A DNA stretch of 64,000 nucleotides from Magnetospirillum gryphiswaldense MSR-1 v2 (GTDB lineage Bacteria > Pseudomonadota > Alphaproteobacteria > Rhodospirillales > Magnetospirillaceae). The stretch is taken from positions 806,001-870,000 of the forward strand of contig NC_023065.1 of NCBI RefSeq assembly GCF_000513295.1. The letters run 5' to 3'. The position numbers and the translations under genes were made by a program. Positions 1 through 64,000 of this stretch are shown piece by piece; positions within the stretch are counted from its first letter, which is position 1, and every line of letters starts with the position of its first letter. The notes under the pieces are model-generated. The model was given only the letters and a program-made list of their open reading frames with translations. It was not told where the DNA came from and did no database searches.

Positions 1-566
1 GCGGCGTCGGCTATCTGGTGTTCTGCTCGGGTCGCACCCTGGGGCGGTTGCAGGTCGGGATTGCGGCGGCCTTGCACGTGGAAACCCATGTGCGCGAGGA
101 TCACATCCATCTTTACGGCTTCCTTGAGCCGGGCGAGCGCGACTGGTTCAACCTGTTGATCACGGTGCAAGGGGTGGGGGCCAAGGTGGCCTTGGCCATC
201 CTGTCGGTGGCGACACCGGAGCAATTGCTGCAAACCATCGCCGCCCAGGACAAGGTCATGCTGACCCGGGCCAGCGGCGTCGGCCCCAAGCTGGCACTGC
301 GCATCCTGACCGAGTTGAAGGACAAGGCCGGCAAGATGAGCCTGGGCGGTTTTGCGTCCAGTGCTGGAACCGCCGTCATTGCCACCCCGGCGGGCGATGG
401 CGGGCTGATGGAAGACGCCATCTCGGCCCTGGTCAATCTGGGCTACAAGCGGCTGGAAGCCTTCGAGGCGGTGGGCATCGTCGCCAAGGAATTGGGCGAG
501 GGGGCTGATTCGTCGACCCTGATCCGCCATGCGTTGAAGCGTCTGGGCAAGGATCTGGTGCGATGA
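1..566 (+). CDS. ruvA: Holliday junction branch migration protein RuvA (5' truncated)
   Basis: RuvA forms the tetramer that binds the four-way Holliday junction and loads the RuvB motor during recombinational repair. The window opens inside the gene: the reading frame is open from base 3 and begins GVGYLV, the conserved end of the first strands of the N-terminal OB domain, so roughly 20-25 residues are missing upstream. The helix-hairpin-helix region is clear ([17 protein letters not shown] and [13 protein letters not shown]). A variable linker and the C-terminal RuvB-binding domain ([16 protein letters not shown]) follow. The stop overlaps the ruvB start (ATGA), so the two are translationally coupled. 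ruvC is expected just outside the window. Confidence 0.96.
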
Positions 567-1606
567 ACGACCGCATGGTCGCTCCCCAGCTCAATCCGGG
601 CGACGTGGAAACCCATCTGCGTCCGCAGGTGCTGGACGATTTCATCGGCCAGCAGGCGGTGCGCGAAAACCTGAAGATTTTCATTTCCGCCGCCAAGGCG
701 CGCGGCGAGGCCCTGGACCATACCTTGTTTTTCGGTCCGCCCGGTCTGGGCAAGACGACCTTGGCCCAGATCGTGTCGCGGGAATTGGGCGTGGGCTTTC
801 GCGCCACCTCGGGGCCGGTGATCGCCCGGGCCGGCGATCTGGCGGCGCTCTTGACCAATCTGGAGCCCAGGGACGTTCTGTTCATCGACGAAATCCACCG
901 CCTTAATCCTGCCATAGAGGAAGTGCTCTATCCTGCCATGGAGGACTTTCAACTCGACCTCATCATCGGCGAGGGACCGGCGGCGCGGTCCGTTCGTATC
1001 GATCTGCCGCCCTTCACCTTGGTGGGGGCGACCACGCGTTCGGGCCTGTTGACCACGCCCTTGCGCGAACGCTTCGGCATTCCGTGCCGGATGAACTACT
1101 ACACCCCGCAGGAACTGGAACTGATCGTCGCCCGTGGCGCCCGTGTACTGGGCTTCGACGTCACCCCGGATGGCGCCGCCGAAGTGGCGCGCCGCGCCCG
1201 CGGTACGCCGCGCGTGGCCGGTCGCCTGCTGCGCCGGGTGCGCGACTTCGCCGCCGTCGCCGGTCAAAGCCCGGTGGATGCCCAGGTCGCCGACCGGGCG
1301 TTGACCCGGCTGGAAGTGGACCAGATGGGCCTTGATGCCATGGACCGCCGCTATCTCAAATGCATCGCCGACAATTATGGCGGCGGGCCGGTGGGCGTCG
1401 ATACCCTGGCCGCTGCCCTGTCGGAAAGCCGCGACACCTTGGAAGAAGTGGTGGAACCCTATCTGCTGCAACAGGGCCTGATCCAGCGCACCCCGCGCGG
1501 ACGTATGCTGTCGGCGGCGGGATTCAAGCATATCGGCCTCAATCCGCCCAGCGAGGTGCTGGTGCAGTTGGACCTGCTGGCGCAGATGGGGGGCGACGAC
1601 GAATGA
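563..1606 (+). CDS. ruvB: Holliday junction DNA helicase RuvB
   Basis: RuvB is the hexameric AAA+ motor that pumps DNA through the RuvA-bound junction. The 347-residue length is normal. The Walker A motif GPPGLGKT is at residues 58-65, the Walker B/DEIH motif at about 108-111, sensor 1 is GATTRSG, and the C-terminal winged-helix domain ends in an RTPRGR segment. The start ATG overlaps the ruvA stop and the stop overlaps the ATG of the thioesterase gene. This makes a tight ruvAB-ybgC-tol transcription unit, as in many proteobacteria. Confidence 0.98.
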
Positions 1607-2028
1607 GTCCGCATCTGCACCAGATCCGTGTCTATTGGGAAGACACCGATGCCGGCGGCATCGTCTATCATTCCAATTATCTGAACTTCGCCGAGCGGGC
1701 GCGCACCGAAATGGTCCGCGCCATGGGCCTGAAGCAATCGGAACTGGCGAACGCGGGCAAGGGCCATGTGTTCGCCGTGCGCCGGGCCGAGATCGACTTC
1801 CTGAAGCCGGCGCGGCTGGACGATCTGTTGCAGGTGGAAACCACGGTCACCGCCCTGGGCGGCGCCTCGATGGAGCTGTCCCAGACCATCAGACGACTTG
1901 ACGACGGCGCCGATTTGGCGTGTCTGCACATCAAACTTGCCTTCATCACCCTGGACGACGGGCGCCCGGCCCGTATCCCCGGGTGGATGAAGGACCAATT
2001 GCGCGATTTGGAAAGCGAGAGGCGATAG
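1603..2028 (+). CDS. ybgC: Tol-Pal-associated acyl-CoA thioesterase YbgC
   Basis: Hotdog-fold thioesterase of 141 residues that hydrolyses short or long acyl-CoA thioesters. In proteobacteria it is almost always the first gene of the tol-pal cluster and is linked to phospholipid metabolism at the inner membrane. The signature around the catalytic aspartate, [16 protein letters not shown], lies at residues 14-29. The chosen ATG overlaps the ruvB stop and puts this motif at its usual distance from the N terminus. A longer in-frame extension into ruvB exists but is not needed. tolQ starts two bases after the stop. Confidence 0.95.
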
Positions 2029-2030
2029 TC

Positions 2031-3220
<1,190 letters not shown>

Positions 3221-3230
3221 CGGCCCGATC

Positions 3231-4166
3231 ATGAGCATGCGGCGCGAAAGCTATATCTTTTCCGGCATCCTGCACGTGGCCACCGCGCTGATCGCGGTTT
3301 TCGGCCTGCCGCAGTTTTTCCGCGATCCGCCGCCGGTGGAAACACCCATGGTGGTCGATCTGGTGCCCATCGGCGACAAGAGCAACCCGCCGCCCAAGCA
3401 AAGCAAGGCCGATCCGCAGCCGGAACCGCCGAAGCCGGAAGAAGCCAAGGCCGAACAGCCCAAGCCCGAGCCGCCCAAGCCGGAACCCAAGCCCGAGCCG
3501 CCGCCACCGCCGCCGCCGCCCAAGCCGCCGGAACCCGAGCCGGCGCCCATTCCCAAGCCCGAGCCCAAGCCGGAACCCAAACCCGAGCCGAAGCCAGAGC
3601 CCAAGCCCGAACCGCCCAAGGTGCCGGACCAGAAGCTGTCGGACATCAAGCCGCAGCCGCGCCCGAAGCCGCAGGAAAACGAGCTGGATTCGCTGTTGAA
3701 GTCGGTGGACAAGAAAAAGCCGACGCCGACCAATCCGCTGGACGATCTGCTGAAGGCCACCGACAAGGCCAAGCCCAACACGCCGTCGGCGGAAAAGGGC
3801 AACCAGCCCAAGCCGCAGAATGTCCGGGGCTCGGATATGCATAATCCCAATGCGCCCATCTCCATGACCGAGATGGACCGCATCAGGAAGCACGTCTCCG
3901 ACCGCTGGAATATTCCGGCCGGGGCCAAGGACGCCGCCAATCTGATCATCGAGATCCGCGTCTCGGTCCAGCCCGACGGCACGGTGACCGATGCCCAGAT
4001 CATCAATGCGCCGCTGATGGCCGATTCGTTCTGGCAGGCCGCCGCCGACAGTGCGCGCCGCGCCGTGCGTCTGGCCAGCCCGCTGCCTATTCCGCGTGAC
4101 AAATACGATCAGTTCCGCGATTTCGTTTTGACGTTCAACCCGAAACAGATGGTCCAGGGAAGGTAA
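3231..4166 (+). CDS. tolA: Cell envelope integrity protein TolA
   Basis: TolA spans the periplasm between the TolQR motor and Pal. The 311-residue protein has a short cytoplasmic N terminus, one membrane helix at about residues 10-29, and a long linker dominated by proline, lysine and glutamate (KPEP repeats, residues about 55-150). The C-terminal TolA domain begins near [15 protein letters not shown] and contains [18 protein letters not shown]. The linker is proline-rich rather than the alanine-rich helix of enterobacterial TolA, which is common in alphaproteobacteria. The low-complexity linker also produces long open frames on the opposite strand; these are not genes. Confidence 0.93.
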
Positions 4167-4171
4167 TCGCC

Positions 4172-5527
4172 ATGTTGACCCGCATCCGCATCGCCCTTGT
4201 GGGCCTGTTTGCCGTCCTGGGCCTACTTGCCGCCCCGGCAGCCATGGCCGAAGTTCGTATCGACATCACCCGTGGCAATATGAAGCCGCTGCCCATCGCC
4301 GTACCCGAGCTGTTCGGGGCCCAACCGGCGGAAGTGCAGGCGGGGCGCGACATCGCCCGCGTGGTCGCCGCCGATTTGGAACGCTCGGGCCTGTTCAAGC
4401 CCATCGACCAGCGCGCCTTCATCCAGAACGCCGCCTCGTTGCAGGCTGGTCCGCGCTTCGCCGACTGGCGCCAGATCAACGCCGAGGCCCTGGTCTCCGG
4501 CAAGATCGAGGTTTCCGGCGACGGCGATCTGATGATCGAGTTCCGTCTGTGGGACGTGTTCTCGGAAACCCAGATGATCGGCACCCGCTACAATATCGCC
4601 GGCAAGGATATCCGCCGTAACCCCAATCTGTGGCGCCGCGCCGCCCACCAGATCGCCGACGCCATCTATAAGCGCGTCACCGGCGAGGACGGCTATTTCG
4701 ACACCCAGCTGATCTATATCTCGGAAAGCGGCCCCAAGAACGACCGCAAGAAGCGTCTGGCCATCATGGACCAGGACGGTGAGAACCATCGTTTCCTCAC
4801 CTCGGGCGAGGATCTGGTGCTGACCCCGCGTTTCTCGCCCACCGCCCGCGAAATCACCTACATGTCCTATTTCCGCGGCACGCCGCGGGTCTATATCCTG
4901 CAGATCGACACGGCACGGCGCGAGTTGCTGGGTGACTTCCCCGGCATGACCTTCGCCCCTCGGTTCTCGCCGGACGGCAACAAGGTGATCATGAGCCTGT
5001 CGCAGGACGGCAACACCGAAATCTATGAAATGAACCTTTTGACCCGGCAGAAGGCTCGTCTGACCAACCATCCGTCCATCGACACCTCGCCCAGCTATTC
5101 GCCTGATTCGGCCCGTGTGGTGTTCAATTCCGACCGTGGCGGCGCCCAGCAGCTGTACACCATGAATGCCGACGGCTCGGGCGTCGCCCGCATCAGCTTC
5201 GGCGATGGTCGTTATGCCACCCCGGTGTGGTCGCCGCGCGGCGATTTGATCGCCTTCACCAAAATGAAGGGTGGTGAATTCTTCATAGGTGTCATGCGTC
5301 CCGACGGTTCGGACGAGCGTCTGCTGGCCCAGGGCTATCTGGTGGAGGGCCCGACCTGGGCACCCAACGGTCGCGTTTTGGCTTTCTGGAAGGAAACCGC
5401 CTCGGATTCCCAAGGCCGAGGCGGCACCGCCAAGCTCTATACCATTGACTTGACCGGCTTCAATGAACGCCAAGTCATTACACCTTTGGACGGTTCGGAC
5501 CCTGCTTGGTCCCCCTTGATTCCCTAG
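4172..5527 (+). CDS. tolB: Tol-Pal system beta-propeller protein TolB
   Basis: Periplasmic TolB, 451 residues, binds Pal and links it to TolA. It has a Sec signal peptide with cleavage near AAPAAMAE (residue about 27), an N-terminal domain, and a six-bladed propeller with repeated FSPDG-type motifs ([66 protein letters not shown]). The start lies five bases after tolA. A strong hairpin follows the stop, so the downstream pal gene probably has a promoter of its own as well as readthrough. Confidence 0.97.
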
Positions 5528-5543
5528 TTGGTTACTATTATAG

Positions 5544-5584
5544 TCCGCCGCGATCAGGATTTTTTCCGGTCGCGGCGGATTTTC
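5544..5584 (+). terminator. Intrinsic terminator behind tolB
   Basis: A perfect 10-bp stem, TCCGCCGCGA (5544-5553) with TCGCGGCGGA (5570-5579), encloses a 16-nt loop and is followed by TTTTC. It lies between tolB and pal, two genes often cotranscribed, so it may only attenuate. Confidence 0.7.
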
Positions 5585-5696
5585 ATATCAATCGCGGCCG
5601 GTTGTTTGCGCCGGTACACCATGATCGGCGCCTGCAACAAAAAGTCCGCCCGGCATTTTCCTGAACCCGTAATCCTCTGAGGGGGAGTCCTCACTA

Positions 5697-6188
5697 ATGA
5701 AACTGCGTTTCCTGAGCATCATCGCCGCCGCTTCCCTGCTGGCCGCTTGCGAATCCGCCCCTGAAAGCTCCAGCACCAAGGCCGCTTCGGCGACTCCGCC
5801 GGCTGCTCCGGCCAAGCCGAGCATCGTTCCGGGCTCCGAGCAGGACTTCATCGCCAATGTCGGCGACCGTGTGTTCTTCGACTTCGACAAGTACGCTCTG
5901 CGCGCCGACGCCAAGGGCTCCTTGGACAAGCAGGCCGCTTGGCTGAAGAAGTACCCGACCTACTCGCTGACCATCGAAGGTCATGCCGACGAGCGCGGCA
6001 CCCGCGAGTACAACTTGGCTCTGGGCGAGCGTCGTGCCAATTCCGTCAAGGAATACCTGGTCGGCGCCGGCGTCCCGGCTGCCCGCGTCAAGACCATCTC
6101 CTACGGCAAGGAGCGCCCGGTCGCTCTGGGTTCGAACGAGGCCGCTTGGTCGCAGAACCGCCGTGGCGTGACCGTTCTCAGCAAGTAA
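5697..6188 (+). CDS. pal: Peptidoglycan-associated lipoprotein Pal
   Basis: Outer-membrane lipoprotein of 163 residues that anchors the Tol system to peptidoglycan. The lipobox LLAAC places the lipidated cysteine at residue 18 or 19. A short Ala/Pro/Ser linker is followed by an OmpA-like peptidoglycan-binding domain (FFDFDKYALRADAKGSL, then TIEGHADERGTREYNLALGERRA). The aspartate and arginine that grip diaminopimelate are present in the DERGTREYN motif. The ribosome site AGGGGGAG lies nine bases before the ATG. About 170 non-coding bases with a terminator separate it from tolB. Confidence 0.97.
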   Translation: MKLRFLSIIAAASLLAACESAPESSSTKAASATPPAAPAKPSIVPGSEQDFIANVGDRVFFDFDKYALRADAKGSLDKQAAWLKKYPTYSLTIEGHADERGTREYNLALGERRANSVKEYLVGAGVPAARVKTISYGKERPVALGSNEAAWSQNRRGVTVLSK

Positions 6189-6216
6189 TTTCTGAGACGT
6201 CAGCGACGTAATAGGG

Positions 6217-6258
6217 CGCCCGTTCCTCCTGTCTGGGAGGGGCGGGCGTCTTATTTTT
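6217..6258 (+). terminator. Intrinsic terminator behind pal
   Basis: CGCCCG pairs with CGGGCG (6243-6248) and CCTCC with GGAGG inside a two-part stem. TTATTTTTT follows directly. Confidence 0.75.
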
Positions 6259-6268
6259 TGCCCCAACT

Positions 6269-6296
6269 TTGCCTTGAACCGGCTTTATGCTATGAA
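6269..6296 (+). promoter_or_regulatory. Possible promoter for cpoB
   Basis: TTGCCT (6269-6274) and TATGAA (6291-6296) are 16 bases apart, directly after the pal terminator and about 70 bases before the cpoB start. The match is by eye and modest. Confidence 0.3.
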
Positions 6297-6366
6297 ACCC
6301 CGGTGATGCCCGCGCGGGCGATGTCCGTCCGCCCGGCAAACTGTCCCGACTGATCGAGGTTCGCCC

Positions 6367-7335
6367 GTGCGCCGTCTTGCTCTTCCCTCCGTTGTGGCCA
6401 CCGTTCTGGTTTGCATGACCGCTTTCGCCAGTCCGGCCTTTGCCCAATATGAGAACCGCGCCATGTCCGACCGGCTGGATCGGCTGGAACGCGACCTGCA
6501 AATGATGCAAAGTCAGGCTGCCCGTGGCGCCGGCGGCGCCACCGTCATCACCTCACCGGCTTTGGGTGGCGGTGCGGCCTCGGCTCCGCGCCCGCAGGCC
6601 CAACCGCTGTCGCCCGGCATGGCGACTCGTCTGGACGAGCGGGTCGATCAGTTGGAAGAGCTGGTGCGCCAGTTGACCGGCAAGGTCGAGGAAGCCAATT
6701 TCAAGACCGCCCAGGTGGCTCGGCAGATGGAGCGGTTGCAGGCCGATCTGGATATGCGCCTCAAGGATTTGCAGGCGGGCCAGGGGCAATCCTCGGCGCC
6801 GGCCCAAGCTGGCCAAGCCCAGCAATTGTCCATGCCGGCGGCCAAGGGCAGCGACAGCCCCGGCCCGGCCAGCGGTCCGCAGACCTTGGGCACGCTGTCG
6901 GAGCGTGATTTGAAGAAGCCGGCCCCGGTCGTACCGTCTGCGGCCCCCAAGGATGCCCAAGGCTTGTACGACATGGCCTATGACGCGTTGCAGGGCGGCG
7001 ATTACGCCACCGCCGAAAAGGGCTTCCAGGACTTCCTGGCCCAGAACGGCAACCACCAGCTGGCCGGCAACGCCCAGTACTGGCTGGGTGACATCGCCTA
7101 TGTGCGCAAGGACTTCAATACCTCCGCCGTCACCTTTCTCGAGGGCTACAAGAAGTTTCCCAAGCATTCCAAGGCCGCCGACATGATCTATAAGGCCGGC
7201 TCGGCCTTCGGTCAGATGGGCAAGAAGAAAGAGGCCTGCACCGCCTTCGCCATCTTGTTCAATGAGCAGCCGAAAATGCCCGACCGGGTCAAGCGGGCGG
7301 CCACCGCCGAAAAGCAGAAATACGATTGTAAATAA
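6367..7335 (+). CDS. cpoB: Cell division coordinator CpoB (YbgF)
   Basis: Periplasmic protein of 322 residues that coordinates peptidoglycan synthesis with Tol-driven outer-membrane constriction. A signal peptide ends near ASPAFAQ (residue about 20). A coiled coil then starts (MSDRLDRLERDLQMM) and resumes after a Gly/Pro stretch (RLDERVDQLEELVRQL, residues about 85-140). The C-terminal third is a TPR domain with YDMAYDALQGGDYATAEKGF and YWLGDIAYVRKDFNTSAVTF repeats. The start is a GTG. It closes the tol-pal cluster. Confidence 0.94.
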   Translation: MRRLALPSVVATVLVCMTAFASPAFAQYENRAMSDRLDRLERDLQMMQSQAARGAGGATVITSPALGGGAASAPRPQAQPLSPGMATRLDERVDQLEELVRQLTGKVEEANFKTAQVARQMERLQADLDMRLKDLQAGQGQSSAPAQAGQAQQLSMPAAKGSDSPGPASGPQTLGTLSERDLKKPAPVVPSAAPKDAQGLYDMAYDALQGGDYATAEKGFQDFLAQNGNHQLAGNAQYWLGDIAYVRKDFNTSAVTFLEGYKKFPKHSKAADMIYKAGSAFGQMGKKKEACTAFAILFNEQPKMPDRVKRAATAEKQKYDCK

Positions 7336-7338
7336 GGC

Positions 7339-7364
7339 ATGGCCCCTTCGACGGAAGGGGCCAT
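7339..7364 (+). other. Hairpin in the tilS leader
   Basis: A perfect 11-bp stem, ATGGCCCCTTC with GAAGGGGCCAT around a 4-nt loop, ends ten bases before the tilS ATG. There is no T-run, so it is a poor terminator. Its 3' arm contains the only purine-rich, SD-like stretch (GGAAGGGG, 7353-7360) before tilS. Confidence 0.6.
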
Positions 7365-7373
7365 CATCGTTTC

Positions 7374-8681
7374 ATGAAAGCGCTGTCACCCGCTGAATTC
7401 GCCAGTTTGATGGACCGGCTGGGGCCGTTCGAGCCCAGGCCGCGTCTGGCCGTGGCGGTGTCGGGCGGCGCCGATTCCCTGGCCGCCACCTTGCTGGCCG
7501 CCCATTGGGTGCATGAGCGCCGGGGCACGTTGGTGGCGCTGACCGTCGATCACCGCCTGCGCCCCAATTCCACCGCCGAGGCGGTGCTGGTTGGCCAATG
7601 GCTGGCCAATCACGGTATCGAACATCACATCTTGCCGTGGTTGGGCGACAAGCCGGTATCCGATATCCAAGGCCGCGCCCGCGCCGCCCGCTATGGGTTG
7701 CTCGAACAATATTGCCGCCAGGCCGGTATTCTCCATCTGCTGCTGGCCCATCACCGCGACGATCAGGCGGAAACCTTCTTGCTGCGGTTGGCGCGGGGCT
7801 CTGGTGTTGACGGGTTGTCGGCCATGGCGGCCATTCGCCACAGCACCCATCTGCGCTGGTTGCGCCCGTTGCTGTCGGTGCCCAAGGCCCGCCTGCTGGC
7901 CACCTTGCGCCATTGGGACCAGGATTGGGTCGATGATCCGTCCAATCTGGACCCCCGCCACGCCCGCGTTCGCCTGCGCCTGCTGGCCGACACCCTGGCC
8001 GCCGAGGGGTTGGAGCCAGGGCGGCTGGCCCAAACCGCCCGCACTTTGGCCGTGGCTGGCGACGCACTGGACCGCATGGTTGCCGATGCCGTGGTCGAAT
8101 GGGTTGATATTCACCCCGCCGGCTTCGCCTGGGTACGAAGCGACGCCTGGAGACAATTGCCCGAGGACGTCGCCCTGCGCCTGCTGGTGCGCCTCTTGTG
8201 CTGCCATGGCGGCGAGGAATTCCCGCCCCGGCTGGAACGCAGCCAAAGCCTGTTGCGCCGGCTGTGCCACGGCCAAGGCGGCACATTGTCGGGCTGCCGG
8301 GTGGTGGTTATGGCGGGGCGGGCGCTTTTTTGCCGTGAAGCCGGGCGCATGGCTGAGCCGGTGTCGGTCGAGCCGGGGGCGGAAATCTCATGGGATGGCC
8401 GCTTTCGCGCGGTTGTACCGGCGCAGGCGCCGCCGGGCTTGCGCCTGGGTGGATTGGGGCCGCAGGGCTGGGGCAAGGTGGCCAAGGCCATGGGCCGCAA
8501 GGCTTTGCCGGATATTCCGGCCATGGTTCGTGCCACCCTTCCGGTGCTGATGGATGAGGATGGTGTTTTCGCCGCGCCTTACCTCGGCTATAACCGTCGT
8601 GACCAATGGCAAGCAGTGTCGCCATGGCTGTGGCCGGCACCGCGTCGGTCGTTGACTGAGATTGCTCATTGTCTTGTTTAG
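7374..8681 (+). CDS. tilS: tRNA(Ile)-lysidine synthetase TilS
   Basis: TilS converts C34 of the CAU-anticodon isoleucine tRNA to lysidine, using ATP and lysine, so that the tRNA reads AUA. The PP-loop motif SGGADS is at residues 30-35 of 435. LAHHRDDQAETFLLRLARGSG, typical of the TilS catalytic domain, lies near residues 124-144. The C-terminal TilS domain is recognisable but weakly conserved, ending LGYNRRDQWQAVSPWLWP. No good ribosome site precedes the ATG except inside the leader hairpin. ftsH follows, with its promoter overlapping the tilS 3' end. Confidence 0.95.
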   Translation: MKALSPAEFASLMDRLGPFEPRPRLAVAVSGGADSLAATLLAAHWVHERRGTLVALTVDHRLRPNSTAEAVLVGQWLANHGIEHHILPWLGDKPVSDIQGRARAARYGLLEQYCRQAGILHLLLAHHRDDQAETFLLRLARGSGVDGLSAMAAIRHSTHLRWLRPLLSVPKARLLATLRHWDQDWVDDPSNLDPRHARVRLRLLADTLAAEGLEPGRLAQTARTLAVAGDALDRMVADAVVEWVDIHPAGFAWVRSDAWRQLPEDVALRLLVRLLCCHGGEEFPPRLERSQSLLRRLCHGQGGTLSGCRVVVMAGRALFCREAGRMAEPVSVEPGAEISWDGRFRAVVPAQAPPGLRLGGLGPQGWGKVAKAMGRKALPDIPAMVRATLPVLMDEDGVFAAPYLGYNRRDQWQAVSPWLWPAPRRSLTEIAHCLV

Positions 8682-8700
8682 GCGGTGATGGGCACTATCT
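8673..8700 (+). promoter_or_regulatory. Sigma-32-like heat-shock promoter of ftsH
   Basis: CTTG (8673-8676), a 17-base spacer and ACTATCT (8694-8700) resemble the alphaproteobacterial RpoH consensus (CTTG, 17-18 bases, CYTATNT) in all but one position. The site overlaps the end of tilS and lies about 60 bases before the ftsH start. ftsH is a known heat-shock gene in many proteobacteria. Confidence 0.5.
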
Positions 8701-8761
8701 GTAGGGAACGCTGTTATTTGCCGGCGCATCATTGGCGCCGCTTACCGGGAAGGGTTTGACC

Positions 8762-10684
8762 TTGAATTTCAGCAAGAACCTGGCGCTGTGGATCATCATC
8801 GCCCTGCTTCTGGTGATGCTTTTCAACCTGTTTCAAACCTCGGCGCCGCAGCGCGGCATGGGGCAGGTGGCGTTCTCGGATTTCATGGCCGAAGTGGATG
8901 GCGGGCGCGTCGCCGACGTGACCATTCAGGGCTATACGGTGACCGGACATTATTCCGACAACCGTCCGTTCTCGACCTATATGCCGCCCGAAGCCAATAT
9001 CGTGCCCAAGTTGCGCGAATCGGGCGTGCGGATTTCCGCCGTTCCCCCCGCCGACGACCAGCCGACCCTGTGGGGCATCCTGGTGTCATGGTTCCCCATG
9101 CTGCTGTTGATCGGCGTCTGGGTGTTCTTCATGCGCCAGATGCAATCGGGCGGCGGCAAGGCCATGGGCTTCGGCAAGTCCAAGGCCCGCCTGCTGACGG
9201 AAAAGCAGGGCCGCATCACCTTCGAGGACGTGGCCGGCATCGACGAAGCCAAGCAGGAGCTTGAGGAAATCGTCGAATTCCTGAAAGACCCGCAGAAATT
9301 CCAGCGCCTGGGCGGCAAGATCCCCAAGGGCTGCCTGCTGGTCGGCCCGCCGGGTACCGGTAAGACCCTGCTGGCCCGCGCCATCGCCGGTGAAGCCAAC
9401 GTGCCGTTCTTCACCATCTCGGGCTCCGACTTCGTCGAGATGTTCGTGGGTGTCGGCGCAAGCCGCGTGCGCGACATGTTCGAGCAGGGCAAGAAGAATG
9501 CCCCTTGCATCATCTTCATCGACGAAATCGACGCCGTCGGTCGCCATCGTGGCGCCGGCTTGGGCGGCGGCAACGATGAGCGCGAGCAGACGTTGAACCA
9601 GATGCTGGTGGAGATGGACGGCTTCGAATCCAACGAAGGCGTCATCCTGATCGCCGCCACCAACCGCCCCGACGTGCTAGACCCGGCGCTGCTGCGTCCC
9701 GGTCGCTTCGACCGTCAGATCGTGGTCCCCAACCCCGATATCCTGGGCCGCGAGAAGATTTTGAAGGTTCACATGCGCAAGGTGCCGCTGGCCCCCGACG
9801 TTGAACCCCGCATCATCGCCCGAGGCACCCCCGGTTTTTCCGGCGCCGATTTGGCCAATCTGGTCAACGAGGCTGCGCTTTTGGCGGCCCGTGCCGGCAA
9901 GCGCGTGGTCACCATGATGGAATTCGAATCGGCCAAGGACAAGGTGATGATGGGGGCCGAGCGCCGGTCCATGGTGATGAGCGAGGCGGAAAAGGAAGCC
10001 ACCGCCTATCACGAGGCCGGTCATGCGGTGGTCAACCTGCACATGCCCCATTCCGATCCGCTGCACAAGGTCACCATCATCCCGCGCGGTCGCGCCTTGG
10101 GGGTGACCATGTCGCTGCCGGAACGTGACCGCCTGTCTTATTCCAAGAAGTTCTTCGAGGCCCGCATCGCCGTGTGCTTCGGCGGTCGGGTGGCCGAGCA
10201 GTTGATCTATGGCGAGGATCACCTGAATTCGGGCGCCTCCAACGACATCATGCAGGCCACCGGCATGGCCCGCAAGATGGTCACCGAGTTCGGCTTCTCC
10301 GATAAATTGGGGCCGTTGCGCTATAACGAAAACCAGGAAGAGGTGTTCCTGGGGCATTCGGTCACCCAGCACAAGAGCATGTCCGACAACACCGCCATGC
10401 TGATCGATGCCGAGGTGCGCAACTTTGTCGAGGAAGGCGAGCGCAAGGCCCGCCAGATTCTGACCGAGCATCGCGACGAGCTCGAGGCCATCACCCGTGG
10501 CCTGCTGGAATACGAGACCTTGTCCAAGGACGAGATCGACATACTGATCCGGGGCGAGCCGCTTATTCGCGACGGTGGCTATGTGCGGCCCAAGGACAAT
10601 GGCGGTGGGCCGCGTCGCGGCTCGGTACCGTCGTCGGGCATCCCCACCGCTGGGCTCGACCCCGAACCCCAGCCCGGGCCGTGA
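8762..10684 (+). CDS. ftsH: ATP-dependent zinc metalloprotease FtsH
   Basis: Membrane-anchored hexameric AAA+ protease that degrades short-lived and misassembled membrane proteins, for example LpxC and SecY in E. coli. I chose the TTG giving [16 protein letters not shown] because GGAAGGG lies eight bases upstream and this matches the usual N terminus; an in-frame TTG 30 bases earlier is possible. The 640-residue product has two membrane helices (about 7-25 and 102-124), Walker A GPPGTGKT at 195-202, the second region of homology ([20 protein letters not shown]), and the zinc motif HEAGH at about 417-421. The stop overlaps the folP start. Confidence 0.97.
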
Positions 10685-11817
10685 TCGTCCCGGTGACATC
10701 CGCGTTTCGCCGAAGCCCCGCCTTGCCGCGGGGCTTCGTGCATGCGCCCCGGGTGCATGTGCTTCCCTCCGGCATCGTGGCGGGCGAAGCGGCGGCGGCG
10801 GCGATCATCGGCGGCCATGGCTGGCCCCTGGCCGATGGCAAGCTGGCCTTCACCAGCGCCGGTATCGTCTGGGCCGAAGGCGGGCAAAATTGGATCGGCA
10901 TGGCCCCTTATGCCGAACTGGTCGCCTGGGCCGAGGCCGAGGGTGAGGACATGGCCCGCCACATCGGCCAAGTGGTTCAGCGCATCGGTGCCCGCCGCGC
11001 CGAGTGGGCCGGGCTGTCCCTGGACCGCCCGCGTATCATGGGTATCGTCAATGCCACTCCCGACAGCTTTTCCGATGGCGGGCGCAATCTGGTGGCGCAG
11101 ACCGCCATCGCCAATGCCCTGGCCATGGTCGAAGCCGGCGCCGACATCATCGATGTCGGCGGCGAATCCACTCGCCCCGGGGCCGAACCGGTTTCAATCG
11201 ACGAGGAAATACGGCGGGTCGAGCCGATCATCCGCGCCTTGGCCGAATGGAAGGTCACCGTCTCGGTGGATACCCGCCACGCCCCGGTGATGCAGGCGGC
11301 GCTGGCGGCAGGGGCCCGGATCATCAACGACGTCACCGCCCTGGAAGGGCCGGGCAGTCTGGAGGTGGCGGTCCAGTCCGGGGCGGCGGTGATTTTGATG
11401 CACATGCAAGGCCAGCCGCAAACCATGCAGGCCGATCCGCGTTATACCTGCGCGCCCTTGGACGTGTATGACTATCTGGCTTCCCGCATTGCCGTGTGCG
11501 AGGCTGCCGGTATTCCCCGTTCCCGCATCATGGCCGATCCCGGCATCGGTTTCGGCAAGAATGCGGCTCATAATGCCCAGATCCTGGCGACTCTGCCGCT
11601 GCTGCATGGCTTGGGCTGTCCGCTGCTGCTGGCGGCCAGCCGCAAGACCTTCGTCGCCCATCTCAGTCAGGGCGAGACGCCGCAGCACCGTCTGCCCGGC
11701 ACCCTGGCCGCCCATCTGGCCGGGCTCAACGCCGGCATGCAATGCCTGCGCGTCCACGACGTCGCTGAAACCGTGCAGGCGGTCAAAATCTGGCAGGCAA
11801 TGTCCGCTGCTGCTTAG
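10681..11817 (+). CDS. folP: Dihydropteroate synthase FolP with N-terminal extension
   Basis: DHPS condenses p-aminobenzoate with the pterin diphosphate in folate synthesis and is the sulfonamide target. The TIM-barrel signatures are complete: [16 protein letters not shown] at about residue 119, GGESTRPGA near 160, SVDTRHAPV near 198, IINDVTALE near 215, [13 protein letters not shown] near 284 and [11 protein letters not shown] near 319. About 115 residues precede the first barrel motif, far more than in E. coli DHPS; similar extensions occur in related alphaproteobacteria, but I cannot name the domain. The start is a GTG overlapping the ftsH stop, and internal GTG starts 19 codons on or later are possible. 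Confidence 0.93.
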
Positions 11818-11849
11818 GTTTTGCGTGTCGTGCTCGTGGACGGGCCCGC

Positions 11850-12626
11850 TCAGACGCCGCGCGGGCTTAGAGCCTTGATCGGGGCCGCAGAGGCGGCACT
11901 GGGCGGTTGGAACGGATTGCCCTGGATCAGCACGATGGCCGCCGTCGGCGCGGCGGCGGCGGCGAACAGGGCCACCGCCAGGATTTCCGCCTTCGGCTGG
12001 TCCACATAGACCATGGCGATGGAAAGCATGGTCAGCAGACCCAGAAAAGCCATACCCAGCCATTTCAACGGGTTGACATGGGTCTGCGACAGCGAGATGC
12101 GCTGTTCGCGGGCGTCGCGCACCGCCACCGCCTGTTGCAGGATCTCGCCATGGGTGGCCGGGGCCAGGGCTTGGGCCACCTCGGGCCGGGCCAGCACCTC
12201 AAGCAAGGTGGCCAGGGCCTGGGCGGTGGCTTCCGACGATTGGCGCTTGGCCAGCAACGGCCATTCCTGCGTCACCACGCTGTCGGCATAGGTGCCGACC
12301 GCACCACGCACCATCTGGTGCTGTGCCGGTGGCAACGGGCTGGACAGCGCCAGGATCGAGCGCAGGCCGCCGGCTTCGTGGTAGACGGCGGTGACGGCGC
12401 GGTCGTGGGCGTTCCAGGTGTCGTTGGCGAGAAAGGCCAGGGTCAGGGCGAACAACACGCCGGCCACGTTGACGAAAGGCGGCGACAGGCCGCGATATTG
12501 GCTGATCAATTGAGCGAAGCGCGACCGATGCGCCAGCCATAGAAACAGCCCGGCCGCCCCTAAGGTGCCGAACAGGGCGATGGCGGCCAACAGATAATGG
12601 TCATGGGTGGTCAGAAAGGCGGGCAT
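11850..12626 (-). CDS. DUF4239 (bestrophin-like) membrane protein
   Basis: A 258-residue membrane protein with four predicted helices: about 10-29 (YLLAAIALFGTLGAAGLFLW), 47-65 (FVNVAGVLFALTLAFLAND), 185-205 (LGMAFLGLLTMLSIAMVYV) and 212-230. The LFALTLAFLANDTWNAHDRA motif after the second helix is typical of DUF4239, a family with distant likeness to bestrophin channels; its function is unknown. The ATG giving MPAFLTTHDH has AGGA six bases upstream, so I prefer it to a TTG 18 bases earlier. It lies head-to-tail with the LysE-family gene and convergent with folP, interrupting the usual folP-glmM order. Confidence 0.78.
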   Translation of the reverse strand: MPAFLTTHDHYLLAAIALFGTLGAAGLFLWLAHRSRFAQLISQYRGLSPPFVNVAGVLFALTLAFLANDTWNAHDRAVTAVYHEAGGLRSILALSSPLPPAQHQMVRGAVGTYADSVVTQEWPLLAKRQSSEATAQALATLLEVLARPEVAQALAPATHGEILQQAVAVRDAREQRISLSQTHVNPLKWLGMAFLGLLTMLSIAMVYVDQPKAEILAVALFAAAAAPTAAIVLIQGNPFQPPSAASAAPIKALSPRGV

Positions 12627-12656
12627 GAATGATCCTGCAAGCAAACGTCCGGATCA

Positions 12657-13265
12657 TTAATAGACGCTGATCCCGGCCCGCGCCAGCAGCACCAGCCCAA
12701 CCCCAGCCATGATCACCGCGCACAGCCGGCGTAAGGGGCGGGGGTGCCGCAAAAATCCCATGGCCGCTTGGGTCAACCCGGCATAGGCCAGCATGATTGC
12801 GGCCAAGGTGGTGGCGACGATACCGGCGCCGAGGACGGCATCGGCCAGGGTCAGTCCTTGCGGGCCGATGACGACCGGCAGCAGCGCCATATAGAAGATG
12901 ATGGTCTTGGGGTTGCCGATGGTCAGCAGCCACGCCGCCAGGAACGAGGCCGAGGACGAGCAGCCCTCATCCAGCGGTGCATCGGCGGCGCGCCATTGTT
13001 TCCAGCCCAGCCATAGCAGCCACAGGCCAGCCACGGCAGAGATGATGGGCATCCAGGATGAAAACGCGGCCCCCAGGCCGGCCAGTCCCAGCATGGCCGC
13101 GACGAACAGGGCAAGATCACCGGCGATCATGCCGGCGATGAAGGGGAGCGATCCGGCAATGCCGACGCTGGCCGCCCGCGACACCAGGGCAGCGATGCCC
13201 GGACCGGGGCTGGCCATGGCGGCGGCACAGGCGGAAAACAGGACCAGGGCGTCGGTGGGTGACAT
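12657..13265 (-). CDS. LysE/RhtB-family amino-acid exporter
   Basis: Inner-membrane exporter of about 202 residues with six hydrophobic segments. The family marker [17 protein letters not shown] is near the N terminus, and [14 protein letters not shown] lies near residue 120. The exported amino acid cannot be told from sequence. A perfect TATAAT (13273-13278 on this strand) lies so close that transcription could begin almost at the chosen ATG, suggesting a leaderless message. An alternative ATG nine bases upstream overlaps that box. It is transcribed divergently from glmM. Confidence 0.87.
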
Positions 13266-13355
13266 GGGCGGCATTATACCGCGCGAAAAACCTTCCAAAA
13301 GACACTCTTTGGCGCTATCCAATCACCTTCGTTTGATCCGGGGATATGGCTTTTC

Positions 13356-14708
13356 ATGACGCGCAAGCTGTTCGGCACCGATGGCATCCGGGGTACGGCC
13401 AATATCGACCCCATGACCGCCGAGATGGCGTTGAAGCTGGGCATGGCCGCCGGTCGGCATTTCACCCGGGGCGAGCACCGCCATATGGTGGTCATCGGCA
13501 AGGACACCCGTCTGTCCGGTTACCTGCTGGAGCCGGCGCTGACCGCCGGTTTCATCGCGGTGGGCATGGACGTGGTGCTGTTGGGGCCGCTGCCGACCCC
13601 GGCGGTGGCCATGCTGACCCGGTCGTTGCGCGCCGATCTCGGCGTGATGATTTCCGCCTCGCACAATGCCTATCAGGATAACGGCATCAAGCTGTTCGGC
13701 CCCGACGGTTTCAAACTGTCGGACGAGGACGAGATCGAGATCGAACACAAGATGTTCAACGGTCTGGAAGCCTATCGCGTCGGTTCCGACCATCTGGGCA
13801 AGGCCAAGCGCCTGGATGACGCCGTCGGTCGTTATATCGAATACGCCAAAAGCAGCTTTCCCCGTGGTCTGCGTCTGGATGGGCTGAAGATCGTCGTCGA
13901 TTGCGCCAATGGCGCCGCCTACAAGGTCGCCCCCACCGTGTTGTGGGAACTGGGGGCCGAGGTGATCCCGCTGGCAGTGTCGCCCGACGGCTTCAACATC
14001 AACAAGGATTGCGGCTCGCTGCATACCCAGACGTTGCAGACCCAGGTGGTGGCCCATGGCGCCCATCTGGGCATCGCCCTTGATGGCGACGCCGACCGTC
14101 TGGTGCTGTGCGATGAGAAGGGCACGGTCATCGACGGCGATCAGGTCATGGGCCTGATCGGCCTGACCCTGGCCAAGTCCGGCAAATTGACCGGCGGCGG
14201 CATCGTCGCCACCGTCATGTCCAATATGGGGCTGGAAAAGCATCTGGCTGGTCACGGTCTGCACTTGCACCGCACCAATGTGGGCGACCGCTATGTGCTG
14301 GAGCGCATGCGCCGTGACGGCTTCAACGTCGGCGGCGAACAATCGGGCCACATCATCCTGTCCGACCATTCCACCACCGGCGACGGCCTGGTGGCGGCGT
14401 TGCAGGTGCTGGCGGCGCTGGTGGAGGCGGACAAGCCGGCCAGCCAAGTGCTGCACCTGTTCGATCCGTTTCCCCAGGTTTTGAAAAATGTCCGTGTCGC
14501 CGGCAAGCCCGATGCGGTGCTGGCGTTGGACGGTGTCCAGGCGGCCATCGCCGCCGGCGAGGCCCGGCTGAACGGCACCGGTCGGGTGCTGATCCGCAAG
14601 TCGGGCACCGAACCGCTGATCCGGGTGATGGCCGAGGGCGAGGACAAGGCCTTGGTCGACACCGTGGTCGACGACATCGTCGCCACCATCAGCGCGGCGG
14701 CGGGCTAA
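13356..14708 (+). CDS. glmM: Phosphoglucosamine mutase GlmM
   Basis: GlmM interconverts glucosamine-6-phosphate and glucosamine-1-phosphate on the way to UDP-GlcNAc. The 450-residue protein has [13 protein letters not shown] at the N terminus, the phosphoserine loop [17 protein letters not shown] at about residue 100 (active serine in SASHN), the metal-binding DGDADR near residue 243, the sugar-binding GEQSGH near 328, and the phosphate-binding [12 protein letters not shown] near the C terminus. It is convergent with the exonuclease-fusion gene across a 57-bp gap filled by a 40-bp repeat. Confidence 0.98.
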
Positions 14709-14718
14709 GACGTCGACC

Positions 14719-14758
14719 GTGAAAAAGTCCCTCGGCTTTGCCTCGGTGTACTTTTCCC
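14719..14758. repeat. 40-bp dispersed element, copy 1 (probable bidirectional terminator)
   Basis: This element matches 59319-59358 in inverted orientation at 38 of 40 positions. Outer arms (AAAAAGT and ACTTTT) and a small inner GGC-TTT-GCC stem can form a hairpin with T-rich tails on both strands. It fills the gap between convergent stops, ten bases after glmM and seven before the next stop. Confidence 0.75.
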
Positions 14759-14765
14759 CGGGTAC

Positions 14766-16799
14766 CTAAAACGCCCGCTGGCGTTCGTGCAGCGCCATGT
14801 TCATATCCAATTCCTTGACCACCTGTTCCAAGGTGGTGATGCCGCGGCTTTCCAGGGCGTCGATCTGATTGAGCAGCACGGCGGCGGTGACGATGGCGTC
14901 ACCCAGGGCGGTGTGGCGGTCGGTGATGGAAATGCCCAGGCGGTCGCAGATGGCGTCAAGGGAATGGCCGGTTTCCGGGCCGTCCAGATAATTGGACAGC
15001 ATCATGGTGTCCAGTACCGGATTGTCGAATTTCAGGCCGAATTGCCGTTCGTTCATGCGCAGGAATTTCAGGTCGAAGGCAGCGTTGTGGGCGACCAGGA
15101 CCGCGTCGGCGGCAAAGGCCTTGAACTGCGGCAGCACCACGCCCAAGGGTGGCTTGTCCTTGACCATGTCGTCGGTGATGCCGTGGAACTTGATGCTTTC
15201 CGGTGGGATGACCCGACCCGGATTGACGATGCGGTTGAAGCTTTCGCCCGACAGGATGCGACCGTTGACGATGCGCACGGCGCCGATCTGCACGATCTGG
15301 TCACCTTGGCTGGGTTGCAGGCCGGTGGTTTCGGTGTCGAAGACGATGAAGGTCAGGCTGCGCAAGGGCTGGCGACCCTTTTCGCCGATGTCGCGGGCAG
15401 CGTCCAACAACGCCATGTCATAGAATTCGGGGCGGGTCGGCAGGGCAGCGACCTTAGCTTGGTAATGCTGTTCGATACCCTTGCGCATGGGCAGGCGCAG
15501 CCATGACCGACCGGCCCGGTGTTCCTGCACGATTTCGGCACCGGCATGATGGTCGAGCACATCGCGCACCCGCATGCCGCCCAGGCTGTGCAGCGGTTGG
15601 GCCAGCCAGCCATCCAGCGCCGGTTTGGCGGCGGTCGAGCCGGCCCAGCCGATTTCCACCCATGATCCGGCTTCGTCCTCGGCAGCGGCCAGATCGACCT
15701 CGGCCAGATTGAAGCGGTCGGAAATCTGACGGATCATGGCTTCCATGGTCAGGGCCAGCGAATGGGAATCGGCGTGCAGCCATACCGGCAAGCCGGTGAC
15801 GGTGACCTTGACCGTTGATTGGTCGAAGCGTTGGGCGACAAAGGCGAATAGATCGGCGGAATGCAGATCGGCCATGGGCCACCAGCCCGACAGGGCGCGC
15901 TGATAGCCGTCGGTGACGCGTTTGATGGCGGCTTCGATGTTTGCCGCCTCGCGCTCGACGATGACCGGGTTGTTGGCGGCGATGCGCAAACGGATCAACG
16001 GTGATTGCAGGCCTTCGGCCACCTCGCGCAGCAAGGCGTCGCGCCGCGACAGCGCCGCCACCTGCGGGCTGGCGTCGACCATGGTGATGACATAGCCGGT
16101 GGCGTCGCCGTCATTGGTGCGGATCAATGACATGCGCGCCTGCAACAGCGTGGTGCCGTCGGCGGCGCTGGCCAGAAACGGCGTGCCGCGGCTGCCCATT
16201 TCCGGGCGGTGGGTGAGCACTTCCAGCATGTGGGTGACCGCCTCGCGCGTCACCGTCTCGAACAGGGATCGGCCCAGGCCGACCGGGCCGATGCCGGCCA
16301 GCATGTCCATGGCCACCGAATTGTACAAAACGATCTGGTGGCGCAGGTTGCACACCACCACGCCTTCGTGCAGGTCGTTCAGGATGGCGGCCAGGCGGTT
16401 GGAGTTTTCCTCGGCCTTGCCGGTGGCGCTTTTCAGACCCTCGGCCAGTTCCTGACGGGCCTGGATCATCTTGGCGATGATCTGGTTGACCGAATCGGGC
16501 AACGGCGCCAGCAGCGGATAACGCGCCGCCTCGATGTCGCTGCGATTGCCGCCATGGGCGATGGCGCGGATTTCGGCGGCCATGCGCTTGATCCCGCGCA
16601 TGACGGCGAAGTCGATGATCTTCCACGCCAGTACGAACATAAGCGCCGACCCGGCCACGGCGATCATGGCCAGGGCACGCAGCTCCTCGCGGTCAACGAC
16701 GCCTTGCCCCAGCAGATACGCCGCGGCGCCGATGGCGGCGACATTGGCGGCAAAGGCCATGGCCAGCCAGGGAAGGGGACCCCGCCAGTTTTGCGGCAC
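14766..16799 (-). CDS. Membrane PAS/degenerate kinase sensor fused to a DEDDh 3'-5' exonuclease
   Basis: A 677-residue fusion. Two membrane helices (about 9-28 and 37-57) precede a HAMP-like linker and a PAS domain (AILNDLHEGVVVCNLRHQIV, about 135-245). A histidine-kinase-like region follows (REVAEGLQSPLIRLRIAAN), but the dimerisation helix lacks the phospho-histidine and no good ATP-binding N-box is visible. From residue 482 it is a DnaQ-type exonuclease with an intact DEDDh set: DTET (D488, E490), AHNAAFD (D576) and HTALGD (H629, D634). I chose the GTG eight bases after AAGGAG; a longer frame would overlap the small upstream gene. Its substrate is unknown. Confidence 0.85.
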   Translation of the reverse strand: MPQNWRGPLPWLAMAFAANVAAIGAAAYLLGQGVVDREELRALAMIAVAGSALMFVLAWKIIDFAVMRGIKRMAAEIRAIAHGGNRSDIEAARYPLLAPLPDSVNQIIAKMIQARQELAEGLKSATGKAEENSNRLAAILNDLHEGVVVCNLRHQIVLYNSVAMDMLAGIGPVGLGRSLFETVTREAVTHMLEVLTHRPEMGSRGTPFLASAADGTTLLQARMSLIRTNDGDATGYVITMVDASPQVAALSRRDALLREVAEGLQSPLIRLRIAANNPVIVEREAANIEAAIKRVTDGYQRALSGWWPMADLHSADLFAFVAQRFDQSTVKVTVTGLPVWLHADSHSLALTMEAMIRQISDRFNLAEVDLAAAEDEAGSWVEIGWAGSTAAKPALDGWLAQPLHSLGGMRVRDVLDHHAGAEIVQEHRAGRSWLRLPMRKGIEQHYQAKVAALPTRPEFYDMALLDAARDIGEKGRQPLRSLTFIVFDTETTGLQPSQGDQIVQIGAVRIVNGRILSGESFNRIVNPGRVIPPESIKFHGITDDMVKDKPPLGVVLPQFKAFAADAVLVAHNAAFDLKFLRMNERQFGLKFDNPVLDTMMLSNYLDGPETGHSLDAICDRLGISITDRHTALGDAIVTAAVLLNQIDALESRGITTLEQVVKELDMNMALHERQRAF

Positions 16800-16902
16800 C
16801 TGGCATGCTCCTTGGACGTTTATTTTCGTTGTCTTCAGTTTTATCACGACAAGGCGCCGGGGCAATGGTCCTATTATCGTTACAGGCAAACAACCGCTTC
16901 GT

Positions 16903-17106
16903 TCAGGCCGCCTTATGCTCCTGTTCCAGTGACGCCCGCACCTGATCATAGACCGATGCCGCCGACACCCCACGGTAATAGCCGTCACGCAGCAGGCCAT
17001 GGTCAATGCCCAAGGTCTTGGCCGACAGGCCGAAACGCTCCATCAGCCGGGTGTCCACATCAGAAATCCACAAGGTGTAGCCGGTGTCGAACAAGGGGTA
17101 GCTCAT
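16903..17106 (-). CDS. Small conserved-looking protein of unknown function
   Basis: A 67-residue soluble protein starting MSYPLFDTGYTLWISDVDTR, with no signal peptide or membrane helix. It is acidic near the start and ends in a helical segment (YDQVRASLEQEHKAA). I do not recognise the family. It lies 103 bases upstream of the sensor-exonuclease gene on the same strand and could share its transcript. Codon use matches its neighbours, which supports it being real. The ribosome site is weak. Confidence 0.55.
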   Translation of the reverse strand: MSYPLFDTGYTLWISDVDTRLMERFGLSAKTLGIDHGLLRDGYYRGVSAASVYDQVRASLEQEHKAA

Positions 17107-17264
17107 GATCGTATCCGCCGAAAAACGATCGATGGTTTCAGCCTAGTCCCCGCTTGCGGCAGGCTTTTGGTGGAAAGATGGCGGGATTGGGGCAATGGAT
17201 CAGGGGTTGCTTTAACCGTAACTTTGGTGTGTCTTTGTGCACATGGCGGCGGCTGGAGGGATGA

Positions 17265-18032
17265 ATGCGCACAGTGTTGGCGGGATTGGTGGTTGTCCTC
17301 GCGCTGGTTTGGGGCGTATCGGTCCAGGCGGCGCAGGTGGTGCGTGTGGGCGGCTATGATTTCCCGCCTTTCGTCGATGTCGGCAAGGATGGTCGTCCCG
17401 CCCTGGTGCCGCAGATCATCGATGCTCTGAACCAGATGCAGTCGCAGTACCGCTTCGAGTTCGTGCCGGTGGCGGCCCGGCGCCGTTATGGCGATGTGGT
17501 CGAGGGCCGTTTCGACGTCATGTTCTTTGAAAGCCCGCAATGGGAGTGGCAGGCCCAGGGTTTTCCGGTGGATTTCACCAAAATCTTCCTGCGTGGCGGC
17601 GAGGTCTATATCGCCCAGGCCGAGGAGGGACGCGGCCAGGATTATTTCGCCGATCTGTCGGGCAAATCCCTGGTCGGTATCCTGGGCTATCATTACGGCT
17701 TTGCTGATTTCGACGCCGACCCCGAGAGGTTGGCCCGAAAATTCGACATCAAGCTGGTCAACTCCCATCGTTCCAGCATCGAACTGGTGCTCAATGGCCG
17801 CCGCGACATCGCCGTTGTCACCGATGCCTACCTGCATGGCTATCTGCAGGATAATCCCAAGGCCCGCGACCGTCTGTTGATATCGCAACGGCTGGATCAG
17901 ACCTATGAACATCGGGTGTTGGTGCGTCAGGGCGGCCCCATCGCCGTGGCGACCATGGAAAAGCTGATGGATGATCTGACCGCCACTCATCGGCTGGGGG
18001 GCATCCTGAGGGCCGCCGGCATCCGCAATTGA
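17265..18032 (+). CDS. Orphan periplasmic solute-binding protein (SBP_bac_3 type)
   Basis: A 255-residue protein with a Sec signal peptide (cleavage after VSVQAA, residue about 23) and the fold of polar-amino-acid-type binding proteins: [17 protein letters not shown] at the start of the mature protein, then [17 protein letters not shown] and [15 protein letters not shown]. No permease or ATPase gene is nearby, so it may feed a distant transporter or act as a sensor input, for instance to the chemoreceptor that follows. GGAGGG lies four bases before the ATG; another ATG four bases upstream is out of frame. Confidence 0.82.
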
Positions 18033-18144
18033 TCCTACGCACGGGAAGCGCACAAGTTTAACCGAAGCTTCAGGACTTGGTCACCGTACTGTCACGGCTG
18101 CCGCCTATAGTCTGCGTCCACACATCGACGGACGGAAGCTATCG

Positions 18145-20217
18145 GTGAAAAAAGCAGAATCGGCCCTGGCCATTGCCTTTCCCGGCGGGTTGGCCCCCTC
18201 CATTTCCTTTGATTTCCTGCGTGGCGCCGTCCAGTCGTGGCGCAGTGGCGACCTGCCCATTCTCAGCGATCTTTCCATCCGTATCCGCTTCGGCCTGCTG
18301 GTTGGCTTGGCTCTGGTCGGTGCCTTGGCCTTCGCCACCATCTTTCATGTGGTCGAGGGCCGTATCGACGCCTTGCTGGTGGCTCAGGACGATTATCGCC
18401 GGCTGAACGATCTGGCCGGCGATGTCCGGGCCAAGGCGGCGGCTCTGCAAAATCACGAAGAGCATTTCCTGCGCGAGCGCGACCAGGACTCGGCTCAGGC
18501 CTACGAGGCAGAGATCGCCTTTATCGCTGCCAGCCTGGAGAAGATGGAAAACCTGCCGGGCGCCGCCGATCTGGTCGCCCAGGTGGCGGCGCTGCGTCAG
18601 GGTTACGCTCAATTGGCCGAACGCTTCCAGGTGGTCAAGCGCCGGGCCGAGGTTTTGGGCCTGACCGCGTCGGGTGGCCTGCGCGGTCAGTTGGCGTCTT
18701 CGGTCAAGGCGGTCGAGGACGAATTGAAGATGTGGCCCAATGTGGGGCCGCTGCTGCCCGAATTGCTGCAAATGCGCATCGCCGAAAAGAACTTCATGCT
18801 CTACGGCAAGGAAGTCTATCTGGGCCATCACCGCCGCTACAGCAATCAGTTCGCCTTCGATCTCAGCGCCTCGGCCCTGCCTAAATCGACCCAGGACGAT
18901 CTGGCCAAGTTGCTGGCCGATTATGGCCGCGATCTGGAAGCCTTCGTCACCGAGACCATCGCCCTTAATGCCGAGGTCGACGCGTTGCGCAGTCAATCGA
19001 CCGCATTGCGCCCGATCCTGGCCCAGGTCTTCACCCATGCGCGCACGGGCATGGCCAATGCGGTGGCCCAGCAGGAAGCTGCCCGCCGCCAGATGTCCAA
19101 TCTGATGGCCGTCTTCAACGTCACCGCCTTGGTGGCGTTCTGTCTGGTGGCTTTGGTGCTGGCCCGCTCCATCACCCAACCGGTACGGCTGATCGAAACC
19201 GCCATGGAGCGTCTGGCCGGCGGCGATCACGGCGTCGTCGTCCCCGGCATCGCCCGCAAGGACGAAATCGGCGACATGGCCAAGGCGGTGGCGGTGTTCA
19301 AGGACAACGCCATCGCCATGGTGCGGCTGCAACAGGAACAAGAAGCCATCCGCGCCGAGGCCGAGGCGGTCAATCACACCCGCATGCTGGCCTTGGCCGA
19401 TCATTTCGAGCAGGCGGTCAAGTCGGTGGCCGATTCGGTCGACACCAATGCCCAGGCCATCAAGGAAACCGCCGCCCGCATGGTCCGGCGCGACCGTGCC
19501 GGCGACAGTCGCTCGCTGTCGGTGGCCGAGGCGGCCCAGCGGTCGCGGCAAAACGTGGCGGCGGTGGCCGAGGCGGCGGCGGAACTCAATGAAAGCGTCG
19601 ATGAAATCGCCCACCATGTCAGCGCCACCTCGGACGTGGTGCGCCAGGCGGTCAGTGAATTGGAGCGCACCAACGCCCAGGTCGGCGGCCTGTCCCAGGT
19701 GGCCAGCAATATCGACCGCGTGATCAACCTGATCGGTGACATTGCCGGGCGCACCAACATGCTGGCGCTCAACGCCACCATCGAGGCCCAGCGCGCCGGC
19801 GAGGCCGGCAAGGGCTTTGCCGTGGTCGCCGACGAGGTCAAGCATCTGGCGCAAAAGACCGCCGATTCCACCCGCGAGATCGCCGACCAGATCAATGCCA
19901 TCCAAAATGCCACCGCCGAGACGGTGGCGGCCATCGGCGATGTGGGCGCCGCCATCCGCCGCATGGACGATATCGCTGGTCAGGTGGCGCAAGCCGTTGC
20001 TCGTCAGGCGGAAGTGACGGAAAAGATCGGGCGCTGCGTCGATGAAGTCACCGCCGGCAGTCAGGATGTGACCACCGGCGTGGTCGGCGTCACCCAATCG
20101 GCGGTGCGTTATTGCGGTGCCGCCGTACGGGTGATGTGGGCCGCCGACGATCTGGCCGGTCCGGCAGCCAATCTGAAGAAAGAGGTGGATGGCTTTCTGC
20201 GCACCATCCGCGCCTGA
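18145..20217 (+). CDS. Methyl-accepting chemotaxis protein
   Basis: Membrane chemoreceptor of 690 residues. The first membrane helix is at about residues 52-73 and a long helical periplasmic sensor domain runs to about 325, with [11 protein letters not shown] and [12 protein letters not shown] resembling helical bimodular sensors. A second helix ([20 protein letters not shown]), a HAMP domain and the cytoplasmic signalling domain follow. The hairpin tip reads [37 protein letters not shown], with Gln where Ala is usual (EAARAGE). Residues around [13 protein letters not shown] look out of register with the family. The start is GTG with GGAAGC upstream. Chemotaxis by this receptor is inferred, not shown. 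Confidence 0.9.
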
Positions 20218-21417
20218 TCAGCTGTTGCGCCGCCGTGCCGCCATCAGGATGAGGGCGCCGGCCAAGGCGGGCAGGGCGGTCAGGGCGTAGGTGGCGGTAT
20301 AAGACCCCACCAGGGTGTGCAGTCCGGCAAAGGCCGGCGGTCCCACCAGCACGCCGCCATAGGTGAAGAACAGCGAGGCACCGGTGACCCGGGGGATGTT
20401 GGCCGGTTCGCTGGATTGGGCCAATTCGGCCAGATAGACGCCGTTCCAGCCCAAGGCGGCGGCGCCGAACGGCACCAGGATGGCGAAGACCATGATTGCC
20501 GGCCAATCCGGCGCCAGCAACCCGGTCAGCAGGGCCAGGATGCCGGTGACCAGTCCCAGCCCGATCAAGGTACCGGTACCGCCGAAAAAACGGTCGGCCA
20601 GCGATCCGATGCTGATACGGCCCACCACCCCGGCCACCTGCACCGCCGACAGCAGCAAGCCGGCATCCACCAGCGACCACGACAGGTCGGTCACCAGCAT
20701 GGTGACGGCGAAGGTGGAAACGGATAATTGCACGGCGGCATAGGCGAAGCCGGTCAGCGACAGCGCCTTCAGCCGCGGCGATCGCCAGATGGACACCAGA
20801 CCGCTGAATGGATTGCCGGTCATGCGGGACTTGGGGTCGCGGTCGCTGTCCCAGGAATGCCGCGCCAACGCCAAAAGCAATGCCAGCCCCAGGCAGGTCA
20901 GGGCGACGCTGGCCATGGCTGCCGGCCAGCCCCAGGCCTGGGTCAGGCGCGGGGCGATCAGACCGGCCAGAGTGCCGCCCAGTGGCACACCGGTCTGTTT
21001 GATGGAAAACACCAGATTACGCCGTTCCGGGCTGGTGCTGCGGGCCAGCAGATGCGACGCCGCCGGGTTGGTCATGCCATAGCCCAAGCCGGTCAGCAAG
21101 GCCGCCAGCAGGGCCAGGGGCAGGGTGCCGGCCATCATGGCGCCGCCGCCCAGGCAGACCAGCAGCAGGCCGATCTGGGTCGAGCGGGTGGCGCCGAAGC
21201 GGCGCACGGCGTTGCCGCCCAACAGCGAGGTGATCATGGCGCCACCATAAGCCATGCTGATCCACCAGCCGATCATGGCGCCGGAGACCTGGAGATCGCG
21301 GGCGATGGCCGGGGCCACCGCCGCCGGCGACAGCATGGCCAGCGACACCAGCGATTGCGCGGCGGTGGTGGCGGCCAGGATGGGGATATAGGCGGGGATG
21401 GACATGGTCACTGTCAT
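20218..21417 (-). CDS. Major facilitator superfamily transporter
   Basis: A 399-residue inner-membrane transporter with twelve predicted helices. It has MFS markers in the loop after helix 2 (GGNAVRRFGATRSTQ), helix 4-5 (GLGYGMTNPAASHLLAR) and after helix 8 (GRISIGSLADRFFGG). The KQTGVPLGGTLAGLIAP segment resembles the CynX/NimT and YfcJ-like branches. The substrate cannot be told. Its stop directly abuts the chemoreceptor stop (convergent), and it is divergent from mobB. An in-frame ATG four codons in is an alternative start. Confidence 0.87.
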   Translation of the reverse strand: MTVTMSIPAYIPILAATTAAQSLVSLAMLSPAAVAPAIARDLQVSGAMIGWWISMAYGGAMITSLLGGNAVRRFGATRSTQIGLLLVCLGGGAMMAGTLPLALLAALLTGLGYGMTNPAASHLLARSTSPERRNLVFSIKQTGVPLGGTLAGLIAPRLTQAWGWPAAMASVALTCLGLALLLALARHSWDSDRDPKSRMTGNPFSGLVSIWRSPRLKALSLTGFAYAAVQLSVSTFAVTMLVTDLSWSLVDAGLLLSAVQVAGVVGRISIGSLADRFFGGTGTLIGLGLVTGILALLTGLLAPDWPAIMVFAILVPFGAAALGWNGVYLAELAQSSEPANIPRVTGASLFFTYGGVLVGPPAFAGLHTLVGSYTATYALTALPALAGALILMAARRRNS

Positions 21418-21518
21418 GCCGCTTTTTCGCCGCCCAGGTCAACACCCGACGTTGACCCGACCAATGTGCCGTGGATGCGGGGCTGGATTGCGCCACGGTG
21501 ATCGGGTTAAAATCGGCC

Positions 21519-22046
21519 ATGGATATCTTCGGCATCGCCGGCTGGAGCGGCAGCGGCAAGACTACCTTGATCACGGCGTTATTGCCGGTGTTCACCGCCC
21601 AAGGTGTGACGGTGGCCACCATCAAGCATACCCACCACCATCCTGAATTCGGCGGGCCTGAGGATTTGGCCCTGGGGGGAAGCGGCGCGGTGGAAAATGT
21701 GGTGGCGTCACCTCGGCGGTTGGTCGTCGTGCATGAACATGGTCAGCATCCCCAACCAGCCTTGCCGGACCTGCTGAGAAACGTTGCGATGGTGGATCTG
21801 GTGCTGGTCGAGGGCTTCAAGTTTTCCCCTCACCCCCGTTTGGAAGTATGGGATGACGTCACGGGAGAAACCCTGCTGGCCTTGACCGATTCGACGGTCA
21901 AGGCCGTGGTTGCCGACACGCTGGAGCCGATGATACGCCGCCGCTTGGCCGAGTTGGGTAAGCCGTACTTTCGACGGCAGGATGTGGTCGAGATCGCTGA
22001 CTTTGTCCGTAGGAATTGTATGCCTGCGCATCAGTTCCTTTGCTGA
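21519..22046 (+). CDS. mobB: Molybdopterin-guanine dinucleotide biosynthesis adaptor MobB
   Basis: MobB is a P-loop GTP-binding adaptor that helps MobA attach GMP to molybdopterin. The 175-residue product begins MDIFGIAGWSGSGKTTLITAL, a typical MobB Walker A, and keeps VATIKHTHHH, NVVASPRRLVVVHEH and DLVLVEGFKFSPHPRLEVW. The segment usually reading PGKDSWRHREAGA is instead PEDLALGGSGA, so the conserved DSWR-REAG motif is missing. Either the gene is degenerate or two small indels have shifted the local frame. I chose the ATG that begins the family's N terminus. mobA is not in the window. Confidence 0.85.
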   Translation: MDIFGIAGWSGSGKTTLITALLPVFTAQGVTVATIKHTHHHPEFGGPEDLALGGSGAVENVVASPRRLVVVHEHGQHPQPALPDLLRNVAMVDLVLVEGFKFSPHPRLEVWDDVTGETLLALTDSTVKAVVADTLEPMIRRRLAELGKPYFRRQDVVEIADFVRRNCMPAHQFLC

Positions 22047-22271
22047 TTACGTATGGTACATCCTGCAAAAGAACTATGGATATACATCAAATTCCATTGT
22101 TCACAATGATCGAGCATATACTTTTGTTTGTGTGTCAATAAATGCCTTCTGGTCATCTTTTTTATCACTAAGCGGAATTCTTGCAAAGTGGTGGAAAGGT
22201 GTCTTGCCGGTTGTAGCGGCCTATGACTAAGATGTGCCTCGCAGCCAGACCAACAACAAGGTAGACCTGGG
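22047..22271. other. AT-rich intergenic stretch before the LuxR-type regulator
   Basis: About 225 bases clearly richer in A and T than the rest of the window, with runs such as TCAATAAATG and TTTTTTATCAC. A chance open frame of 82 codons crosses it but has no gene-like codon use. It probably carries the promoter of the following regulator; foreign origin is possible. I see no clear operator. Confidence 0.5.
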
Positions 22272-22898
22272 ATGAGAGTACTTCTTGCCGACGACCACGC
22301 CCTGTTTCGCGAGGGGGTCAGGCTGGTACTGGAAAATCTGGTTGATGGCCCCTTGGAAGTGGTCGAGGCCGGTGATTTTGTCCAGGCGGTCGCTGCCTTG
22401 CGTGCCGGTGGCGAGTTTGATGTCGGTCTGGTCGACCTGAATATGCCGGGCATGGATGGCTTCGACGGTATCGAGGCGGTATGCCGCGCCGCCCCCAATA
22501 TGCATCTGGTGGTGATCTCGGCTTCCGAATCACCCTCCGACGTGCGCCGGGCCCTGGATGCCGGGGCGCAGGGGTATATCGCCAAGACCTCGTCCAGTTC
22601 GTCCATGCTGGATGCCATCCGTCAGGTGCTGTCGGGCGACACCTATCTCAGTCCCCGTCTGGAAGTTGCCTCGGCCAACGCGGATGTGGCCGGACGCGAT
22701 CAGGCCCGCAACGTGCTGACCCCGCGCCAACGCGACGTTCTGGCCATGCTGCGCCAGGGCAAGAGCAACAAGGAAATCGCCCGCGATCTCAATCTGGCGG
22801 AAATCACCGTCAAATTGCACGTCACCGCTATTTTGCGAGCCTTGGGCGTCGAAAATCGGACCCAGGCGGCGATCCTGGCGGCCAAGATCGGCTATTGA
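22272..22898 (+). CDS. NarL/FixJ-family response regulator (orphan)
   Basis: A 208-residue two-domain regulator. The receiver domain has the acidic pair (LLADDHALFREG), the phospho-aspartate in GLVDLNMPGMDG, the conserved Thr/Ser position in VVISAS and Lys in YIAKTSSS. The C-terminal LuxR-type helix-turn-helix reads LTPRQRDVLAMLRQGKSNKEIARDLNLAEITVKLHV. All phosphorylation residues are present, unlike the degenerate receivers elsewhere in this window. No partner kinase is adjacent, so the signal is unknown. Confidence 0.93.
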   Translation: MRVLLADDHALFREGVRLVLENLVDGPLEVVEAGDFVQAVAALRAGGEFDVGLVDLNMPGMDGFDGIEAVCRAAPNMHLVVISASESPSDVRRALDAGAQGYIAKTSSSSSMLDAIRQVLSGDTYLSPRLEVASANADVAGRDQARNVLTPRQRDVLAMLRQGKSNKEIARDLNLAEITVKLHVTAILRALGVENRTQAAILAAKIGY

Positions 22899-22971
22899 TC
22901 CGGAACGGGCTTGCCAAGTGCCGCCGCTGGCGTTAGGCAAGGTGGAGTGGATCATTGAAAAGGGGATCGCC

Positions 22972-23268
22972 ATGAGGCATGTCGTTTTTGCCGCCGTCGC
23001 CGTACTTTTGCTGGCCGGTTGCTCCACCTCTCCGCGTCCCCTGGTTCCCGATACGGCTGAAGGCCCGACCAGCTATGTCTGCTATTCCAGCATGAATTCG
23101 ACGCCGGAAGAGGTTCGGGCCATTGCCGAGACTCAGTGCCGCCGAACCGGCCACGGCGTTGCCGGGCTGCTTGGGCAAAGCTGGACGCCCCTGCGCTGCG
23201 GCATACTGACCCCCAGCGTTGCCGCCTTTCAGTGCGGCTCGTCCTATTCCTATTACGGCGGTCGCTGA
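22972..23268 (+). CDS. Small lipoprotein of unknown function
   Basis: A 98-residue protein with a clear lipoprotein signal peptide; the lipobox LLAGC places the lipidated cysteine at residue 19. The mature part has three more cysteines and ends in a Ser/Tyr/Gly-rich tail (CGSSYSYYGGR). I do not recognise a family. I chose the ATG of MRHVVFAAVAV, preceded by AAGGGG, over an upstream in-frame extension. It follows the regulator gene by 73 bases and could be cotranscribed with it. Confidence 0.75.
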   Translation: MRHVVFAAVAVLLLAGCSTSPRPLVPDTAEGPTSYVCYSSMNSTPEEVRAIAETQCRRTGHGVAGLLGQSWTPLRCGILTPSVAAFQCGSSYSYYGGR

Positions 23269-23288
23269 GTCATCGGACCTGACGGGCT

Positions 23289-23465
23289 GAGGAAAACGTC
23301 TGTTTTCCTCGCGTCCCTCATACCCGTTTTGCCGGCATGACCTCCTGGCAGACACAAAAATCCCGCAGCCGGCAACCCGACTGCGGGATTTTTATTCATA
23401 CCATATCCCGCTGATCGGAACCGATCAGCGACGCCCTCAGCGGCGGGCGGGTTGCTCCGCAACCC
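23289..23465. repeat. Cluster of inverted repeats between the lipoprotein gene and rne
   Basis: Besides the terminator, three perfect inverted repeats lie here: GAGGAAAAC/GTTTTCCTC (23289-23310, 4-nt loop), CGCTGATCGG/CCGATCAGCG (23409-23430, 2-nt spacer) and GGGTTGC/GCAACCC (23449-23465, 3-nt loop). No protein-coding gene is evident here. Confidence 0.7.
23356..23393. terminator. Bidirectional intrinsic terminator
   Basis: A 13-bp stem, AAAAATCCCGCAG (23356-23368) with CTGCGGGATTTTT (23381-23393), carries T-runs on both strands. It can end the lipoprotein transcript rightward and the rne transcript leftward. Confidence 0.85.
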
Positions 23466-23507
23466 TTGCCTCCCGCGGCATAAGCCGCGCGGCGCGGTCG
23501 CGCCTAA

Positions 23508-23542
23508 CCCGGTCTCGATAAGTCGAGCTCATCGAGACCGGG
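23508..23542 (-). terminator. Stem-loop just behind rne
   Basis: A perfect 12-bp stem, CCCGGTCTCGAT with ATCGAGACCGGG, encloses an 11-nt loop and starts about nine bases after the rne stop. No T-run follows, so it may protect the 3' end rather than terminate by itself. Confidence 0.55.
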
Positions 23543-23550
23543 TATTACTT

Positions 23551-26340
23551 TTAGTCGACCAGTTTGTTCCACCAGCCGCGACGGGCGGGAACCGCCGGGG
23601 CCGGGGCTTCTTCAATCGCTTCAGCCGGGACCGGATTGGGGGCCACCGGCTCTGCCGCAGCCTCGATCACCGGTTCGGCGACCGCTTGTTCGGCTTGTTG
23701 CGGCGCGGGCACCGGCTCGGCGGCAAGTGCGGGTTCTTCCGTCACCGGCTTGTCCTCGGCCTTGGCCTTGGTACGGCTACGCGGCTTCTTCACTGCCGCC
23801 TCGGCGTCGGCGGTCCCCGACGGCTCGGCCTTGGCGCGAGTACGGCGCTTGGGCTTTTCCTCGGTCTCGCCACCCTGTTCCGGCGCGGTTTCTTCGGATT
23901 CCGGCTTGGCCTTGGCGCGGCTGCGGCGCTTGGGCTTTTCCCCGGCCTCGTCACCAGTTTCCGCTGCGGCTTCTTCGCCTTCCGGCTTGGTCCTGGCGCG
24001 GCCACGGCTGCGCTTGGGCTTTTCCTCGCCTTCGGTGGCGCTAGCCTCCTGGGCGGGAGCCGGGTTGGCCTTGGCCTCCGCTTCCGCCTCGGCGGCGGCT
24101 TCAGCCATGGCGAAGACGTCGGCGACGGCGTCGGGGTTGGAAATCAGCGAGACGTCGGGGACGCTGCCTTCCTCGGCCTGCGGCGCTTCGCTGTCGTCAC
24201 GGTTGCGGCGGCGGCGGCGGCCGCCGCGACGACCACGGCGACGCTTGCGGCGCTCTTCATCGGTTTCGCCTTCGACGCGGTCGGAATCGCCATCCTCGTC
24301 GCCATCTTCGGCGCTGGCTTCGCCTTCCGGCGATTCGATGCCTTCGGCCTCGCCCTCGGCGTCGGCTTCGGCGCCATCCTCGTCGCCTCCGGCATTTTGA
24401 TCGGCGCCCTGTTCGCCGCCCTTGCGACGACGGCGGCGACGGCGGCGACGCTTGCGGCCCTCGCCATCGGTGTCGCCGTCACGATCGGCGGCGGCTTCGC
24501 CGGCCTCGACCACGACTTCTTCCTCGGCGGCTTCCTCTTCCGCTTCCTCGTCCTCTTCCGGCACGCTGAGCGGGATATCCTGCACCGGGATGGGGCGGGG
24601 TTCCTCGGGCCGATTCTCGGCCTTGACCCGCTCCATGCGCAGGTTGGGGGCGATCAGTTCGTCGTCACCCAGCAGATAGACGCGGAACTGGTAGCGTTCC
24701 TCGATGGCGGCCAGGGCGTCGCGCTTTTGGTTAAGGATATAAAGCGCGATCTGCGACGGCACGTAGACGGTGACTTCCGCCGAACGGCGACGGATGCCCT
24801 CTTCCTCGATGGCGCGCAGTACATGCACCGCCGACGATTCCACCGCCCGCACCAGACCGGTGCCGGCACAATGGGGGCAGGGCGAGAAGGTGGTTTCCTG
24901 CAAGGACGGGCGCAGACGCTGGCGCGACAATTCCAGCAGGCCGAAGGCGCTGATCTTGCCCACCTGGATGCGGGCGCGGTCGTTCTTCAGCGCGTCCTTG
25001 AGGCGGCGTTCAACCGCATGGTTGTTGCGGTTTTCCTCCATGTCGATGAAGTCGATGACCACCAGACCGGCCAGATCGCGCAGACGCATCTGGCGGGCGA
25101 TCTCCTCCGCCGCTTCCACATTGGTCTTGAACGCCGTCTCTTCGATGTGACGTTCCTTGGTGGAACGGCCCGAATTGACGTCGATGGCCACCAGGGCCTC
25201 GGTCTGGCTGATGACGATGTAACCGCCCGAGCGCAATTGCACGATGGGCGAATGCATGGCGTCGAGTTGGCTTTCCACCTGATAACGGTGGAACATGGGC
25301 ATCACCGGATCCTTGTACGGCTGGACCTTCTTGGCATGGCTGGGGGTCAGCATGCGCATGTAGTCCTTGGCCAGACGGTAACCCTCGTCGCCGTCCACCA
25401 GCACTTCGTCGATGTCGCGGGCGTAAAGATCGCGGATGGACCGCTTGATCAGGCTGGCTTCTTCATAGACCAGCGACGGCGCCGACGATTTCAGCGTCAG
25501 GTCGCGCACGCTGTCCCAGGCGCGCAGCAGATATTCGTAATCGCGCTTGATCTCGGTCTTCGACCGTTCCGAACCGGCGGTACGGACGATCACCGCCATG
25601 CCGTCCGGACAATCCAGCTCGCTGGCGATGGCCTTCAGGCGACGACGGTCGGTGGCGCTGGTGATCTTGCGCGACACCCCGCCGCCGCGGGCGGTGTTGG
25701 GCATCAGCACGCAATAGCGACCGGCCAGCGACAGATAGGTGGTCAGCGCCGCGCCCTTGTTGCCGCGCTCTTCCTTGACCACCTGCACCAGCATGATCTG
25801 GCGGCGCTTGATCACTTCTTGAATCTTGTAATTGCGCAGCAGGCGGGCGCGACGGCGCTCCTGTTCCTGCTCGCTCACCTCGTCGGCGCCGCCGACGGTT
25901 TCCACTGTCTTGGGTGGGGCTTCGTCGCCGTTTTCGGTCGGGGCGGCGTCGGATTCGGCGGCTTCGCCGCCGGCATCACTTTGGCTCTCGCCCTCGGCGT
26001 TGCCGTCTTCGGCGCCGTCATCGTCGCTGTCCTGGCTGCTTTCGCGCATGGCCTCGGCCTTTTGCGCGGCCAGCAGGGCCTGACGGTCGGCCACCGGGAT
26101 CTGGAAATAATCCGGGTGGATTTCGCTGAAGGCCAGGAAACCGTGGCGGTTGCCGCCGTAATCAACGAAAGCGGCCTGCAGCGACGGTTCGACGCGAACC
26201 ACCTTCGCCAGATAGATGTTGCCCTTAAGCTGCTTTTTGGCGCTGGTCTCGACGTCCAATTCTTCCAGTCGAGTGCCGTTGACCACAACGACCCGGGTCT
26301 CTTCCGGGTGTGTGGCATCGATGAGCATACGCTTGACCAT
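23551..26340 (-). CDS. rne: Ribonuclease E
   Basis: Essential endoribonuclease (929 residues) that initiates mRNA decay and processes rRNA and tRNA precursors; it organises the degradosome. The start is MVKRMLIDATHPEETRV with AGGA upstream. The S1 region (about 35-190) is split by an acidic, low-complexity insert typical of alphaproteobacteria. The catalytic core includes VAIDVNSGRSTKE and DLAGLVVIDFIDM (metal-binding aspartates), and the Zn-link cysteines are in CPHCAGTG. The C-terminal ~350 residues are disordered, with acidic and arginine-rich tracts likely to bind RNA and partners, ending RRGWWNKLVD. A 963-codon frame on the other strand is an artefact of this low-complexity tail. Confidence 0.97.
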   Translation of the reverse strand: MVKRMLIDATHPEETRVVVVNGTRLEELDVETSAKKQLKGNIYLAKVVRVEPSLQAAFVDYGGNRHGFLAFSEIHPDYFQIPVADRQALLAAQKAEAMRESSQDSDDDGAEDGNAEGESQSDAGGEAAESDAAPTENGDEAPPKTVETVGGADEVSEQEQERRRARLLRNYKIQEVIKRRQIMLVQVVKEERGNKGAALTTYLSLAGRYCVLMPNTARGGGVSRKITSATDRRRLKAIASELDCPDGMAVIVRTAGSERSKTEIKRDYEYLLRAWDSVRDLTLKSSAPSLVYEEASLIKRSIRDLYARDIDEVLVDGDEGYRLAKDYMRMLTPSHAKKVQPYKDPVMPMFHRYQVESQLDAMHSPIVQLRSGGYIVISQTEALVAIDVNSGRSTKERHIEETAFKTNVEAAEEIARQMRLRDLAGLVVIDFIDMEENRNNHAVERRLKDALKNDRARIQVGKISAFGLLELSRQRLRPSLQETTFSPCPHCAGTGLVRAVESSAVHVLRAIEEEGIRRRSAEVTVYVPSQIALYILNQKRDALAAIEERYQFRVYLLGDDELIAPNLRMERVKAENRPEEPRPIPVQDIPLSVPEEDEEAEEEAAEEEVVVEAGEAAADRDGDTDGEGRKRRRRRRRRRKGGEQGADQNAGGDEDGAEADAEGEAEGIESPEGEASAEDGDEDGDSDRVEGETDEERRKRRRGRRGGRRRRRNRDDSEAPQAEEGSVPDVSLISNPDAVADVFAMAEAAAEAEAEAKANPAPAQEASATEGEEKPKRSRGRARTKPEGEEAAAETGDEAGEKPKRRSRAKAKPESEETAPEQGGETEEKPKRRTRAKAEPSGTADAEAAVKKPRSRTKAKAEDKPVTEEPALAAEPVPAPQQAEQAVAEPVIEAAAEPVAPNPVPAEAIEEAPAPAVPARRGWWNKLVD

Positions 26341-26836
26341 TAAATCCTAATCTCCGTGGCGCCGCCGGCGAAGCGCAGGCCCGGACCATGTCCAGACCAA
26401 AAGGCGCCTCAGTGCCATGGCGGGAAAATGCTGACACAAAGCCGGCGACGCCTGCGGGGCAATCCATTGTCAAAGCGCAAGATGCGGACATGGGCAAAAC
26501 CTGCTGGCGGGCATCGCGCCCGGCTTCACAAAAGGGGTCTATGACGGCAGGCGGCAGCCCCAAAACGGCTTAAGTCTCTGATTGCGCGGGCGAAAATCGC
26601 TCTGCGCCAGAAACTTTCACGCCACCCGTCCCGAGGGAGGGTCCGGGTCTGCATACCTGCACTTGTCAAAATAGCCGCCCGGACAGCTTTCCACAATCAT
26701 CTTCTTAGGTCATGACGAAAAGGCAACACTGGGAAGAAGAGTCATGGGAATCAAAGCGTTTTGAGTTGAAGCTGAGATTTCGTCTGCGCTATACCCGTTA
26801 ACGCTCGCTCAATCATATCTGAGAGAGAATAGGGGC
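26341..26836. other. Intergenic region between divergent rne and amiC
   Basis: About 500 bases without a convincing gene. The left part is probably a long 5' untranslated leader of rne; such leaders mediate autoregulation in E. coli, but I see no sequence proof of that here. The right part, more AT-rich from about 26670, should hold the amiC promoter. Two short open frames in the left part have no support. Confidence 0.5.
26766..26795 (+). promoter_or_regulatory. Possible amiC promoter
   Basis: TTGAAG (26766-26771) and TATACC (26790-26795) are 18 bases apart and about 42 bases before the amiC start. The match is by eye. Confidence 0.3.
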
Positions 26837-28402
26837 ATGAAGGCTAGATCGGTTTTTCTGTGCGCCTTGTTGGCGCTGACTATGCTGACCACGGTGGCCC
26901 TGCCGGCGACCGAGGCCTTTGCCCGTGCTCGTGTCTCTTCCATCCGCCTGGGGAATCACCCCGATAACGTGACACGTGTGGTCATGGACTTGTCCGACAA
27001 TCTTACCGTCACGTCGTTTGCCCAGGCCTCGCCCGATCGCATCGTGCTTGAGGCCGGCGATCTGGATTGGGGCGACGATGCCGCCGCCCGCCGCTCATTC
27101 GGTGCCATCCAGGGGGTGCGCTATGATCAGGGGCGCATCGTCGTCGATTTGAAGGAACCGGCGCTGGTCAAGTCATCCTTCACCATTCCGCCCCGCGACG
27201 GTTTGGGTTGGCGCTTGGTGGTGGACGTGCAAAAGACCAGCCGGACCGCTTTTTTAGCCGCCGCCCGCCCGGTGTCCAATGTTTCGGCGCCCCGTCAGCT
27301 CGCCGCCGCGCCGCCGCCGGAAAGCGCAGCCCCCCGCGCCATCGTCGTCTATTCCCCCCAAGTCACGCCGGCTCCCGTACCGCAACCGGTACAGGTGCTG
27401 CAACCCGTGGTCCAGCCGTCGCCACCGGTGCAGGTTACCCCGCCACCGGCACCACCCGCCGTCGTCGTTGCCCAGCCGGTGATCGAAATCCCGGTCCAGC
27501 GTCCGCAGGGTGGGGCCGCTAGTCCGAGCGGCTCTCCCATGCTGTCGGCTCCGGTACCGCCGCCGCTGGCCCGCCCGGTGGTCGAGGTGTCGGCGCCGGT
27601 GGAGCCGGCCCCGGTGCCAGCCCTTCGCCAGCCGGTGATCGAGGAAGCCGCCACCCCGGCCCGCGCCGCCCCCGAACCGGCCTTGCAGGGCCGCAGCCCG
27701 AGGAGCGAGGGCAAGGCGGTGGTGGTCATCGACCCCGGCCATGGCGGCGTCGATCCCGGCGCCCTGGGGGTGTCGGGCATCTATGAAAAACACATCACCC
27801 TGGCCATGGCGCGGGAATTGAAGGCGCAGTTGGAAAAGGGCGGTCGCTACAAGGTGCATCTGACCCGCGACCGCGACGTCTTCATCCGCCTGCGCGAACG
27901 TGTGGCCATCGCCCGCCAGTACGGTGCCGATCTGTTCATTTCGCTGCACGCCGATTCGGTGGCCAATCCGCAATTGGCCGGTCTGTCGGTCTATACCCTG
28001 TCGCAAACCGCCTCGGACGGCGAGGCGCAGACCTTGGCCGACAAGGAAAACAAGGCCGATCTGATCGCCGGCATCGACCTGTCGCACGAATCCGCCGACG
28101 TCGCCAATATTCTGATCGACCTGGCCCAGCGCGAGACCATGAACCGCTCCGCCGGTTTCGCCGGTGGTGTCGTCACCGAATTGGGACGCGAAACCACGCT
28201 GTTGGGCAACACCCATCGTTTCGCCGGCTTCGCCGTGCTGAAGGCCCCCGACGTGCCGTCCATCCTGGTGGAACTGGGCTATCTGTCCAATCCGACCGAG
28301 GAAAAGCTGCTGCGCCAGCCGGATTACCGTCTCAAGCTGGCCAAGGGGATCGCCCGCGCCATCGATCGTCATTTCGTCGAAGGGCAGAAGGCGAAGAGGT
28401 AG
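26837..28402 (+). CDS. amiC: N-acetylmuramoyl-L-alanine amidase (AmiC type)
   Basis: Periplasmic zinc amidase that splits septal peptidoglycan between MurNAc and the peptide. After a signal peptide (cleavage near residue 29, TEAFA) comes an AMIN domain (about 31-135; VSSIRLGNHPDNVTRVVMDL) that targets the septum. A long Pro/Ala/Val linker (about 150-290) and an Amidase_3 domain follow. Zinc ligands and the catalytic residue are visible: H302 (DPGHGG), E317 (YEKH), H371 (SLHADS) and E479 (LVELGYLSN). The 521-residue length reflects the unusually long linker. It starts the amiC-mrcA-prfB block. Confidence 0.95.
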   Translation: MKARSVFLCALLALTMLTTVALPATEAFARARVSSIRLGNHPDNVTRVVMDLSDNLTVTSFAQASPDRIVLEAGDLDWGDDAAARRSFGAIQGVRYDQGRIVVDLKEPALVKSSFTIPPRDGLGWRLVVDVQKTSRTAFLAAARPVSNVSAPRQLAAAPPPESAAPRAIVVYSPQVTPAPVPQPVQVLQPVVQPSPPVQVTPPPAPPAVVVAQPVIEIPVQRPQGGAASPSGSPMLSAPVPPPLARPVVEVSAPVEPAPVPALRQPVIEEAATPARAAPEPALQGRSPRSEGKAVVVIDPGHGGVDPGALGVSGIYEKHITLAMARELKAQLEKGGRYKVHLTRDRDVFIRLRERVAIARQYGADLFISLHADSVANPQLAGLSVYTLSQTASDGEAQTLADKENKADLIAGIDLSHESADVANILIDLAQRETMNRSAGFAGGVVTELGRETTLLGNTHRFAGFAVLKAPDVPSILVELGYLSNPTEEKLLRQPDYRLKLAKGIARAIDRHFVEGQKAKR

Positions 28403-28475
28403 GGCGGCTCTGCGTATGCTTGACGCTGGCGGAGCAACGGGGTACCACCGGCTGCGCCCCTTTGTGTTGGAAGCC

Positions 28476-30977
28476 ATGCTGCGAATCCTGACCATTCTGT
28501 TCAGCCTGTTGATCCTGCTGGCCATCGCCGCCGGTGGCGGTGCCGTCTATCTGTTCTGGCATTTCGGCCAGGGGCTGCCCGATTACCACCAACTGGCCCA
28601 TTACGAGCCGCCGATCACCACCCGCGTCTATGGCGGCGATGGCCGTCTGGTGGCTGAATACGCGGTGGAAAAGCGCGCCTTCGTCCCCATCGGCGTCATC
28701 CCCCAGCGGGTCAAGGATTCCTTCCTGTCGGCGGAGGACAAGGGCTTCTATGAACATCCCGGCGTCGATTTTTTCGGTGTCGCCCGGGCGGTTCTGATCA
28801 ATCTGCGCAACAAGGGCATGGGGGCGGATCGCCGCCCGGTCGGCGCCTCGACCATCACCCAGCAGGTGGCCAAGAACTTCCTGCTCACCAACGAAGTATC
28901 CATCGAGCGTAAGGTCAAGGAAGCCATCCTGGCCTTCCGCATCGAGCGCGCCTTCTCGAAGGATCATATCCTCGAGCTTTATCTGAACGAAATCTATCTG
29001 GGCATGGGTAATTACGGCGTCGCCGCCGCCGCCAACAATTATTTCGACCGTGGTCTGGAAGAACTCAGCATCGCCGAGGCCGCCTATTTGGCCGCCCTGC
29101 CCAAGGCACCCAACAATTACCATCCCGTCCGCCATGCCGCCGCCGCCAAGGAGCGCCGCGACTGGGTCATCGGTCGCATGCTGGAAGACGGCAAGATCAC
29201 CCGGGCCGAGCATGATGCGGCTTTGGCCGAGCCTTTGGTCATGCGCAAGCGCGACGATGCCGCCACCATTGTCGGTGCCGATTACTTCGCCGAGGATATC
29301 CGCCGCGATCTGGTGGCGAAATACGGTGAAACCGCCCTGTACAAGGGCGGGTTGGTGGTGCGCTCCACCGTCGATGCCGAATTGCAGGCCCATGGCTCGA
29401 AAGTGCTGCGCCAGGGCTTGATGAATTACGACCGCCGCCACGGCTGGCGCGGTCCGGTCGCCCGCATCCAGCCGGGCAGCGGCTGGCAGCAGCGGCTGAC
29501 GGCGATTGCCTATCCCAATGGCGGCGAGCCGTGGGAACTGGCGGTGGTGCTGGCCACCAGCGATGCCAGCGCCCAGATCGGTTTCGCCAATGGCTCCGGC
29601 GGCACCATCCCGTTCAGCGAAATGCGCTGGGCCCGTCCGTGGGAAAAGGAAGAACATGTGGGCCCGGCGCCCAAGCGCCCCGCCGACGTGGTGCAGGCCG
29701 GCGACGTCATCCTGGTGGAAGCCGTGGCCAAGACCGATGACGGCAAACCCGCCGCCGCCGGCACCTACGGTTTGCGCCAGATTCCCAAGATCGAAGGCGC
29801 CCTGGTGGCCATGGACCCCCATACCGGGCGCGTGCTGGCCATGGTCGGCGGCTGGTCCTATGGCAAAAGCCAGTTCAACCGCGCCAGTCAGGCGTTGCGC
29901 CAGCCGGGCTCGTCGTTCAAGCCGTTCATCTATCTGACGGCGCTGGAACACGGCTATACGCCGTCTTCGCTGATCTTGGATGCCCCCATCGCCCTGCCGC
30001 AAGGCCCCGGCCTGCCCATGTGGCGGCCAAAGAATTACAGCGGCGACTTCCTGGGGCCGACGACGTTGCGGGTCGGCATCGAAAAGTCGCGCAACCTGAT
30101 GACCGTGCGTCTGGCCCAGGCCATCGGCATGGACAGCGTCGCCGATTATTCCAACCGCTTCGGCATCTACGACGCGCTGCCGCGCCAATTGGCCATGAGT
30201 CTGGGGGCCGGCGAAACCACCGTGCTCAAGCTGACCGCCGCCTATGCCATGCTGGTCAATGGCGGCAAGAAGATCGTGCCGACCCTGGTTGACCGCGTCC
30301 AAGACCGCAATGGGCGCACCGTCTTCGTCCACGACCAGCGCTTCTGCGAGGGCTGCTGGCCGGTGCAATATTCGCAGCAGGAAATGCCGCGTCTGCCCGA
30401 CATCCGCCCGCAGATCGTCGATCCGGTGTCGGCCTATCAGATGGTGTCGATCCTGGAAGGCGTGGTCCAGCGTGGCACCGGTCGGGCCATCGCCGCCGTC
30501 GGCAAGCCGCTGGCCGGCAAAACCGGCACCTCCAATGACAGCCTGGATACGTGGTTCGTCGGTTTCTCGCCCGATCTGGCGGTGGGCGTGTTCGTCGGCT
30601 TCGACGAGCCGCACAGCCTGGGCGACAAGGAAACCGGCGGCTCGGTCGCCGCCCCCATCTTCCGCGACTTCATGATGGAGGCGCTGAAGAGCCAGCCGGC
30701 AACGCCGTTCCGTGTGCCGCCGGGGGTGCGCATGGTCCGCGTCGACCCGGCCACCGGGCGCCCGGCCAATCCGGGTGAAGCCAAGGCCATCTGGGAGGCC
30801 TTCAAGTCGGGCGACCGCCTGCCGTCGGATCAGGAAGACGTGCTGGAAGGCGAGGGCGCCGACGGTTTCAGCTTCAACCCGCTGCCCAGCGAGACCGATA
30901 CCTCGCACGGGCTGGTGTCGCCGTTGCCGCAATTGCCCGCCGGCCCGCCGCCGCCCATGCCCGGGGGCTTGTATTAA
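28476..30977 (+). CDS. mrcA: Penicillin-binding protein 1A
   Basis: Bifunctional class A PBP that polymerises and crosslinks peptidoglycan. The 833-residue product has an N-terminal membrane anchor (LTILFSLLILLAIAAGGGAVYLFWHF) and a glycosyltransferase domain with AEDKGFYEHPGVD (catalytic Glu), GASTITQQVAKN and LNEIYLGMGNYGVAAAA. It also has an insert domain and a transpeptidase with SSFK (active serine), SRN (SxN motif) and KTGTS. I chose the ATG of MLRILTILFSLL, with GGAAG upstream; a 20-codon longer frame is less likely. It lies close behind amiC and just before prfB. Confidence 0.96.
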   Translation: MLRILTILFSLLILLAIAAGGGAVYLFWHFGQGLPDYHQLAHYEPPITTRVYGGDGRLVAEYAVEKRAFVPIGVIPQRVKDSFLSAEDKGFYEHPGVDFFGVARAVLINLRNKGMGADRRPVGASTITQQVAKNFLLTNEVSIERKVKEAILAFRIERAFSKDHILELYLNEIYLGMGNYGVAAAANNYFDRGLEELSIAEAAYLAALPKAPNNYHPVRHAAAAKERRDWVIGRMLEDGKITRAEHDAALAEPLVMRKRDDAATIVGADYFAEDIRRDLVAKYGETALYKGGLVVRSTVDAELQAHGSKVLRQGLMNYDRRHGWRGPVARIQPGSGWQQRLTAIAYPNGGEPWELAVVLATSDASAQIGFANGSGGTIPFSEMRWARPWEKEEHVGPAPKRPADVVQAGDVILVEAVAKTDDGKPAAAGTYGLRQIPKIEGALVAMDPHTGRVLAMVGGWSYGKSQFNRASQALRQPGSSFKPFIYLTALEHGYTPSSLILDAPIALPQGPGLPMWRPKNYSGDFLGPTTLRVGIEKSRNLMTVRLAQAIGMDSVADYSNRFGIYDALPRQLAMSLGAGETTVLKLTAAYAMLVNGGKKIVPTLVDRVQDRNGRTVFVHDQRFCEGCWPVQYSQQEMPRLPDIRPQIVDPVSAYQMVSILEGVVQRGTGRAIAAVGKPLAGKTGTSNDSLDTWFVGFSPDLAVGVFVGFDEPHSLGDKETGGSVAAPIFRDFMMEALKSQPATPFRVPPGVRMVRVDPATGRPANPGEAKAIWEAFKSGDRLPSDQEDVLEGEGADGFSFNPLPSETDTSHGLVSPLPQLPAGPPPPMPGGLY

Positions 30978-31032
30978 CGCCTGTGGTTCACTAAAACTGC
31001 CGGCTTGACCCGAAACCGAGAGGAACCGACCG

Positions 31033-32151
31033 TTGCGCGCCGAAATCGAAGCGCTGGCCGCCGACATCTGCAAATCCGTCGCCTTGCTCAAGCGCCACTT
31101 GAACTGGGACGACGCCCTGATGCGGCTGGACGAACTGAACGCCCAGGCCGAAGACCCCAATTTGTGGAATGACGGCGACAAGGCGCAGAAGCTGATGCGG
31201 GAACGCACCCAACTGGACACCCAGGTCAGTGGCTGCCGCAAGCTGGAAGCCGATCTGGACGACATGCTGGGCCTGATCGAGCTGGCCGATGCCGAGGGCG
31301 ACACCGATGTCGCCGCCGATGCCGAGGCGCAGTTGCGCGCCCTCAAGGACCTGGCCGGCAAGCTGGAGTTGGAAACCCTGCTGTCGGGCGAAGCCGATGC
31401 CAACGATTGCTACCTGGAAATCAATTCCGGCGCCGGCGGCACCGAGGCCCAGGATTGGGCCGAGATGCTGCTGCGTATGTACAGTCGCTGGGCCGAACAG
31501 CACGGCTATAAGCTGGAATTCGTCGAAGAAAGCGCCGGTGAAGGCGCCGGTATCAAGTCGGCGACCATCCGCGTCGTCGGCCACAACGCCTATGGCTGGC
31601 TGAAGACCGAGGCCGGGGTCCACCGTCTGGTGCGTATCTCGCCCTTCGACAGCAACGCCCGGCGGCAGACCAGCTTCGCCTCGGCCTGGGTCTATCCGGT
31701 GGTCGATGACACCATCGACATCCAGATCAACGAAAGCGATTGCCGCATCGACACCTACCGCGCCTCGGGCGCCGGCGGTCAGCACATCAACAAGACCGAT
31801 TCGGCGGTGCGCATCACCCATATCCCCACCGGCATCGCCGTCGCCTGCCAGACCGAACGCTCGCAGCACCAGAACCGGGCGCGGGCCTGGGACATGCTGC
31901 GCGCCCGCCTGTACGAGGCCGAACTGCAAAAGCGCGAAGCCGCCGCCCAGGCGCTGGAAGACACCAAGACCGATATCGGCTGGGGCCACCAGATCCGCTC
32001 TTACGTGTTGCAGCCCTATCAGATGATCAAGGATCTGCGCACCAACGTGGAAACTTCCGACACCCAGGCGGTGCTGGACGGCGACCTCGACATGTTCATG
32101 GCTGCGTCCCTGGCCAGCCGCATCAAGGGCAAGGACGAAGGCGCGACCTGA
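31033..32151 (+). CDS. prfB: Peptide chain release factor 2
   Basis: RF2 recognises UAA and UGA stops and triggers peptide release. The 372-residue protein has the RF2-specific SPF tripeptide ([15 protein letters not shown]) and the catalytic GGQ loop ([19 protein letters not shown]). Unlike E. coli prfB, it is encoded in one uninterrupted frame, so the autoregulatory programmed frameshift is absent. The start appears to be TTG with GAGGAA upstream. It follows mrcA by 55 bases. Confidence 0.96.
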
Positions 32152-32229
32152 GCGCCAAATCCATATTTGAATCGATGATGGCGGAACCTATATGGGCTCC
32201 GCCATCATCTTTTGGGGGTCGAAGGAACC

Positions 32230-33213
32230 ATGAAACGCCATCACATTCTGTCCGGCCTGCTGGTCGTCCTGCTTGCGTTTTCCCTAAGCGCCGAAGCCTG
32301 GGCCAGGGCCGGCAAGAGCAGCAGCATGGGCTCGCGCGGGTCGCGCACCTATGACCGCCCGATGGAGCGCAGCGTCACCCCGCCGCCGGCCACCCCGGCT
32401 CCGGGCGTGGCCCAGCCGGGCGCTCAGCAGCCCATGTACAACCCCAATGCCGTGCGTCCCAACGCCGCCATGCCCGCCGCCGCCGCTCCGGCCATGGCGG
32501 CGCAGCCCGGCTTCTTCCAGCGCAACCCGATCATGGGCGGCATCATGGGCGGCCTGATCGGCGCCGGTATCGGCTCCATGTTGTTCGGCAGCAATTCGGC
32601 CATGGCTGCCGCCTCGGGCGCCGCCCCCATGGCCAGCATGTTCGGCACCTTGTTGCAGGTGGCCCTGATCGGCGGCCTGATCTGGATGGGCTTCCGTCTG
32701 TTCCGTCGCCGTACCCAGACTGCCGGTGCCGACATGGGCGCCCCCGCCTATCAACGTGAAGCCATGCCGGGCGCCACCGGCAACGGCGACAGCAACCGCG
32801 TGGCCAAGGAATTCGAGGTCAGCGACGACGACCAGAATCAGTTCAGCCGCATCATCGAAGGGGTGCAGAAGGCCTGGAGCGACGGCAACCCGGTGGCCCT
32901 GCGCCAATTGGTGACGCCGGAAGTGGCCGGCTGGATCGGCGAGGATCTGGCCCGCGATCAGGCCAATGGCGTGCGTAACGTGGTCGAGGACGTCACCTTG
33001 TTGAAGGGCGACATCAGCGAAACCTGGAGCGAGAACGGCATGGATTATGCCACCGCCATCATCACCTTCTCGGCCCGCGACTATGTGGTGCGGTTGTCGG
33101 ACAACGAGGTGGTGGAAGGCGATCCGCGCAACGCCGTCGAAACCACCGAGGCCTGGACCTTCGTCCGCGGCGCGGGCGGCACCTGGGTGCTGTCGGCCAT
33201 CGAGCAGATGTAG
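32230..33213 (+). CDS. Tim44-like domain membrane protein
   Basis: A 327-residue protein with a signal peptide (cleavage near residue 24, AEAWA), a Pro/Ala-rich stretch, a glycine-rich membrane segment (IMGGIMGGLIGAGIGSMLFG), a second helix (LLQVALIGGLIWMGFRLF) and a C-terminal Tim44/MRPL45-type domain (about 200-327; FSRIIEGVQKAWSDGNPVALRQLVTPEV). Mitochondrial Tim44 works in protein import; the role of this bacterial branch is unknown, though envelope association is likely. The ATG with GAAGGA upstream was preferred to a start six codons earlier. A bidirectional terminator follows. Confidence 0.88.
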   Translation: MKRHHILSGLLVVLLAFSLSAEAWARAGKSSSMGSRGSRTYDRPMERSVTPPPATPAPGVAQPGAQQPMYNPNAVRPNAAMPAAAAPAMAAQPGFFQRNPIMGGIMGGLIGAGIGSMLFGSNSAMAAASGAAPMASMFGTLLQVALIGGLIWMGFRLFRRRTQTAGADMGAPAYQREAMPGATGNGDSNRVAKEFEVSDDDQNQFSRIIEGVQKAWSDGNPVALRQLVTPEVAGWIGEDLARDQANGVRNVVEDVTLLKGDISETWSENGMDYATAIITFSARDYVVRLSDNEVVEGDPRNAVETTEAWTFVRGAGGTWVLSAIEQM

Positions 33214-33225
33214 GTCCCCACATAA

Positions 33226-33260
33226 AAACAAAGCCCCGCCGGCGACGGCGGGGCTTTTTA
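33226..33260. terminator. Bidirectional intrinsic terminator
   Basis: AAAGCCCCGCC and GGCGGGGCTTT (33230-33240 / 33247-33257) form a strong stem with T-rich tails on both strands. It lies between the convergent Tim44-like and TraT-like genes. Confidence 0.88.
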
Positions 33261-33273
33261 TTTGGCCCGGCGA

Positions 33274-34026
33274 TCACACCAAAGAGATCAGCGAGCGCAT
33301 CTGGCGTTTTCTGATGTCCTCGGCGATTTCCTGCTGGGTGATGTTGCGACCGCCGCCGTAATTGGCGATGGTCACCCGGTGCACCTGGCTGAAGCTGCCG
33401 GTGCCGCTGCCTTCCCATTCCTCGACGCGCGGGCTGCCGTCGAAGGTGACGACGCGGCGTGGCTTGGTTGCATTGCGGCGGATGGCGAAGATGGCTTCGG
33501 TGATCACCACGTAGATGTTGTCGACGGTGAAATAGCCAGCCAGCGTGCCCAGGGATACCCCTGTCGCCATGCCGGCCCCGGCGCCGACGGCGGCCGCACT
33601 GGGGGTGCCGCCGATCAAGGCGCCGCCGACGGCCCCGGCCACCGGGCCGGTGGCGGCACCCAAAAAGCCGTACTGGGCCATCATGTCGCGGTCGTATTGC
33701 TGGCTGCGGATGACGTTGAGATCGATCTTGAGGCCGAAATCATTGCCGTCGGAGCGTTCGTAGCCCTTGGCGGTATAGCCCTGGTACAATTGCTCGCGTG
33801 TGTCCTCCAGATCCCATACCGGGTCGCCCGACATGTTGCGCAGGCTTACTTTGAGGCGGCGGTTGGGATGCAGGGCCGGGTCGGTGAACACCGTTCCGTC
33901 CGAGCGCATGCCGTACATGCGGTCGGTCTTGGCATCGACCACCATGTCGCTGACATTGCGGCGCTGGCACGCCCCCAGCAAGGCGGCGGTACCGCCGACG
34001 ATGAACAGGCGCCGATCCAATAACAT
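33274..34026 (-). CDS. TraT-like complement-resistance lipoprotein
   Basis: A 250-residue lipoprotein with lipobox LLGAC (Cys20). The body resembles the TraT family: KVSLRNMSGDPVWDLEDTREQL, then GYERSDGNDFGLKIDLNVIRSQQYD. A glycine/alanine-rich membrane-type segment sits in the middle (GFLGAATGPVAGAVGGALIGG). In F-like plasmids TraT is an outer-membrane surface-exclusion and serum-resistance protein; a chromosomal copy in a free-living bacterium probably has another envelope role. Its start is two bases from the protease stop, so the two genes form one transcription unit. Confidence 0.82.
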   Translation of the reverse strand: MLLDRRLFIVGGTAALLGACQRRNVSDMVVDAKTDRMYGMRSDGTVFTDPALHPNRRLKVSLRNMSGDPVWDLEDTREQLYQGYTAKGYERSDGNDFGLKIDLNVIRSQQYDRDMMAQYGFLGAATGPVAGAVGGALIGGTPSAAAVGAGAGMATGVSLGTLAGYFTVDNIYVVITEAIFAIRRNATKPRRVVTFDGSPRVEEWEGSGTGSFSQVHRVTIANYGGGRNITQQEIAEDIRKRQMRSLISLV

Positions 34027-34028
34027 GC

Positions 34029-35537
34029 TTATTCCCCCCTCATGGAATCGTTCAGGAAGTTCAAGGCTTCGGAATAATGGACGGAGAAGTTGAGGCCCGG
34101 CGATTCGCCGATGCCCCAGGTATTGACGCCCACCACCTTGTCGCCCTTGAACAACGGCCCGCCGGAATTGCCCGGATTGATGTCGGCGTCGGTCTGCACG
34201 TACAGCACCGGCTCACGCTTTTGCGTCGGGTTGGTGTCGGCTTTTTGTTTGCGCACGGCACTGACCACGCCGCGGGTGATGGTGTAAAGCTGCCGGCGCG
34301 GGTGGCCGATGGCATCGACGCTGTCGCCGGGGCTCAACTCCTTGCCGCGAAAGAACTCCAGCGGTCGACCACGATCTTGCACCTTGACCAGGGCCAGATC
34401 GAGGCGGACATCCTTGGCGATCACCTGGCCGAAGGTCTCGCGCTTGTCGTACAGGCGCATCTCGATGATGGAACTGTCTTCGACCACGTGCCAATTGGTC
34501 ATGACGATGTTGGGGCGGACGTAAAAGCCGCTGCCCATGGCGTTATTGGTGTAGATGACGACGACGCTGTCGAAGCGCGGGTCGTTGAGCGGGCGGTTGT
34601 CGTATTTCTCGCTTTCGGCGCGGGCGACGGCGCGGCTGCGGTCCTGGCTCAGTTGCGCCAGCAGGTTCTCGACCGAACCCATGGCCTGGTTGGGGCCGCC
34701 GCGCGCCACCGCATGGTCGAGCACCTGGGACAGGGAAATGATGACGGGCGCGCGCTCCCAGTCGTGCAATTGTTTTTCGCGGAAGATTTCCGCCTTGAAA
34801 GTGGCTTGGGTCGGGTCGGATGACGCCACGTCGTAGGCGACGGTGAAGCGTTCGTTTTCCACCGCGTCGAAGATCGACTTCACATAGGTGCGGTTGACGC
34901 GGTCGATGACGTAGTAATTGACCGTCAGCACCTTGCGCGCTTCCACGTCGGCCAGCTTGTAGGTGTACTCGCCGTAGACCGGCTGCTCGATGAATTGCGG
35001 CGTGCTGGTCAGACGGGCGCGGGCTTCCTCGGCCAATTGCATCAGCTTGGGATTGCCCGGCACCTTTTCCAGCTTGGCCGAATAGCTGCCATATTGCTTG
35101 ACCGCCCGGATATAGGACGGGTTGTCGATCTTGTTGATGGTGACGATCTTGCGCGACAGCTTGCTTTGCACGTCGCGGACCTTGCGCGAGACCTTGGCCA
35201 AGGCGACGTCGAAGGCGACCACATAGCGCCCGGTCTCGTCCACCGGCGCCGACAGGGCGGTGGACAGGCTGCGCGGCTGGGCATCCAGCGGCAGGTCGAT
35301 GCCGACGGAAAACGGAAAGTCGATGTCGCCTTCGATGCGCAGCAGATGGCGCGAGGTGGCCTCGACCAGGGTCATGCGGGCGATGTCGGGGGCATTGTCG
35401 CCGGCGGCGCGGGCGTCGCGCAGCAGGCCGGCGAGGTCAGACGCCATCACCGGCATCGGTGCCAGGGCAAGGGCCAGGAACAGCGCGCCAAGGGCATGTC
35501 TTAAGGCTGAGGCCAGCCCGGGCATATGGCGGTTCAT
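34029..35537 (-). CDS. Secreted trypsin-like serine protease with long N-terminal domain
   Basis: A 502-residue exported protein. The signal peptide ends near residue 32 (MPVMAS). Residues about 33-315 are a domain I do not recognise. The C-terminal part is a chymotrypsin/Deg-like protease with an intact triad: His350 in TNWHVV, Asp380 in DVRLDLALVK and Ser458 in NPGNSGGPLF. No PDZ domain follows, unlike DegP. The ATG of MNRHMPG is preferred to an earlier TTG. The gene sits directly upstream of the TraT-like gene on the same strand, suggesting a shared envelope function. Confidence 0.85.
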   Translation of the reverse strand: MNRHMPGLASALRHALGALFLALALAPMPVMASDLAGLLRDARAAGDNAPDIARMTLVEATSRHLLRIEGDIDFPFSVGIDLPLDAQPRSLSTALSAPVDETGRYVVAFDVALAKVSRKVRDVQSKLSRKIVTINKIDNPSYIRAVKQYGSYSAKLEKVPGNPKLMQLAEEARARLTSTPQFIEQPVYGEYTYKLADVEARKVLTVNYYVIDRVNRTYVKSIFDAVENERFTVAYDVASSDPTQATFKAEIFREKQLHDWERAPVIISLSQVLDHAVARGGPNQAMGSVENLLAQLSQDRSRAVARAESEKYDNRPLNDPRFDSVVVIYTNNAMGSGFYVRPNIVMTNWHVVEDSSIIEMRLYDKRETFGQVIAKDVRLDLALVKVQDRGRPLEFFRGKELSPGDSVDAIGHPRRQLYTITRGVVSAVRKQKADTNPTQKREPVLYVQTDADINPGNSGGPLFKGDKVVGVNTWGIGESPGLNFSVHYSEALNFLNDSMRGE

Positions 35538-35616
35538 GGTGGATGGCCTGAGCAATGGTTGTTATCGACAGGCGTCAGTAAACCCTGATGGTGGCAATGG
35601 CGCAATATTTGTTGTC

Positions 35617-35645
35617 GACATGGACGGAGTTTGTCCGTCCATGTC
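35617..35645 (-). terminator. Stem-loop behind the LEA-like gene
   Basis: A perfect 12-bp stem, GACATGGACGGA with TCCGTCCATGTC around a 5-nt loop, starts about 18 bases after the stop. The following stretch has few T residues, so termination is probable but not certain. Confidence 0.55.
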
Positions 35646-35663
35646 CGGCGATGCGGTGTCGGC

Positions 35664-35990
35664 TTATGGCTTGGGCTGTGCTTCGCCCGAGCCGGTCAGG
35701 CTTTTCCAGGCGTTCTTGATGGCGTCGCCCACGCTTTGTACCGCGCTGCGGCTTTCGTGGCCGACCACCTTGGTGGCATCCCGGGTTTCATGGCCGATGG
35801 CCTTGGTAACGTCGCGGGCGCCGTGGCCGATGGCCTTGGTGGTCTCCCGCGCGGCGTCGCCCACGGCGCGAGCACCCTCCTTCACCGCCTGTTTGGCATC
35901 CCCCAGCGTTTCCTCTGCCAGGGCTGGCAGGGCGGGGGACACCAGCACGGCAAGGGCGAGTGCGGTCAAAAATGTGCGTGTGTGTTTCAA
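35664..35990 (-). CDS. Exported LEA-like protein with 11-residue repeats
   Basis: A 108-residue protein with a Sec signal peptide (cleavage near residue 25, LPALA). The mature part is built of 11-residue units such as ARETTKAIGHG, ARDVTKAIGHE, TRDATKVVGHE and SRSAVQSVGDA, the periodicity of group 3 LEA and related desiccation or stress proteins, which form amphipathic helices. The start codon is TTG with no visible ribosome site. The left end of the IS66 element lies only 19 bases upstream, so the native promoter has been displaced and the gene may be silent or driven from the IS. Confidence 0.7.
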   Translation of the reverse strand: MKHTRTFLTALALAVLVSPALPALAEETLGDAKQAVKEGARAVGDAARETTKAIGHGARDVTKAIGHETRDATKVVGHESRSAVQSVGDAIKNAWKSLTGSGEAQPKP

Positions 35991-36110
35991 CGGATCAATC
36001 GCAGATGTGGTATCCCTCCGGCGTGGACCGCCTTCCCGGCCGGGTGAGCTTCGGCGAAGCTGATCGCCTGATTGGCGTTGAAGTTGGCGGAAGTGTCCAC
36101 GGATTCATTT

Positions 36111-36476
36111 ATGGACAGAAACTCGACCGGGCGGCGGCGGAACCGTTCTTGGCCTGAGGATCTGAAGCGGGAGATCGTCGCGGCGACCTACGAGCCCGGG
36201 GCCTCTGTGGCCGGGGTGGCGCGGCGGTACGGGGTCAACGACAATCAGGTTTTCACTTGGCGCAAGCGTTTCGGGGGACAACAGGGCGAGACGGTGCCGG
36301 CCCATATGGTGCCGGTGGTGGTGGCCGAGGACATGGCGGCCTCCGGGCGGAAGGAAGCCTCTTCTTCTGCCGGCGTGGTGGAGATCGATCTGGCTGGTGG
36401 CTACCGTGTCCGTGTCGGCGATGGTGTCGGTGCCCAGCTGCTGTGCCGGGTCTTGGACGTGCTGGAGCGGCGATGA
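36111..36476 (+). CDS. tnpA: IS66 accessory protein TnpA
   Basis: First IS66 gene, 121 residues. It has a helix-turn-helix of the transposase-8/IS66 OrfA type (WPEDLKREIVAATYEPGASVAGVARRYGVNDNQVFTWRKRF) that probably binds the element's ends. I chose the ATG of MDRNSTGRRR; a 13-codon longer frame runs towards the inverted repeat. Its stop overlaps the tnpB start, so the two are translationally coupled. Confidence 0.9.
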   Translation: MDRNSTGRRRNRSWPEDLKREIVAATYEPGASVAGVARRYGVNDNQVFTWRKRFGGQQGETVPAHMVPVVVAEDMAASGRKEASSSAGVVEIDLAGGYRVRVGDGVGAQLLCRVLDVLERR

Positions 36477-36820
36477 TCCCGGTTCCGACGGGCGTCCGGG
36501 TCTGGCTGGCGGTCGGGCGGACGGACATGCGGCGCGGCATGAACGGCTTGGCGCTGCAGGTGCAGGAGGCGCTCGGCCGCGATCCCCACGCCGGTGACCT
36601 GTTCGTTTTCCGGGGTGCTCGGGGGGATCTGATCAAGGTCCTTTGGCACGACGGCCTGGGCATGTCGCTGTACGCCAAGCGCCTGGAGAAGGGGCGGTTC
36701 ATCTGGCCCTCTCCGGCTGACGGCGTGGTGGCGATCTCGTCGGCCCAACTGGCCTACATGCTCGACGGGATCGACTGGCGCAACCCGCGCCACACCTTCC
36801 GCCCGCGAAGTGCCGGATAG
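36473..36820 (+). CDS. tnpB: IS66 accessory protein TnpB
   Basis: Second IS66 gene, 115 residues, the usual length. The family motifs VGRTDMRRGMNGLALQVQEAL, FVFRGARGDLIKVLWHDGLGMSLYAKRLEKGRF and the QLAYMLDGIDWRNP tail are all present. Its biochemical role is not settled, but it is needed for IS66 transposition. The ATG overlaps the tnpA stop. Confidence 0.93.
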   Translation: MIPVPTGVRVWLAVGRTDMRRGMNGLALQVQEALGRDPHAGDLFVFRGARGDLIKVLWHDGLGMSLYAKRLEKGRFIWPSPADGVVAISSAQLAYMLDGIDWRNPRHTFRPRSAG

Positions 36821-36877
36821 GGCGGAAACCCACATTTTTAGCGAGTCAGCGGCCGGGTTTTATGATTCCATTGGGGC

Positions 36878-38485
36878 ATGGAAATCGGCCGCGAGACCCC
36901 GACAGACGACATCGACGCCCTGAGGGCGGAGCTGGCGGTCGCGCGCGCCAGGGCCGCCGAGGACCAGGCGCTGATCGCGCACCAGAAGCTGCAGATCGAG
37001 AAACTGAAGCGCGAACTCTACGGCCCCCAGGCGGAACGCTCGGCCCGCCTGATCGACCAGATGGAGCTGGCGTTCGAGGAACTGGCGGCGGCGGCCACCG
37101 AGGACGAGATCACCGCCGAGAAGGCCGCGGCGCGCACCACCAACGTGGCGGCCTTCACCCGCAACCGGCCTGCCCGCAAGCCGTTTCCCGAGCATTTGCC
37201 GCGCGAGCGGGTGGTCGAGCCGGCTCCGTCGGCCTGCTCCTGCTGCGGCGGTGACCGTCTGCGCAAGATCGGCGAGGACGTCACCGAGACCCTGGAGGTG
37301 ATCCCGCGCCAGTGGAAGGTCATCCAGCGGGTCCGCGAGAAGTTCAGCTGCCGGGACTGCGAGAAGATCAGCCAGGCGCCGGCGCCCTTCCATGTGACCC
37401 CGCGCGGCTGGGCCGGCCCCAGCCTGCTGGCCATGATCCTGTTCGAGAAGTTCGGGCAGCACCAGCCGCTGAACCGCCAGGCCGAGCGCTATGCCAAGGA
37501 GGGTGTGCCGCTCAGCCTGTCCACGCTGGCCGACCAGGTGGGCGCCGGCTGCGCCGCCCTGGAGCCGTTGATCCGGCGCATCGAGGCCCATGTGTTTGCC
37601 GCCGCGCGTCTGCATGGCGACGACACCACGGTGCCCGTCCTGGCGAAGGGCAAGACCGACACCGGCCGATGTTGGGTCTATGTCCGCGACGACCGCCCCT
37701 TCGGCGGACCGGCACCACCGGCGGCCATGTTCTACTATTCGCGCGACCGGAGAGGTGAACACCCCCAGGCCCATCTCGCTGGGTATGCCGGGCTGCTCCA
37801 GGCGGACGCCTATGGGGGCTATGGCGCACTCTACCTGCCCGACCGAAAACCCGGGCCAATCCTGGAGGCCGCCTGCTGGGCGCATGCGAGGCGTCCGTTC
37901 TTCGCCCTAGCCGACCTGGCGGCCAATGCCCGCCGCAAGGCCGAGGGCCGGGCTGCCTCGGTGATCTCGCCCCTGGCGCTGGAGGCGGTCCGGCGCATCG
38001 ACGCCCTGTTCGAGATCGAGCGCGCCATCAGCGGCCAGGACGCCGACCGGCGGCGGGCGATCCGCCAGGAGCTCAGCGCCCCCCTGGTCGCCGACCTGGA
38101 ACGATGGCTGACGGAGAAGCGCGCCGGTCTGTCGCGAGGCAACGATCTTGCCAAGGCCATGGACTACATGCTGAAACGCTGGCCCGCCTTCACCCGCTTC
38201 CTCGACGACGGCCGCGTCTGCATGACCAACAATTCCGCCGAACGCGCCCTTCGTGGCATCGCGCTCGGCCGGAAGTCCTGGCTCTTCGCCGGGTCCGACC
38301 GCGGTGGACAGCGTGCCGCCTCCATGTACAGCCTCATCGTCACAGCCAAGATGAACGACATCGATCCGCAAGCCTGGCTGGCCGATGTCCTTGCACGGAT
38401 CGCGGGTCACCCCGCCAGCCGCATCGACGAACTCCTGCCCTGGAACTGGCGGAACGCCAACCCGGCCTCCGCCGTCGCCGCCTGA
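36878..38485 (+). CDS. tnpC: IS66 DDE transposase TnpC
   Basis: The 535-residue catalytic transposase. An N-terminal leucine-zipper-like coiled coil (LRAELAVARARAAEDQALIAHQKLQIEKLKRELYG) is followed by a zinc-finger-like CSCCGG and CRDCE. The catalytic core has LHGDDTTVPVL (first D), the second D in LLQADAYGGYGAL and the E in RVCMTNNSAERALR. The C terminus carries the IS66-C segment (SLIVTAKMNDIDPQAWLADVLARI). All parts appear intact, so the element may be active. Confidence 0.94.
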   Translation: MEIGRETPTDDIDALRAELAVARARAAEDQALIAHQKLQIEKLKRELYGPQAERSARLIDQMELAFEELAAAATEDEITAEKAAARTTNVAAFTRNRPARKPFPEHLPRERVVEPAPSACSCCGGDRLRKIGEDVTETLEVIPRQWKVIQRVREKFSCRDCEKISQAPAPFHVTPRGWAGPSLLAMILFEKFGQHQPLNRQAERYAKEGVPLSLSTLADQVGAGCAALEPLIRRIEAHVFAAARLHGDDTTVPVLAKGKTDTGRCWVYVRDDRPFGGPAPPAAMFYYSRDRRGEHPQAHLAGYAGLLQADAYGGYGALYLPDRKPGPILEAACWAHARRPFFALADLAANARRKAEGRAASVISPLALEAVRRIDALFEIERAISGQDADRRRAIRQELSAPLVADLERWLTEKRAGLSRGNDLAKAMDYMLKRWPAFTRFLDDGRVCMTNNSAERALRGIALGRKSWLFAGSDRGGQRAASMYSLIVTAKMNDIDPQAWLADVLARIAGHPASRIDELLPWNWRNANPASAVAA

Positions 38486-38593
38486 CGCCGCCCCCCCCCT
38501 GCGTCCTTCACCGGATGGATACTTTTTATTTGCAGTCTGGATCAATTCAAAATACCATCCAAACCGCATATTACATACTTAAGTGGGGGCATA

Positions 38594-38812
38594 ATGACTG
38601 ATAAGCGTACCTTGACCACCGAGGAAATCACGGCGGAGCCGTCGTCGAGCCGTCGCTCTTTTCTCGCTCGCACCGGCCTGATCGTGGCCGCCGCCGCGAC
38701 CATCGGCCTGGGCAGCCGCGAGGCCGCCGCCCGCTCTGATCGGGCCGAACAGACCGACAACGATCCCAGCCCGCCCAATGGCGACCATCGCGAGCAGACC
38801 GACCAAGACTAA
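38594..38812 (+). CDS. Small Tat-signal protein
   Basis: A 72-residue product whose first half is a twin-arginine signal (SRRSFLARTGLIVAAAATIGLG). The remaining ~27 residues are acidic and polar (AARSDRAEQTDNDPSPPNGD) with no recognisable domain. Short Tat-signal proteins of this kind often act as chaperone or maturation subunits of redox enzymes, but none is encoded next to it. It starts about 70 bases after the right end of the IS66 element, and a clear terminator follows. Confidence 0.65.
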   Translation: MTDKRTLTTEEITAEPSSSRRSFLARTGLIVAAAATIGLGSREAAARSDRAEQTDNDPSPPNGDHREQTDQD

Positions 38813-38830
38813 GTCGACGAGATGCGAAGG

Positions 38831-38855
38831 GGGGCTTTTAGCCCCTCTTTTTTTT
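38831..38855 (+). terminator. Intrinsic terminator behind the Tat-signal gene
   Basis: GGGGC and GCCCC around TTTTA, followed by a run of T residues (38846-38855). Confidence 0.8.
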
Positions 38856-38868
38856 CCGGGGGGGGGAA

Positions 38869-40041
38869 ATGCAGGAATTGAGTTTCAAGGGGGCGATTGC
38901 GCCGATCACGCCCCATGAGTTTTTGGCGGAGTACTGGGAGAAGAAGCCGCTTTTGGTCAAGCGGGCCGCGCCGGGCTTCTATCGCGACCTTCTGTCCGTC
39001 CAGGCCATCGATCAGGTTCTGGCCATGCCCGGCCTGCACCGCCGCGATATCCGCGTCGCCAGGGGGACCGACCCCCTAGCGGTGGAGGAATACGCCGACA
39101 AAGACGGCTTCATCAATGCGGCGTCGCTATCGCGGCTGTTCACGGACGGCTTCACCATCATCCTCAACACCCTGAACCTGAAGGTGCGTCCGCTGGCGGA
39201 AATCTGCCGCGCCTTCGAGCAGGTTCTGAGTATTCCCTGCCAGACCAATATTTATTACACCCCGCGCCTGGCCCAGGGTTTCAAGCCCCATTACGATTCC
39301 CACGATGTCTTTGTTTTTCAGGTCGCGGGGCGAAAGCACTGGCTGGTCAACGACACCCCCGTCGAACTGCCGCTGCGCGGCCAAGGCTTTGAGGCGGGCC
39401 TGTACGAGCCCGGTGATGTCACCATGGAGTTCGACCTGGAACCGGGCGACCTTCTTTACATCCCTCGCGGCGTCATGCACGGTGCCCGCACCTCGGATGA
39501 AGTCTCTTTGCACATCACTCTTGGCGCCCTGACCACCAGTTGGGCCGAGGTTCTGCTGGAGGCGGTGGCGGCGGCGGCGTTAACCGATGTGGAATTGCGC
39601 CGTAATCTGCCGGCGGGCTACGCCTTGCCAGGGTATGACGCTCAGGCGGCACGTCAAACCTTCGCCTCGCTTCTCAACCGGGTGGCGGAAAATATCGATG
39701 TGGAAAGCATCCTCGATGTCTACCGGGGGGCATTGCAGGCCCGTCGCCGCCCTTATCTTGAGAATTCGGTTACCCGGCTTGATGGCCTGTCGCAGATCTC
39801 GGCGGCGGACAGTGCCGAGCCGGTCCCCAACCTGCTTTACAGCCTGACGGAAAGCGAAGGCCGCGCCAGCTTGGCCTGTTTCGGTCGCACCATCACGGTT
39901 CCGGACTTTGCGGCTCCAGCCCTGGCCCATGCCGTGAAAGGCACTCGGTTCCGGGTGGGGGAACTGCCCGGCCTGGACGAGGCCGGGTCGGTGGCTCTGG
40001 TCCGTCGCCTGGTTCTGGAAGGCGCGGTCCGGCTGGTGTGA
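38869..40041 (+). CDS. JmjC/cupin-4 domain oxygenase (ribosomal oxygenase-like)
   Basis: A 390-residue protein of the cupin_4/JmjC family, whose members (for example E. coli RoxA and human MINA53/NO66) are Fe(II)/2-oxoglutarate hydroxylases acting on ribosomal proteins. The iron ligands are visible: H141 and D143 in KPHYDSHDVFVFQ and H204 in IPRGVMHGA. The N-terminal HEFLAEYWEKKPLLVK is the family's entry motif. The C-terminal winged-helix-like region is poorly conserved. The start ATG follows a G-rich ribosome site. Ribosome hydroxylation is likely from the family but the substrate residue is unknown. Confidence 0.82.
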   Translation: MQELSFKGAIAPITPHEFLAEYWEKKPLLVKRAAPGFYRDLLSVQAIDQVLAMPGLHRRDIRVARGTDPLAVEEYADKDGFINAASLSRLFTDGFTIILNTLNLKVRPLAEICRAFEQVLSIPCQTNIYYTPRLAQGFKPHYDSHDVFVFQVAGRKHWLVNDTPVELPLRGQGFEAGLYEPGDVTMEFDLEPGDLLYIPRGVMHGARTSDEVSLHITLGALTTSWAEVLLEAVAAAALTDVELRRNLPAGYALPGYDAQAARQTFASLLNRVAENIDVESILDVYRGALQARRRPYLENSVTRLDGLSQISAADSAEPVPNLLYSLTESEGRASLACFGRTITVPDFAAPALAHAVKGTRFRVGELPGLDEAGSVALVRRLVLEGAVRLV

Positions 40042-40063
40042 TCAAGAACAGGCAATTAAAAAT

Positions 40064-40091
40064 CCGGCGTCCTGGTGGCCCAGGACGCCGG
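40064..40091 (-). terminator. Intrinsic terminator of the cbbM-cbbP unit
   Basis: A perfect 12-bp stem, CCGGCGTCCTGG with CCAGGACGCCGG, is followed on the minus strand by ATTTTTAATT. It also lies behind the convergent oxygenase gene. Confidence 0.85.
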
Positions 40092-40124
40092 TAGTGCGAC
40101 TCCCCCGTCGGGTCAGGCGGACAT

Positions 40125-41018
40125 TCAGCCCATCAGGGACTTCCTGTCCTCCATGATCCGGCGAAGGATCGGGGTAAGGATCAATTCCATGGCCAAACCC
40201 ATCTTGCCGCCGGGGACGACGATGGTGTTGCGGCGGCTCATCCACGAATCCTTGATCATCTGCAACAGGAAGGGGAAGTCGACGCGGAAACGGTCGGGCT
40301 TCCTGAAGCGGATCACCACCAAGCTTTCATCGGCGGACGGGATGTCGCGGGCGATGATCGGGTCCGAGGTGTCGACGATGGGCACACGCTGGAAGTTGAT
40401 ATCGGTCAGCTTGAATTGCGGCACGATGAAGTGCACGTAATCGTGCATGCGGCGCAGGATGGTTTCCATCACCGCCTCTTCCGAATAGCCGCGCATATGG
40501 GTGTCGCGGTGGATTTTCTGAATCCATTCCAGGTTCAGCACCGGCACCACGCCGATTTTCAGGTCGGCATGTTGGGCGACATTGTTTTCCTTGGTGACGA
40601 TGCAGCCATGCAGACCTTCATAGAATAACAAATCGGTGTTTTCCGGCACGTCTTCCCAGGGGGTGAACTCGCCTGATTTGACGTTGTGCTGGGCGAAGCG
40701 GGTCGCTTCCTCGTCGTTATGGACATAGAAGCGGCGTCTTCCGCGTCCGGTATCGCCATAACGCTGGAACAATTCCTCGAGTTCGCCGAACAGGTTGGCG
40801 GTGGGGCCGAAATGGGAAAAGGTACGGTTTCCGGCCTTTTCCGCCTCGGCCATGGTTTTCTTCATGTCCACCCGGTTATAGCGGTGGAAGCTATCGCCCT
40901 CGACGATGGCCGGCTTGATGCCTTCGCGCCGGAACATGTGTTCAAAGGCTTCCTTGACGGTGGAAGTACCGGCCCCGGATGATCCGGTGACGGCGATGAT
41001 GGGATGCTTCCTGGACAT
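40125..41018 (-). CDS. cbbP: Phosphoribulokinase
   Basis: Calvin-cycle enzyme that phosphorylates ribulose-5-phosphate to RuBP, the RuBisCO substrate. The 297-residue length fits the bacterial (class I) type. Walker A is GSSGAGTST near residue 12, the catalytic region VEGDSFHRYNR follows near residue 39, and DLLFYEGLHGCIV contains the Walker B-type acidic residues. The gene follows cbbM by 89 bases on the same strand with a good ribosome site (AGGAAGG). With cbbM it supplies the two reactions unique to the Calvin cycle. Confidence 0.96.
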   Translation of the reverse strand: MSRKHPIIAVTGSSGAGTSTVKEAFEHMFRREGIKPAIVEGDSFHRYNRVDMKKTMAEAEKAGNRTFSHFGPTANLFGELEELFQRYGDTGRGRRRFYVHNDEEATRFAQHNVKSGEFTPWEDVPENTDLLFYEGLHGCIVTKENNVAQHADLKIGVVPVLNLEWIQKIHRDTHMRGYSEEAVMETILRRMHDYVHFIVPQFKLTDINFQRVPIVDTSDPIIARDIPSADESLVVIRFRKPDRFRVDFPFLLQMIKDSWMSRRNTIVVPGGKMGLAMELILTPILRRIMEDRKSLMG

Positions 41019-41107
41019 GATACGGGCCTTCCTCTCTCTCCTGATCGGAGCAGGGGGCGGGCTTGTGGGCCGCCCGCTCTTCCCTTACCCCATTTTTATT
41101 TGCCGCT

Positions 41108-42493
41108 CTAGCGCACCTTCAGTTTGTCGCGCCAGCCCGGATACAGCGCGTCGGCATCCTGGGGGAAGCTTTCAAAGGCGCCTTTCAACTCGGGGTGTTC
41201 CTGGGCGAAATCCACCAGATTGATGCCGCGCACCCAGGCTTCGTGCGCCAGGCGCAGGGATTTCGCCCCCACCGTGCCGCCGGCCTTGTGGCCGAAGGCG
41301 CCGCCGCCCGAGGTCTGGATGACGTTGGAATGGCCCAGATTGTCGAAAAAGCCGGGCAGCCGCAAAGCATTCATGCCGCCCGAGATGATCGGCGTCGTCG
41401 CCTTGATGCCCTGCCAGTCCTGGCGGAAGTACAGGCCGTCGGCGACATCGCGTTCCAGCATGTAGGCGACCATCTTCTCGTCCTTGTCGCCTTCCATCTT
41501 GCCATAGCCCATGGTGCCGGTATGGATGCCCGACGCCCCTTGCAGGCGGGCCATCTTCATGTGGGTCAGCACCGAATAGCCGCGCTTGGACTGTTTCGAG
41601 GTGACGGCGCCGTGGCCGGCACGGTGGTAATGCAGGAACTGATTGGGGAAATAGCGTCGGGCCAGGGTGATGGCGGAGGGGCCGCCCACATAGCCATCGA
41701 CCAGGAAGGCGACGCGGTTGGCGTTTTCGCCGAAGGTTTCCAGGATCATCTCGCCGCGCTTGATCATCTCGAACGGGTCATCGGCGGTGATGTTGGCGGA
41801 AAACAGCTTGGCCTCGCCGGTTTCGTCCTGGGCCCGGCGCAGGGCGTCGGCCACCAGCGGGATCACTTCGCGCATGGGGGCGAAGACCTGATTGCCCTGG
41901 GGCTCGTCGTTCTTGATGAAGTCGCCGCCCAGCCAGAACTGATGGCAGGCATCGGCGAACGGCTTGGGCCGCAGGCCCAGCTTGGGCTTGATGATGGTGC
42001 CGACCACCATGCCGCCATTGACCTGGGGACGGCCCAACACCCGCCACATATCGGCGATGTTCATGGCCGGGCCGTCGAACAATTGCAGCATGGCCGGCGG
42101 CACCCAGAAATCGTGCATCTTGGCGTATTCGACGTCGCTCATGCCCTGGTTGTTGCCGATGGTCAGGGTCAGGAACGACACGATCATGGCCCGACCGTCG
42201 ATCAGGTTGCGGTCGAACAGGTCGTTGGGATAGGCGATCTTCATCAGATGATCGCCGTTCGCCTGCTCGGTCACCTCATAGACCAGGGCGTCGACGCCGC
42301 GGGTGAAATCGTCGGTGGTGCACACCTCCACATTGGTGCCGGTCGAGGATTCGGCGGCGAAATGGGCGGCGGTGGCGATGGGTTCGTAGCCGGCCTTGGG
42401 CTTGAAGATATAGGCGCACAAGACATGACGGCCCTGGGCCATCAGCTCGGCTTCGTTAAGGGCCAGGTTGCAATAGCGCTTGGACTGGTCCAT
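41108..42493 (-). CDS. cbbM: Ribulose-bisphosphate carboxylase, form II
   Basis: Form II RuBisCO (461 residues; large subunits only), which fixes CO2 onto RuBP. The carbamylated lysine lies in [11 protein letters not shown] and loop 6 in [15 protein letters not shown]. The N-terminal [17 protein letters not shown] is close to the Rhodospirillum/Magnetospirillum type. Form II enzymes have low CO2/O2 specificity and suit microaerobic or anaerobic, CO2-rich conditions. No small-subunit, cbbR or other cbb genes are next to it. An inverted repeat lies just upstream of the ATG. Confidence 0.97.
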
Positions 42494-42510
42494 TTGATCG
42501 TTCCCTCTGA

Positions 42511-42543
42511 CATCTTGTTGATGGCGTTATTGACCACAAGATG
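42511..42543 (-). promoter_or_regulatory. Inverted repeat upstream of cbbM (possible operator)
   Basis: CATCTTGT (42511-42518) and ACAAGATG (42536-42543) are perfect inverse copies 17 bases apart, 18-50 bases before the cbbM ATG. A LysR-type regulator such as CbbR is a candidate, but no cbbR is in the window. Confidence 0.4.
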
Positions 42544-42613
42544 GCAGGGGACAAGAAAACTCGGAACACCCGGGTGGGGAGGGCGGAAAAATGACATGGG
42601 TGGGGGATTTTCC

Positions 42614-42636
42614 ACCCGCGCGCAGTGGGCGCGGGT
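42614..42636 (-). terminator. Terminator-like hairpin behind hemN
   Basis: ACCCGCGC (42614-42621) and GCGCGGGT (42629-42636) form an 8-bp stem with a 7-nt loop. GGAAAAT follows on the minus strand, so the T-tract is weak. Confidence 0.5.
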
Positions 42637-42642
42637 AGGTAA

Positions 42643-43992
42643 TCACACCGCCTTCGAGTGGCGCTGTTCGCCTTTCTTCAGATATTTGTCGAAAATGGCG
42701 GCGGCGGCGCGCACCAGGGTGCGACCGTCATCGGTCATGACGATGTGGCGCCCGTTCAATCGGGCCAGCCCGTCTTCCATCATCGGCGCCAGCTTGACCA
42801 GATCGTCGTCGAATTGCGCCGGGTCGGCGTTGTGGCGGGCACAGACCGCGTCCACGTCCAGTTCCAGGTCGCACATCAGGCTCATGATCAGATCGCGGCG
42901 CAGATGGTCGTCGGCATCCATGGCCACCCCGCGTGAGGTGGCCAGCCGCCCGGCGCGGATGGCGTCGAGATAATGGTGGGTTTCGCCCACATTGGCGACG
43001 TAGCCTTGGGGCAGCGAGCCGATCCCCGAGGCGCCCAGGCCGACCAGCACATCGGCGCTGTCGGTGGTGTAGCCCTGGAAATTGCGGTGCAGCCGCTTTT
43101 CGTTGAGCGCGATGGCCAGCGGGTCGTCGGGGGCGGCGAAGTGGTCGAGGCCGATCTTCACATAGCCCAGATCCTCCAGCCGCTTGGTCCCCAATTCGTA
43201 CTGGTCCCAGCGGGTGTCGGTGTCGGGCAGGGCGGCTTCCGGGATCAGGCGCTGGTGCTTCTTCATCCACGGCACATGGGCATAGCCGAACAGGGCGATG
43301 CGCCGGGGCTTGAAGCCATGGGCCTTGTCGATGGTGTCGAGCAGGCCGTCGACGGTCTGGTAAGGCAGGCCATAGACCAGATCCAGATTGATTTCCGGCA
43401 CGCCATGCCGGCGCAGCCATTCGATGACATTGGCGGTGACGTCATAGGGCTGGATGCGGTTGATGGCTTCCTGCACCTTGGGGTCGAAATCCTGCACGCC
43501 GATGGAGGCGCGGGTCACGCCGACGCTGGCCATGGCCTGGACATAGGTTTCATCCGCCGTGCGCGGGTCGAGTTCGACGGCGATTTCGGCGTCGGGCTTC
43601 AAGATGAAGTGCTGGCGCAGGGTCTCGACGGTGCGGACGAAATCCTCGGGCGTCAGGATGGTCGGGCTGCCGCCGCCGAAATGCACGTGGCGGGCCGCCA
43701 TCTTGGCCGGCAGGTGCTTGGCCACCAGTTCCACCTCGGCCAGCAGGGCTTCTAGATAGGTGGCGACGGGGGCGTATTTGCGGGTGATCTTGGTGTGGCA
43801 ACCGCAGAACCAGCACATTTCCGCGCAATAGGCGATATGCAGATACAGCGACAATTCGGTCGCCGGGTCAAGCTGGCTCAGCCATTTGCCGTATTGGTCC
43901 GGGCCGATGCCCGGATGGAAATGCGGCGCCGTCGGGTACGAGGTGTAACGGGGAACACGCAGGTCGTACTTGGCCGTAAGGTCGCGTCGCAT
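42643..43992 (-). CDS. hemN: Oxygen-independent coproporphyrinogen III oxidase HemN
   Basis: Radical-SAM enzyme that converts coproporphyrinogen III to protoporphyrinogen IX for haem synthesis without oxygen. The [4Fe-4S] motif is in YCAEMCWFCGCHTK, near residue 60. HFGGGSPTIL (SAM binding) and LDLVYGLPYQT follow, and the C-terminal HemN domain includes RDLIMSLMCDLELDVD. The 449-residue length is typical of true HemN rather than HemW. I chose the ATG with GGAAAG upstream over a TTG five codons earlier. Anaerobic control is expected, but I find no FNR-type box upstream. Confidence 0.95.
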   Translation of the reverse strand: MRRDLTAKYDLRVPRYTSYPTAPHFHPGIGPDQYGKWLSQLDPATELSLYLHIAYCAEMCWFCGCHTKITRKYAPVATYLEALLAEVELVAKHLPAKMAARHVHFGGGSPTILTPEDFVRTVETLRQHFILKPDAEIAVELDPRTADETYVQAMASVGVTRASIGVQDFDPKVQEAINRIQPYDVTANVIEWLRRHGVPEINLDLVYGLPYQTVDGLLDTIDKAHGFKPRRIALFGYAHVPWMKKHQRLIPEAALPDTDTRWDQYELGTKRLEDLGYVKIGLDHFAAPDDPLAIALNEKRLHRNFQGYTTDSADVLVGLGASGIGSLPQGYVANVGETHHYLDAIRAGRLATSRGVAMDADDHLRRDLIMSLMCDLELDVDAVCARHNADPAQFDDDLVKLAPMMEDGLARLNGRHIVMTDDGRTLVRAAAAIFDKYLKKGEQRHSKAV

Positions 43993-44077
43993 CAGGGTTC
44001 TTTCCAATAAAACTGAACAAGACAGACCCTACCCCGCGGGGCGGTCCGATTTCAACAATGGGGGGTGTAGGGTTTCT

Positions 44078-44506
44078 CTACCGCCGCGCCGCACCCTTCA
44101 GGATATCAAAGATGATGCCCGTGGCTTCCTCGATCAGGATGATGTCGTCGCCCACGGTCTTGCGGCCATAGCCCTTGGGCAGCCGTGACAGTCGGCGCTC
44201 CAGGTCGCCGGGCAAATCACGCTTGGCCAGCCCTGGCGGCAGGGTGTCGCGTTTGGCCAGTCCTGGCGGCAGATGGTCGCGCTTGGCCAAGCCGGGCGGC
44301 ATCTTCTTGCTTTTGTGGTCGTCGTCGCCGGTCAGGATGCGTCGGCCCAGGCGCAGCCAGTCGTCGATCTCGCGGCGGTCCTGGTCGGTGAAGGCGGGCG
44401 AGGCAGTCTGCACCGCCATACGGCCCAGATCGGTGGCACTTTGGGCTTGGACGATCACGGGTAAGGTCACAATCAAGGAGAAGGCGGCGGCGAGAACAAT
44501 GCGCAT
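44078..44506 (-). CDS. CigR-family exported protein with PPGLAKRD repeats
   Basis: A 142-residue protein with a signal peptide (cleavage after VQAQ, residue about 22) and three consecutive PPGLAKRD units (about residues 69-96). A conserved tail follows (LPKGYGRKTVGDDIILIEEATGIIFDIL). The repeat and tail match the CigR family, named after a Salmonella protein described as limiting virulence; the function elsewhere is unknown. It lies downstream of the NIT-type kinase gene and upstream of hemN on the same strand. Confidence 0.75.
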   Translation of the reverse strand: MRIVLAAAFSLIVTLPVIVQAQSATDLGRMAVQTASPAFTDQDRREIDDWLRLGRRILTGDDDHKSKKMPPGLAKRDHLPPGLAKRDTLPPGLAKRDLPGDLERRLSRLPKGYGRKTVGDDIILIEEATGIIFDILKGAARR

Positions 44507-44555
44507 GTCAAAGCCCTTTCCTCAGGCTGTCGGTATCAAAGCTCATGCTGGCCCA

Positions 44556-47003
44556 TCAACGTGTCGTCATTGTGGTGGCGACGCGCAATCGGCTGGCGGG
44601 AAAGTGCAGATTGACCACGGTCCCCTGTCCCGGTGTGCTGGAAATGCTAAGGGTGCCGCCATGCATGTCCATGAACCGCCGGGCCAGGGGTAGGCCCAGG
44701 CCGGCACCATCGAAACGGCGCGACAAACTTGACTCGGCTTGGCCGAACGGGGCCATGATCTTGGTCATGTCATCGGCATGGATACCGATACCGGTATCGC
44801 TGACCACGATGTCCAGGCCGTTTTCATCGGTCTTGGCGGTTACCGTTACCCTGCCGTCGGCGCTGGTGAACTTGACGGCATTGGACAGGATATTGGCGAT
44901 GGTCTGCTTGATGCGCCGTTCGTCCCCCATCAGCCAGGGCAAGCCGTCGGGGATCTGTTCGCCAATGCGCAGGCCGGCGGCCTTGGCCCGTTCGCCCACC
45001 AATTGCACCGAGGCGCGGATGGTCTGACCCACGTCCATCTCGCTTTCCATCAGGGCGAAGCGCCCCACTTCCAGCCGCGCCACGTCGAGGATGTCGTTGA
45101 TCAGGGTCAGCAGATGGCGGCCAGATTCGTTGATGTCGTGGGCGTAGTCGCGGTATTGCTTGGTTTCCACCGGTCCCAGCAATTCGTTTTCGATGATTTC
45201 GGAGAAACCGATGATGGCGTTCAGGGGCGTGCGCAATTCGTGGCTCATGGTCGCCAGGAATTCGGTCTTGGCCCGGTTGGACAATTCCGCCGCCTCGCGC
45301 GCTTCGGCCATGGCCAGCTCGGCCTGCTTGCGGGTGGTGATGTCGTGCAGGGCCAGCAACGCCGACATCTCGCCGTGCGGGGTGTCCACCGGGGTGATGC
45401 TGAATTCGTAGGTTTTGCCGTTCAGGTCCGACACCCATTCGCCTCTTGTGGCGGTGTTGTCGTCGCCCAGATTGGCGATGGCCGGCTGAAAATAGTCGAT
45501 GGTGCGCACGCCCATGACCGGGCCGAATGTGTCCACCAGGGCTGGATTGGCATATTCAAAGCGGCCATCGGTGCTGACCAGGGCGATCAGATCCTTGGTC
45601 GAGGCGAAGATGCGGCGCAGGTTGGCGTGTTCCAGTTCCAGGGCCAGGCGCAGGCTGCGGATTTCGGTGACGTCTTCCTTGAAGGCGATGAAGCTGTCGA
45701 CCTTGCCGTCGCCATCCTTGACCGGGGCGACGGTCATGGATTCCCAATAGACGCTGCCGTCCTTCCTTTGGTTGACGATTTCGCCGCGCCATTCCTGGCC
45801 GGCGCTGATCGACGCCCACAGATCGGCGAACACCTCGGGCGGGGTCTGGTCGGAGCGCAGCATGCGCGGCGAATGGCCCAGCACTTCGTCGCGGTGATAG
45901 CCGGTCATGGCGGAGAAGGCGGGGTTGATGTATTCGATCAGTCCCTGGGCGTCGCTGATCAGCACCGAAACCGGGCTTTGCTCGACGGCGCGGAACAGCT
46001 TGCGCGCCTCTTCCTCCCACAACACGGCGCGGCGTTCGCTGCGGCGCAGGGATTCCAGGCTGAGGCCGACCAGGATGATCACCCCCAGCACCACCAGGAA
46101 AAAGGTGAAGCGGGTGGCTTTCAAATTATCCTGGATGACCTTTTCCATGTCGGCGGCCATGCGGTCTTCGGTGCGGGCATAAAGCTTCAAGAGCGCCACA
46201 TGGGCTTCGTCCCACGCCTTGCGGTCATCGGGGCCCAGAATTCCGGACAGCGCTTGGCGGTGCAGGCGTTCGACCATGCCGACCACCGGACCTTGGACGA
46301 TTTCGTCATAGATGCGGATCTGATGGGCCGAGGCATGAACGCGGAAGGATTCCAGGTAGGCGCGGGATTCGGCGTTGTTTTCCGCCAAGGCCTGGCGATT
46401 GATCTCACCTTTTTTTGTCGTCGTGGTCAGCATGGCGCGGGCGCGACCGACACGATCCTTGACGTTGCCCAAATCCATATAGGCGGATATCACCCGCGAC
46501 AGGTCGCTGGGCGCCATGGTCGCGGCCAGCGAGGTCAGGCCGGCGATGGCCCGGCTATAGCCGAAACTGGCGGCGCTGGGAGTAGCGTCATTATCCAGCT
46601 CCTGGCGCAGGATGGCCAGTTGGGCGGAATCGATGATATTGGTGTCGCCCGACAGGCGCTGTCTGATTTCCGGCATGGCCAGGGCCGCGCTCAGGGCTTT
46701 CAGGCGTTCGTCGGTGTTGAGGCGCTGGGCCTCCAGCTCATAGCGGGCCTGCAAATCATTGGGATCGACGGCGCGGGTCGACAAGATGCGCTCGTTTTCC
46801 AGTTCGCGGGTCAGCGATTGGGCGGCACGGGCGATCTGCGCCGCCACCAGAAGATCGGCGCTGTCGCGATAGGCATCCATCTTTTCTTCCACCACCCAGG
46901 CGGAAAACATCACCAGGGCCAGAATCGGCGCGACAATGGCGATGATCAGGCGGTACCGACTGAAGAGACCGGTCTGCGTATAAGGGGTGGGGGGCGAGGT
47001 CAT
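44556..47003 (-). CDS. PAS sensor histidine kinase with nitrate/nitrite-sensing-like domain
   Basis: An 815-residue membrane kinase. Two membrane helices (about 17-38 and 300-320) flank a periplasmic helical domain with ARAAQSLTRELENERILSTR, resembling the NIT nitrate/nitrite-sensing domain. Two PAS domains follow (LFRAVEQSPVSVLISDAQG and LRRIFASTKDLIALVSTDG). The kinase core is complete: H-box TMSHELRTPLNAIIGFSEII, N-box NILSNAVKFT, G1 DTGIGI and G2 GAGLGLPLARR. There is no receiver domain. No full response regulator is adjacent. The NIT assignment is by resemblance only. Confidence 0.87.
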   Translation of the reverse strand: MTSPPTPYTQTGLFSRYRLIIAIVAPILALVMFSAWVVEEKMDAYRDSADLLVAAQIARAAQSLTRELENERILSTRAVDPNDLQARYELEAQRLNTDERLKALSAALAMPEIRQRLSGDTNIIDSAQLAILRQELDNDATPSAASFGYSRAIAGLTSLAATMAPSDLSRVISAYMDLGNVKDRVGRARAMLTTTTKKGEINRQALAENNAESRAYLESFRVHASAHQIRIYDEIVQGPVVGMVERLHRQALSGILGPDDRKAWDEAHVALLKLYARTEDRMAADMEKVIQDNLKATRFTFFLVVLGVIILVGLSLESLRRSERRAVLWEEEARKLFRAVEQSPVSVLISDAQGLIEYINPAFSAMTGYHRDEVLGHSPRMLRSDQTPPEVFADLWASISAGQEWRGEIVNQRKDGSVYWESMTVAPVKDGDGKVDSFIAFKEDVTEIRSLRLALELEHANLRRIFASTKDLIALVSTDGRFEYANPALVDTFGPVMGVRTIDYFQPAIANLGDDNTATRGEWVSDLNGKTYEFSITPVDTPHGEMSALLALHDITTRKQAELAMAEAREAAELSNRAKTEFLATMSHELRTPLNAIIGFSEIIENELLGPVETKQYRDYAHDINESGRHLLTLINDILDVARLEVGRFALMESEMDVGQTIRASVQLVGERAKAAGLRIGEQIPDGLPWLMGDERRIKQTIANILSNAVKFTSADGRVTVTAKTDENGLDIVVSDTGIGIHADDMTKIMAPFGQAESSLSRRFDGAGLGLPLARRFMDMHGGTLSISSTPGQGTVVNLHFPASRLRVATTMTTR

Positions 47004-47038
47004 AGTCGGAGTATCCCCCCAAACCTCGCCTCAGACAA

Positions 47039-49588
47039 TCACGAGACTGCACCTTTTTGCGCAGCCTGGGCGATTGCCGCCAGCAAGGGCTGGGGCGAGA
47101 CCGGGCGTCCCAGCAGGCCGCGGCACAATTCCAGCCGTTCCAGCCCCAGGTCCGGCGGCGGATAGCCGATCAGCAGGAACGGCGTATGGTGCAGGTGCTC
47201 TGCGTCGTCAGCGGTGAAGCCGTCGGCGGAAACCAGGGCCAGATCGAAGGGGGCCTGGGTGGTGACGGCGCGATCCGAGGCGGCACGGGCCGAATCGGCG
47301 TTGGCGACGCGGACCACCGCCGCCCCTTCCTGTTCGGTCAGCCGGGCGATCTGCGACCGTTCGGCGGTGTCGGGCGACAGCACCAGCAGACGCAGTCCCA
47401 TCAAATCCACTTCCGGCACAGGGGGAGCGGTGTTGGCATCGCCTTGCCCCAACGGCAGATCGACGACAAAGGTGCTGCCCTGACCCGGCTGGCTGAAGAC
47501 GTTGATCTCGCCGCCCATCATGTGCACCAGCCGATGGGTGATGGACAAGCCCAGACCGGTGCCGCCGAACATGCGCGGTGTGCTGATATCGGCCTGGGTA
47601 AAGGGCTGGAACAGCGATTGTTGCGCATGTTCGGCGATGCCGATACCGGTGTCGGCGACGATCAGGCGGATGGTGGGGCGGGCGGTGGCGCTGCCCAGAT
47701 GCTGGGTGAAGACGGAAACCTGACCGGTAGGGGTGAACTTGACGGCGTTGCCAACCAGATTATAGAGGATCTGGCGCAAGCGGGTCGGGTCGCCGTGCAA
47801 GCCGGCGGGGATGGCCGGATCGTGGAAATGGACCAGTCGCAGCCCCTTGTCGCGGGCCTGGGGGGTCTCCGCCATGATCACGCCCTCCAGCAGATGAGGC
47901 AGATCAAGGGCGACGTTTTCCAGCCGCAGCCTGCCGGCCTCGATGCGGGAAAAGTCCAGTACGTCATCGACGATTTTCAGCAGCGACAGGCCGGTTTCGC
48001 GGATGGTGGCGACCGCGTGTTCCTGGTCGGCGGCCAGCGGCGATTGATGCAGGTCGCGCAGCATGTCCATGATGCCGTTCATGGGGGTGCGAATCTCGTG
48101 GGTCATGGCCGCCAGGAATGACGACTTGGCCTGATTGGCGGTTTCCGCCTGCACCTTAGCCTGGGTCAACTGATCCATGGCGATGGCCCGCTCGGCGGCG
48201 GCCTGTTGGAACTTGTCCAGCACCCGGTTGAATACCTGGGCGATCTCGGCGGCGTCGGCACCCTCGGCCTCGGGTACCACCAGCTTGGAAAACGGCGCGC
48301 CTTGCTCGTGCGCTTCCATCTGTTCCAGCAATTCATGCAAAGTGCGGCGCTTGGCCTCTTCGTGGTGGGCGCTGATTTTGGCCCGTTCCTCTTCCAGCCG
48401 CGCCTTGTCCAGCGCGTTCCGTCGAAACACCGACACCGTGCGGGCCATGGCCGCCAGTTCGTCGGGCAGGTTGGGGGCGTCGATATCGCGCGACCAGTCG
48501 CCCCTGGCTCCGGCCTCCATCACCGCGCGCAGACGCAACAGCGGCTGGCGGATGGATTGGCCGATCAGCCAACTGGCGATCACCGCCATGGTCAGCAAGA
48601 TGATGCCAAGGCCGATGCCGGCCAGGGCGGTGCGCTGGGGCAGGGCGCTGGACTGGCTTTGCAGCAAGGCTTCGCGTTCATGGCCGCGGGCGATCATGCG
48701 GTCGATGGCCTGGGCCATGATTGATTGGTTGGCGTCGATGTCGCGGGCCAGGATGCGGGCACGGTCGTCGAAGGCCCGCGCCATGGTTTCGATGCCTTCA
48801 TCCATGCGCACGGTGCGCCTGCCGATCACCGTCAAGGTCTCGCGCTGCAACTCGCTGGTGGCCAGTTGGGTCAGCTGCGGGATGGACTGGATGACTTGGC
48901 CCAGGGTTTCGTGCGCCGCCTCGGCCTTCAGCGGCGAGCCGCCGAAATAGAAGGTGTTGATGGCGATGATGGCGGCGATGAAGCTTTCATGCGACTTGAC
49001 CAGGGCCGGAGCCAGGGGGGTGGTACGGTCGTTTTTGATGGACGAGTTGAGAATGGCGTAAAGCCCCGACATTTCGCCGGCGGCCTGGACGATGTCGGTC
49101 TCGTAGACGCGGGCGACCTCGGCGTTGATGACCTTGAGCTGCTGGAAGCCGGCGACGAAGCGCCGCGCCGCCTCGTTCAGTTGCGAGATTTCCTCGCTGG
49201 TGGCGTTATCGCGGGTGGCGGTGGTCAAGGCCGCGAACAGATCCTCGCTCCGGCGCGAGATCTCCTTCATCACCTCGTCGGTGGGGGCGTTCAGGTATTG
49301 GCGGATCAGGCTTTGCAGCCGGTTGGCCTGGGCGTCGATATCGGTCAGTTGCCGCCCGCGTTCCTGCACCAGGCGCAATTCCTCGATATCGCGGCTGACC
49401 AGCGACGCGCTCTGCCAGCCCAGCAGGCCGACGATCAGGGCGATCGAGGCATTCATGGCGATCACCAAGGGGATGCGCCATGCAATCGGTATGTGTCTGA
49501 TCCACCGGCTGACGCGACCATCGGCGCCGGGATCGGCTGCCTTTTCTACCCCCACGTATTCCCCCATCGCAGCAGCCGATAGGACCAT
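47039..49588 (-). CDS. Hybrid sensor histidine kinase with degenerate receiver
   Basis: About 849 residues. A membrane helix near residue 43 (PLVIAMNASIALIVGLLGW) precedes a long helical periplasmic sensor. A second helix (IGLGIILLTMAVIASWLIGQ) and a HAMP domain follow. The kinase core has H-box AMTHEIRTPMNGIMDML, N-box NLVGNAVKFT, G1 DTGIGIAE and G2 FGGTGLGLS. The C-terminal receiver-like domain reads PFDLALVSADGF, with Ser where the phospho-aspartate belongs. Several start codons (TTG, two ATGs) are possible within nine codons. It lies 35 bases upstream of the NIT-type kinase on the same strand. Confidence 0.87.
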   Translation of the reverse strand: MVLSAAAMGEYVGVEKAADPGADGRVSRWIRHIPIAWRIPLVIAMNASIALIVGLLGWQSASLVSRDIEELRLVQERGRQLTDIDAQANRLQSLIRQYLNAPTDEVMKEISRRSEDLFAALTTATRDNATSEEISQLNEAARRFVAGFQQLKVINAEVARVYETDIVQAAGEMSGLYAILNSSIKNDRTTPLAPALVKSHESFIAAIIAINTFYFGGSPLKAEAAHETLGQVIQSIPQLTQLATSELQRETLTVIGRRTVRMDEGIETMARAFDDRARILARDIDANQSIMAQAIDRMIARGHEREALLQSQSSALPQRTALAGIGLGIILLTMAVIASWLIGQSIRQPLLRLRAVMEAGARGDWSRDIDAPNLPDELAAMARTVSVFRRNALDKARLEEERAKISAHHEEAKRRTLHELLEQMEAHEQGAPFSKLVVPEAEGADAAEIAQVFNRVLDKFQQAAAERAIAMDQLTQAKVQAETANQAKSSFLAAMTHEIRTPMNGIMDMLRDLHQSPLAADQEHAVATIRETGLSLLKIVDDVLDFSRIEAGRLRLENVALDLPHLLEGVIMAETPQARDKGLRLVHFHDPAIPAGLHGDPTRLRQILYNLVGNAVKFTPTGQVSVFTQHLGSATARPTIRLIVADTGIGIAEHAQQSLFQPFTQADISTPRMFGGTGLGLSITHRLVHMMGGEINVFSQPGQGSTFVVDLPLGQGDANTAPPVPEVDLMGLRLLVLSPDTAERSQIARLTEQEGAAVVRVANADSARAASDRAVTTQAPFDLALVSADGFTADDAEHLHHTPFLLIGYPPPDLGLERLELCRGLLGRPVSPQPLLAAIAQAAQKGAVS

Positions 49589-49762
49589 CCCCAATCATAT
49601 CGGCTTCGACAGTATCAGTTGTAGCGGGCATGACCGGGGATGGAAAGCCGCTTTGTCCATTTACGCCCTTCAGCATGGGGGGCATGACGAAGGATGACTT
49701 GACCAGGATGGCGCAACCAATAGAAGATGCCTCTTAACCTTAAGGATAATACGACCAACGCC

Positions 49763-50200
49763 ATGCGACTGACGCTTCACACGGATTACGCACTTCGGGT
49801 TTTGGTTCACGTCGGCCTGCGGGGCGGCGAACTCGTCACCATCAATGAAATCGCCGAATGCCATGGCATTTCCAAGAATCACCTGACCAAGGTGGTGCAT
49901 CAATTGGGGCGTGCCGGTTTTCTGGAAACCGTGCGCGGCAAGTATGGCGGTATCCGCCTGCTGGTCGATCCCCGCACCCTGCGCCTGGGCGAGTTTGTCC
50001 GCCAGGTCGAGGATGATTTCGCCTTGGCCCAATGCATGCGGGCCAGCAATGCCGATTCCTGCCGGGTCAGCGCCGCCTGTCTGGCGCGGCGGGCCTTCGG
50101 TCAGGGGATCGATGCCTTCTTCAAGGCCCTCAACGTCCACACCTTGGCCGATATGATCGATGCCGAACGGGCACTGCCGCCCCTGTCAGCTTGCGGCTGA
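49763..50200 (+). CDS. nsrR: NsrR-like Rrf2-family iron-sulfur regulator
   Basis: A 145-residue Rrf2 regulator. The winged-helix region is MRLTLHTDYALRVLVHVGL...EIAECHGISKNHLTKVVHQLGRAGFLETVRGKYGG. Three cysteines, C91, C100 and C106, are spaced C-x8-C-x5-C, the NsrR-type cluster ligand pattern, followed by a helix like that of NsrR (AFFKALNVHTLADM). NsrR senses nitric oxide through its Fe-S cluster and represses NO-detoxification genes. None of those targets is adjacent here. An AAGATGC half-site (49724-49730) lies upstream. It is divergent from the two kinase genes. Confidence 0.82.
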   Translation: MRLTLHTDYALRVLVHVGLRGGELVTINEIAECHGISKNHLTKVVHQLGRAGFLETVRGKYGGIRLLVDPRTLRLGEFVRQVEDDFALAQCMRASNADSCRVSAACLARRAFGQGIDAFFKALNVHTLADMIDAERALPPLSACG

Positions 50201-50235
50201 CTTAATGTAGTGTCGTCAGCCTGCGGCTGACCTAA
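50185..50235. repeat. Tandem hairpin repeat behind nsrR
   Basis: Two near-identical 21-base units, at 50185-50205 and 50215-50235, each contain GTCAGC and GCTGAC around a 5-nt loop and differ at two positions. Their starts are 30 bases apart. The first overlaps the nsrR stop. Confidence 0.75.
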
Positions 50236-50301
50236 GCGGTATTCCGTTGTCGGGCGATCTGGTGTATCGGTGGACGTATAACCGCAATGGGGGAATGGGG
50301 A

Positions 50302-51084
50302 ATGTCCGCTTTCGATTCGGCCGACAATGAAAACGAACGTCGGGTTATTGCCGAGTTTCTGGAAGAACTGCGCGACACCGCCAGCTCGCTTCAGGTTCTC
50401 TTGGGCAATATGCGATCCAGTTCGGTTGCCGCCGATGACGGTCTGGCGACGCTGAAGCGCGAGGCCAGCAACCTGCGCAGCCACGCCCAGGCGTTGAACG
50501 TTCCCCTGATCAAGCTGGTCACCCACCGCCTGGACGAATATGTGGGCGAGTTGAAGTCAGCCGGCCCGGCCCAGTTGGACGAGATTCAGGTGTTCATCGA
50601 CCGCATCGAGAAGCTGGCCGACGGCGAGCAGGTGACCGATGGCGATGTGCCCCAGGTCATGCGTTCGTTGCCGGCCAAGCGCAGTGCCGACATCGATTTC
50701 GGTCCCATTGAACAAAAGAACATCGAAGTGCTGATGGTGGTGCCGGAAAAGGCCATGGCCCGCATCGTCGAGCGCGAGCTGGCCGCCTGCGGCTATCGCA
50801 CCTCGGTGGTGCGCAATCCGTTCGAGGCGCTGGAGACTGCCGTTCATACCCGCCCCGATCTGGTTGTCGCCTCCATGGAACTGGGCATCCTGACCGGCGT
50901 CGATCTGGGTTGCGCCCTGGCCGCCATGCCGGTGACGCAAGGCATTCCGTTCGCCGTGCTGACCAGCTACAGCTGGGGCCATCCCAAGCTGGCCGGCCTG
51001 CCGCCGCGCGCGTCGCTGATCCGCAAGGGCGGGCAGTTCGGTGACGATCTGGCCGAAACCCTGTCCCGTTTCAATATCACCTGA
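50302..51084 (+). CDS. HPt-like/pseudo-receiver protein lacking both phospho-residues
   Basis: A 260-residue cytosolic protein. Residues about 15-90 resemble an HPt-type helical bundle (LKREASNLRSHAQALNVPLIKLVTHRLDEYVGEL), but the position expected to be the phospho-histidine is Ser56. Residues 141-260 resemble a receiver domain (IEVLMVVPEKAMARIVERELAACGYRTSVVRNPFEALE), but the phospho-aspartate position is Ser191 (RPDLVVASMELG) and the acidic pair is missing. It may act as a phosphorylation-independent adaptor. The ATG chosen has a GGGGGAATGGGGA purine tract directly upstream; one five codons earlier is possible. Confidence 0.7.
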   Translation: MSAFDSADNENERRVIAEFLEELRDTASSLQVLLGNMRSSSVAADDGLATLKREASNLRSHAQALNVPLIKLVTHRLDEYVGELKSAGPAQLDEIQVFIDRIEKLADGEQVTDGDVPQVMRSLPAKRSADIDFGPIEQKNIEVLMVVPEKAMARIVERELAACGYRTSVVRNPFEALETAVHTRPDLVVASMELGILTGVDLGCALAAMPVTQGIPFAVLTSYSWGHPKLAGLPPRASLIRKGGQFGDDLAETLSRFNIT

Positions 51085-51108
51085 GCACCGGCAAACAGAG
51101 CGAGCGTC

Positions 51109-52683
51109 TCAGCGTTCGCGGAAAGCTTCGTGCCTCAGCTTCAGGACCGGCTTGAGCAGGTATTGCATCACCGTCCGGTCGCCGGTGTGGATTTCGACAC
51201 TGGCGACCATGCCCGGCGTGATGGTGCGCTTGTCGGCCTCGTCGCCGAGATAGCTTTTGTCGGTCAGCACCAACACCCGGTAAAACGGCTGGTTGTCCTG
51301 GCCCATGGTGGTGTCGGGGGCGACCAGCGATACCTTGCCCTCCAACCCGCCATAAACCACGTAATCATAGGCCGACAGCTTGACCGTGGCCACCTGTCCC
51401 GGCTGCACATAGCCGCGGTCCATGGGAGACAGCTTTGCTTCGATTTGCAGGCGTTCGTGCAGGGGCACGATTTCCATGATCGGGTCGCCGGGGCGGATGA
51501 CGCCGCCGATGGTGTTGGCGCGCAAATTCTTGATGATGCCGTCGGTGGGGCTGGTGATCTGGGTGCGCTGCTGCTGGTCCGACGCCTGGGTCATCAATTC
51601 GCGCGTACGGGCCAAGTTCAGTTCCGCCTCGCTCAGTTCCGCCTGGGCGGTGCGGGCGTAATTGGCTTCTTCCTGTTCCTGCCGGCTTTTCGCCTCGGCT
51701 TGGGCGGCTTGGGCACGGGGGATGCTGGCGCGCAAGGTATTGGCCTGGCCTTCCAGATCCTCGGTCTGTGCCTGCAATTGCACGTGTTCCATCTTGGCGG
51801 TCAGGCCCGAGCGCACCAGATCGGTGGACATGGCCAGCCGTTCCCGCGCCAGCTTCAGGTTGGCGGTGACCGCGCGCAGGCGGGCGTCGAGTTCCTGCAC
51901 TTCCAGCATTTTTTGCCGGGCCTGATCGGCCAGCACGGTCAGGGTTGATTTATGCGCCTGACGGCGGGCCTCGAAATTGCGGGTTTCCGCCTGCACCAGA
52001 TTGGGCTGGCGCGCCTGTTCCGCCGCCGGGAATTTAACGGTGGCGGCGCCTTCCAGTTCGGCCCGCAGGCGGGCGACCTGAAGGTTGAGGCCGTCGACGC
52101 GGACCTGCAATTCCTCGCGGTTCATGGCCACCGCCGACAAGTCCAGTTGTAAAAGCGGCGCCCCTTCCTTCACCTCGTCGCCTTCGGCGACGTAGATTTC
52201 GCGGATGACGCCGCCTTCCAGATGCTGGATGACCTTGACCTTGCCCTCCGGCACCACTTCACCCTCGGCGATGGTCACCTCATCCAGTCGGGCGATGTTG
52301 GCCCAGACGATGAACAGGGCGATGGCCAGCATGGCCAGACGGGCAATGGGCCGCCACGTCGGCAACGGGTAGGTATCGGCCAGACCGGCCAGCCGGGACG
52401 ATCCGCTGATTGCGGCGGAATCGACCGGTGGCACCGGCAGATTGCCGCCGGGCAGCAGGAAGCGCCACAGATGCACGACCGGACCGCGCCAGTCGAGGTC
52501 TCGCCAGTTCATGTGCCGCCAGTCGAATTGACGCCAGTCGATCCCGGGACGGTTGGGATCGGGACCAAGCCAGCGCAACAGGTCGCCCACCAGCCGCAAT
52601 ACCACTTGATGGGGCTTGGGTTCGGGCGGTGGCGGCGGTGGCGGGGCCGCGACCGCGACCGGAATCTGCGGTTGTTCGCTCAT
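51109..52683 (-). CDS. Type I secretion membrane-fusion protein (HlyD family)
   Basis: A 524-residue periplasmic adaptor that links the ABC exporter to TolC. The cytoplasmic N terminus is unusually long: a proline run, then a tandem repeat of four pentads at residues 48-67 with a [D/N]WR core (IDWRQ, FDWRH, MNWRD, LDWRG). A membrane helix lies at about residues 112-130 (RPIARLAMLAIALFIVWANI). The lipoyl/barrel halves (VIQHLEGGVIREIYVAEGDEV; VRPGDPIMEIVP) and a long coiled coil follow. The gene start overlaps the ABC gene stop by four bases. Confidence 0.9.
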   Translation of the reverse strand: MSEQPQIPVAVAAPPPPPPPEPKPHQVVLRLVGDLLRWLGPDPNRPGIDWRQFDWRHMNWRDLDWRGPVVHLWRFLLPGGNLPVPPVDSAAISGSSRLAGLADTYPLPTWRPIARLAMLAIALFIVWANIARLDEVTIAEGEVVPEGKVKVIQHLEGGVIREIYVAEGDEVKEGAPLLQLDLSAVAMNREELQVRVDGLNLQVARLRAELEGAATVKFPAAEQARQPNLVQAETRNFEARRQAHKSTLTVLADQARQKMLEVQELDARLRAVTANLKLARERLAMSTDLVRSGLTAKMEHVQLQAQTEDLEGQANTLRASIPRAQAAQAEAKSRQEQEEANYARTAQAELSEAELNLARTRELMTQASDQQQRTQITSPTDGIIKNLRANTIGGVIRPGDPIMEIVPLHERLQIEAKLSPMDRGYVQPGQVATVKLSAYDYVVYGGLEGKVSLVAPDTTMGQDNQPFYRVLVLTDKSYLGDEADKRTITPGMVASVEIHTGDRTVMQYLLKPVLKLRHEAFRER

Positions 52684-54422
52684 GGCGTGGCTCCGGCGGG
52701 CGGCGGCGGGCGGGGCGCGAACAGGCGCGGCAGCACCTCCGCCGCCGGTCCACGTGCCGCCAGTTTGCCCTTGTCCAACACCACCACGTCGCGGCAGGCC
52801 GGCAGCAGAACGGCGGAATGGGTCACCACCACCACGGTACGGGTGGCGGCCATGGCCTGAAGCGCCGCACGCAAATCTTCCTCGGCGTGGCGATCCAGGC
52901 TGGCGGAAGGTTCGTCCAGCAGCAATACCGCCGGGTTGCCCACCAGGGCGCGGGCGATGGCGATGCGTTGGCGCTGTCCCGCCGACAACCGTGATCCGGC
53001 CTCGCCGATGGTGGTGGCGTAGCCGTCGGGCATGTCGATGATGGTGGAGTGGACACCGGCGGCGGTGGCTGCCTCCAGGATGTCCTGGTCGGAACAGCCG
53101 GGCGCGCCATAGGCGATGTTGTCGCGGATGGTGGTATTGAACAGCAGGGTTTCCTGCGGCACATAGCCGATCCAGGCGGCCAGTTCGTGACGGGTGAACT
53201 GGGCCATGTCGGCGTCATCCAGCAGCACTCGCCCGCCGGTGGGTGGGTACAGTCCCATCAACAGCTTCAGCAGCGTGGTCTTGCCGCTGCCGTTCTTGCC
53301 CAGGATGGCGGTCATGCCGCCGGGCTTGAATTCCAGGCTGGGGATGTCGATGGTGGCCGGCGCATGCGGCTCGGTGCCATAGGTGAAGGTGACGTTCTCC
53401 ACCCGCAGGTTGCCGTGGGGGCGGTCGCGGGCGATGACGCTGACGCTGCGGTCTTCGGGCATGTCGAAGGTTTCGCCCAACCGCGCTACCGCCTGACGGA
53501 AACTGCCAAAACCGCGCCAAGCGCCGACCAACTGGTTGATGGGGCCGTAAAGTCGCGCCGACAGCATGTTGCAGGCGATCAGCGCCCCCATGGACAATTG
53601 GTGGTCGATGATATAGATGGCGCCGATGGTGGTTACCGCCACGTTGGCGACCAAGGTCAGCGCCCCGCCCAGATTGACATAGCCGTCGGAAATGGCGCCG
53701 CGGCGGATGGAATGTTCGATGGCCCCGGCCTGACGTTCTTCCCACAACGGGCGCAACGCCTGATCCAGGGCCACCGCCTTGACGGTGCCGCGCCCGGCGA
53801 TCATTTCCGACACCAGGGCGTCGCGGTTGGCGGTGACGTTCTTTTCCGCCTTGGCCGACTGGTTCAGGCTTTGCCCCGAACGCCAAGCCAGGATGACGAA
53901 GGCGATGAAGGTCAGGGCGAAGACCAGGGCCAGCGGCTGGCCGATGACATAGATGACGCCCAGGAAGATGAACACATAAGGCAGGTCGGTCAGCAGTACC
54001 GCCGAGCCGCCCGACAGGGTGTTGCGCACGGTATCGACGTCTTGGAACAATTGGCGCCAATGGGCGGCGGGGCGGCTTTCCAGAACCCGAAGCGGCAGGC
54101 GGTTCATCTTGTCGAACAGGCGGGTGCCGATTTCCACGTCGATGCGCAGGGCGACCATCTGCATGACTCGACCGCGCGTCTGCTTCAGCACGTAATCGAA
54201 GATCAGCACCAGGGCGACGCCGATCAGCAGGCCCTTCAGGGTTTCCATGGCCGAATGGCCGATGACCCGGTCGTAGACCTGCATGACGAAGATGGGGACG
54301 GCCAAGGCCAAAAGATTGACGAACAGCGCGGTGGCCAGCATCTCGCGCCCGACCGAGCGCAGGGGCGAGACGATTTCCCCTAACCAGCCGGGCTTGTCGT
54401 CGTCGTCCTCTTGGTGGTCCAT
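52680..54422 (-). CDS. Type I secretion ABC transporter (PrtD-like)
   Basis: A 580-residue exporter half-transporter with membrane domain and ATPase. Six membrane helices lie within about residues 28-310 and there is no N-terminal C39 peptidase domain, so it is the PrtD/HasD kind that reads C-terminal secretion signals. Walker A is GKNGSGKT at 375-382, the signature is RLSAGQRQRIAIARAL, Walker B and D-loop are LLLDEPSASLD, and the switch histidine is in VVVTHS. The downstream HlyD and upstream TolC genes complete the system. Confidence 0.95.
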   Translation of the reverse strand: MDHQEDDDDKPGWLGEIVSPLRSVGREMLATALFVNLLALAVPIFVMQVYDRVIGHSAMETLKGLLIGVALVLIFDYVLKQTRGRVMQMVALRIDVEIGTRLFDKMNRLPLRVLESRPAAHWRQLFQDVDTVRNTLSGGSAVLLTDLPYVFIFLGVIYVIGQPLALVFALTFIAFVILAWRSGQSLNQSAKAEKNVTANRDALVSEMIAGRGTVKAVALDQALRPLWEERQAGAIEHSIRRGAISDGYVNLGGALTLVANVAVTTIGAIYIIDHQLSMGALIACNMLSARLYGPINQLVGAWRGFGSFRQAVARLGETFDMPEDRSVSVIARDRPHGNLRVENVTFTYGTEPHAPATIDIPSLEFKPGGMTAILGKNGSGKTTLLKLLMGLYPPTGGRVLLDDADMAQFTRHELAAWIGYVPQETLLFNTTIRDNIAYGAPGCSDQDILEAATAAGVHSTIIDMPDGYATTIGEAGSRLSAGQRQRIAIARALVGNPAVLLLDEPSASLDRHAEEDLRAALQAMAATRTVVVVTHSAVLLPACRDVVVLDKGKLAARGPAAEVLPRLFAPRPPPPAGATP

Positions 54423-54439
54423 GGACCGGCCCGCCCGGC

Positions 54440-55819
54440 TCAGCGCGAGGGCAGGGCGGAAAGGGTGGACGGGCTGTTCAACTGGCCGGTGGGCTTGGGA
54501 TTGCTCATCACCTGGGTGACGCTGTCCATGTTCAGTTCACCCATGGCCGACAGCAGGCTGTAGCCGGCCAGGATCATGTCGTAATAGGCGTTGGCGTGCT
54601 TGATGCGGGCATCGTTGATGCGCATTTCTTCATCCAACACGTCGCGCACGGTGCCGTTGCCGCCTTCCTGGCGCTTGCGGGCGTTCAGCCACACTTCCTC
54701 GGCCATCACGGCGGCGTTTTCCAGCAATACGGTACGCTGGCGGGCGCTGTTGAGGGTGAACCAGGCGGTGCGCGCGGCCTCGGACGCGGCGCGCGCGGCG
54801 TAATCGCGGCTGTCGCGGGCGGCGGCCTGCTGATAGGCGGCCTGGGCCACCTGCGCCTGGGTCTTGAAGCCCGAGAAGATTTCCCAGGACGCGGTCAGCA
54901 GCAAAGACCAGTCGCGGCGCACGCCCAAAGTGGCGTTCTTGTCGTTTTCGTAATTGGCCCGACCGATCAGATCGAGGTTGGGGTAATAGCCGGCCTCGGC
55001 ACCGCGGCGGCGTTCCTCGGCCAGGGCCTCGCCCTTGACCGACATGTCGACCATGGGGTTGTTGCGCTCGGCCAGGGCCACCGCCTCGGTCAACTCGCCG
55101 GGCAGCAAGGCCGACGGCAACGGCGGATCGCTGAAGGCGGCCACATTGGGGGGATGGCCGTACAATTGCTGATAGGTGGCCGTCCAGATGGAGAACTGAC
55201 CCTCGAAATCGACGCGGGCTTCCTTGGCCATCTGCAGGCGCTGCTTGGCCGCCAGCACGTCGGCGGCGACGCCCGAGCCCTTGACCACGCGCTCGTCCTC
55301 CAGGTTCATCTGGTCCTGGACCTTGCGCTCGTTCTCGCGCGCCAGTTGGATCAGGCGGTGATAGCGCAGCACGTTCAGATAGGACTTGATACCCTGCAAC
55401 ATGGTGTTCTGCTGGGTGTCGCGCAGGTCCGAGCCATAATAGGCTTCGGTCAACTTGGCCGATTCCACCGCCGAATCGGTGGAATAGCCGTCGAACAGGC
55501 GCTGCGTCACCACCACGCCCAAGGTTTCGCGCCCCTTATAAAAGGCGTGCCCCTCGGTGCTGCGGCGGGTCGGGCTGTCGACGTATTCGGGGCCGGTATC
55601 GCCGGTCAGTTTGATGGTCGGCAGATAGCCGGCACGGGCGGCGGTGATACCCTCGGCCCCGCCAGCCAAGACGCTCTGCTTCGACTTGATCAGCGGATGG
55701 GTCTCAAGCAGATGTTGCAATTCTTCGGACATGGACTGAGCCTTGGCCGCAGACGAAGGCGCGGTCAGCAGCAACAAGCCCATACCAATGACTAGTAACG
55801 ATGACTGCGAAACCTGCAA
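54440..55819 (-). CDS. TolC-family outer-membrane channel of the type I secretion system
   Basis: A 459-residue outer-membrane efflux protein, first gene of the tolC-ABC-hlyD unit. The signal peptide ends near residue 28 (SSAAKAQ). The mature protein has the duplicated coiled-coil organisation of TolC, with TIKLTGDTGPEY, GVVVTQRLFDGYSTDSAV, LIGRANYENDKNAT and NSARQRTVLLENAAVMAEEVW segments. It gives the secretion route its exit through the outer membrane. The region upstream is an AT-rich divergent promoter region shared with gntR. Confidence 0.93.
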   Translation of the reverse strand: MQVSQSSLLVIGMGLLLLTAPSSAAKAQSMSEELQHLLETHPLIKSKQSVLAGGAEGITAARAGYLPTIKLTGDTGPEYVDSPTRRSTEGHAFYKGRETLGVVVTQRLFDGYSTDSAVESAKLTEAYYGSDLRDTQQNTMLQGIKSYLNVLRYHRLIQLARENERKVQDQMNLEDERVVKGSGVAADVLAAKQRLQMAKEARVDFEGQFSIWTATYQQLYGHPPNVAAFSDPPLPSALLPGELTEAVALAERNNPMVDMSVKGEALAEERRRGAEAGYYPNLDLIGRANYENDKNATLGVRRDWSLLLTASWEIFSGFKTQAQVAQAAYQQAAARDSRDYAARAASEAARTAWFTLNSARQRTVLLENAAVMAEEVWLNARKRQEGGNGTVRDVLDEEMRINDARIKHANAYYDMILAGYSLLSAMGELNMDSVTQVMSNPKPTGQLNSPSTLSALPSR

Positions 55820-56179
55820 AGTCCGCTCCCCAGAAACTACCTGTGCGTTCCGCCCCCGCGGTCCGTCCCGTCAGCTGCACTCGTTTATATACCGGCTTTT
55901 ACCAGCCTGTACATGATCTTTGGCGTCAGGAACCATCAACCCAGATTAAGAGTGATCGCGGCTTCACCAGCCGGCAAGGTCTTTTTCGGCAGGAAAGCCT
56001 CGGCTTGTATGCAATCTTAGATTATAATATTTGTCGGTGCGATGGACATGAACTCGAGTGCATCAAAAAAAATCTACTCATAAGGGATTTTCAGTGATAG
56101 AAATTCCCTCGAACTTAGTATTTTGGGTTGTCGTTTCATGCCAAATTCGTCATCTGGTTGTGCCGGCGGAAAGACCACC
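55820..56179. other. Intergenic region between the type I secretion unit and gntR
   Basis: About 360 bases, AT-rich from about 56010 on. It holds a TATATA stretch suited to leftward transcription of the secretion genes (near 55885-55892), a TATAAT near 56024-56030 facing gntR, and an inverted repeat (56083-56109). No extra gene is evident. Confidence 0.5.
56083..56109 (+). promoter_or_regulatory. Inverted repeat upstream of gntR (possible operator)
   Basis: AGGGATTT (56083-56090) and AAATTCCCT (56101-56109) are inverse copies apart from one extra base. GntR proteins often bind such repeats near their own genes, but the link is inferred. Confidence 0.3.
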
Positions 56180-56722
56180 ATGGCCGAGAGGGTCTGGCTG
56201 CAATTAGCGGCCGAGATCGTGTCGGGTGGGGTGTCGGGCGGGCGCCGTCTGGATGAGGTCGAACAATCCAATCGTCTTGGCGTGTCGCGCACCCCATTGC
56301 GCGAGTCGTTGCGGCAATTGGCGGCCTTGGGCTTGGTTGAAAACCGCCCCCATCGCGGTGTGGTGGTGGCCGATGGTGTCGGCCCGTCGCTTTTTCAGGT
56401 GTTGGCCGAGCTCGAAAGCGCCTGCGCCCGCTCGACCGCCTTGTTGTTGACCGGGGCGCAATGTCGGGAACTGGCATTGATCGAGCCCGAGCATCAGTTG
56501 TTGATGCCGTGGCTGCGCAATGCCTGCGGCAATTCGATCATGCGCAGCCTGCTCAATACCTTGTGGTATCCATTGCTGGCCGATACCGCCCGTCATGGGG
56601 GGCTGGACGTGCGGGACTGTCTGTGCCTGTTGCGCGACGAGGTGGCCGGCGGCAATGCTCTGGCTGCCGGTCAGGCGGCGCAGGCCTATGTCGGGCTGTG
56701 GGCCAAGCGGGTCTTGGGCTGA
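56180..56722 (+). CDS. GntR-family transcriptional regulator, short effector domain
   Basis: About 180 residues. The winged-helix DNA-binding domain of the FadR/GntR type is clear (EVEQSNRLGVSRTPLRESLRQLAALGLVENRPHRGVVVAD). The C-terminal part (about 75-180) resembles an FCD effector domain (SACARSTALLLTGAQCREL) but is shorter than usual, and a full set of metal-binding histidines is not evident. I chose the ATG preceded by GGAAAG; another ATG 14 codons earlier is possible. Its stop abuts the convergent TerC-family gene. Confidence 0.8.
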   Translation: MAERVWLQLAAEIVSGGVSGGRRLDEVEQSNRLGVSRTPLRESLRQLAALGLVENRPHRGVVVADGVGPSLFQVLAELESACARSTALLLTGAQCRELALIEPEHQLLMPWLRNACGNSIMRSLLNTLWYPLLADTARHGGLDVRDCLCLLRDEVAGGNALAAGQAAQAYVGLWAKRVLG

Positions 56723-57334
56723 TCAGGCCTGGGCCAAGGCCAGCACCTGCTGGCCACCGTCCCAGATCATGGTCAGGGCGACGTACAGGATGATCAGCAG
56801 GCCGACATAGGCGACCCAGTGATGGCGCTTCAGCAGGGCGGCGACGGCGTTGGCGGCCACCCCCATCAAGGCTACCGACAGGGCCAGGCCGATGATCATC
56901 ACCATCTGGTGGTCGCGGGCGGCACCGGCCACCGCCAAAACGTTGTCCAGCGACATGGACACGTCGGCGACGACGATCTGGGTGACGGCGGCGGCAAAGC
57001 TTTTTTCACCGGTGGCGGCGGCTTCCTGCTCGCTTTCCTCGGCCTCGTGCATCTTGATTTCGCGCCACAGCTTCCACGACACCCACAGCAGCAGCAGGCC
57101 GCCGGCCAGCAACAGGCCCACCACCTTCAGCAATTGCAGGGTGAAGATGGCGAAGATGATGCGCAAGACGGCGGCGGCGGCGATGCCGATGACGATGGCG
57201 CGGCGGCGCTGGGCCAGCGGCAGGGCGGCGGCGGCCATGCCGACCACCAGGGCGTTGTCGCCGGCCAGGGCCACGTCGATGGCGATGACCTGCAACAGGG
57301 ACGACAGCGAATCGAGGGAGAAAAATTCAAGCAT
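56723..57334 (-). CDS. TerC/YjbE-family membrane protein
   Basis: A 203-residue inner-membrane protein with six or seven helices. The family's acidic membrane motifs are present: VIAIDVALAGDNALVVGMAA near residue 20 and VVADVSMSLDNVLAVAGAA near residue 122. Members of this family have been linked to metal-ion efflux at the membrane; the specific substrate is not shown by the sequence. The gene is convergent with gntR and precedes nothing obviously related. Confidence 0.85.
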   Translation of the reverse strand: MLEFFSLDSLSSLLQVIAIDVALAGDNALVVGMAAAALPLAQRRRAIVIGIAAAAVLRIIFAIFTLQLLKVVGLLLAGGLLLLWVSWKLWREIKMHEAEESEQEAAATGEKSFAAAVTQIVVADVSMSLDNVLAVAGAARDHQMVMIIGLALSVALMGVAANAVAALLKRHHWVAYVGLLIILYVALTMIWDGGQQVLALAQA

Positions 57335-57364
57335 GCGTCTGGGTAAAACTTTCCCTCGTTGCCG

Positions 57365-58615
57365 TCAAGTGACGAACGCGACGCAGGCGGCGACCGCCGC
57401 CAGCAATCCGGCCAAATCGGCGATCAGGCCGGCGGCAAGGGCATGACGCATGCGGCGGATGCCGACGGCGCCGAAATAGACGGCGAGGACGTAAAAGGTG
57501 GTTTCGCTGGAGCCATAGATGGTGCCTAGCAAGATACCGGTGAACGAATCAGGGCCGATGGCCGGATCGTTCATATAAGACGCCAGCAGGCCGAAGGATC
57601 CCGACCCCGACAGCGATCGCAACCCGGCCATGGTCAAGGCTTCCGGCGGGATGCCCAGGGGGGCGGTCAGTCGCGCCAGCGGCGCCAGGATCATGTCGAG
57701 GGCGCCCGATTGCCGCAGCATGGCAATGGCCACCAGGATGGCGACCAGATAGGGAATGATGCGCACGGCGATGGCGAAGCCTTCACGGGCGCCGTCGACG
57801 AAGCACTCATAGATCTTCACCCGCTGGGTCAGGCCATAGCCCAATACGCCGACCATCAGCCCCGGCACGATCCAATGGCCCAGTTCCGCCCCATGGACGG
57901 CCATCAGCGGAATGATGCCGATCAATGCCGCCAGGGCCAGCCAGCCATAGGCGGCGGGCAGGGGCGGCGGGGGCGGTTCAGGGTCTTCCTCGCTGCTCTC
58001 GACCATCGGCGTGGCCGGAGGCGGAGGAAACAACGGCGCCAGCAGCCGGGCGGCGGTAATGGCGACCAGGGCCGATACCAAGGTGGCGGCCAGGGTCGGT
58101 GCGATCACCGCCGCCGGATTGGCCGAGCCGCTGGCGGCGCGAAGGGTGATGACGCTGGTGGGCAGAATGGTCACCGACGCGGTGTTCAGGGCCAGAAACA
58201 AGGCCTGGGGATCACTGGCGCAATCCTTGTGGGGATTGAGCTTTTGCAGATGTTCCATGGCGCGGATGCCGAACGGGGTGGCGGCGTTGCCCAGGCCCAG
58301 CAGGTTGGCGGCGACGTTCATGACCATGGCGCCCATGGCCGGATGGGTGGGCGGCACCTGGGGGAACAGGCGACCCATCAGCGGCGCCAGCAGGCGGGCG
58401 GTGGCCCGGATCATGCCGGCTTCCTCGGCCACCTTCATCAGGCCGAGAAACAGGGCCATCACCCCCACCAGGCCCAAGGCCAGGGGGACGGCGCCTTCCG
58501 CCGCCTTCAGCGCCGCAGTGCTCAACCCGGCCATGGCGCCGGAACCGCCGGTGATTTCGGCTACGGCCGCCACCACCACCGCCGCCCCGATCAGGACAAA
58601 GAAAACCAGATTCAC
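57365..58615 (-). CDS. SpmA/SpmB-like nucleoside-recognition (gate) domain membrane protein
   Basis: A 416-residue membrane protein in which two gate-domain halves are joined, as in fused SpmA-SpmB proteins. The first half has ANLLGLGNAATPFGIRAMEHLQ and the second AGLRSLSGSGSFGLLASYMND and GTIYGSSETTFYVLAVYFGAVG. In Bacillus, SpmA and SpmB affect spore core dehydration; in this non-sporulating bacterium the role is unknown, with small-molecule transport likely. The GTG start, preceded by AAGGGGG, was preferred to a longer frame that would read into the neighbouring promoter region. Confidence 0.85.
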   Translation of the reverse strand: MNLVFFVLIGAAVVVAAVAEITGGSGAMAGLSTAALKAAEGAVPLALGLVGVMALFLGLMKVAEEAGMIRATARLLAPLMGRLFPQVPPTHPAMGAMVMNVAANLLGLGNAATPFGIRAMEHLQKLNPHKDCASDPQALFLALNTASVTILPTSVITLRAASGSANPAAVIAPTLAATLVSALVAITAARLLAPLFPPPPATPMVESSEEDPEPPPPPLPAAYGWLALAALIGIIPLMAVHGAELGHWIVPGLMVGVLGYGLTQRVKIYECFVDGAREGFAIAVRIIPYLVAILVAIAMLRQSGALDMILAPLARLTAPLGIPPEALTMAGLRSLSGSGSFGLLASYMNDPAIGPDSFTGILLGTIYGSSETTFYVLAVYFGAVGIRRMRHALAAGLIADLAGLLAAVAACVAFVT

Positions 58616-58721
58616 GTCGATCCCCCTTGGATCGGCGAAGGCTAACAGAAACCCCGCCCCTTGTCGCCGCCGGGGGGCGTTGCTAAGGTCACAGGTAACG
58701 ATACTGTTTGGGAAGCGGGTC

Positions 58722-59309
58722 ATGACCCTGTCCGGTTTGCGTTTGGCTGTCCTGGTGCTGATGATTCCCGCCGCTGGCTTTGCCGCCGACGATGTGCCGG
58801 CCCGCCTGGACAATGCCCGTGCCGCCTACCAGAAAGGCGACATCGCCCGCGCCGCCCGTGATACCGAGGCGGCGTTGCGGCAGATGCAGGACCGCCTGGG
58901 CAAGATGTTCGCCGAGACCTTGCCGGCCATGGGCGGGCGCTGGAAGGCCGAGCCGGTGGAAACCGACAGCCTGGGCGAAGTTGGTGGCGGGTTGTCGGTG
59001 TCGCGGGCCTTCACCCGCGATGATTCCTCGCTCAACGTCACCTTGTTGCTGGACAGTCCCGAGGTGGCCTCGGCCCTGGCGCAACTGGCCGCCACCCCTG
59101 GTCAGCCCAACGTCAAGAAGATCAAGGCGGCGGGAGAAGATGCGTTGCTCAGGTTCGACGCCGCCACCGGCACCGGCGAGGTGACCATGGTGGTGGCCGG
59201 GCGGGCGGTACTGGAAATCCAGGGCGACAACATCAACAATTCCGACGCGCTGGTGGAAGCCGCCAATGGTTGGAATATCAGCAAGATCAAGGCTTTGCTG
59301 GCTAATTAA
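58722..59309 (+). CDS. Exported protein of unknown function
   Basis: A 195-residue protein with a signal peptide (cleavage after GFAA, residue about 21). The mature part starts with a helical stretch (ARLDNARAAYQKGDIARAARDTEAALRQMQDRL), then a region with several beta-strand-like segments (VSRAFTRDDSSLNVTLLLDS, VTMVVAGRAVLEIQGDNIN). I do not recognise the family. It is divergent from the SpmA/SpmB-like gene and convergent with the DUF2155 gene, with the second 40-bp element between the stops. Confidence 0.75.
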   Translation: MTLSGLRLAVLVLMIPAAGFAADDVPARLDNARAAYQKGDIARAARDTEAALRQMQDRLGKMFAETLPAMGGRWKAEPVETDSLGEVGGGLSVSRAFTRDDSSLNVTLLLDSPEVASALAQLAATPGQPNVKKIKAAGEDALLRFDAATGTGEVTMVVAGRAVLEIQGDNINNSDALVEAANGWNISKIKALLAN

Positions 59310-59318
59310 CGGGGATCT

Positions 59319-59358
59319 GGGAAAAGTACGCCGAGGCAAAGCCGGGGGACTTTTTCAC
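59319..59358. repeat. 40-bp dispersed element, copy 2 (probable bidirectional terminator)
   Basis: Inverted copy of 14719-14758, differing at two positions. GAAAAGT and ACTTTTTC arms enclose a GGC-AAA-GCC inner stem. It starts nine bases after one stop and ends six before the other, so it fills the convergent gap. Confidence 0.75.
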
Positions 59359-59364
59359 GGTTGT

Positions 59365-59748
59365 TCAGCGCGCCTTGCGGCAATCCAGCACCCAGACGTC
59401 GTAGACCGGGTGTTCCATGGCCGACAGCGCCGGACTGGAGGCGAACATCCAGCCGCGGAACACGCCTTGCGCCGGCTGTCCTTGCTTGATGTCCCAGATA
59501 TCGAGAAAGGCGGCGCTTTCGGGGCTTTCCTCGGGGCGGCGCTTCTTGCAGGCGCGGGCCACCACTTCCAGCGTGCCGAAACGCACGGGTTCCCCCACCG
59601 GGGCCTCGATGGTGACGACGCGGGCGGTGATCTTGTCCAAGCCGCCCAGCACGGCCATGTCCAGCGACAGTTCCGGTGCCTGCTGGGCGATGGCGGGCGC
59701 GGTCAGCCACAAAAGTGCCGCGCCGGCGATGGACCAACGACGGATCAT
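59365..59748 (-). CDS. DUF2155 domain exported protein
   Basis: A 127-residue protein with a signal peptide (cleavage near residue 21, PAIAQQ). The mature part matches DUF2155, an alphaproteobacterial family of unknown function: DMAVLGGLDKITARVVTIEAPVGEPVRFGTLEVVARAC, then FRGWMFASSPALSAMEHPVYDVWVLDC. Two conserved cysteines could form a disulfide. Its start overlaps the end of the second mlaD gene by four bases, so it belongs to the NDUFA12-mlaD-mlaD-DUF2155 unit. Confidence 0.87.
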   Translation of the reverse strand: MIRRWSIAGAALLWLTAPAIAQQAPELSLDMAVLGGLDKITARVVTIEAPVGEPVRFGTLEVVARACKKRRPEESPESAAFLDIWDIKQGQPAQGVFRGWMFASSPALSAMEHPVYDVWVLDCRKAR

Positions 59749-60257
59749 TGGGGCGGCGCTTCCACCGGGGCAATAGCGGGCGGGGCCGGCATGGGGGCCG
59801 CGGTGCGCGGGGCGTCGGCGGTGGCCAGGAAGATCAGTTCGCCGACCATTTCCTCGATGGATTTGTAGTCCTTGGTCTTGGCCAACTGGCCGCCATCGGG
59901 CAGGCGGTCCTTGGCCCGACCGGGGATCAGCTTGATGTATTTACCACCCAGCAGGCCCTCGGCGGCGATGGTGGCGGTGGTGTCGGCGGGCAACCGGATA
60001 TCCTGGGCGATGGTCAGCGTGACCACGGCGTTGTAGCTGACCGGGTCCAGGCTCTGGCTGGCCACGGTACCGACCTTGATGCCGTTGATGCGCACGTCGG
60101 CACCGCTGTCCAGGCCGCCGATGCCGGCGAAATGGGCGGTGAGGGTATAACCCTTGACCTCTTCCATGCCGGCGTGGCGCCAGGCGAAGACCAGAAAGAA
60201 ACCGGCCACCGCCAGAACAACCGCCCCCATGATCGTTTCGATGAGATTGCGTCCCAT
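59745..60257 (-). CDS. mlaD: MlaD-like MCE-domain protein, second copy
   Basis: A 170-residue protein with one N-terminal membrane helix (GAVVLAVAGFFLVFAW) and an MCE domain (AHFAGIGGLDSGADVRINGIKVGTV, then AEGLLGGKYIKLIPG). MCE proteins form hexameric rings that carry phospholipids between the membranes as part of the MlaFEDB complex. It follows a closely related copy by 20 bases. The tail is Pro/Ala-rich. No mlaE or mlaF is in the window, so it must use a permease encoded elsewhere or act otherwise. Confidence 0.9.
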   Translation of the reverse strand: MGRNLIETIMGAVVLAVAGFFLVFAWRHAGMEEVKGYTLTAHFAGIGGLDSGADVRINGIKVGTVASQSLDPVSYNAVVTLTIAQDIRLPADTTATIAAEGLLGGKYIKLIPGRAKDRLPDGGQLAKTKDYKSIEEMVGELIFLATADAPRTAAPMPAPPAIAPVEAPPQ

Positions 60258-60277
60258 GATCCCCTCTATGTCGGCGG

Positions 60278-60778
60278 TTAGTTGTTGCTGACCGAGGGCA
60301 ACGGCTTGCCGGCATAGCCGCGCTTGCCCTTGCCCTGCTCGATGATCAGTTCCATCAGGTCTTCGATGACCATGGAATCCTGGGTGTAGATGATGCTGTC
60401 GCCGTCCTGCAGCGGACGATCATCGCCGCCGGGGCCGATTTCGATATATTTGGCCCCCAGCAATCCATCGGTGCGGATCACGGCGGTGGAATCGGCGGGC
60501 AGGGCGACGTTTTCGGCGATTTGCAGACGGGTGACGGCGCGGAATTCCGGGTCCAGGGTTTCTTCCACCACCGACCCGATCTTCACCCCCGACAAACGTA
60601 CCGGGCTGCCGATACTGATGCCATCCAGGCGGTTGAAACGGGCGGTGACGGAATAGCCTTCAATCTGACCGGCTTTGCTGGCGTCCTTGACATAGACCAG
60701 CACCAAAGCCAGCGCCGCCACGGCGACGACGATGGCGCCGGTAACGGTATCGCGTGATCCGCCCTTGGTAACCATCAT
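60278..60778 (-). CDS. mlaD: MlaD-like MCE-domain protein, first copy
   Basis: A 166-residue protein with a membrane helix (TGAIVVAVAALALVLVYV) and an MCE domain: ARFNRLDGISIGSPVRLSGVKIGSVVEE, then RTDGLLGAKYIEIGPGGDD. AAGGGGGAG precedes the start. It shares the domain order and length of the next gene but differs in many positions, so it is an old tandem duplicate. The two may form a mixed ring. It lies 16 bases behind the NDUFA12-like gene. Confidence 0.9.
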   Translation of the reverse strand: MMVTKGGSRDTVTGAIVVAVAALALVLVYVKDASKAGQIEGYSVTARFNRLDGISIGSPVRLSGVKIGSVVEETLDPEFRAVTRLQIAENVALPADSTAVIRTDGLLGAKYIEIGPGGDDRPLQDGDSIIYTQDSMVIEDLMELIIEQGKGKRGYAGKPLPSVSNN

Positions 60779-60794
60779 CTCCCCCTTGGCCGGT

Positions 60795-61145
60795 TTAGGG
60801 CTGCCACGCCTCGTAATCGCCGGCGGCGCGTTCGCGCTGGCCGCCGCGCAGGTCGTGGCCCGGCGGCAGATAGGCGTCGGTGGTGCCGGTGGTATTGATC
60901 TGATGCGGCTTTTGCCATTCGCGGCGGGCCGAATCGGTCAGCGGCGCATCGACGGTGTGATGCAGCCAGGCATGCCATTCCGCCGGTACCGCCGAGGCCT
61001 CGGCGACGCCATTATAGATGACCCAACGCTTGGGACGACGCCCGGCAGGCTTGCCGCGCTCGATATAATAGCGGTTGCCGGCAGTGTCGGTGCCGACCAG
61101 TTTGCCCTTGAGCCAGGTGAACAGCAGAGTTCCAAAGCCGGCCAT
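60795..61145 (-). CDS. NDUFA12-family complex I accessory subunit
   Basis: A 116-residue homologue of mitochondrial NDUFA12 (B17.2), an accessory subunit of NADH:ubiquinone oxidoreductase kept in alphaproteobacteria. Family markers are LVGTDTAGNRYYIERGK, RRPKRWVIYNGVAEASAVPAEWHAWLHH and the tail YLPPGHDLRGGQR. It probably helps assemble the complex near the N-module, as inferred from mitochondria. It starts the minus-strand unit with two mlaD genes and DUF2155 and is divergent from nrdJ. Confidence 0.93.
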   Translation of the reverse strand: MAGFGTLLFTWLKGKLVGTDTAGNRYYIERGKPAGRRPKRWVIYNGVAEASAVPAEWHAWLHHTVDAPLTDSARREWQKPHQINTTGTTDAYLPPGHDLRGGQRERAAGDYEAWQP

Positions 61146-61223
61146 GACGCCCTCTTGTTCTTATGGGAATAAACTTAGGGGCGGACTATGGCAAAAGCCG
61201 GGGCTGGCGTCCAGAGCTTCGCG

Positions 61224-61241
61224 GGGATTTGATCAAATCCC
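61224..61241. promoter_or_regulatory. 18-bp perfect palindrome (unknown operator)
   Basis: GGGATTTGATCAAATCCC reads the same on both strands. It has no loop, so an operator is more likely than a terminator. It contains TTGATCAA, but without the four-base spacing of an FNR site. Confidence 0.4.
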
Positions 61242-61306
61242 GTAAAAAGCGATAATTATTGCATCTATATGATGTGTGAAAATGATGATCTCGGGACAAA
61301 ATGTGG

Positions 61307-61335
61307 TTGCGTCGACGGCGGGGCGGGCATAATCT
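61307..61335 (+). promoter_or_regulatory. Candidate nrdJ promoter
   Basis: TTGCGT (61307-61312) and TAATCT (61330-61335) are 17 bases apart. The predicted start would fall just before the NrdR-like site. Confidence 0.35.
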
Positions 61336-61355
61336 GCGTCTCGGTTCGGGGCGAG

Positions 61356-61371
61356 ACACAACATGTTGTGG
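61356..61371 (+). promoter_or_regulatory. NrdR-box-like site upstream of nrdJ
   Basis: ACACAACATGTTGTGG matches 13 of 16 positions of the NrdR consensus, and its inner 14 bases are a perfect palindrome. It is about 95 bases before the nrdJ ATG. NrdR boxes usually occur in pairs; I find only one clear copy. Confidence 0.55.
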
Positions 61372-61467
61372 ACATCGCGATGAAGGGTGATTCTCAAGGG
61401 AATCCCTTTGCTTCGCTGTCGCCGCCGGCGCTCGGTCCAGGCCAAACAGACACCCAGAGAGGCATCC

Positions 61468-64000
61468 ATGCGCGTCCAGCGTCACTTCACCAAGTCCGGT
61501 TCGTCCGCTTACGCGGGCATCGACTTCCGCAAGGCCACCAGCGAGATCCGCAACCCCGATGGGTCGGTTGTGTTTCAGGCCAAGGATATCGACGTTCCGG
61601 CCGGCTGGTCGCAGGTGGCTTGTGATGTCCTGGCGCAGAAATATTTCCGCAAGGCCGGTATTCCGGCCCGGTTGAAGCGGGTGGCGGAAAAGGGCGTGCC
61701 CGAGTGGCTGCAGCGCCACGAGCCCGATGCCGAGGCGTTGAAGGCGGTGCCGGTCGAGCAGCGCACCAGCGGTGAGACCAGCGCCACCCAGGTGTTCGAC
61801 CGTCTGGCCGGCACCTGGACCTATTGGGGCTGGAAGGGCGGCTATTTCTCGTCGGAAGACGACGCCCTGGCCTTCCGCGACGAAATGGCCTTCATGCTGG
61901 CCAACCAGATGGGCGCCCCCAACAGCCCGCAATGGTTCAACACCGGCCTGCACTGGGCGTACGGCATCGACGGCCCCAGCCAGGGCCATTATTACGTGGA
62001 TCACAAGACCGGCAAGCTGACCCGGTCCAAGTCGTCCTATGAACATCCGCAGCCCCATGCCTGCTTCATCCAGTCCATCGAGGACGATCTGGTCAACGAA
62101 GGCGGCATCATGGATCTGTGGGTGCGTGAAGCCCGCCTGTTCAAGTACGGCTCGGGCACCGGCACCAATTTCTCCAAGCTCAGGGGCGAGGGCGAGCGTC
62201 TGTCCGGCGGCGGCAAGTCGTCGGGCCTGATGAGCTTCCTCAAGATCGGCGACCGTGCCGCCGGCGCCATCAAGTCGGGCGGCACCACCCGTCGCGCCGC
62301 CAAGATGGTGGTGGTCGACGTCGATCACCCGGATATCGAAGCCTTCATCAATTGGAAGGTGGTCGAGGAACAGAAGGTCGCCGCCCTGGTCGCCGGCTCC
62401 AAGCTGGCGCAAAAGCACCTGGGCGAGGTCATGGCCTCGATGCGGGAATGGGACGGCGCCGCCGACAGCGATGCCCGTTTCGATCCCAAGCTCAACAAGC
62501 GGCTGAAAAAGGCCATCATCGGCGCCCGTGGCGCCATGATCCCGGAAAACTACGTGCAGCGCATGATCCAGTTCGCCCGTCAGGGTTATCTGGATATCGA
62601 GTTCCCGGTGTTCAACACCGACTGGGATTCGGAAGCCTATCTGACCGTGTCGGGGCAGAATTCCAATAACACCGTGCGCGTTACCGACGCCTTCCTCAAC
62701 GCCGTCATCGACGATCAGGATTGGGTGCTCAAGCATCGCAATTCCGACAAGGTGAAGAAGAACCTGAAGGCCCGCGATCTGTGGGAACGCATCGGCGAAG
62801 CCGCCTGGGCCTGCGCCGATCCGGGCATCCAGTTCGACACCACCATCAACGATTGGCATACCTGCCCGGAATCGGGTCGCATCAACGCCTCGAATCCGTG
62901 CTCGGAATACATGTTCCTGGACGACACCGCCTGTAATCTGGCGTCCTTGAACCTGCTGTCGTTCCGCCGTGCCGATGCCAGCTTCGACATCGAGGGCTTC
63001 CGCCACGCCTGCCGGCTGTGGACCATGGTGCTGGAAATCAGCGTGCTGATGGCGCAGTTCCCGTCCGAGAAGATCGCCCAACTGTCCTATGAATTCCGTA
63101 CCCTCGGCCTGGGCTTCGCCAATATCGGCGGCCTGCTGATGGCCGACGGCATCCCCTATGACAGCCAGAAGGGGCGGGCGCTGACCGGCGCCATCACCGC
63201 CCTGATGACCGGCGAATCCTATGTCACCTCGGCGGAAATGGCGGCTGAACTGGGCGCTTTCCCCGGCTACGGCGCCAACTCGGCCCATATGCTGCGGGTG
63301 ATCCGCAACCATCGCCGCGCCGCCTACGGCCTGACCTCGGGCTATGAAGGCCTGGACATCAGCCCGGTGCCGCTGGATGCCGACAATTGCCCGGATTCCT
63401 CCCTGGTCGCCGCCGCCCGGCTGGCCTGGGACAGCGCCCTGGCCATGGGGGAAAAGCACGGTTACCGCAACGCTCAGGCGACGGTGATCGCGCCCACCGG
63501 CACCATCGGTCTGGTGATGGATTGCGACACCACCGGCATCGAGCCCGACTTCGCCCTGGTCAAGTTCAAGAAGCTGGCCGGCGGCGGCTATTTCAAGATC
63601 ATCAACCGCATGGTGCCCGAGGCGCTGCGTTCTTTGGGCTATGCCGAAAGCGACGTGGCCGAGATCATCCGCTATGCCGTCGGCCATGCCACGCTGCGTG
63701 ATGCGCCGGGCATCAACCACAACAAGCTGCGGGCGAAGGGCTTCACCGACGAGGTGCTGGAGAAAGTCGAGCAATCGCTGGAAGCGGCCTTCGACATCAA
63801 GTTCGTCTTCAACAAGTACACGCTGGGGGCGGAATTCTGCACGGATGTGCTGAAGATTCCGGCGGCCAAGCTGGACGACCTGTCCTTCGATCTGCTGGCC
63901 CATCTGGGCTTCAGCAAGGCGGACATCGACGCCGCCAACACCTATTGCACCGGCGCCATGACCCTGGAAGGCGCGCCCTTCCTCAAGGCCGAGCACTTGG
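61468..64000 (+). CDS. nrdJ: Vitamin B12-dependent (class II) ribonucleotide reductase NrdJ, 3' truncated
   Basis: Adenosylcobalamin-dependent reductase that makes dNTPs with or without oxygen. The frame starts MRVQRHFTKSGSSAYAGIDF and is open to the window end (844 codons), so the C terminus, usually with the redox cysteine pair, is outside. Markers include SPQWFNTGLHW, KYGSGTGTNFSKLRG, the catalytic NPCSE (N476, C478, E480), ACNLASLNL and APTGTIGLVMDCDTTGIEPDF. No class Ia nrdAB is in the window. Expression may be repressed by NrdR through the upstream box. A 936-codon frame on the opposite strand is an artefact of codon bias. Confidence 0.97.
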   Translation, partial: MRVQRHFTKSGSSAYAGIDFRKATSEIRNPDGSVVFQAKDIDVPAGWSQVACDVLAQKYFRKAGIPARLKRVAEKGVPEWLQRHEPDAEALKAVPVEQRTSGETSATQVFDRLAGTWTYWGWKGGYFSSEDDALAFRDEMAFMLANQMGAPNSPQWFNTGLHWAYGIDGPSQGHYYVDHKTGKLTRSKSSYEHPQPHACFIQSIEDDLVNEGGIMDLWVREARLFKYGSGTGTNFSKLRGEGERLSGGGKSSGLMSFLKIGDRAAGAIKSGGTTRRAAKMVVVDVDHPDIEAFINWKVVEEQKVAALVAGSKLAQKHLGEVMASMREWDGAADSDARFDPKLNKRLKKAIIGARGAMIPENYVQRMIQFARQGYLDIEFPVFNTDWDSEAYLTVSGQNSNNTVRVTDAFLNAVIDDQDWVLKHRNSDKVKKNLKARDLWERIGEAAWACADPGIQFDTTINDWHTCPESGRINASNPCSEYMFLDDTACNLASLNLLSFRRADASFDIEGFRHACRLWTMVLEISVLMAQFPSEKIAQLSYEFRTLGLGFANIGGLLMADGIPYDSQKGRALTGAITALMTGESYVTSAEMAAELGAFPGYGANSAHMLRVIRNHRRAAYGLTSGYEGLDISPVPLDADNCPDSSLVAAARLAWDSALAMGEKHGYRNAQATVIAPTGTIGLVMDCDTTGIEPDFALVKFKKLAGGGYFKIINRMVPEALRSLGYAESDVAEIIRYAVGHATLRDAPGINHNKLRAKGFTDEVLEKVEQSLEAAFDIKFVFNKYTLGAEFCTDVLKIPAAKLDDLSFDLLAHLGFSKADIDAANTYCTGAMTLEGAPFLKAEHL

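Follow-up and report, generated by a model that had tools for sequence, protein, structure and literature searches.

Pseudo-histidine kinases with an enzyme as their output have, to our knowledge, rarely been described. One known pseudo-histidine kinase is DivL of Caulobacter, which has a tyrosine in place of the histidine and acts on CckA; we know of no enzyme domain in DivL like the exonuclease described below. DivL is a PAS-bearing histidine kinase that lacks the histidine and reads the phosphorylated single-domain receiver DivK~P (PMC4211667). The 677-aa protein considered here resembles DivL in joining a PAS domain to a histidine-less kinase core, and its operon-borne relatives may likewise bind a receiver. 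Our literature searches, mostly of titles, found no paper on a nuclease fused to a pseudo-histidine kinase, and a search for biochemistry on any pseudokinase form of the exonuclease found none.

Another of the closest known systems is found in Pseudomonas putida. According to PMC9927547, a P. putida pp_0353 deletion mutant is delayed on pyruvate and a pp_0354 deletion mutant has no phenotype. The two genes share an operon, ErdR binds the pp_0354 promoter and PP_0354 is described, in that text, as a CBS-domain protein only. The P. fluorescens protein PFLU5625 is controlled by CrbS/R and has CBS and nucleotidyltransferase domains (PMC5715377). We infer that PP_0354 is the counterpart of PFLU5625 and a DUF294 protein.

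Likened by description, PP_0353 and PP_0354 match the relatives discussed below in having an RNase_T exonuclease beside a CBS-domain gene, an SLC5/STAC kinase system (MxtR/ErdR, the equivalent of CrbS/R) and a link to pyruvate. They also differ from them, in that the accessible text of PMC9927547 mentions no sensor or pseudokinase part in PP_0353 and presents the control as transcriptional, via ErdR, whereas a bare receiver adjoins the nuclease in the relatives. The same difference applies to CrbS/R and RpuS/R. Kinases homologous to these SLC5/STAC proteins adjoin relatives of our gene, but the regulators of CrbS/R and RpuS/R are LuxR-family response regulators, as given in PMC9100948, rather than a bare receiver beside a nuclease. 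A preliminary description of the gene knew of no described function for exonuclease fusions of related kind; this statement needs a qualifier, as PP_0353, a putative RNase_T exonuclease, has a published pyruvate growth phenotype and is similar by description.

Our proposal, with about an even chance of being right, is that the product of the gene is a 3'-5' exonuclease anchored in the membrane, gated by a signal and linked to monocarboxylate sensing, with the gating and the substrate both putative.

The gene and its domains

The window is the whole stretch of DNA that was analysed, 64,000 nucleotides from Magnetospirillum gryphiswaldense MSR-1 v2 (contig NC_023065.1, positions 806,001 to 870,000). 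Its open reading frame at 14766-16799 on the minus strand has no internal stop and, translated from a GTG, gives a protein of 677 aa. The features are as follows.

14766..16799, minus strand: whole gene, two membrane helices, PAS, pseudo-histidine kinase and DEDDh exonuclease (677 aa, GTG start)
16707..16778, minus strand: membrane helix 1, residues 8-31 (hydropathy and structure model)
16605..16688, minus strand: membrane helix 2, about residues 38-65 (hydropathy and structure model)
16074..16397, minus strand: PAS domain, residues 135-242 (Pfam below cut-off, 20/20 relatives, structure model)
15882..16043, minus strand: DHp-like helical hairpin, residues 253-306, with Glu262 replacing the phospho-histidine (model, profile comparison, alignment)
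15480..15872, minus strand: degenerate CA-like domain, residues 310-440 (model, profile and structure comparison, alignment)
15408..15443, minus strand: conserved linker LPTRPEFYDMAL, residues 453-464 (alignment of 20 sequences)
14847..15350, minus strand: PolC/epsilon-like DEDDh 3'-5' exonuclease, residues 484-651, with D488, E490, D576, H629 and D634 (Pfam, structure matches, alignment)
16903..17106, minus strand: conserved small gene of 67 aa, upstream of the exonuclease gene (conservation, predicted structure)

A chance open reading frame is ruled out by the conservation of 14766-16799 among genomes of the order and class: matches that span the architecture (start at or before residue 82, end at or after residue 662) turn up in 39 of the 120 genomes from the source order and, for the source class, in at least 9 of 289. 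The membrane segments lie at about residues 8-31 and 38-70 by hydropathy and form helices 8-31 and 37-81 in the full-protein structure model, which is moderate (mean pLDDT 72.8). These results bear out the two helices of the preliminary description, and its PAS domain probably stands too; the protein alone scores 19.8 bits in Pfam (E 8.4e-4), below the gathering cut-off of 22.6, but PAS matches at E<=0.1 in 20 of 20 aligned relatives. Seven linker residues (R456, P457, E458, F459, Y460, D461 and L464) are invariant in 20/20 sequences. Compared with six relatives, dN/dS is 0.16-0.46 for the pseudokinase and 0.08-0.26 for the exonuclease, and so both parts are under purifying selection. A scan for promoters and terminators gave nothing usable above shuffles.

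The exonuclease domain

The exonuclease domain is apparently intact, as judged from its sequence. It matches RNase_T (PF00929) with an E of 3.4e-39, and it is placed among the DEDDh enzymes by its residues, the five catalytic ones (D-E-D-H-D) being present in the fold at exactly the positions first reported. In the alignment, D488, E490, D576 and D634 are kept in 62/62 sequences and H629 in 61/62. The domain is like PolC and epsilon (DnaQ) in its fold and residues (2p1j, 1j53, 2gui); epsilon structures align with TMt 0.78-0.80 in the structure search, and TIGR00573, a broad NCBIfam model of the epsilon-subunit family that is of the subfamily-domain and not the equivalog type, is passed with 118.9 bits against 71.5.

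This last score, and the fact that PolC and epsilon are the nearest named exonucleases, would favor a role in DNA proofreading, repair or anti-phage defense. Such a role is nevertheless highly improbable. None of the equivalog models among the best 25 of 41 matches reaches its cut-off (dnaQ_proteo 129 bits against 222.7, the PolC model NF001688 160.5 against 873), and the genes that neighbor the relatives serve transport and signalling. Unlike PolC and epsilon, the 677-aa protein is membrane anchored and fused to a sensor, and it has no polymerase part.

The dead histidine kinase region

Sequence and structure comparisons indicate that the kinase-like region is a true histidine-kinase homologue, with DHp-CA ancestry and fold, that has gone dead; the CA part alone is weak. 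In the protein itself, this region has no Pfam match to HisKA or HATPase, and among 20 relatives HisKA matches five (best E 3.1e-4) and HATPase none. When its profile is compared with one built from the kinase part of 22 SLC5-type kinases, it scores 97.9% over 203 columns, with an E of 3.7e-13 that refers to one-against-one comparison and is uncorrected for a database. The DHp alone scores 97.7%, and the CA alone only 4.9% (E 0.008, not significant). The best matches by structure include WalK, VicK, LOV-kinase and ThkA (E 5.7e-17 to 2.1e-9), with low TM and large rmsd across the whole chain.

The motif AEGLQSPL, in which the loss of the phospho-histidine had been noticed earlier, starts at residue 261 and places Glu262 at the histidine position. 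Profile alignment, which could have uncovered a conserved phospho-histidine and N-box, finds neither; the N-box Asn pair aligns with Ala354/Gln358 and the G1-box Asp with Trp385, a position that is Trp in 61/62 sequences. The alignment of 62 sequences takes in near-copies and the L011 paralogue and consists of 21 window-type sequences and 41 others. Its phospho-histidine column contains no His (0/62); the residues are Glu (52), Arg (5), Ser (2) and Thr, Asp and Val (one each). As originally proposed, the kinase is dead, in all 62 sequences, and the nuclease is kept, so that the protein cannot autophosphorylate at the usual site. The loss of the N-box and G1 residues rules out a working kinase with an ordinary ATP site, and a recent decay of the kinase is ruled out by the absence of His in 62/62 and a dN/dS below 0.5.

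Some relatives are shorter, with membrane helices, PAS and exonuclease and no kinase part, and the minimal ones have only membrane helices and the exonuclease. The minimal forms would suit a plain RNA-turnover nuclease that trims carbon-metabolism mRNAs near the membrane and has a sensor half serving only as an anchor and for dimerization; the authors of PMC9927547 suggest mRNA degradation for PP_0353. We consider this explanation unlikely for the 677-aa protein because its PAS and pseudokinase are conserved under purifying selection, and a mere anchor would hardly need them.

Genes beside the relatives

As shown by gene context, the 677-aa protein is a member of a mainly alphaproteobacterial family of membrane-anchored DEDDh exonucleases, other members of which are encoded beside SSS-family transporters, CBS-DUF294 nucleotidyltransferases, SLC5-type kinases and single-domain receivers. 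For example, the annotated order at a Paracoccus locus is nucleotidyltransferase-substrate-binding protein, hypothetical, 'ATP-binding protein', response regulator and exonuclease, and on a Marivivens plasmid it is acs, DUF4212, symporter, DUF294, hypothetical, response regulator and exonuclease.

The neighbors were counted with tblastn and HMMs at loci of relatives picked by similarity to the window protein, which are not a random sample; two near-identical loci (L117 and L093) and one with the gene split into two frames (L086) are left out. Several stretches reach contig ends, and so the counts are lower bounds. Outside the Magnetospirillum clade, a receiver gene is just upstream at 30 of 39 pseudokinase loci (two of them, L129 and L144, by weak matches) and an SLC5-type histidine kinase is near 20 of the 39, while the receiver is upstream at none of the 15 loci of relatives without the pseudokinase. 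The nine pseudokinase loci at which the scan finds no receiver include four related second copies (L124, L125, L127 and L134) and L160, which is annotated with one. The phospho-sites are kept in 31/31 receivers and 22/22 SLC5-type kinases at the sampled loci, near-copies included, and the membrane part of these kinases matches SSS transporters at 98.7%.

The association of pseudokinase and receiver has a Fisher p of 1.5e-7 (39 versus 15 loci). On the tree there are seven independent pairs when the best tree is used and one on well-supported branches, and with one such pair the association is not statistically established. The tree leaves out L117, L075 and L130, and L119 and L120 were scored for receivers from the tblastn/HMM context scan. 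Eight of the 14 rows entered as outside exonucleases fall inside the family side, and so the tree is without a clean outgroup; several of the genomes with these misplaced rows carry an adjacent DUF294 gene.

In the operon-borne relatives, the signal more likely comes from a phosphorylated receiver that would dock on the dead kinase. The earlier proposal that the nuclease is controlled without phosphotransfer does not stand as a general rule, given the receivers and SLC5-type kinases just described. The uptake and sensing genes for acetate/pyruvate-type acids that adjoin these relatives hint at an undescribed kind of metabolic steering by a tethered nuclease.

Pairing with DUF294 nucleotidyltransferases

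A DEDDh exonuclease is near 54 of 62 CBS-DUF294 loci in 289 genomes, within 1.5 kb in 49 of them; the background is 1.6% per 14-kb stretch, a value taken from the source genome only (five RNase_T loci in 4.37 Mb). At 10 loci the DUF294 and exonuclease parts are in one reading frame (Pfam was run on five of the fusions). The accompanying exonucleases are mostly of the shorter kind, and only five of the 54 are of the pseudokinase type (L180, L183, L186 and, twice, L187). SSS is near 39 of the 62 loci, a count that may take in SLC5 parts of kinases. The pairing and the ten single frames provide a concrete handle on DUF294, which is a putative nucleotidyltransferase in Pfam.

When Ser, Thr or Tyr carries a nucleotide, the bond is a phosphodiester, as it is for a 3'-terminal nucleotide. 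DUF294 might attach nucleotides to a protein or to the 3' end of an RNA, which the DEDDh exonuclease would then take off, the membrane pseudokinase forms being regulated erasers; the likeness of the two bonds, the frequent pairing and single frames, and the nucleotidyltransferase motif (G-S/G-x-G-R, then D-x-D) that can be read directly in the DUF294 sequences all agree with this. Still, a simple pair of this kind seems quite unlikely, as it does not predict a pyruvate phenotype in the pp_0353 mutant and none in the pp_0354 mutant (PMC9927547), and the window gene has no DUF294 within about 7 kb.

A possible mechanism

For the signal-gated exonuclease that we favor, the PAS and pseudokinase would form a dimeric relay that shifts the position of the nuclease or its access to substrate. 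In the operon-borne relatives, the SLC5 kinase would phosphorylate the adjacent receiver, which would then dock on the dead DHp much as DivK~P does on DivL. As its output, the nuclease would presumably trim RNA or a nucleotidyl mark and so adjust the uptake or use of acetate/pyruvate-type acids. If this is true, a metabolic signal at the membrane acts directly on RNA or a nucleotidyl mark and not via transcription.

A bolder version, which we regard as a long shot, is a two-component system with a nuclease output. An SLC5-type kinase would phosphorylate a bare receiver that then docks on the dead kinase, and the tethered DEDDh exonuclease fused to this dead kinase would erase the nucleotide mark made by its CBS-DUF294 partner. 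Uptake of monocarboxylates would be set in this way, and the window copy would stand for a lineage in which the receiver input was lost, leaving a self-contained sensor-nuclease.

The window copy and its clade

The surroundings of the window gene, to about 7 kb, contain no receiver, SLC5 kinase, DUF294 or symporter gene. The genome has three membrane exonuclease genes, that of the window and two paralogues. Its DUF294 genes and its one SLC5 kinase match lie outside the window, with a CBS-DUF294 gene adjoining a 451-aa paralogue. Among 15 loci of the window's Magnetospirillum clade, none has an adjacent receiver and four have DUF294 within about 7 kb. No SLC5 kinase is found at E<=1e-60 in four of the eight Magnetospirillaceae genomes that bear the window-type gene. 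In the alignment, a 15-residue deletion in the hairpin is shared by all of the 21 window-type sequences and is not seen in any of the 41 others. The window copy is an orphan, belonging to a clade without an adjacent receiver and without these 15 DHp-hairpin residues.

With the receiver not adjacent and the hairpin tip deleted, the more likely drivers of the protein in this clade would be its PAS and membrane part. Here the earlier idea of control without phosphotransfer holds up as the simpler model. Developed further, this idea would have the nuclease gated, without any phosphorelay, by a ligand or redox signal that is read by PAS or the membrane part, the dead kinase being only a dimeric connector. 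The missing receivers, the hairpin deletion, the four genomes with no SLC5 kinase at that threshold and the shorter relatives that lack the kinase part all argue for it, and we would call it possible, if somewhat doubtful. L120, L137 and L138, which group with the window clade (weak support, open fork), carry both a receiver and an SLC5 kinase, which means that the ancestor may have taken its input from a receiver; one encoded at the L011 locus of this genome could also act on the window protein.

The conserved 67-aa gene just upstream has no Pfam match and no fold match at E<=0.001. It is predicted to encode a three-helix protein, and its linkage to the exonuclease gene suggests that it may be part of the system.

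The window protein and its relatives

The window protein has two membrane segments N-terminal to a PAS domain. After these come a helical hairpin and an alpha/beta domain, which together resemble the core of a histidine kinase, then a short conserved linker and a DEDDh exonuclease. Its gene and the two flanking genes are:

14766-16799, minus strand: window gene, GTG start, 677 aa
16903-17106, minus strand: conserved small gene encoding 67 aa, upstream of the exonuclease gene
13356-14708, plus strand: gene end to end with the window gene; from the look of its protein we take it to be glmM

The PAS model was matched by all 20 family members compared, and the window protein alone scores 19.8 bits, below the Pfam cut-off of 22.6. 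The linker residues R456 to D461 are invariant in the same number of members (20 of 20). The exonuclease domain matches RNase_T of Pfam (E 3.4e-39), and its closest solved structures are PolC and epsilon. The protein scores above the threshold of TIGR00573, a broad model (118.9 bits vs 71.5), and below that of every equivalog model among the best 25 of 41. The preliminary description had placed the five catalytic residues correctly (D488, E490, D576, H629 and D634), and its claim that the nuclease part is kept extends to the family: H629 is present in 61 of the 62 aligned sequences and the other four in all of them. In six pairs, dN/dS is 0.08-0.26 for the exonuclease and 0.16-0.46 for the pseudokinase.

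The long form (a match starting at or before residue 82 and reaching at least residue 662) is present in 39 of the 120 genomes of the order and in at least nine of the 289 genomes of the class. Sixteen further genomes of the order match only in the C-terminal part, beginning at residue ~433-451, where identity is 48-57%. Relatives occur in Magnetospirillum, Terasakiella, and Methylocystaceae and Competibacteraceae bins, and also on Paracoccus and Marivivens plasmids, where they are annotated as 'exonuclease domain-containing protein', '3'-5' exonuclease', 'DNA polymerase III subunit epsilon' or 'hypothetical protein'. The simplest relatives (open frames 298-347 aa long, as at L148 and L152-L156) consist of membrane helices and an exonuclease, the intermediate ones add a PAS domain (e.g., L146), and the fullest have the pseudokinase as well. 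RNase_T has five matches in the window's genome, and three of them are membrane-anchored family members: the window gene, a 619-aa paralogue (locus L011) and a 451-aa paralogue of the intermediate type (locus L012). At L086 a window-type gene is split into two frames, the C-terminal one open for 276 aa. L073, a contig titled Stygiobacter, contains a gene sharing 97% identity with the window gene and is probably a misbinned Magnetospirillum contig.

A dead histidine-kinase core

The HisKA and HATPase models of Pfam do not match the window protein; among the 20 members HisKA matched five and HATPase none. When a profile of residues 240-445 from 20 sequences was compared with one of the corresponding kinase part in 22 SLC5-type kinases, they matched at 97.9% (E 3.7e-13, 203 columns); DHp alone gave 97.7% and CA alone only 4.9%. 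The AlphaFold model of the window protein has a mean pLDDT of 72.8 (~80-92 for residues 311-440), and its best structural matches include WalK, VicK, LOV-kinases and ThkA, with a low whole-chain TM.

Glu262 occupies the phospho-histidine position. In the 62 aligned sequences, near-copies counted, this position is Glu in 52, Arg in five, Ser in two, and Thr, Asp and Val in one each; none has His. In the alignment to the kinase profile, Ala354 and Gln358 stand at the N-box Asn pair and Trp385 at the G1 Asp (Trp in 61 of 62). The kinase part had been called dead, without its phospho-histidine, and the profile alignment bears this out, with neither that residue nor the N-box pair present. Profiles and model show the region to be a real homologue of histidine kinases, and a dead one. 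Because His is found in none of the 62 sequences and the N-box and G1 residues are replaced, the loss must be old.

Receivers and SLC5-type kinases

At L011 the gene order is receiver (123 aa), exonuclease (619 aa), small membrane protein (78 aa) and SLC5-type histidine kinase (906 aa). SSF of Pfam has no match in the membrane part of this kinase at E<=0.01; profile comparison relates that part to SSS transporters (98.7%, E 1.8e-16, 475 columns). Leaving out L117, L093 and L086, there are 39 loci with a pseudokinase outside the Magnetospirillum clade; of these, 30 have a receiver directly upstream (weak in L129 and L144), 20 an SLC5 kinase nearby and 17 DUF294 nearby. The corresponding counts are 0, 0 and 15 for the 15 relatives without a pseudokinase, and 0, 0 and four for the 15 loci of the Magnetospirillum clade. 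L160, one of the nine loci scored without a receiver, has an annotated response regulator. All 31 sampled receivers, which were chosen for sharing >45% identity with that of L011 and include near-copies, keep the phospho-Asp, and all 22 sampled SLC5 kinases keep their H-box His as well as the two N-box Asn. On the tree the association comes down to one independent pair on well-supported branches, so the link between architecture and receiver is suggestive, not established.

The window copy is an orphan. Its clade (14 rows of the tree, support 99) groups, with weak support, with L120, L137 and L138, all of which carry receiver and kinase. In the 62-sequence alignment, 15 residues at the DHp hairpin tip are absent from all 21 window-type sequences; the other 41 have 12-15 residues there. 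Since the gap follows His+15 and the HK853 receiver interface runs from His+8 to His+37, per the title of 4jas, the deletion falls within or next to the docking face, which alone does not prove that this face was lost. An SLC5 kinase was not found at E<=1e-60 in four of the eight genomes with a window-type gene. It is plausible that the receiver input was lost in the window lineage by a single evolutionary event.

The 67-aa gene is present at 13 of the 15 window-type loci. Ten aligned sequences share 18 invariant columns, and in three pairs dN is low relative to a high dS. Its product is modeled as three helices (pLDDT 87), with no Pfam match and no fold match at E<=0.001.

We propose, with moderate confidence, that the window protein and its relatives are signal-gated, membrane-tethered exonucleases. 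In operon-borne relatives a docking receiver would do the gating, and in the window lineage the PAS or membrane part would; like this gating, the substrate and physiological output of the exonuclease are what we infer. The family itself, its dead kinase, the retained nuclease residues and the genes that accompany the relatives are demonstrated by sequence and context. DivL, a kinase without its His, binds DivK~P via the usual docking face and has neither kinase nor phosphatase activity (PMC4211667). None of the papers listed by our literature searches, with subscription journals mostly outside their coverage, appears to concern a pseudokinase-exonuclease fusion.

Probable partnership with DUF294 nucleotidyltransferases

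A PF10335 search of the same 289 genomes (E<1e-20) gave 62 loci, and the surrounding stretches of all were examined. An exonuclease domain is near DUF294 at 54 of them, within 1.5 kb at 49, compared with a chance expectation of ~1.6% per 14 kb (five exonuclease loci in the 4.37 Mb of the window's genome). At 10 loci the two share one reading frame (L167-L171, L175, L176, L214, L224 and L225); Pfam confirmed five of these DEDDh exonuclease/CBS-DUF294 fusions as RNase_T - CBS - DUF294 - DUF294_C. An SSS-family protein is present at 39 of the 62. The L012 paralogue adjoins a CBS-DUF294 gene (Pfam), and a VC_2705-family symporter lies a few genes away (TIGR03648, E 2.6e-233).

Most of the DUF294-linked exonucleases are shorter relatives, some of which may be housekeeping epsilon; pseudokinase-bearing ones are confined to five of the 54 (L180, L183, L186 and, twice, L187). 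Taken generally, DUF294 and exonuclease very probably act in one process, in which the window copy may still take part.

Published work on Pseudomonas touches on what may be a similar pair. In P. putida, pp_0353 (a putative RNase_T exonuclease) and the CBS-domain gene pp_0354 form an operon, ErdR binds the pp_0354 promoter, deletion of pp_0353 causes a delay on pyruvate and not on acetate, deletion of pp_0354 has no reported phenotype, and the authors suggest mRNA degradation for PP_0353 (PMC9927547). PP_0354 is up on acetate (PMC8402216). The CrbS/R regulon includes PFLU5625, a CBS-nucleotidyltransferase protein (PMC5715377). By analogy with PFLU5625, PP_0354, which PMC9927547 describes by its CBS domain, is presumably a DUF294 protein. 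SLC5/STAC systems use LuxR-family regulators, and a pyruvate symporter is the target of RpuS/R (PMC9100948). DUF294_C has been grouped with nucleotidyltransferase C-terminal domains (PMC3710099).

Several loci display unusual arrangements. At L211 and L212, in genomes of only 1.2-1.3 Mb (G251 and G083), DUF294 lies <60 bases from a short exonuclease domain, which may be housekeeping epsilon. At L151/L185 (G156) the exonuclease domain is in frame with a ~10-helix transporter ORF (502 aa), presumably EamA-like by the look of its sequence, with DUF294 alongside. L173 and L187 have a DUF294 gene on both sides of the exonuclease gene, and at L131, from a congeneric genome (G379), two family members of 462 and 703 aa lie on either side of one CBS-DUF294 gene.
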